Origin: Woeseiaceae bacterium | GTDB lineage: Bacteria; Pseudomonadota; Gammaproteobacteria; Steroidobacterales; Woeseiaceae | Assembly (NCBI GenBank): GCA_013138675.1 | Contig: WTCH01000311.1 | Location: forward strand, 1-32,720 | Direction: 5' to 3' | DNA length: 32,720 nt | Shown: positions 1-32,720 of the stretch, piece after piece | Numbering within the stretch: position 1 is the first letter of the stretch | How the letters are laid out: every line of letters begins with the position of its first letter | Notes under the pieces: generated by a model | The model's database searches: none | Seen by the model: the letters and a program-made list of their open reading frames with translations, nothing else | Told to the model about the DNA's origin: nothing | Program-made: the position numbers and the translations under genes

Positions 1-428
1 CGCTTGCCACCTTCCATCTGGAATGGTTTCGTGACGACGGCGACTGTCAGAATGCCAAGCTCCTTGGCAACTTGTGCGACGATAGGCGTTGCGCCAGTTC
101 CGGTGCCGCCACCCATGCCTGCCGTGATGAACAGCATATCGGCGCCTTCGATAACCTCTTTAATCCGGTCGCGATCTTCCATCGCGGCCTGGCGGCCAAT
201 GTCGGGATCCGCACCTGCGCCGAGTCCCTTGGTGATATTGCAGCCAATTTGCAATGCCGTGCGGACACGAGCGCTTTTCAACGCCTGTGAGTCCGTGTTG
301 GCGCAAATGAAGTCGACGCCATCGATGCCAGCGTCGACCATGTGCGCCACAGCATTGCCGCCGCCGCCGCCGACACCGATGACCTTGATGACCGCGCTTT
401 GACTATGCGCATCCATTAATTCAAACAT
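1..428 (-). CDS. ftsZ: Cell division protein FtsZ (N-terminal part; continues beyond window start)
   Basis: Minus-strand translation from ATG at 428: [50 protein letters not shown]...[42 protein letters not shown]; contains the FtsZ tubulin signature GGGTGTG; GGAGG Shine-Dalgarno upstream; follows ftsA. Confidence 0.97.
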
Positions 429-512
429 TGTTACTTCCTCCGCTAGTAGATCATCTAATGGGCAACACTCCGTTACCCGTTTTCACTTCACTGCATTAAA
501 TCTGCAGAACTC

Positions 513-1751
513 TTAAAACTGTCCGCCAAACCACGCCTTCATACGGCCCCATACGTCGCCGAGGTTGTGGTTGATCGGTGTGCTTCGCGTATTGCGGCGC
601 GTCAGGTTTTCGTAGCCGTACAAAAGCAGGCCAACGCCGGTTGCATATATCGGATTGCGAATGACGTCCATCAGGCCGTCGACGTACTGCGGCGATCCAA
701 GACGCACGGGCATATGGAACACTTCTTCGGCCAGCTCGACGGCGCCTTCCATCTTCGCGCTGCCGCCCGTGATGATGATGCCCGCAGCAATCAACTCCTC
801 GAAGCCACTCCTGCGTAACTCATCGCGAATTAAACCGAAGAGTTCTTCATATCTCGGCTCGACGATCTCAGCGAGCGTCTGGCGCGCCAGCCGCCGCGGC
901 GGACGTTCACCCACACTCGGTACTTCGATGGTCTCGTCGGGGTTCGCAAGCTGCGACAACGCGCAGGCGTACTTGATCTTGATTTCCTCGGCGTACTGCG
1001 TCGGCGTACGCATCGAGACAGCGATGTCATTAGTCACCTGGTCACCGGCAATCGGGATGACCGCTGTGTGCTGTATCGCACCACCCATGAATACCGCCAG
1101 GTCCGTCGTACCTCCGCCGATATCGACGATGCAGGAACCCAGTTCCTTTTCGTCGTCCGTCAGCACGGAATAACTCGAAGCGAGTTGTTCCAATACGATG
1201 TCGTCCACTTCAAGCCCGCAACGCTGTACACACTTGACGATGTTCTGTGCGGCGCTTTCCGCCCCCGTCACCATGTGAACTTTCGCTTCCAGGCGCACAC
1301 CCGACATGCCAACCGGCTCGCGAATGCCTTCCTGGCTGTCGATCAGAAACTCTTGCGGCAAGATGTGCAGAATCTTCTGGTCCGCAGGAATTGCGACTGC
1401 ACGAGCCGCATCGATTACACGATCTACATCGCCCGGACTCACTTCTTTGTCACGAATTGCGACGATGCCGTGCGAGTTCAGGCTGCGCACGTGACTGCCG
1501 GCGATGCCGGTGTAAACCGAGTGGATGTCACAACCAGCCATGAGCTCGGCCTCTTCGACCGCGCGTTGAATGGAGTGCACCGTTGACTCGATGTTAACGA
1601 CCACACCTTTCTTCAGGCCACGCGACGGATGCGAGCCGATGCCGACGACTTCGATCCTGCCGTCTTCATTGATCTCCCCGACAATCGCAACAACTTTCGA
1701 CGTTCCAATGTCGAGTCCAACGATCAGGTTCTTGTCTCCCCGCTTGGACAT
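513..1751 (-). CDS. ftsA: Cell division protein FtsA
   Basis: 412-aa ORF with actin-like ATPase motifs (IVGLDIGTSKVVAIVGE; SCIVDIGGGTTDLAVF; GIIITGGSAKMEG) and C-terminal amphipathic tail (WGRMKAWFGGQF); between ftsQ and ftsZ. Confidence 0.97.
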   Translation of the reverse strand: MSKRGDKNLIVGLDIGTSKVVAIVGEINEDGRIEVVGIGSHPSRGLKKGVVVNIESTVHSIQRAVEEAELMAGCDIHSVYTGIAGSHVRSLNSHGIVAIRDKEVSPGDVDRVIDAARAVAIPADQKILHILPQEFLIDSQEGIREPVGMSGVRLEAKVHMVTGAESAAQNIVKCVQRCGLEVDDIVLEQLASSYSVLTDDEKELGSCIVDIGGGTTDLAVFMGGAIQHTAVIPIAGDQVTNDIAVSMRTPTQYAEEIKIKYACALSQLANPDETIEVPSVGERPPRRLARQTLAEIVEPRYEELFGLIRDELRRSGFEELIAAGIIITGGSAKMEGAVELAEEVFHMPVRLGSPQYVDGLMDVIRNPIYATGVGLLLYGYENLTRRNTRSTPINHNLGDVWGRMKAWFGGQF

Positions 1752-2564
1752 TCAGCGATCACCTCGTAGCGCCAGCATTTCATCCATTCCCTCTGCCGGG
1801 TCATCGACCGGCGATCTTGATCCGTTATTCCAGCCAATCGTGAAGCCATTGTTGTAGCGCATGTCGACGTATTCGATCTCCGTCACGCGGCCGGTAATGA
1901 TGTCCGCGACGATGTCGAGAAACAGGTCCGTGCGGGCGTTGACCTCGCGACGGCCAATCCTCACCTCCACGCCGTTGTGCAAGGTCATGTCCCAGGCTCC
2001 CCGTGCATCAAGGTGTACGCGACGCAGATCCAGCCCAACTGGAATGAGTCGTTCGCGAACATCCAGATATCGCTTGGCAACTTCCGCGGAGCGGTCTTCC
2101 GGGCCGCTCAGGCGCGGCAACTCCGCCGGTATGTGACGCGCGTCAGAAACAAACAGCTCACCGCGCACATTCAGTAATCCACGTTCACCCCAGATTGCTG
2201 CCGGTACCTGCTCGGTGACCGAAATGCGCAGACGACTCGGCCACCGTCTCGCAACCGTCGCCTGGTCTATCCAGGGCATTTCGACAATGCTCTGTTGAAT
2301 TCCGGCGAGATCGGCACTGACAAAACCGTCTTCGAGTTCGTCGCTGATGGCCTCCTCTATTTGCAATGCCGTGACACGTTGAAACGGCCCGTTGATCTCT
2401 ATCGAGCGGATCGGCCGGTCAAGCATAGTGGCACTCAGGAAGTACGTCGCCACGACCGCTGTAATTGCGACGACGGGTGCAACAACGCGCCCCAACCTGA
2501 TCCTCGGCAACGAGAAGCGTGCCGCTTTCTTCTGTTTTCTGCGTCGTGCCTGCTTACGCGTCAT
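1752..2564 (-). CDS. ftsQ: Cell division protein FtsQ
   Basis: 270-aa ORF with N-terminal basic region, single TM helix and POTRA/FtsQ-like domain (IRSIEINGPFQRVTALQIEEAI... VDMRYNNGFTIGW); position between ddl and ftsA. Confidence 0.95.
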   Translation of the reverse strand: MTRKQARRRKQKKAARFSLPRIRLGRVVAPVVAITAVVATYFLSATMLDRPIRSIEINGPFQRVTALQIEEAISDELEDGFVSADLAGIQQSIVEMPWIDQATVARRWPSRLRISVTEQVPAAIWGERGLLNVRGELFVSDARHIPAELPRLSGPEDRSAEVAKRYLDVRERLIPVGLDLRRVHLDARGAWDMTLHNGVEVRIGRREVNARTDLFLDIVADIITGRVTEIEYVDMRYNNGFTIGWNNGSRSPVDDPAEGMDEMLALRGDR

Positions 2565-3555
2565 TGGCTGCCACCTCGATCGCGTTTGTGTGGTTGCCTT
2601 CCCTGACGCTCGTCTCGAGGATGCGCCAACAAAGCTCTTCGAAATCGATGCCTGCCTGTTTTGCCGCCATCGGAACCAGGCTATGACTCGTCATGCCCGG
2701 GATCGTGTTGACTTCGAGGACCTGCGGATTGCCGTCTTCGCCGGTCATGAAGTCGACGCGGCCCCACCCGGTACATCCGACTTCGTTGTACGCAGCCATC
2801 GCGAGGCCTGCATAAAGCGCCTCGGTCTCGTCGTCGGTAGTTCCGGGGCAGTGGTACTCGGTCCTGTCGGATTCGTATTTGGCGCGGTAGTCATAGAACA
2901 CGCGCGGCGTGACGATACGTATGCTCGGCAGGGCACGACCCTGCAATACACCGACCGTAAACTCCTCACCAACAATGCAGCGCTCGGCGAGCGCGACGCC
3001 ACCAAACCCGAGAGCAAGCTGCACGGCTTCGGCAAGATCCTCGCGCTCGAATACCTTCGACATACCGACGCTCGAGCCCTGGCCCGCCGGCTTCAATATC
3101 ATCGGGAAGCTGAGTTCCTCGGCGGCGAGCACGGCATCGGCATCGTGGCGGATAACGGCATATTCAGGTGTCGGGATACCGCAAGCTTCGAACAGGTGCT
3201 TGCTGCGGATCTTGTCCATTGCCAGCGATGACGCCATGACGCCGCTGCCCGTGTAGGGCATATCCAGCCACTGCAACGCGCCCTGCAAGGCGCCGTCTTC
3301 GCCGCCCGTGCCGTGCAATGCGATCCAGGTGCGGTCGAAGCCGGCGGCGGCGAACTGGCCCAGGCTCTTGCCCGCCGGATCCCAGGCGTGAGCATCCACG
3401 CCGCGCGACTGCAGTGCCTTCAGCACTGCAGCACCAGTATCAAGTGATACCTCGCGCTCCGGCGATGACCCGCCAAGCATCACGGCAACACGTCCAAAGT
3501 CAGCAGTGTTCGAAATGACCGTGCGTTCTTCACGTAGTGTCGCGATACGACTCAT
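2554..3555 (-). CDS. ddl: D-alanine--D-alanine ligase
   Basis: ORF with VAVMLGGSSPEREVSLDTGAAV, ILKPAGQGSSVGMSKV, QVLEVNTIPGMTSHSLVPMAAKQAG motifs of Ddl ATP-grasp ligases. Confidence 0.97.
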   Translation of the reverse strand: MSRIATLREERTVISNTADFGRVAVMLGGSSPEREVSLDTGAAVLKALQSRGVDAHAWDPAGKSLGQFAAAGFDRTWIALHGTGGEDGALQGALQWLDMPYTGSGVMASSLAMDKIRSKHLFEACGIPTPEYAVIRHDADAVLAAEELSFPMILKPAGQGSSVGMSKVFEREDLAEAVQLALGFGGVALAERCIVGEEFTVGVLQGRALPSIRIVTPRVFYDYRAKYESDRTEYHCPGTTDDETEALYAGLAMAAYNEVGCTGWGRVDFMTGEDGNPQVLEVNTIPGMTSHSLVPMAAKQAGIDFEELCWRILETSVREGNHTNAIEVAANDA

Positions 3556-4448
3556 CGCGCCACCTCGCCCACGATCCGAACCTCATGAACCAGTTCAACG
3601 CCGTGCTTTTCGATGACGGCCTGGCGCACGTGCTCGATCAGTTCCTCAACGTCAGTCGCCGTCGCGTTATCGCTGTTGATGATGAAATTGGCGTGCTTCT
3701 CGGATACTTCCGCACCGCCGATCGAATAACCTTTGAGCCCGGCGACTTCGATCAACCTGGCGGCGTGATCACCTGGCGGATTGCGAAATACGGATCCGCA
3801 ACTGAGTAGGCCAAGCGGCTGTGTGCGTTTGCGACGCTCCAGCATCTCGTTCATCGCGTCCATGCTCGGCGTAACGTTGGGGTCGAAGCGCAATGTCGCT
3901 TCGATGAACCACTCATTCGTCGGGCCGGTTACGCTGCGATAGGCAACTGAGTATTCACTCGGTGCACGTTGATTAATGACACCGGCACGATCTATCGTGC
4001 GCACCGACTCGACACGCTCCCATGTCTCGCCACCGTGCGCGCCAGCGTTCATGGCAAGTGCACCGCCGACCGTTCCCGGGATTCCCGCGAAGAACTCGGA
4101 TGGTCCGATACCCCAGCGGATGCACTGGCGCGCGAGTTGTGTGCACGGCAGACCACTGCCGGCCCGGACCTGATAGTTCTCGACACGCTCAAGATCCTTA
4201 AGAATTTTCGATGCCGAAATAACGACTCCACGAATACCGCCATCGCGGACCAGCAGATTGCTACCGACGCCGAACCAGAAAACCGGTATATCGGGGTGCA
4301 GGTCGTGCAGAAATGCCGACAGGTCTTCCAGACTGGCAGGCACAAAAAAGGACTCTGCCGGTCCACCGACGCGCCAGGTCGTGTGCTCGCTCATGGGCTC
4401 GTTCACCCTGACGTCGCCGCGCAGACTTTTTTGCTCGGCCGCCATCAT
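3552..4448 (-). CDS. murB: UDP-N-acetylenolpyruvoylglucosamine reductase MurB
   Basis: ORF with [77 protein letters not shown] motifs. Confidence 0.97.
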
Positions 4449-5869
4449 GAGTGCACCTTCAGATTCGGTTTCGTGGCCAACAGGTCTGCCACGCCGGCCG
4501 CATAAGCGCCAATGTCTCCCGCGCCCATCAGCAACACGAGGTCGCCATCGGCCAGCACACTTTCGAGTACGGGCTGCAACTCATCCAGCGACTCGACAAA
4601 CACGGGCTCGACAGCACCGCGAGTACGCACGGCCCGCGCGATGGCCCGACCGTCGGCCCCCGCGATCGGATCTTCGCCAGCTGCATAGACCTCAAGCACG
4701 ATCGCAACGTCGGCATCGGACACAACTGTCGCAAAATCGTCTATCAGGTCGCGTGTACGGGTGTAGCGATGCGGCTGAAATACAAGTACGACGCGGCGCT
4801 CCGGCCAGCCCGCGCGCGCGGCTGCCAAAGTCGCGGCTATCTCTGTCGGATGATGGCCGTAGTCATCGACGAGCATGACTTTTCCGGCCACGGTCTCCAC
4901 CTCACCGAGGCTCTGGAAGCGTCTATCGATTCCTTCAAACTCCGCGAGCGCCCTGACAACAGCGTCATCCCCGATCTGCAGTTCGTCAGCGACAGCAATC
5001 GTTGCCAGCGCGTTCCTTACGTTGTGCATTCCGGGCAAATGCAGTTCGATTCGAAGCGGGTCACGATCGCCAGAGCGAACGACGTCGAAGTGCGTGTGCC
5101 CCTGGTCAAACTCAATGTTTTCGGCGCGCACGTCCGCATCGTCGTTGATGCCGTAGGTAATGAGCGAACGACCGATGTTGCTGAGAATTTCGTTGACTCC
5201 GTGATCGTCCGTGCAAACAACTGCGACGCCGTAAAACGGCAGGTTGTGCAGGAACTCAATAAAGCCCGTGCGCAGCTTGTCGATGTCGCCATCGTAGGTC
5301 GACATGTGATCGGCATCGATATTCGTCACGATCGCAAGCATCGGCTTCAGGTGCACAAACGAGGCATCGCTCTCATCCGCCTCGGCGACCAGGTAATCGC
5401 CTTGCCCAAGTCGCGCGTTCGCATCGGCACTTTTCAGTCGCCCGCCGATTACGAACGTGGGGTCCAACCCTCCCTCAGCCAAAACGCTGGCGACGAGACT
5501 CGTTGTCGTCGTCTTGCCATGCGTCCCGGCCACCGCGATCGAATAACGGAACCGCATAAGCTCAGCCAGCATTTCGGCCCTTTGCACAACGGGCATCAAT
5601 CGCTCACGAGCAGCTGCAACTTCCGGATTGGTTTCATCGACCGCGCTGGATACGACAACGGCATCTGCATGCTCGATGTTTGCTTCAGCGTGGCCGATGA
5701 ATATGGTAGCGCCTTGATTCTCGAGGCGCTGTGTCTGTTTGTTGGCTTTTATGTCAGAGCCCTGGACTTTGTAGCCCAGGCTCAACATCACCTCAGCAAT
5801 GCCGGACATGCCCGACCCACCGATACCAACGAAATGTACGCTGTTGATCCGTCGCATTTTCTTGATCAT
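4445..5869 (-). CDS. murC: UDP-N-acetylmuramate--L-alanine ligase MurC
   Basis: 474-aa Mur ligase: [60 protein letters not shown]. Confidence 0.98.
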
Positions 5870-6954
5870 GCTGCGAGTCTCGCTTGTTCGAGACAGAGCT
5901 CGGTGATTCGGCTCAATGCCAGAGGCTTGTCCAGTCCATGCGCCTTTTCGGCTTTTTCGAGCAAGTCTTCGCGGTTGCTCAGCCAGTCATGCAACTGACC
6001 GGCCAAAACGTCTGCACTCAACATGCTCTGATCGATAATCACGGCCGCACCGGCATCCGCCATCGGCCGCGCATTCGCTGTCTGGTGGTCGTCGACGGCA
6101 CCCGGATAGGGCACGAACACGGCCGGCAGCCCGACTGCGCACAGTTCCGCAACCGTCAGCGCACCTGCTCGACAGACGACCAGGTCGGCCCACGCATAAG
6201 CTGACGCCATGTCGTCGATGAACGGTACGAGATCAACCTCTACGCCACTCGCCTCGTAGGCTTCACGGGCCGCATCCAGCGTTCTCTCGCCACACTGATG
6301 GCGCACGAGGGGGCGATCCGGAGCGTGCAACTTCGATAGCGCTTGTGGGACCGTTGTGTTCAATGCCAATGCGCCTTGGCTGCCGCCAAGTACAAGCAAG
6401 CGCAATGGTCCGGTCCGATCGCGATATCGTTCGGCGGGCACTGCAACTGCCGAGATGTCCTCGCGAACCGGATTACCCACGGTTTCCGCGCGAACACGGG
6501 AATTAAAACTGCCCGGGAAGGCTTGAAGCACAACCCAGGCAAGTCGCGCCAGAAGACGGTTTGTAAGGCCAGCGGCAGCATTCTGCTCGTGAATAACGAG
6601 CGGCCGCCGGGTTAGCCAGGCGGCGAGTCCGCCCGGCCCTGAAACGAAGCCGCCCATACCGAGTACCGCGGCAGGACGACGACGCAGAATGACCATCAGT
6701 GATTGCAGTAGCGCCCACGCAAGCTGGAACGGTGCGATGACCAGTGCGACAAACCCTTTGCGGCGCAGGCCTTTGACGCTGATCCACTCAATATCGATAC
6801 CGGCAGCCGGAATCACCGTTGCCTCAAGGCCGCGGTGCGTCCCGAGCCAGACGATTTCCTGGGAGTGCGCCTCGAGGGCGCGTGCGACAGCGAGTGCCGG
6901 ATAGATGTGTCCACCCGTACCTCCCGCCATGACAAGGATTGGCCGGCCACTCAT
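5866..6954 (-). CDS. murG: UDP-GlcNAc--lipid I GlcNAc transferase MurG
   Basis: ORF with [62 protein letters not shown] motifs. Confidence 0.98.
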
Positions 6955-8135
6955 GATTTGCGCCTGCGCTTGCGGTTCACGGGTTTAGCGTCAACCACGA
7001 GTTCGTGATGAATTCTGAGCAACAATCCGATCGCGATCATTGCGACGATCAGGCTGCTGCGGCCGTAACTGATCAGCGGCAGTGTAAGACCCTTGGTCGG
7101 CAGCAGTCCCATGTTCACGCCGATATTGATAAAGGCCTGCAGGCCAAGCCAGGTACCCAGACCGATGGCGAGAAAAGCTTCAAAGAACCGCTCGGAGTCG
7201 GCCGCACGCATCGCGAGTTTGAAAACGCGCCAGAGTAGTGCCAGAAACAACGCGATGAGTACAACCGAACCGAGCAGCCCGAATTCTTCGGCGAACACGG
7301 CGAAGACGAAATCCGTGTGCGCTTCAGGGAGATAAAAGAGTTTCTGTACGCCGCCACCAAGACCGACGCCAAACCACTCGCCGCGACCGATCGCGATCAG
7401 TGACTGGGTCAGCTGGAAACCGGAGTTGTAAGGATCCGCCCACGGATCGAGGAAACCGGTCAGGCGATTCAGTCGATACGGCGATGTCAGTGTGAGTGCG
7501 ACCACCGCAATGACAGTGGCTGAGAAGAACAGAATGAAGTCACGAATGCGCGCGCCTGCAACGAACAGTACGACAAGTGCTGTCGCGAGCAACACAATTG
7601 CGGCGCCGAAATCGGGCTCTGCCAGCAGCAATGCGCAACCCAGGCTCAGCACAAGCATTGGCCGAAGAAAGCCGACGAACTGTTCACGCAATGCCTTTTG
7701 TTGCCGCACGACATAGCCCGCGAGGTAGATCAGCAGGCATAGCCTCGCCGGTTCCGAAACCTGCAGATTCATGACGCCGAAGCGAACCCAGCGCGTCGCA
7801 CCGTTGACCTCATAGCCAACACCCGGCACGAGCACGACGACAAGCAGCGCCAGCCCGACGAGCAGAAGCAGCGGGCCCAGCGTCTGCCAGACATGCATCG
7901 GCACGAACAAGCAGAACAGACCGGCTGCCAGGCCAATCGCTGCCGCGACGAGTTGACGCTCAAGGTAGAAGAACGGGTTGCCGGTCGCGTTGTCGGAGAT
8001 CGTGATCGACGCCGAGGCCAGGATCACGAAACCGCCGAGCAACAACACCAGGACAAGACCCAACATGACCGGGTCCAGCTTGAGCTCGGTTTTGAGGCGT
8101 GCCGGAAACGGCATCATTGCACTTCTCGCGGTCAT
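6951..8135 (-). CDS. ftsW: SEDS peptidoglycan glycosyltransferase FtsW
   Basis: Polytopic 394-aa protein with SEDS signatures (QPSEPARL-like QVSEPARLCLLIYLA, AEPDFGAAIVL, NSGFQLTQSLIAIGRGEWFGVGLG, LPEAHTDFVFAVFAEEFGLLG, LPTKGLTLPLISYGRSSLI). Confidence 0.97.
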   Translation of the reverse strand: MTARSAMMPFPARLKTELKLDPVMLGLVLVLLLGGFVILASASITISDNATGNPFFYLERQLVAAAIGLAAGLFCLFVPMHVWQTLGPLLLLVGLALLVVVLVPGVGYEVNGATRWVRFGVMNLQVSEPARLCLLIYLAGYVVRQQKALREQFVGFLRPMLVLSLGCALLLAEPDFGAAIVLLATALVVLFVAGARIRDFILFFSATVIAVVALTLTSPYRLNRLTGFLDPWADPYNSGFQLTQSLIAIGRGEWFGVGLGGGVQKLFYLPEAHTDFVFAVFAEEFGLLGSVVLIALFLALLWRVFKLAMRAADSERFFEAFLAIGLGTWLGLQAFINIGVNMGLLPTKGLTLPLISYGRSSLIVAMIAIGLLLRIHHELVVDAKPVNRKRRRKS

Positions 8136-9475
8136 CGTGAGAGCGCCTCCACCGCGGAACTGAATGCATCACCGCGCGCACCGTAGTTCGCGAACTGATC
8201 GAAACTGGCGCAGGCTGGCGCGAGCAACACCGTGTCGTCCGATTCGGCGTACGCGGCCGCCTGGCAAACCGCGTCGTCCATGTCGCGTGCGAAGTACACG
8301 GGCATTACTGTGTCGATCGCGTCGGCAATCGCTTCAGCGTCCGTGCCCATCAGAACGGCCGCCCGCAGTTTGCCCTCGAGCGCAGCTGCCAGTTCGCTGA
8401 AGTTACCGCCCTTGCCTTCTCCGCCGGCAACAAGAACCACGGTGCCGTCAATAGACTGAATTGATGCGACCGCGGCAGCAACGTTGGTTGCCTTCGAGTC
8501 ATTGATGTAATTCACAGCACCTTTGCGTGCGACGAACTGCATGCGATGAGACAATCCCGGGAACTCCGCCAGGACCTGCAACATGCGACCCATATCGAGG
8601 CCAAGGAGTTCGCCGGTCGCCAGCGCCGCCAGCGCATTCGCCTGATTGTGCAGGCCAACCATGCGCATGTCGGATACTGCGATCAGGAGCGTGTCACCGC
8701 GAGCAAGATAGATTTCGTCGTCGTCGCGACGAATGCCAAACTGTCCGTCCCCAGGCTCATCGAGTCCGAACGTGACGATGTTGTCGATGTGCTTCGCCGC
8801 GTCTGCCGCTGTTTCGTCAGCGCGATTGACAACCGCTGCACGTGCTTCGGAGTACACCCGGTACTTTGCGCGACGATACTCGTCCTCGTCAGCGTGCCAA
8901 TCCAGATGGTCCGGCGAGACATTCAGGAGCACTGCTACTTCAGCCGGCAATGTTTGCGTACGCTGTAGCTGGAAACTCGACAGCTCCAACACATAGATAT
9001 CAGGAGTGTCTTCGTCGAGAAGATCAAGCGCCGGTTCACCAAGGTTACCGCCGGCAAGCACCGTGCGGCCGTCAGCACGGCACATGTGGTAGACCAGTGT
9101 GGTGACGGTGCTTTTGCCGTTCGAACCGGTTATTGCGACGAATGGCGCCGTTGCATCGCGCGCGAATAACTCGATGTCCGAGATGACTTCGAGTTTCTTC
9201 TTACGCGCCTTGACCAGGAGTTCGTCGTTGTCCGCGATGCCCGGTGACGCGATTACGCGATCAATTTTTCCTGGCAGTCTGTTACTGCCAAGGACGACCT
9301 TGGCATCGGGGAAAATTTCCTTGAGCTCGTCAATCCCCGGTGGCTCATCGCGGCTATCGTAGAACGTTGCGTCGCCATCGTTACGTTTAAGATAACGCGC
9401 AATCGACAGTCCGGTCGCGCCGAGTCCGAGAACAAAATCTTTGCCGGTGGAGACTGTTTTCTTCGCAGCGTTCAT
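8132..9475 (-). CDS. murD: UDP-N-acetylmuramoylalanine--D-glutamate ligase MurD
   Basis: 447-aa Mur ligase: [74 protein letters not shown]. Confidence 0.97.
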
Positions 9476-10566
9476 CGGATCTTCAGGCTCGCAAGACCAA
9501 TCAGCACGAGGATGACCGTAATAATCCAGAAGCGGACAATAACCTTCGGTTCCGCCCAGCCCTTGAGTTCAAAATGATGGTGCAGCGGTGCCATGCGAAA
9601 CACGCGCTTGCCCGTAAGTTTGAATGATGCGACCTGGATGATCACCGACAGTGTTTCGACGACGAAGACGCCACCCATGATCGCGAGTACGATTTCCTGA
9701 CGGACGACGACCGCGACAACCCCGAGCGCCGCACCCAGCGAAAGCGCACCGATGTCACCCATGAAGACCTGTGCGGGATACGTGTTGAACCACAAGAAGC
9801 CGAGACCGGCTCCGGCCAGTGCAGCACAGAAGACCAGGATCTCTCCGGTACCCGCGACGTACGGGATGCCGAGGTAATCGGAAAAGTTGACGTTGCCGGT
9901 GACGTAGGCAAACAGCCCAAGTGCGCCACCCACGAGAACCGTCGGCATTATTGCCAGGCCATCGAGCCCATCGGTCAGGTTAACGGCATTGCTGAAGCCG
10001 ACGATGAATATATAAGTGACGAAGATCTGCCCGATGCCGAGCGGAATCGTCAGGTCCTTGAAATACGGAATCAGAAGTGCGGTTGCCGTATCGAGCGTGC
10101 CGTTGGCCTCGGCGAAGTAATAAAGGGCGACCGCGGCAATGATGGCCGCAAAAGATTGCCAGAACAGCTTCTGCCGGGCTGAGATTCCTGCCGGGTCCTG
10201 CAGGACCAGCTTCTTGTAGTCATCGACGTAGCCGATGACACCAAAAGAAAGCGTCACAAAGAGGACCACCCAGACGAATATGTTTTCGAGGTCCGCCCAA
10301 AGCACCGTGCTGACGGAAATCGCTGTCAGTATCAATGCACCACCCATCGTGGGCGTACCGGCCTTGATCAGGTGCGTGTCCGGACCCTCCTCGCGAACAG
10401 GTTGTCCAACCTGGTTAACGCTGAGCTTCGCAATCATTCGCGGCCCAATGACGAACGACAGAATGAGCGCCGTCAGCGCACCAAGAATTGCGCGCATCGT
10501 CAGGTAACTGAAAACGTTAAATCCGGATTCGAACTGCGCCAGGTATTCGGTGAGATAGAGCAGCAT
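9472..10566 (-). CDS. mraY: Phospho-N-acetylmuramoyl-pentapeptide transferase MraY
   Basis: Polytopic ORF with [57 protein letters not shown] motifs. Confidence 0.98.
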
Positions 10567-10568
10567 CG

Positions 10569-11930
10569 TCAGGCTCCCTTTCTCATCGGTTCTGGACCGC
10601 GCAACGCATCGACAACACGTTCCATGCGCATACCACGCGAACCCTTGACCAATAAGTTGATCTCTTCGTTAAGGCCCGCCATCAGGTCGGAGATCAGCGG
10701 GTCCAGCGAATCGTAGGCAGTGGCATCGTCGCCGAAAGCCTCACGTGCATTCGCGCTCAGCTCGCCTAGAGTAAACAGGCGATCTACACCGGCATTCTTG
10801 ATTTCTGCGCCAACGTCATGATGAATGCGAGCAGCATCGTCACCGAGTTCAAACATGTCACCGAGAACGAGCCAGCTGACGCCTTTCAAAGACGCAAGAA
10901 ATTCGGCAGCCGCAATGACCGACAGTGGATTCGCGTTATAGCTGTCGTCGTAGAGCGTCGCACCGGCATGACCCTGCATCGGCGTGAGACGGCCAGCGAG
11001 CGGGTTGACCGATTCCAACGCGGTCTTGATTGTCTCCGCAGGCACGTCGAGCGCTGTCGCCACTGCGGCAGCTGCACATGCATTACGAACATTGTGTGCG
11101 CCGGCAAGCGGTAGAGTTATCTCGATTGTCGTACCGAGCAGGTGCATCGTGAAATGCGTCTGCCCTTTACCTGTCTCAATCTGATCGGCACGAATGTCGG
11201 CATGCTCACTGAGCCCGAAGCTCAGCAAATCGACGCCGTCAACGAGCGACATCCAATACGAATAGTACTCGTCGTCGAAATTCAACACGGCAACGCCAGG
11301 CCGCGCTTTTCCGCTAAGAATTTCCGCTTTCGCGTGCGCGACGCCTTCAATCGAACCGAATCCCTCTAGGTGCGCAGCAGCCGCGTTCGTAATGACAACA
11401 ACATCTGGTTTGGCAAGCTCAGTCAGGTAAGCGATCTCGCCGGCATGATTGGCGCCCATCTCGAGCACTGCGTATTCATGTGACTCATCAATGCGCGACA
11501 TCATCAGCGGCATGCCAATGTCGTTGTTGAGATTGCCTTCCGTCGCCACCGTCGATGCGACCGACGACAGGCAAGCGGCAACCAGCTCTTTCAACGTTGT
11601 CTTGCCGTTGCTGCCGGTAATGCCGACAACCGTCACCGAGTGCTGGTCGCGCCATGCAGCACCGAGCTGCCCCAACGCGAGCTTTGTATCCTCAACCTCG
11701 ATTTGCGCGATGTCTTCAACAACGAGCGACGCCACAATCGCACCGGCTGCACCGTTGTTGGAGGCTTGATTTACAAACTTGTTGCCGTCGAAATTCGGAC
11801 CGGACAGCGCGACGAACAACTCGCCTTCCTGGATCGTTCGGGAGTCTGTGCTGATGCCTTCGAAGTTGCGGTCATCGCCGTGTAGCATGCCGTTCATCGC
11901 AGCGGCAGCGAAAGAGAGCGTCGCGTTCAC
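10569..11930 (-). CDS. murF: UDP-N-acetylmuramoyl-tripeptide--D-alanyl-D-alanine ligase MurF
   Basis: 453-aa Mur ligase: [62 protein letters not shown]. Confidence 0.97.
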
Positions 11931-13441
11931 GATGCGCCCTCCGCACGTTTGTCCAGGTTCGCCAGCGCCGCGCCGTAGTCTGAAAAATCGATACGCTCAG
12001 TGCCGATGAGCTGGTAATTCTCGTGTCCCTTGCCGGCAATCAGAATGATGTCATCGGTGGCCGCTTCGCGGATTGCCCACGCAATCGCCGCAGCGCGGTC
12101 TTCCAGCACGGTCGCACGATTTGGCCGCTGCAGACCGTCGATAATCTGCGCAATAATCTGGCCGGGCTCTTCGCCGCGTGGATTGTCACTTGTAACGACT
12201 AGCCGGTCTGCACGCATTTCTGCGTTGCGCGCCATTTGTGGGCGCTTGCCAGTATCGCGATCACCACCACAACCGAACACGCACCAGAGTTTGCCCTTGC
12301 AGTGCGCCCTGAGTGCGCGCAGCGCGACATCAATAGCCTGCGGAGAATGTGCGTAGTCAACATAAACCGTCGGCAGCCCGGCTGCCGCCTCGACACGCTC
12401 CATGCGTCCTGGCGGTGCGCTGACTTGCGCAAGCGTTTCACAGGCCTGTGCCATGGATACGCCTTTCTTGAGCAACGCCGCTAGTACGATAACCGCATTG
12501 GCAACGTTGAAATCGCCTGGCAACGGCAATTCAAACTCGCCGTCGCCCCAGGAGCTGTTGATTCGTACGAGTGAGCCGCTGTCGCCCGCAACAACAGATC
12601 GAACAAAAACAAACGGCCGACCATTTGCGACACGGTCAAAGTGCGTCGATACCGCTACGACGTCCTGACCGCAGCGACCTGCCAGTTCGGATCCGAACTC
12701 CGAGTCCAGATTGATGATCCTGTTCCGGGCCGGGTAGTCGAGAAACAGCCGCGCCTTGGTTTCCGCATAACTCTGCATGTCGCCGTGATAATCAAGATGA
12801 TCACGACTCAAATTCGTAAACAGCACGGTATCGAAGGTAACGCCGTCAACTCGCTTTTGTGCCAGCGCGTGGGATGACACCTCTACGGCGGCCCAGGTCG
12901 CACCCGCATCGCGGAAGTCTGCAAGGCTGCCATGCAACTCGATGGCAGCGGGTATTGTCATGCCTTCACCAATCTCGACGTCGCCTACACCTGTTCCGAG
13001 CGTGCCGATGTAGCCGCAAGATTGCTCAAGCAACTCGCAGCACTGTGCGATGAGCCAGGCAACCGTCGTCTTGCCGTTGGTCCCGGTCACTCCAACGACA
13101 TGAACAGATTCTGAGGGGCGCGCATAAAAACGATTGGCGATCTCGCCGAGATGACTGGCGAGATCCGGCACCGCCACCATCGGAACACCCACTTCAGTTG
13201 CCGGTGCATCCGTCGTCGATGAATCCCATGCCACTGCCGCAACACCGGCTGTTACCGCGTCGGCAATGAAATCAAGCCCATGACAGTTATCGCCACCGCA
13301 GGCCAGGAACAGGTCTCCGGGCCGGAGCGAGCGACTGTCGCTGGCTATGTTGCCGACGGCGATCGCAGGTGCGTCCGCGAATCCTCGCAGTAATTCGGCG
13401 AGTGTCGGCTTTGGATTCAGGTGTTCTGCCGGCATGCTCAT
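11927..13441 (-). CDS. murE: UDP-N-acetylmuramoyl-L-alanyl-D-glutamate--2,6-diaminopimelate ligase MurE
   Basis: 504-aa Mur ligase: SDSRSLRPGDLFLACGG, VVGVTGTNGKTTVAWLIAQ, TNLSRDHLDYHGDMQSY, VTSDNPRGEEP (the DNPR motif typical of meso-Dap-adding enzymes). Confidence 0.97.
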   Translation of the reverse strand: MSMPAEHLNPKPTLAELLRGFADAPAIAVGNIASDSRSLRPGDLFLACGGDNCHGLDFIADAVTAGVAAVAWDSSTTDAPATEVGVPMVAVPDLASHLGEIANRFYARPSESVHVVGVTGTNGKTTVAWLIAQCCELLEQSCGYIGTLGTGVGDVEIGEGMTIPAAIELHGSLADFRDAGATWAAVEVSSHALAQKRVDGVTFDTVLFTNLSRDHLDYHGDMQSYAETKARLFLDYPARNRIINLDSEFGSELAGRCGQDVVAVSTHFDRVANGRPFVFVRSVVAGDSGSLVRINSSWGDGEFELPLPGDFNVANAVIVLAALLKKGVSMAQACETLAQVSAPPGRMERVEAAAGLPTVYVDYAHSPQAIDVALRALRAHCKGKLWCVFGCGGDRDTGKRPQMARNAEMRADRLVVTSDNPRGEEPGQIIAQIIDGLQRPNRATVLEDRAAAIAWAIREAATDDIILIAGKGHENYQLIGTERIDFSDYGAALANLDKRAEGAS

Positions 13442-15165
13442 TGACTCATTGCCTGCATGATGCTGCCAGGGTCCCTGGCGGGCATCGCGTCGGGTGGGAT
13501 TGCGAGCAGCCGTAGCGACTCTGACACGACATCTGAGAAAACCGGTGCTGCGACATCGCTGCCGTAGTAAAGCTCTCCAGTGGGCTCATCGATAACGACA
13601 ACTGCCGCGAGGCGAGGGTCGCTGGCCGGCGCAAGTCCGGCGAATATGGAAATATATTTGTCTTCTGAATATCCACCAGCCGCGAATTTCCAGGCTGTGC
13701 CGGTCTTGCCCGCAATGCGGTAGCCCATAACTGCGGCCTTCGTACCGGTGCCACCTGGCGCAACCACTGCCTCGAGCATGCGTCGTACTGCGGCGGCCGA
13801 ATCTGCGGCCAGGACCTGCTCCCCTTCAGCCGGAGCATCCAGCGCCACCAGCGAGACGGGTCGGAATACACCATCGCTGCCGAGGACCGAGTACGCTTGT
13901 GCGAGCTGCAACGGTGTCACCGAGACTCCGTAGCCATAGGCCAGCGTCGCCTGGCTGATCGGACGCCAGTGATTGAAGTGCGTCAGCAGACCTGCCGATT
14001 CGCCCGGGAAACCGCTCGACGTCAACGTGCCAAGGCCAAAGCGTGTCATGGTATTCCAGAGCTGGTCCGGCTCAAGTGACATGGCGAGCTTGGTCACACC
14101 GACATTGCTCGAACGGGCCAGGATGGTCGTCAGGCTGATCCGTCCGAGATTGCGACTATCCTCAATCGTCTTCGGTCCGACGACGACAAAACCGGGTGCC
14201 GTATCGATGATGCTGCTGGGCCGGTACTCGCCACTCTCGAGCGCGGCTGCGACTATGAGTGGTTTGATACTCGAACCCGGCTCGAAGATATCGGTGATCG
14301 CACGATTGCGGTAACGCGCTGCTGAGAATTGCGAGCGATCATTCGGGTTGTAAGTCGGCTGATTGACGATCGCAAGAACCTCGCCGGTCTTCACGTCGAG
14401 TATGACGATGGAGCCCGACTCAGCGTTGTGCTGTCGAATCGCCGCTTTCAATGTCCGGTAGGCAAGGTATTGAATCCGGAGATCGATGCTCGTCTGCAGA
14501 TCCTTGCCGTGATGTGGCGGACGAATGCTTTCGACATTCTCGACGGAGCGACCCAGCCGATCCTTGAGTACGCGTTTGGCCCCCGACTCACCCGCAAGCC
14601 AATGATTGAACGCAAGCTCAAGTCCTTCCTGGCCCGCATCGTCAATGTCAGTAAACCCGACGAGATGGCCCGTGACTTCACCTGCCGGATAGTAGCGCCG
14701 GTACTCGCGTTGCACATTCACACCCGGCAATTTCAGGTCGAGAACCAGTTGCGCCTGCTCGGGGCTCAGGTGTCGTTTGAGGTACAGGAACTCCTTGTCC
14801 ATGCTGCGCGTGACACGCCGTATCAGCTGCTGCGGATCAATACCAAGAAGACGCGCCAATTGCGGAACGCGGTCAACCGCGGGCGCGAGTTCTTTGGGGT
14901 TTGCCCAGATGCTGTCGACCGGCGTGCTGATCGCGAGCGGCTCTCCATTACGATCGGTGATCGTGCCGCGGTGCGCCGTGATTCTCTCTGTGCGCAGGTG
15001 ACGTGTATCTGCCTGCTGATTAAGAAAGTCTTTGTTGAAGACCTGCAAGTGCACGGCGCGTGCAACCAGCGACACAGCGAGCAGCGAAAAGAACACGCCT
15101 ACCAGCGTCAGTCTGCCAGCGAATCGCCTTGCAGTTTGTTGTTTTGTCTCGGCGCCGCGTGTCAT
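13438..15165 (-). CDS. ftsI: Peptidoglycan D,D-transpeptidase FtsI (PBP3)
   Basis: 575-aa class B PBP: N-terminal TM, HRGTITDRNGEPLAISTP, FEPGSSIKPLIVAAALE (SxxK), SSNVGVTKLAM (SxN), AGKTGTAWK (KTG). Confidence 0.97.
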   Translation of the reverse strand: MTRGAETKQQTARRFAGRLTLVGVFFSLLAVSLVARAVHLQVFNKDFLNQQADTRHLRTERITAHRGTITDRNGEPLAISTPVDSIWANPKELAPAVDRVPQLARLLGIDPQQLIRRVTRSMDKEFLYLKRHLSPEQAQLVLDLKLPGVNVQREYRRYYPAGEVTGHLVGFTDIDDAGQEGLELAFNHWLAGESGAKRVLKDRLGRSVENVESIRPPHHGKDLQTSIDLRIQYLAYRTLKAAIRQHNAESGSIVILDVKTGEVLAIVNQPTYNPNDRSQFSAARYRNRAITDIFEPGSSIKPLIVAAALESGEYRPSSIIDTAPGFVVVGPKTIEDSRNLGRISLTTILARSSNVGVTKLAMSLEPDQLWNTMTRFGLGTLTSSGFPGESAGLLTHFNHWRPISQATLAYGYGVSVTPLQLAQAYSVLGSDGVFRPVSLVALDAPAEGEQVLAADSAAAVRRMLEAVVAPGGTGTKAAVMGYRIAGKTGTAWKFAAGGYSEDKYISIFAGLAPASDPRLAAVVVIDEPTGELYYGSDVAAPVFSDVVSESLRLLAIPPDAMPARDPGSIMQAMSQ

Positions 15166-15452
15166 GGCCGTTCAATTACGTAGATTTCCGAAGCAACAGG
15201 TCGCACGAGTGAAAGGTCGTCGGTAGCGACCTGCTCGATGCGTGCGTGCGTGGCCCAGGTGCTCTGCTCAATTTGCAACTGGCCCCATTCAATATTCAGA
15301 TCGTCGCGTTCATGCGTCAGCGACTCGAGTTCGACAAACAACTTGCGCGATTCGTGTTTCGTGTAGACCAGCGCAAGTGCACTCAAAACACAAACGACCG
15401 AGAAGACGAGGACGAGTGCAAACGGCTGCTTTGTCTGCGTAATCTGGATCAC
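15162..15452 (-). CDS. ftsL: Cell division protein FtsL
   Basis: Small 96-aa bitopic protein with N-terminal TM (FALVLVFSVVCVLSALALVY) and coiled-coil, located between rsmH and ftsI. Confidence 0.9.
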   Translation of the reverse strand: MIQITQTKQPFALVLVFSVVCVLSALALVYTKHESRKLFVELESLTHERDDLNIEWGQLQIEQSTWATHARIEQVATDDLSLVRPVASEIYVIERP

Positions 15453-16378
15453 AAGCGCTCCGCTACGCGCAAACGCGCACTGCGCGCCCGGACATTTGCA
15501 GCGACCTCGTCCGCCGTTGCTGTGATCGCTTTGCCGACCTGCCGCAACTTCGGCCGGAATTCGGCAGGCACATCAGGCATACCGCGGTACGGTTCGGCTT
15601 CTCTTGAGGCATTGCGAATAAAACGTTTGGCAATACGATCCTCAAGCGAGTGAAAACTGATGACGCAGAGGCGGCCACCGGGGGCCAGCACGTCGAGCGA
15701 CTGCGCCAGTGCGGCCTCGAGCTGCTCGAGCTCGCGATTGATAAAAATGCGAATTGCCTGAAACGTCTTCGTGGCCGGATTCTTCTTGCGTGTGTGCGCC
15801 GGAATGACCGACGCGACGACGTCTGCCAGTTGAGTCGTCGTCTGCAGGGGCGTTTCCGCACGCGCAGCAACAACGGCACGCGCGATGCGCACCGCCTGGT
15901 TCTCTTCACCAAATTTTCTGAGAACTCGCCTCAATTCGTACTCTTCCACTTGCCGGAGCCATTCCGCGGCCGAGATGCCTGACTCCGGGTCCATGCGCAT
16001 GTCCAGAGGTCCGTCGCGAAGAAAGCTGAATCCGCGTTCGGATTCGTCCAGCTGTGGTGATGAGACGCCGATGTCGAGGAGCAGGCCGTCGACTCGTCCC
16101 GTGAGTCCTTTTTCTTCAATGCATGATGCAAGTTTTTCAATTTCGCCCTTTACCAGTTCAAACCTCGGGTCTTCAATCAGCGTTGCCGGTGCAGATGCGA
16201 TTGCCTGTGGATCACGATCGATTGCGATGAGCCGACCGTTCTCACTCAATCTCTGCAAAATAGCGCTGCTGTGTCCCCCGCGTCCGAAAGTTCCGTCGAC
16301 GTACAAACCGTCTTGTTTTATATCCAGCCCTTCGAGGACCGGCCCCAGCAGCACCGGCACATGCGCGTTGCTGCTCAT
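15449..16378 (-). CDS. rsmH: 16S rRNA (cytosine1402-N4)-methyltransferase RsmH (MraW)
   Basis: HVPVLLGPVLEGLDIKQDGLYVDGTFGRGGHSSAIL, DGLLLDIGVSSPQLDESERGFSF, PGGRLCVISFHSLEDRIAKRF motifs. Confidence 0.98.
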   Translation of the reverse strand: MSSNAHVPVLLGPVLEGLDIKQDGLYVDGTFGRGGHSSAILQRLSENGRLIAIDRDPQAIASAPATLIEDPRFELVKGEIEKLASCIEEKGLTGRVDGLLLDIGVSSPQLDESERGFSFLRDGPLDMRMDPESGISAAEWLRQVEEYELRRVLRKFGEENQAVRIARAVVAARAETPLQTTTQLADVVASVIPAHTRKKNPATKTFQAIRIFINRELEQLEAALAQSLDVLAPGGRLCVISFHSLEDRIAKRFIRNASREAEPYRGMPDVPAEFRPKLRQVGKAITATADEVAANVRARSARLRVAERL

Positions 16379-16393
16379 GGAATGAATGACGCC

Positions 16394-16843
16394 TTAGAAC
16401 GAGATCGATTCGAGGTCGGGCGGCAGTTCGCCGTCATCGTCCTCACTGAGCCATGCGTCCCGTTTTTCGTTCCAGGTTTCTTCATCCCATAGTTCAAATT
16501 TGTTGCCCTGTCCGATCAGCATCCCGGCCTTTTCGAGTCCTGCGAAATCACGCAGTTCGCGTGATACGAGAATTCGACCGCTCCCATCCATCTCAACCTC
16601 GGTGGCATAACCGACCATGATGCGCACGATGTTGCGGGCAACCTTGTTCATGCTCGGCAAGCGCACGAGCTTGCGTTCGAGTTCTTCCCAGTCGGGCAGC
16701 GGATAGACGAGCAGGCAATGGTCCTTGTCGACGGTGACAACGATTTGGCCATCACAACGGGCGGCCAGCCGCTCCCGATACCGGGTCGGTATTGCCATAC
16801 GCCCCTTGGCGTCCAGGTTTACTTTGGTGGCCCCTCGAAACAC
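16394..16843 (-). CDS. mraZ: Transcriptional regulator MraZ
   Basis: (M)FRGATKVNLDAKGRMAIPTRYRERL... AbrB-like MraZ. The supplied ORF runs to 16963 but homology begins at a GTG codon (16843..16841); the 120 nt upstream contain promoter and MraZ-box repeats, so the shorter start is preferred. Confidence 0.93.
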   Translation of the reverse strand: MFRGATKVNLDAKGRMAIPTRYRERLAARCDGQIVVTVDKDHCLLVYPLPDWEELERKLVRLPSMNKVARNIVRIMVGYATEVEMDGSGRILVSRELRDFAGLEKAGMLIGQGNKFELWDEETWNEKRDAWLSEDDDGELPPDLESISF

Positions 16844-16897
16844 GACGATACGGACGACCCCGGTTTCGCTCTTCTGGCGCGAATCCTGGGCGGGTTG

Positions 16898-16927
16898 CCC
16901 CTTTCCTCCCACTTTTATCCACTTTTC
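16898..16927 (-). promoter_or_regulatory. MraZ-box-like direct repeats (three 10-bp periodic units) upstream of mraZ
   Basis: Minus strand reads GAAAAGTGGATAAAAGTGGGAGGAAAGGGG: three ~10-bp units with GTGGA/GTGGG/AGGGG cores; 55 bp upstream of the mraZ GTG, as expected for MraZ autoregulatory repeats. Confidence 0.75.
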
Positions 16928-16930
16928 AAC

Positions 16931-16960
16931 ACTATAGTGTCGAGGTGTCGGGAGCGTCAA
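16931..16960 (-). promoter_or_regulatory. Candidate sigma70 promoter of the dcw cluster (Pmra)
   Basis: Minus strand TTGACG (16960-16955) - 18 bp - TATAGT (16936-16931), just upstream of the MraZ-box repeats, with AT-rich CAATTAATTG upstream of the -35. Confidence 0.6.
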
Positions 16961-17162
16961 CAAGCCCTGGCAATTAATTGTTGTTGTACAGGGACTTAGG
17001 GACTTTTAGGTGGCCCAATTCGGGCGAATTGTGGCAGCTCTGGCGCAAGGAAAATCAAATGCTTAGCGATGCTTCCTCGATATGACCTGAAAAACGGGTC
17101 TGCAAACGGCGACAGAGCCGGGTTGCGGGTCATTCGGAACCTCATTTGCGCAACGAGCGCGT

Positions 17163-17192
17163 ATTCTCTCGTCAGCACGCACGTAGTGTCAA
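17163..17192 (-). promoter_or_regulatory. Possible distal promoter toward mraZ
   Basis: Perfect TTGACA (17192-17187) followed by 18 bp and GAGAAT (4/6 match to -10). Confidence 0.3.
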
Positions 17193-17213
17193 TAAGTAAT
17201 TGATTATACAGCG

Positions 17214-17235
17214 AAAACAAGATCTGGGCAGATCC
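17214..17235 (-). terminator. Possible weak intrinsic terminator after rnpB
   Basis: Minus strand GGATCT-GCCC-AGATCT followed by TGTTTT; short 6-bp stem including one G-U. Confidence 0.35.
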
Positions 17236-17249
17236 GGTGAGATCGAGAA

Positions 17250-17612
17250 ATCAGGAGCCGGCAATAAGCCGGGTTCTGTCAGGGACAATCATTCATCTGG
17301 GACAGCCGTCGCCGACTGCCTCTAGCAACCTACCCGGGAGTCCGCTCGGAACCGGCGGCGGGCCGAAGCCCTACTCCCCTATTTGGTCTTGCTCCAGGCG
17401 GGGTTTACCGTGCCGCGAGCTGTTACCAGTCGCGCGGTGCGCTCTTACCGCACCTTTTCACCCTTACCGACCAAGGTCGGCGGTATATTTTCTGTGGCAC
17501 TTTCCATGGGCTCACACCCTCCAGGCGTTACCTGGCGCCTTGTCCGAAGGAGCCCGGACTTTCCTCTGCAGACCAGAGGTCTACAGCGATTGCCTGGCCG
17601 ACTCCTGATTTC
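17250..17612 (-). ncRNA. rnpB: RNase P RNA (bacterial class A)
   Basis: Minus strand contains the conserved 5' core AGAGGAAAGTCCGGGCTCC, the internal GGTGAAAAGGTGCGGTAAGAGCGCACCGCG, CAAATAGGGG, and 3' GACAGAACCCGGCTTATTG; the ends pair as helix P1. Exact mature ends not determined. Confidence 0.95.
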
Positions 17613-17626
17613 TCGGACGGGCGATT

Positions 17627-18451
17627 CTACAGGTCCAGGAGCCGTTGATACAGCGTATTGCGCTTCTCGCCGGTGGCTTTCGCCACGATCCTGGCCACCT
17701 CTTTTTTCGGCAAGAGCGCTGCCAGGTCATGTAGCAGGCTGTCACTATCGATAGCCGACGACGTTGCCTGGTCACTACCGGCGACAACGATAACAAGTTC
17801 ACCTTTTTGAGTGATCTCGTTTTCCATGACCTGTCTGCTGAGTTCGCCGAGAGTCGTGCTGATACATTGCTCATGCATCTTCGACATTTCTCGACCGAGA
17901 AAAACCGAGCGCGTCCCGCCGAATACCTCGGCCATATCGGCGACGGAGTCTTCCATTCGATGCACCGACTCGTAGAACACCATGGTCCGGGTTTCATTTG
18001 CCAGTCCGGCCAGCGCGTCACGTCTACCCTTCTTCTTCGCCGGCAGAAAGCCTTCGAAACAAAACCGGTCGGTCGCTAAACCCGCGACGGACAGTGCGGC
18101 GATCATTGCACTTGGTCCGGGTATCGGAGATACATTGATCCCCGCTTCATGAGCGGCTTTGACCAGCCGATAGCCCGGGTCGCTGATCAACGGTGTACCG
18201 GCGTCACTGACGAGCGCGACAGAGCGGCCCGCGGCCAGTTCCCTGATCACCCTTTCCGCGCGATCTGTCTCGTTATGATCGTGTAAGGCCAAAAGCCGCG
18301 TTTCCACGCCGAAATGCGATAGCAATCGCCCGGTGTGGCGGGTATCCTCGGCGGCAATGAGATCAACGTCTGCGAGCGTCTGGCGTGCTCGCGGCGACAG
18401 ATCCTCGAGGTTACCGATTGGCGTTGCCACAACGAAAAGTGTGCCACTCAT
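17627..18451 (-). CDS. rsmI: 16S rRNA (cytidine1402-2'-O)-methyltransferase RsmI
   Basis: MSGTLFVVATPIGNLEDLSPRARQTLADVDLIAAEDTRHTGRLL, VSDAGTPLISDPGYRLV, GPSAMIAALSVAGL, FEGFLPAKKKGR. Confidence 0.97.
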   Translation of the reverse strand: MSGTLFVVATPIGNLEDLSPRARQTLADVDLIAAEDTRHTGRLLSHFGVETRLLALHDHNETDRAERVIRELAAGRSVALVSDAGTPLISDPGYRLVKAAHEAGINVSPIPGPSAMIAALSVAGLATDRFCFEGFLPAKKKGRRDALAGLANETRTMVFYESVHRMEDSVADMAEVFGGTRSVFLGREMSKMHEQCISTTLGELSRQVMENEITQKGELVIVVAGSDQATSSAIDSDSLLHDLAALLPKKEVARIVAKATGEKRNTLYQRLLDL

Positions 18452-18486
18452 TGACTACCTTCGACTCTTGAAATTGTGCTTTGGCT

Positions 18487-20457
18487 ATGAAGAAACTCAG
18501 ACATCGTGCCCGTGAACGAAGCTCCGTGGCAAGCTTTGCGCTGCTGCTGGTGTTGTCACTGTTGCTCAGCGCTTGCGCAACGACCGGTGGCCCCGGCGGC
18601 GTGCCGGGCGAAAGCCGTGCCGAACGGCTGGCCGCGAATGGCGATCATGATGACGCTGCTCGGGTATATCTTGGTCTCGCGGCCGAAGCCAGTGAGCTGG
18701 AGCGTGACCGCCTGACCTTGCTTGCCGTGGAGCAGTGGCTTGATGCCGGCGACGCCGCTCGAGCCCGCAATACGTTTCGCGCTGTACCGATGCCGGGCAG
18801 CTCCGAACTCCGCCGGCTTTGGAACACAAACTCGGCCGCATTGTCGCTGTATGCAGGCGACGCCGACAAAGCACTCGATATTCTCGAGGCCATGAGTCGC
18901 CAGCCGCTATCCGAGCGACATCGACTACGCGTCGAAGCGCTGCGTGCCGATGCCTGGATTCAGAAAGGTGATCCGGCTCGCGCTGTCGAGCTCATGATGC
19001 ACCGCGAGATCTGGTTGCGTGATCGGCGCAGCATCGAGCAGAACCGGCAGAGACTCTGGCAGGGTCTGCTCGTCAGCAACCCGCAGCAGCTTCGCCAAAG
19101 CGCACAGCTCGCACTTGACCCTGACGTCCGTGGCTGGCTTGAAATCGGCTCGCTCGCAGCCTCAACCGGCCAGCAGGGTATCGGGTGGGTTAACGGCGCC
19201 GTGCGCTGGCGCGACACGCATCCGACACACCCTGCCTTTTCGATCATTGATGACCTCCAGCTGCCAGATGAACTGTCTCTCGACTACCCGCGGCAGGTTG
19301 CATTGCTGCTGCCGTTGTCGGGACGGACCGCACCCGCAGGGCACGCAGTACAAAATGGTTTTCTCGGCGCCTATTTCTCGACGGTCGCCGGTCTCGATGA
19401 ACATCAGACCATTCGTGTCTACGACGTTGTTAGTGAAGGTGGGGCCAGCGCCGCGTATGCGACGGCCGTTGCTGATGGCGCCGAGTTCGTCATTGGACCG
19501 TTGTTGCGTACCAGCGTCACCGAACTTGCGAATGACATTCTCGTTCCGGTACCGGTATTGACGTTGAATTATCTTCCGGACGACTCGCTTGCCCCGCCAG
19601 GCCTGTATCAATTTGCGCTCGCCCCCGAAGACGAAGCGCGTTCGGCAGCCGGGCGCGCGCTTGCCGACGGGCACACACATGCGGTCGCACTGGTACCAAA
19701 TAACGAGTGGGGACGCCGTGTCCTGGGGAGTTTTGATGCTGAACTCAAGGCGCTCGGTGGCACGCTCCTCGACTACCGGATGTACACGCCAGGTATCCAG
19801 GACTTCTCGAATACGATTGAGGACCTTATGGCCCTCTCCGGAAGCGTGCGTCGATACCAGCGTCTGCGAGCAAACATCGGTGGGCCACTGCAGTTCGATC
19901 CGCGCCGCCGACAGGACAGCGAATTTATTTTCCTGGCCGCTGATGCGCCCGCAGGTCGCCTGCTCAAGTCACAGCTGAAGTTTCATTACTCGGGCGATTT
20001 ACCGGTTTATTCAACATCGTCGATCAACGCCCTGGACGGCCGTTCCAATTCCGACCTGAACGGCATTATGTTTGCTGACATACCGTGGATTATCGCGCCG
20101 CAAAGCTGGATCGAGAATCTGCCACCACTGTATAACGAGTACTGGCCCGGCGAACGCCGTCTCGGCCGCCTTCACGCCATGGGCTATGACGCCTACCAGT
20201 TGATCGCCGCACTCTTCGCTGCCCGTACGGGGCCAATGCAGGAGATAGATGGCGCGACAGGCAAGCTGTACCTCGATCCCGATGGTCGTGTGCGCCGCAA
20301 ACTGGCGTGGGCACAGTTCCAGAGAGGTGAGGCGATGGCCTTGCCCGAGATCGAACCCGCCGGTGGCCCGATTCTGGACATTAGCGACGACGCCGAGTTG
20401 ATGAGGCCCGATGCCGCGGACAAAGAAGCGTGGCCCGAGCCGACACGCGAACTCTAG
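18487..20457 (+). CDS. lpoA: LpoA/LppC-family outer-membrane lipoprotein activator of PBP1A
   Basis: Lipoprotein signal (SFALLLVLSLLLSAC-A), N-terminal TPR-like region and C-terminal periplasmic-binding-like fold (QVALLLPLSGRTAPAGHAVQNGFLGAY); divergent from rsmI and upstream of yraN as usual. Supplied ORF begins at TTG 18481; ATG at 18487 preferred. Confidence 0.9.
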   Translation: MKKLRHRARERSSVASFALLLVLSLLLSACATTGGPGGVPGESRAERLAANGDHDDAARVYLGLAAEASELERDRLTLLAVEQWLDAGDAARARNTFRAVPMPGSSELRRLWNTNSAALSLYAGDADKALDILEAMSRQPLSERHRLRVEALRADAWIQKGDPARAVELMMHREIWLRDRRSIEQNRQRLWQGLLVSNPQQLRQSAQLALDPDVRGWLEIGSLAASTGQQGIGWVNGAVRWRDTHPTHPAFSIIDDLQLPDELSLDYPRQVALLLPLSGRTAPAGHAVQNGFLGAYFSTVAGLDEHQTIRVYDVVSEGGASAAYATAVADGAEFVIGPLLRTSVTELANDILVPVPVLTLNYLPDDSLAPPGLYQFALAPEDEARSAAGRALADGHTHAVALVPNNEWGRRVLGSFDAELKALGGTLLDYRMYTPGIQDFSNTIEDLMALSGSVRRYQRLRANIGGPLQFDPRRRQDSEFIFLAADAPAGRLLKSQLKFHYSGDLPVYSTSSINALDGRSNSDLNGIMFADIPWIIAPQSWIENLPPLYNEYWPGERRLGRLHAMGYDAYQLIAALFAARTGPMQEIDGATGKLYLDPDGRVRRKLAWAQFQRGEAMALPEIEPAGGPILDISDDAELMRPDAADKEAWPEPTREL

Positions 20458-20816
20458 GATCTGATGCCGAACGACTTGCCGGGGCATTCCTGAAACGTCA
20501 GGGCCTGGTGCCAGTCACGACGAACTTCCGCTGCCGTCTTGGCGAGATCGACCTGATCGCAAGAGATGGTGATGCCATCGTATTCGTCGAAGTACGCTAT
20601 CGCGGCTATAACCGCTTTTCGCGGGCCGGCCTGACAGTCGACATTCACAAGCAACGCAAGTTGATTCGCACGGCGGCGTTGTTCACAGCGATGCGACCGA
20701 AGTATGCCAATAGCGTAATGCGCTTCGACGTCGTCGCGATCGACGCAGACGAACATGGCGAGAAGACCATCGACTGGATAAAGGACGCGTTCCGCCCCAC
20801 CGACTCCCGCCTGTAG
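20430..20816 (+). CDS. yraN: UPF0102/YraN family putative endonuclease-like protein
   Basis: GSDAERLAGAFLKRQGLVPVTTNFRCRLGEIDLIARDGDAIVFVEVRYR matches the YraN fold (restriction-endonuclease-like E-x-D...F-V-E-V-R/K). GTG start overlaps the lpoA 3' end by 28 bp. Confidence 0.93.
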   Translation: MARADTRTLGSDAERLAGAFLKRQGLVPVTTNFRCRLGEIDLIARDGDAIVFVEVRYRGYNRFSRAGLTVDIHKQRKLIRTAALFTAMRPKYANSVMRFDVVAIDADEHGEKTIDWIKDAFRPTDSRL

Positions 20817-20869
20817 GAGCCCGGCCCACCGGCCAATAACGATATCTATACGACACGTCACTCGGGGAT

Positions 20870-21225
20870 GTCACACAGGTCCGGGCACCGGGTACGCGCC
20901 CTCAAGTCAGTCACACAGGACCGAAGCCGGCATCTTTGTTGCCGGTATGGCTCCCTGCGGTCCGCTTTACTACCGTCAACAAAGATCCCGCCCTCGGCCT
21001 CCCCGGTCATCGCAGAGGTCCGGGCACGGGGTACGCGCGCGAACGTCGTGCGCAGCGCCGCGACAAATTCGCTGCAAGCGGATTTGGACGCACGCAGTGC
21101 GCCCGTAGGGCCAGCGACCGCTGGTCACCCCGGACGCCAAAGCAAGCGGAGAACGATGTGAGCGAGCCATGGATGGCGAGCGAGGTTAAGTGAGGGCGCG
21201 TACCGCGGGTCCGGGCCTGTGTGAC
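20870..21225. repeat. MITE-like non-coding element with ~38-bp imperfect terminal inverted repeats
   Basis: Left end GTCACACAGGTCCGGGCACCGGGTACGCGCCCTCAAGT (20870-20907); reverse complement of right end (21188-21225) GTCACACAGGCCCGGACCCGCGGTACGCGCCCTCACTT; 31/38 identical by manual alignment. No convincing ORF inside. Confidence 0.7.
20929..20989. repeat. Stem-loop inside the 20870-21225 element
   Basis: GGCATCTTTGTTGCCGGTA (20929-20947) and TACCGTCAACAAAGATCCC (20971-20989) are inverted with 17/19 matches, 23-nt loop. Confidence 0.75.
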
Positions 21226-21228
21226 GAG

Positions 21229-21639
21229 TTACTTGACGACTTTGAGGTGCGGACGCGAGCGCGTCGTTTCGATTTCGGCGTCGGCCTCGGCCTCGCTGAC
21301 TTTTTGTTCAGTTGTGTCAGCGTCGTGCGAGAAGATCATGCCCTGCCCCGTTTCTCGCGCATAGATACCGAGAACCGACTTCATCGGTACCCAGACATCA
21401 AACGGCACACCCGAAAACCGGGCACGGAAGCTGACCGAATCATTGGTCAACTTGAGATTATGTGCCGCCGTCTCGCTGATATTGAGAATGATTTTGCCGT
21501 CTTTGACGTGTTCTCTTGGAACGCTGACACCATCAACTGAAGCATCCACCACAATATGCGGCGTATGACTGTTATCGCCCATCCACTCATGCATGGCGCG
21601 AATCAGGTACGGTCTTTTTGAACGGCTTGGGTTACTCAA
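21229..21639 (-). CDS. sspB: ClpXP protease specificity-enhancing factor SspB
   Basis: KRPYLIRAMHEWMGDNSHTPHIVVDA ... FDVWVPMKSVLGIYARETGQGMIF plus C-terminal ClpX-binding tail RPHLKVVK. Start uncertain: TTG at 21639 (LSNPSRSKRPYLIRA) preferred over the supplied ATG at 21738. Confidence 0.92.
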   Translation of the reverse strand: MSNPSRSKRPYLIRAMHEWMGDNSHTPHIVVDASVDGVSVPREHVKDGKIILNISETAAHNLKLTNDSVSFRARFSGVPFDVWVPMKSVLGIYARETGQGMIFSHDADTTEQKVSEAEADAEIETTRSRPHLKVVK

Positions 21640-21719
21640 CGCGGACGAGTCCCGAATATCTCTCAATACTTTCCCAAGCTTATCATTGTTTGCAGCTTCT
21701 GCAGGAAAAGTGACATAAC

Positions 21720-21733
21720 GTGGGATAACCCAC
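21720..21733 (-). promoter_or_regulatory. Hairpin in the sspA-sspB gap
   Basis: Minus strand GTGGG-TTAT-CCCAC shortly after the sspA stop codon. Confidence 0.4.
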
Positions 21734-21738
21734 ATCAA

Positions 21739-22368
21739 TCAGAGATGCATTTCCTGTTCGAGTTCGGTCAGGCTCTGCAAGAATGAGCGCCGCGCGAAAA
21801 CGCGTTTCATGTAATCCTCGATCGGTTCCGCCTGGCTGCCAAGATCAATGCCATACACGGGCAGGCGCCAGAGTATCGGCGCGATCGTCGAATCGACCAG
21901 GGAGAATTCATCGCTGAGGAAATACGACTTCGCACCAAACAACTCAGTGCTCTGCAGGATGCTTTCACGCAGCAACTTGCGCGACTTGCTGCCGAGCTTT
22001 CCGTCACCGTTCGACTCGGCCTCCTCGGCCAACGAATACCAATCTGTCTCAATGCGGAACAGAGCCAGTCGGAACTGTGCACGCATGACCGGGTCCACCG
22101 GCATTAACGGCGGATGCGGGAATCGTTCGTCAAGGTACTCGATGATGACGCGCGAATCGTAGAGTGTGAGGTCACGATCCACGAGTGTTGGTACCGTGTG
22201 GTACGGGTTCAGATCCATCAGGTCTTCCGGCAGATCGTTGCCCAGCACGGTAGAGATTTCGATGTTGATGTTCTTCTCGGCAAGGACCAGTCGCGTGCGG
22301 TGACTGTGAATTTCAGTCGGTCGCGAAAACAGGGTCATCACGGAGCGTCGGTTGGCGATAACGGCCAT
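21739..22368 (-). CDS. sspA: Stringent starvation protein A (GST-fold RNA polymerase-associated protein)
   Basis: MAVIANRRSVMTLFSRPTEIHSHRTRLVLAEKNINIEI ... DLNPYHTVPTLVDRDLTLYDSRVIIEYLDERFPHPPLMPVDPV. Supplied ORF starts at 22446 inside the cytochrome c1 gene; ATG at 22368 matches the SspA N-terminus. Confidence 0.95.
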   Translation of the reverse strand: MAVIANRRSVMTLFSRPTEIHSHRTRLVLAEKNINIEISTVLGNDLPEDLMDLNPYHTVPTLVDRDLTLYDSRVIIEYLDERFPHPPLMPVDPVMRAQFRLALFRIETDWYSLAEEAESNGDGKLGSKSRKLLRESILQSTELFGAKSYFLSDEFSLVDSTIAPILWRLPVYGIDLGSQAEPIEDYMKRVFARRSFLQSLTELEQEMHL

Positions 22369-23135
22369 TATTTGACGTCCTTCCAGATTTGCTTCTTGAG
22401 CATGACAGCGATGACCCAGAATACGATCAGGTACATCAGGACCCACACGCCCAGCTTGCGGCGTTCGGAACGAATCGGTTCCGAAATGTAGGCGAGAAAA
22501 TTAACCGTATCGCGAACAAAGTCGTCGAACTCTTCCGCCTCCATCGAGCCCGTTGTCACGTGCTCGAATCCGACGAACTCGTGAGTTGTCGTTGTCGACC
22601 CGTCTTCGCGCGTTTCGACGTGCTCCGAGTAAATGGTCTTCTGATATCCCTGCAGCTCCCACAGGACGTGCGGCATACTCGTACCAACCAGTACAATGTT
22701 GTCGACCCCCGTTGGACTGTCGGCATCCAGATGGAAGCCCTTCAGGAAGTTGTAGATGTAGTCCGCACCCTTGGCGCGCGCCATCAGCGACATGTCCGGA
22801 GGCGCGGTTCCATACCAGCGCGCAGCGTCGTCAGACGGCATCGAGGCCTGAATGGTCTCGAAGGTCTTTTCGGCATTGAACATCAGGTTATCAACGAGTT
22901 GCTCTTCCGACAATTCCAGGTACTTGCCGATCGTGTTGAAGCGCACGTATTGCGCCGAGTGGCAACCCGAACAGTAGTTCATGAAGTTGCGTGCTCCGCG
23001 CTGCAGCGATGAGATATTGTCCGGGTCGATATCGGCAGACTCGAGCTCGGCGCCACCTCCGGCGGCAAATCCTTGCAAACTGATGAATAACGCAGCCATT
23101 GCGATGGTCGGCCGCAACATCTTTAACTTATTCAT
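22368..23135 (-). CDS. petC: Ubiquinol-cytochrome c reductase cytochrome c1 subunit
   Basis: N-terminal signal peptide, FMNYCSGCHSAQYVRF (CxxCH heme site), C-terminal TM anchor (LGVWVLMYLIVFWVIAVMLKKQIW). Confidence 0.95.
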   Translation of the reverse strand: MNKLKMLRPTIAMAALFISLQGFAAGGGAELESADIDPDNISSLQRGARNFMNYCSGCHSAQYVRFNTIGKYLELSEEQLVDNLMFNAEKTFETIQASMPSDDAARWYGTAPPDMSLMARAKGADYIYNFLKGFHLDADSPTGVDNIVLVGTSMPHVLWELQGYQKTIYSEHVETREDGSTTTTHEFVGFEHVTTGSMEAEEFDDFVRDTVNFLAYISEPIRSERRKLGVWVLMYLIVFWVIAVMLKKQIWKDVK

Positions 23136-24378
23136 GGTATTTCACCCTGTCTGGCACGGGTTTCGTCTTGTCTATCGACGTGTAGTACGGCATCAGCAGG
23201 AAGAACATGAAATAGAGGACTGCGAAGAACCTTGCTGCCATGACATACGCGTCTGTTGCTGCCTGCAGTCCAAGGTACCCGAGAGCTACAAAAGAGATGA
23301 CGAAGGTCGTCAGCGCCGTCTTGTACATCCAGCCGCGGTAGCGAATCGACTTGACCCTGGCCCGATCGAGCCACGGCAGGAACAGTGGCAGCACAACCGC
23401 GATCGCGAACAGAATAAAGCCCCATAGCTTGCTGGGTACGGCGCGAAGAATTGCGTAGTACGGCGTGTAGTACCAGACCGGCGCGATGTGCTCCGGCGTG
23501 GCCGTCATGTTGGCCGGTTCGAAATTCGAATGTTCGAGGAACATCCCGCCCATCTCCGGCGCGAAAAATACCACGCCCGTAAACAGCATCAGGAACACGA
23601 TGATCCCTACAAGATCCTTCGTCGTGTGGTGCGGGTGGAACGGCACGCCGTCGAGAGGTATGCCATCCGGTCCCTTGTGTTCCTTGATCTCGATGCCATC
23701 CGGATTGTTTGAGCCAACATGGTGCAAGGCAACGATATGGACAAATATCAGCCCGATCAGCGACAACGGTAAAACAATGACGTGCAGCGCAAAGAAGCGA
23801 TTAAGCGTGATGTCCGATATTGAGTAGTCGCCACGAATGAATTCGACCAGCGCATCACCAATACCCGGAATCGCACCAAACAGGGAGATGATGACCTGCG
23901 CACCCCAGTAGGACATCTGGCCCCACGGCAGCAGGTAACCTGCGAAGCCCTCGGCCATCAGCACGAAGAAAATCAGCATGCCGATGATCCAGATCAGTTC
24001 ACGCGGCTTTTTGTAAGACCCGTAGAGCATTGCGCGGAACATATGCAGGTAGACGACGATGAAGAAGAACGACGCACCGGTGGAATGCATGTAGCGAATG
24101 AGCCAGCCCCACTCGACGTCGCGCATGATGTACTCAACCGAGGCGAAAGCTTCGTCTGCACTCGGTTTGTAATTCATCGTCAGGAAGACACCGGTCACCA
24201 GCTGAATGACGAGCACGACCATGGCCAGCACGCCGAATATGTACCACCAGTTAAAACTCTTCGCCGCGTAATACTCAGTGACGTGGTACTTCATCGTTTC
24301 CGTAAACGGAAAACGATCGTCGATCCACTTCATGAGTCCGCCCTGCGGCTTGCCAACTTCTGCTTCGATTCTCGCCAT
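23128..24378 (-). CDS. petB: Ubiquinol-cytochrome c reductase cytochrome b subunit
   Basis: Polytopic 416-aa ORF: FNWWYIFGVLAMVVLVIQLVTGVFLTMNYKPS, GYLLPWGQMSYWGAQVI, PEHIAPVWYYTPYYAILRAVPSKLWG. Confidence 0.97.
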   Translation of the reverse strand: MARIEAEVGKPQGGLMKWIDDRFPFTETMKYHVTEYYAAKSFNWWYIFGVLAMVVLVIQLVTGVFLTMNYKPSADEAFASVEYIMRDVEWGWLIRYMHSTGASFFFIVVYLHMFRAMLYGSYKKPRELIWIIGMLIFFVLMAEGFAGYLLPWGQMSYWGAQVIISLFGAIPGIGDALVEFIRGDYSISDITLNRFFALHVIVLPLSLIGLIFVHIVALHHVGSNNPDGIEIKEHKGPDGIPLDGVPFHPHHTTKDLVGIIVFLMLFTGVVFFAPEMGGMFLEHSNFEPANMTATPEHIAPVWYYTPYYAILRAVPSKLWGFILFAIAVVLPLFLPWLDRARVKSIRYRGWMYKTALTTFVISFVALGYLGLQAATDAYVMAARFFAVLYFMFFLLMPYYTSIDKTKPVPDRVKYHE

Positions 24379-24974
24379 TACGTTGCTCCCGTGTCCTGGC
24401 CGATCAGAATCAGGTCATCCCTGACAAACCGGTGCGGCGGAACCCGCAAGTTCGTTGGTGCCGGAACACCCTTGGAGACACGTCCTGCCAGATCGAACTT
24501 CGACCCGTGGCATGGACAGAAGAAGCCTCCACCCCAGTTTTCGCTGGGACGTACTTCAAAATCTTCGAGCGGTGCACAGCCAAGATGCGTGCAAGACCCT
24601 TCAACAACCAGGTACTCAGGCTTAACCGAACGCGTTTCATTGGCTGCGTAGTCGGGCTGCTGTTCAACGACTTCGGAATTCGGATCGCGGAGATTATCGA
24701 GAGACTCCTGCAGGCGAGCCAGCATGCCCTCATCGCGTCGCAGGACGAACACCAGCCGTCCGCGCCACAGCACACGGATCAACTCGCCCGGCTCCAAAGA
24801 CCCTATCGGCACTTCGACCGGCGCACCGAGCGCTTGCGCTCTGGCACTGGGCTGCAGCGACGAAAGAAACGGAATTGCAGCAAATCCGGCGCCAACGGCC
24901 CCGGTAACAACGGTTGCTACAGTCAGAAAATGACGTCTGTTGCGATCGATGCGATCAACGTCGTCCTCACTCAT
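24378..24974 (-). CDS. petA: Ubiquinol-cytochrome c reductase Rieske iron-sulfur subunit
   Basis: Twin-arginine-like N-terminus ([15 protein letters not shown]) and Rieske cluster motifs CTHLGC and CPCHGSKFD. Confidence 0.97.
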
Positions 24975-25132
24975 CAGGCACTCCCATACGCCCGGCCGAA
25001 AAAAGGTTTGCTTTGGGGCCTCTTTGTCGGCGCGTTTTATTATGCTTTGTATCGATTCTTATAGATTTGCAGCAAGCCCGGTTTGGCGTCAGGATGACAC
25101 CTGGTCCAGGCCATGGTGCGTAGCTCGCGCGC

Positions 25133-25161
25133 ATTATACACGTGGCGAATCAAAGTTGGCT
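25133..25161 (-). promoter_or_regulatory. Candidate promoter for the petABC operon
   Basis: Perfect TATAAT on the minus strand (25138-25133); the -35 position at 17-bp spacing (AGCCAA, 25161-25156) is weak and lies within a palindrome. Confidence 0.45.
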
Positions 25162-25202
25162 AGCCAAGTGGCCTTTCCAATTGATTATCAAGGGAATTTA
25201 GT

Positions 25203-26282
25203 TTGGCCGGTTTGAAATCAGCAACGTTGTTTGTGCTGCAATCGATCGTCGTCGGTCTTGCGGTGGCATTCCTGGTCGTGCTGATCCGTCCCGACTTGCT
25301 GCCCTCAATTGCCGGCGGTCGCGGTGGCGCGCCGGCGAGCTACGCTGATGCCGTGGAAATCAGCGCTCCAGCGGTCGCCAATATCTTCACCAAGCGGGTC
25401 GTCGAATACGCGCCGGCAGCTGGCGAACATGCTCGTTTGGGGGTCGAGACGGCCTATGGCTCGGCCGTTGTCATCGATCCGGAAGGCTACCTGGTCACGA
25501 ATTTTCACGTGGTGGCCGAGGCGGCTGAAATTCGTGCACAGCTGTCTGACGGCCGGCTCGCAAATGCCCGGGTCGTCGGCGTCGATGCCGAGACCGACCT
25601 GGCGTTGCTCAAAGTCGACCTCGGCACTTTGCCGGCAATCAAATTGGGAAATTCGGGGCAGTTACGCGTCGGCGATGTCGTGCTTGCGATCGGCAATCCC
25701 TACGGCCTGTCAAAGTCTGTGACGCAAGGGATTGTTAGCGCAACGGGCCGCCACGGCCTCGAGGAACTGGTTACTTTCGAAGATTTCATCCAGACCGACG
25801 CGGCAATCAATGCCGGCAACTCGGGTGGTGCACTGATCAACGTCGCAGGGGAGCTGGTCGGCATCAATACGGCCGTGCTCGCGCAGGACTCCGGCACCGA
25901 AGGCATTGGTTTCGCGATTCCGGTCGACCTGGCTCGCGGTGTGGTAGATGAAATCAAGAAACATGGTCGCGTCATTCGCGGCTACCTCGGGTTTCAGCCC
26001 GACGATATGACCAGCGCGGAAAGAAGTGCGCTTGGCGTCGAAGGCAATGTTGGCATCATGCTGGACGTCGTTTTTGAAAGCAGCCCTGCCGACATGGCCG
26101 ATCTCAGACGAGGCGACGTTATTGTCGCCATCAACGGTGAAGCGATTTTCTCGCAGAAGCAGGCGCAGCTGGTCGTAGCAGGCACGAGCCCGGGCGATGA
26201 GGTCAATATTGTCGGTATTCGCGACGGTCAGCGATTCGAGACAACCGTGATCGCTACCGAGCGTTCCGGCTACGCCGAATAG
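25203..26282 (+). CDS. degS: DegS/AlgW-type periplasmic serine protease (HtrA family, single PDZ)
   Basis: TTG start with AAGGGA SD; N-terminal TM anchor; catalytic VTNFHVV (His), TDLALLKVD (Asp), AAINAGNSGGALINVAGELVGINTAV (Ser); single C-terminal PDZ. Confidence 0.92.
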   Translation: MAGLKSATLFVLQSIVVGLAVAFLVVLIRPDLLPSIAGGRGGAPASYADAVEISAPAVANIFTKRVVEYAPAAGEHARLGVETAYGSAVVIDPEGYLVTNFHVVAEAAEIRAQLSDGRLANARVVGVDAETDLALLKVDLGTLPAIKLGNSGQLRVGDVVLAIGNPYGLSKSVTQGIVSATGRHGLEELVTFEDFIQTDAAINAGNSGGALINVAGELVGINTAVLAQDSGTEGIGFAIPVDLARGVVDEIKKHGRVIRGYLGFQPDDMTSAERSALGVEGNVGIMLDVVFESSPADMADLRRGDVIVAINGEAIFSQKQAQLVVAGTSPGDEVNIVGIRDGQRFETTVIATERSGYAE

Positions 26283-26284
26283 CG

Positions 26285-27800
<1,516 letters not shown>

Positions 27801-27916
27801 ATGTTACGTAATACCTCAGGGCGCGCAGTGTACCGGGAATGCGCACGGCTTCCCAATGCGGGGCACTGATTGTGTATGATAGCCGGCCCGAAGTGGCTCA
27901 CCATGCCGAATAGCCT

Positions 27917-28894
27917 ATGGTCGTAAACCTGCTCATTGTCGTCGCCGGCCTCGTGCTTCTGCTCTGGGGCGCGGACCGATTTGTGTACGGTGCGGCAGCT
28001 GCAGCACGCAACATGGGCGTCGCGCCGTTGATGATCGGACTGACCGTCGTTGCTTTCGCCACCTCGGCGCCCGAGATACTGGTCTCCGTTGATGCCTCCC
28101 TGCGCGGGCAACCCGGACTTGCCTACGGCAACGCGATCGGCTCGAACATTGTCAATATTGGCCTGGTTCTCGGCACCGTAGCGCTCATTCGTCCGATCCA
28201 GCTTCGTTCGGCGACTTTGCGGCGCGAGATGCCGGCCCTGCTGGCGGTCTCCCTGCTGACAGTGTCGCTGTTCCTGGATTCCTACCTGAGCCGAATCGAC
28301 GGCATTGTCATGCTGACGGGTCTCGTAATTGTGATGATCTGGCTCGCCCGTCTGGGCATGCGCTCTGCACCCTCAGATCCGATCAAGAAAGAATATGAGG
28401 CCGAGATCCCGGTCAACGTGTCCATGCGCACGGCCATCCTCTGGTTCATCGTCGGATTTGGCACTCTGATGGTTGGCGCGCATCTGCTCGTTGGCGCATC
28501 CATCGAGATAGCACAAGTGCTCGGGGTCAGCGAGGTCGTTATTGGCATCCTGCTCGTTGCGTTCGGCACCAGCCTTCCCGAGCTGGCCGTCAGCCTGGTC
28601 AGCGCGTTGAAGGGCGAATATGGGCTCGCAATCGGCAATATCGTCGGCTCCAATATTTTCAACTTGCTTGCTGTCATCGGTGTAGCGGCAACTATCGCGC
28701 CATCGCCTATGGCGCCGTCGGTCCTGTCCCTGCATATATTCGTCATGGTCGCGTTTACGCTCGTGTTGTTCGCAATGACCTACGACTACGACGGCAAAAG
28801 CGAATTATCCCGAATCGAGGGCGCTGCGCTTCTGATCGCATTTATTGCTTACGATACCTACGTGGTGCTGCAAAACGTTAGAATGGACGGATGA
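27917..28894 (+). CDS. yrbG: Calcium/sodium antiporter (CaCA family, YrbG-like)
   Basis: Two inverted CaCA repeats: GLTVVAFATSAPEILVSVDASLRGQPGLAYGNAIGSNIVNIGL and GILLVAFGTSLPELAVSLVSALKGEYGLAIGNIVGSNIFNLLAVIG. Confidence 0.93.
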   Translation: MVVNLLIVVAGLVLLLWGADRFVYGAAAAARNMGVAPLMIGLTVVAFATSAPEILVSVDASLRGQPGLAYGNAIGSNIVNIGLVLGTVALIRPIQLRSATLRREMPALLAVSLLTVSLFLDSYLSRIDGIVMLTGLVIVMIWLARLGMRSAPSDPIKKEYEAEIPVNVSMRTAILWFIVGFGTLMVGAHLLVGASIEIAQVLGVSEVVIGILLVAFGTSLPELAVSLVSALKGEYGLAIGNIVGSNIFNLLAVIGVAATIAPSPMAPSVLSLHIFVMVAFTLVLFAMTYDYDGKSELSRIEGAALLIAFIAYDTYVVLQNVRMDG

Positions 28895-28915
28895 CACCGA
28901 CGACCGGGGCCGTAA

Positions 28916-29899
28916 ATGCCGCTCGAGCTCACATCTGACCAACTTCTCGCACTGGCTGCCGAGGTACTCGACATCGAGTCCCGGGCGGTCGACGCACTTC
29001 GCAGCCGCCTGGACGCCAGTTTCGCCGCTGCCTGTGAGCTCTGCATGAACACACCGGGGCGTATTGTCGTCACTGGCATGGGCAAGTCCGGCCACATCGG
29101 CAACAAGATCGCGGCGACACTCGCCAGCACCGGTACCCCATCATTTTTCATGCATCCGGGTGAAGCCAGCCACGGCGATCTCGGCATGATCACGGGACAG
29201 GATGTGCTACTCGCCGTGTCGTATTCCGGCGAGACCGACGAAGTGCTGACGATCCTGCCGCTCGTCAAACGGATGGGTGCGAAAATGCTGTCACTGACCG
29301 GCAAACCGAAGTCGACGCTGGCCAAAGCTGCCGATGTGCATCTCGATGTCAGCGTGAGTGAGGAAGCCTGCCCACTGAACCTGGCGCCGACTGCCAGCAC
29401 CACGGCGACCCTGGCCATGGGCGACGCCCTGGCCGTTGCCTTGCTCAAGATTCGGGGATTCACTGCAGAAGACTTTGCGATGTCTCATCCCAGCGGTAGC
29501 CTGGGCAAGCGACTGTTACTTCGCGTCGCCGACGTCATGCGCAGCGGCGATGACGTGCCAAAAGTGACTGCGGATGTTTTGCTCAGCGAGGGCTTGATGG
29601 AAATGACGCAGAAAGGCCTCGGCATGACCGCCGTTGTCGACGCTGACGAGAACATCCTCGGCATCTTCACCGACGGAGATTTGCGCCGCGCGCTCGATGC
29701 CGGCGTCGATGTACGCAAGACCGCGATGCACGAAATCATGCACACGAAATGCAAGACAACAACCTCTGACATACTTGCTGCCGAGGCAGTGAACGTGATG
29801 GAGGAAAACAAGATCACAGGCCTGCTGGTGACCGATGAGGGCGGCCGGCTCGTGGGCGCTTTGAATATTCACGATCTGTTTCGCGCAGGCATCATGTGA
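28916..29899 (+). CDS. kdsD: D-arabinose-5-phosphate isomerase KdsD
   Basis: SIS domain (RIVVTGMGKSGHIGNKIAATLASTGTPSFFMHPGEASHGDLGMI) plus tandem CBS domains. Confidence 0.96.
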   Translation: MPLELTSDQLLALAAEVLDIESRAVDALRSRLDASFAAACELCMNTPGRIVVTGMGKSGHIGNKIAATLASTGTPSFFMHPGEASHGDLGMITGQDVLLAVSYSGETDEVLTILPLVKRMGAKMLSLTGKPKSTLAKAADVHLDVSVSEEACPLNLAPTASTTATLAMGDALAVALLKIRGFTAEDFAMSHPSGSLGKRLLLRVADVMRSGDDVPKVTADVLLSEGLMEMTQKGLGMTAVVDADENILGIFTDGDLRRALDAGVDVRKTAMHEIMHTKCKTTTSDILAAEAVNVMEENKITGLLVTDEGGRLVGALNIHDLFRAGIM

Positions 29900-30399
29900 G
29901 CGCACCGAATTCAAAATTGTCCGCCATACGCCTTGTCGCATTTGACGTCGATGGCGTATTCACGGATGGCCGCTTCTACCTGTCAGATGACGGTGTCGAG
30001 TCCAAGGCATTCAACACGCAGGATGGCTTCGGGATTCGCCAACTTATCAACGCCGGTATCGATGTCGCCGTCATCAGCGGGCGGCAATCAGGCGCCGTGG
30101 AACGCCGCATGGCAGAACTCGGTGTCACGCACGTCATCCAGGGGTGCAAGGACAAAGTCGCCGCGCTCGGCGAAATCGTCGAAACGCTCGGCATTACGAC
30201 CGGGCAATGCGCTTACGCCGGTGACGACGTTCCTGACCTGCCGCTATTGAACACAGTCGGATATTCAATTGCTGTCGCCAATGCCGTATTAGAGGTTCGC
30301 GAACAGTGCGATTACACAACGTCCGCTGACGGCGGTCATGGCGCCGTTCGTGAAGTTTGCGAACTCATTCTTGCAGCCAGAACTGGAGCACAGCCGTGA
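29896..30399 (+). CDS. kdsC: 3-deoxy-D-manno-octulosonate 8-phosphate phosphatase KdsC
   Basis: HAD motif VAFDVDGVFTDGRFYL, VISGRQSGAVERRMAELGV, YAGDDVPDLPLL; GTG start overlapping kdsD stop. Confidence 0.96.
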   Translation: MSAPNSKLSAIRLVAFDVDGVFTDGRFYLSDDGVESKAFNTQDGFGIRQLINAGIDVAVISGRQSGAVERRMAELGVTHVIQGCKDKVAALGEIVETLGITTGQCAYAGDDVPDLPLLNTVGYSIAVANAVLEVREQCDYTTSADGGHGAVREVCELILAARTGAQP

Positions 30400-30956
30400 T
30401 CGGTACCCGCGATTTACTGACTATCGCGGTGCTTGCCGCTGGTGCGATATCCACTTGGTTTCTTACGCGATCCGACCAGGTTGATGAGTCCGATACCGTG
30501 TCATTTGACAGTACGCAACGCGGTTACTATCTGAAATCTGCAAGAATTCTCGGTACAGGTCCGGACGGGAAGCTGCTCTATGAACTTCGGGCCAGGGAGG
30601 CTGAACAACTCGGCGAAGACCGGGTCTCATTTACTGATGTGCAAATCAACTACTCACCACAAAGTGATGTCCCGTGGAGCATCGATGCCGATACGGCGAT
30701 GATTCATGCAGACGAAAAGCGCGTATTGCTCGAAGGAAATGTGCGGGCGATTAGCAGTGAGGGATTTTCAGGAAACGATACGGAGATTCGAACGCAGTAC
30801 CTTGAGATTTACCCTGAGGAATTTCTGGCCGAAACTGACGAACGCGTGCAGATTCGTATCGGCCCGCGCAGTCTGACGGCGACCGGCATGCTAGCATCAC
30901 TGAAAGACAATCAGTTGAAACTGAAATCGAATGTACGCGGGAAATTTGCACCTTGA
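30396..30956 (+). CDS. lptC: LPS export protein LptC
   Basis: N-terminal TM then LptC/OstA-like beta-jellyroll (YYLKSARILGTGPDGKLLYELRAREAEQL); GTG at 30396 overlaps kdsC TGA. Supplied ORF start (30357) lies inside kdsC. Confidence 0.92.
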   Translation: MIGTRDLLTIAVLAAGAISTWFLTRSDQVDESDTVSFDSTQRGYYLKSARILGTGPDGKLLYELRAREAEQLGEDRVSFTDVQINYSPQSDVPWSIDADTAMIHADEKRVLLEGNVRAISSEGFSGNDTEIRTQYLEIYPEEFLAETDERVQIRIGPRSLTATGMLASLKDNQLKLKSNVRGKFAP

Positions 30957-31585
30957 TTGATGCACTCAAATCAATGAACACTCGCCCTCTGCTCCTGCTC
31001 CTGCTCCTGCCCGGCTTTGCCGTCTCGCAGACCAGCGATCTGCGGCTTCCCATCACTCTGGCCGCTGACTCCACCGACTACGACGGCAAAAGCTCCATGA
31101 TGATGTTCCAGGGCCTGCGCCTGTCGCAGGGCACGACCAATATTGAGGCGGACGAGGGTCGCGCCAGCAAGATCGACTTCGAAGACAGCGTCTGGCATTT
31201 CACCGGCAATGTCGTGATCGATGTCGACGCAGGTCATATCGAAAGCGAATCAGCCGTATTGACGTTTACTGACACGCAATTGCGGCTCGCGATCTTAGAA
31301 GGGTCGCCAGCAACGTTCGAACTGAATCGGCCCGGCAGCGAAGAAACGACCTACGCTCAGGCTGGCAAGCTCAAGTACAACCTCGATACGGGCATCGTCG
31401 AATTTTCGGACGACGCCATAATTACGGAAGGCGGTAACCAGATTTCGTCGAGCTTCCTGATGTACAACATCATCGAGCAGCGCATCAACGCGCAGTCGTC
31501 GCCCGATGGTAGTGAAAAGGTCAAAATCACTGTAATTCCTGAGGCTGTGACAGCACCCGAGGCAGCCGAGGACGATGTTCCATGA
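30953..31585 (+). CDS. lptA: LPS transport periplasmic protein LptA
   Basis: Signal peptide, OstA domain ([36 protein letters not shown]... [23 protein letters not shown]); TTG start. Confidence 0.93.
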
Positions 31586-32307
31586 GCATCCTCAGTGCCC
31601 AGGATATCTCCAAGAGTTTCAAACTTCGCAAAGTTGTCAAAAACCTGTCGCTCGAAATCAAGAGCGGAGAAGTGGTTGGCCTGCTCGGCCCCAATGGCGC
31701 TGGCAAGACAACTGCGTTCTACATGATCGTCGGCCTGATTTCGGCCGATGGCGGCACGATTCTGCTGGATGGGAAGGACCTCACCGCGCAACCCATGCAC
31801 AGGCGCGCGAAGCTCGGACTCGGCTACCTCCCGCAGGAAGCATCAATTTTTCGCAAGTTGACGGTCGAACAAAACATCCTCGCTATTCTCGAAAACCGCG
31901 AAAATCTGGATCGGGCCGGGCGCGAGGAAGAGCTCGAAACACTGCTCGACGAACTGCATGTCGGCCACGTGCGCACGAGTCTCGGCATCAGCCTGTCTGG
32001 CGGTGAACGGCGCCGGGTGGAAATCGCAAGGGCGCTGGCCGCAAGTCCGCTGTTCGTTCTGCTGGACGAGCCGTTTGCCGGCGTGGATCCGATCTCCGTT
32101 CTCGATATTCAACGCATTATCAAACACTTGTGCGAACGCGACATCGGCGTGCTCATCACCGATCACAATGTCCGCGAAACGCTCGGAATTTGTGGCAGAG
32201 CCTATATACTCAGTGATGGCAGTTTGATCGCTTCGGGCTCGCCTGAAGAGATTCTTGAGAATCATCATGTTCGAGAGGTATATCTCGGACAGGAGTTCAA
32301 ACTCTGA
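31582..32307 (+). CDS. lptB: LPS export ABC transporter ATP-binding protein LptB
   Basis: Walker [20 protein letters not shown], signature [16 protein letters not shown], Walker [27 protein letters not shown]. Confidence 0.98.
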
Positions 32308-32364
32308 GGCAAACTGGGCACATCGTTAACGGGCAAGCGCGTATTTCCAACGCAAATCTAACTG

Positions 32365-32720
32365 ATGCTTAAGCCAACACTGCAGCTCAAACTCGGTCAG
32401 TCTCTGACGATGACGCCGCAGTTACAGCAGGCAATTCGCCTGCTGCAGTTGCCCGTGCTGGACCTGAGTGCGCAAATTCAGGACGCCCTCGAAGAAAACA
32501 TCATGCTGGAAATGGAAGACTTGCCTGACGTCCCGCAAACGAGCGCGGAAACGACAGCGGAAGTCGAGACCATCCAGGCCGAGGACACCTGGCAGCAGCA
32601 ATCGGCGGATCGTATTCAGGACGGCGGCTGGAATGGCGAAGGCCGACCCATCAATGATTTTGCTGACGAGTCGGGCAATACACTGCGGGAGCACCTGCTG
32701 TGGCAACTCGAGATGGAGCA
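32365..32720 (+). CDS. rpoN: RNA polymerase sigma-54 factor RpoN (N-terminal part; continues past window end)
   Basis: MLKPTLQLKLGQSLTMTPQLQQAIRLLQLPVLDLSAQIQDALEENIMLEM: conserved sigma-54 region I. Not listed in the ORF track because it is truncated. Confidence 0.96.
   Translation, partial: MLKPTLQLKLGQSLTMTPQLQQAIRLLQLPVLDLSAQIQDALEENIMLEMEDLPDVPQTSAETTAEVETIQAEDTWQQQSADRIQDGGWNGEGRPINDFADESGNTLREHLLWQLEME

Follow-up and report, generated by a model that had tools for sequence, protein, structure and literature searches.

What is the sequence that separates the convergent genes yraN and sspB in a draft Woeseiaceae genome (2.83 Mb, 387 contigs, 91% complete), and how did it come to be there? 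The window analysed here is one contig of that genome (C270), 32,720 nt in length. The upstream gene of the pair, yraN (UPF0102; 20430..20816, plus strand), is an open reading frame with homologues in relatives that share its C-terminus. The downstream gene, sspB, for the ClpXP adaptor (21229..21738, minus strand), was likewise identified by its open reading frame and homologues. The first-pass annotation had described the segment 20870–21225 as a MITE-like element with long terminal inverted repeats (TIRs), ending just after an undamaged sspB. It placed the gene correctly: the stop codon is at 21229–21231, and the C-terminal tail of SspB (..RPHLKVVK) is unbroken. Elsewhere in the window, a bacterial class A RNase P RNA occurs at 17250–17605 on the minus strand (330 bits).

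The inverted repeat itself is present: its arms, 20870–20904 and 21191–21225, pair at 30 of 35 positions (rather than 31 of 38, as first counted), and the TIR similarity is significant, with a score of 20 against 8.1 ± 1.1 (mean ± sd; maximum 12) in 100 dinucleotide shuffles. The arms are not, however, the ends of the element. When the copies in the same genome are aligned, the interior is the same, the flanks are unrelated and GTAG-type REPs are outermost. In the window, a degenerate GTAG-type REP, GTAGGAGCCCGGCCCACCGGCC, occupies 20813..20834 (plus strand), the position of the left REP in complete copies, and the TAG stop codon of yraN (20814–20816) belongs to its GTAG; GTAG REPs often provide the stop codon of a neighbouring gene (PMC3733652). 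It is followed by the right-end module in inverted form (CTATACGACACGTCACTCGGG..GTCACACAGGTCCGGGCACCGGGTACGCGCCCTCA; 20847..20904, minus strand) and by the second GTCACACAGGACCG repeat (20910..20923, plus strand), the left inner end, common to other copies. Comparison with copy C199, the right end of which is 85% identical to the left module over 20845–20903, identifies the supposed left TIR, contained in this module, as an inverted copy of the right-end module. The latter (21191..21225, plus strand; the supposed right TIR) forms the other half of the inverted pair, and the shared sequence runs on to about 21227. Complete copies extend 8–10 nt past the right-end module and then into a REP; the window copy lacks this right REP and ends at the stop codon of sspB.

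Three complete copies (C39, C171 and C173) are bounded by the GTAGGAGCCCG..CGGGCGACC REP and its inverse, complete composites being some 310–380 bp long. The REP pattern GTAGGAGCCCGNC occurs at 28 sites in the genome versus three for the reversed control, and is also found alone. These repeats have the hallmarks of GTAG REPs, namely a GTAG end, a GC-rich palindrome (hairpin GCCCGC..GCGGGC) and many copies, the window's own copy being degenerate. The three complete copies present the inverted REP pair as a unit, as in REPINs and BIMEs, a unit that presumably moves and of which the window copy lacks the right REP. The tip of one inner hairpin, T1 (see below), occurs exactly eight times in the genome, several times at contig ends, so that the count of about eight insertions is a minimum rather than an exact figure.

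The same junction in relatives is instructive. Seven of them (L069, L073, L074, L075, L077, L084 and L092) have an empty site, with 0–19 bp between yraN and sspB, and five have other sequence there, several of them repeat-like: a single T2 hairpin in L071, a different hairpin in L068, REP-like remnants in L082 and L083, and another palindrome with a GTAG REP in L144. The relative L067, the SspB of which is 85% identical, shares the right end GACCTGTGCGACGAG next to sspB, at which point its contig ends; judged from this shared sequence, the insertion is probably older than the split between the two lineages. In many Woeseiaceae (e.g., L076 and L078), a putative diaA/gmhA-like gene, named from its sequence, lies between yraN and sspB; it is absent at the junction in the window and in several closer relatives. 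With at least eight genomic copies, unrelated flanks and empty sites in seven relatives, the earlier idea of a non-autonomous, dispersed, mobile intergenic repeat is supported; the segment is neither single-copy nor retained at this site across distant relatives.

The MITE-like label thus holds in kind, with other boundaries. That the element would be a classical MITE belonging to a DDE transposon with GTCACACAGG TIRs, as its long TIR-like arms might suggest, is nevertheless extremely unlikely: in other copies the GTCACACAGG motif lies internal to the REP ends, the left arm is the extra inverted module just described, and neither a transposon nor a transposase with GTCACACAGG ends was found among the copies in the own genome. 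By eye, none of the three complete copies shows a target duplication, in line with the first-pass annotation, which had seen none.

The REP ends point to another kind of enzyme. The own genome has three Y1-transposase matches, on contigs C93, C299 and, partially, C210. On C93 and C299, the tyrosine-transposase (RAYT) genes have GTAG REPs of sister subtypes on either side; the partial one has one such REP upstream. The RAYT-flanking subtypes are GTAGGAGCGGC and GTAGGAGGGCC, the first of which also stands at one end of one composite; the right end of the hybrid copy C276 carries the subtype that flanks the C93 gene. A RAYT with exactly the GTAGGAGCCCG subtype was not found in this draft, 91% complete genome. 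The substrate of a RAYT is a single-stranded REP cleaved at a CT dinucleotide, and CT precedes GTAG in the window (20811–20812) and in many copies, not all. The RAYT genes with GTAG REPs, together with C276, make RAYT mobilisation of the composite plausible at the level of sequence, and such mobilisation would fit the absence of a visible target duplication. In relative L152, a REP of the subtype of the C299 RAYT (1501–1513 of the locus, minus strand) lies within a GTAGGAGCCCG REP, apparently a REP-into-REP insertion.

We consider it likely that 20813–21227 is a non-autonomous, REP-bounded (BIME/REPIN-like) composite that entered the yraN–sspB junction, was moved by a RAYT and holds captured inner hairpins. 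A RAYT-type HUH/Y1 enzyme would have acted on the single-stranded REP ends, although REP ends could also be acquired independently of mobility. Like the GTAG REPs of described RAYT REPtrons (PMC3733652, PMC8266576, PMC2817692), those found here combine the GTAG tag with a short palindrome, sit at gene 3′ ends and convergent junctions, supply a stop codon through their TAG and share the genome with RAYT genes that have GTAG REPs; unlike them, they frame a long interior of unrelated hairpin families and lack a RAYT of exactly their own subtype. With REPINs and BIMEs (PMC3116915), the composite shares the inverted REP pair moving as a unit, the mosaic make-up and the solo REPs elsewhere, but those consist of two REPs and a short spacer, whereas here long hairpins are nested within some 310–380 bp.

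Several hairpin families are nested in the interior: T1 and T3 form an inverted pair of long hairpins, and a smaller one, T4, is nested in T3. No Rfam family matches the segment at gathering score. T1 (20921..20997; probable folding strand, minus) has 27-nt arms that are 85% complementary and a conserved tip, ATGGCTCCCTGCGGTCCGCTTTA on the plus strand, at 20947–20969; its DNA fold has z = −7.7 on the minus and −3.7 on the plus strand. T1 and the related T2 combine a fixed 23-nt tip with stems that are variable yet covarying, their tips differing at positions 10 and 16. A mini-hairpin within the tip (CC-GNA-GG / GC-GNA-GC), suggested by the compensating nature of these two differences, was considered and dropped, folding of the isolated tip giving it no support. 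The tip pattern ATGGCTCNCTNCGNTNCGCTTTA was detected in 28 of the 60 relatives, with as many as 53 matches in a single genome and none for the control, and in class-wide samples (274 genomes for T1, 369 for T2) matches are confined to the window's own genus; the family seems to be restricted to the Woeseiaceae lineage. Phage and plasmid collections yielded no informative relative; the sole T-tip match among viral contigs is L294 5067–5089 (minus strand).

Stems have a median length of 27 bp over 132 copies, of which 118 reach at least 18 bp; when arms from different copies are combined, only 2.6% reach 18. In genome G026, 23 and 26 of the 30 pairs of two stem types are changed on both sides, and covariation is 0.558 and 0.593, versus 0.155 and 0.163 when shuffled and no more than 0.132 when slid. 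Stem changes at orthologous sites frequently come with compensation (both of the two changes between L209 and L212, for example), and a tip of type T1 may stand where another genome has T2. One such switch is seen between rpsJ and rplC of the S10 operon, where T hairpins, mostly doublets, occur in L051 (464–1111), L053, L208, L210 and L291; the genes were identified in L051 and inferred from matching flanks in the other four. The hairpin nearest rpsJ contains bulges.

Long, nearly perfect stems and many two-sided changes would also be expected if arm complementarity were maintained by palindrome correction, that is, by templated replication errors, in the absence of selection, the repeats being functionless. 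Under such correction, no excess of G.T over A.C would be expected on one strand. Counting non-Watson–Crick pairs from the eleventh pair outward from the loop, we found on the listed strand of T1/T2 68 A.C versus 5 G.T and 50 pyrimidine–pyrimidine versus 5 purine–purine pairs; on the opposite, TAAAGC..GAGCCAT strand, this amounts to 68 G.T/U versus 5 A.C, and the corresponding strand of T3 has 12 G.T to 0 A.C. As the hairpin copies are related, nominal P values for this asymmetry are too strong. With ratios of 68:5 and 12:0, we regard palindrome correction as very unlikely. Since G.T/U and purine–purine, the better-tolerated kinds, prevail on the TAAAGC..GAGCCAT strand, that strand is probably the one that folds, as RNA or as single-stranded DNA.

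The 63 T1/T2 elements are located between convergent genes in 40 cases, tandem genes in 19 and divergent genes in 4, and never inside genes, genes being called by a simple codon-usage score; the 136 other gene pairs at the same loci are convergent in 8 cases, tandem in 107 and divergent in 21. A similar placement has been published for REPs (PMC3733652). The polarity of doublets is nearly constant, +− in 12 of 14 multi-hairpin elements at convergent sites and in 7 of 7 at tandem sites. At tandem sites, no preferred sense relative to the upstream genes was found (8 vs. 4), which argues against a simple mRNA role; the folding strand as mRNA sense was discarded as a candidate for this lack of preference.

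These data bear on the proposal, also made in the first-pass annotation, that the segment is a local functional RNA or bidirectional terminator, yraN and sspB needing a shared 3′ end and the repeat origin being incidental. The enrichment between convergent genes, the compensated stem changes at orthologous loci and the other hairpins at the yraN–sspB junction of several relatives are compatible with it. Against it, the seven relatives with almost no spacer have no hairpin there, the one-strand mismatch bias does not suit a terminator working on both strands, tandem copies have no preferred sense, and no intrinsic terminator (GC hairpin, then T-run) exists within 20813–21227, the only two terminator-like sites (stem and T-run) being located in sspB, at 21246 and 21287. 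As an account of the whole segment, we consider the proposal unlikely. For the hairpins of the composite, pairing that is kept after insertion in other genomes suggests a probable additional function, local to the 3′ ends of genes.

T3 (21007..21227; plus strand, also its probable folding strand) has arms at 21007–21038 and 21196–21227 and a conserved core at 21040–21194, with the tip motif AAAGC..GAGCCAT at 21139–21170. In most copies the core measures 91 nt, as against 155 nt in the window; this 91-nt form is found in several species, on differing stems. Within the window's core lies the 64-nt T4 (21064..21127, plus strand), which would have been inserted there after the hairpins were captured. 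T4 (CAAA..TTTGGACGCACGNNGTGCGCCC..GTCAA) is also seen in L045, L047, L352, L355 and L362, often at the T-loop of a tRNA, between a preceding GTTCGA and a following AATC/TCAATCCC and next to a tRNA gene, intact or partial. Other copies lie within T2 and T3 tips; from these sites, it would seem to enter loops after CGA.

T1, T2 and T3 are probably a separate, lineage-specific palindromic family that was captured between the REPs and of which the folded TAAAGC..GAGCCAT strand would be recognised through its conserved tip. In Pseudomonas, TIRYT-linked TIR repeats and GTAG-plus-stem-loop composites (PMC3733652) resemble our composite in joining a degenerate GTAG to unrelated stem-loops and in their dispersed dimers, but T tips stand beside none of the Y1-transposase loci examined. 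The T hairpins were rejected as TIRYT repeats, palindromes flanking a Y1 transposase gene, none of 31 Y1_Tnp loci having a T tip in the flanking sequence examined, and their copy number shows no relation to Y1-transposase presence (Spearman 0.02). CGTC-tagged REPs (PMC3733652) are also dispersed palindromes without an associated transposase, mostly dimers and partly between convergent genes, but their published stems are 8–9 bp with loops of 4–5 nt, unlike the 27-bp median stem and fixed 23-nt tip of the T hairpins. A published description of the T hairpins was not found in the open-access literature. Tentatively, they could constitute a distinct palindromic class, with a fixed 23-nt tip, a variable complementary stem and one-strand folding, spread in Woeseiaceae by a non-RAYT enzyme and serving as a landing site for T4.

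With the composite, the REP/REPIN picture comes to include a lineage represented here by environmental genomes alone. More unusual is the hairpin family, in that a conserved tip is separated from a free stem. Its mismatch bias suggests the folding strand from sequence alone, independently of the direction of neighbouring genes, and the family provides a direct handle on whether such hairpins are kept up as RNA, as single-stranded DNA or by copying errors.
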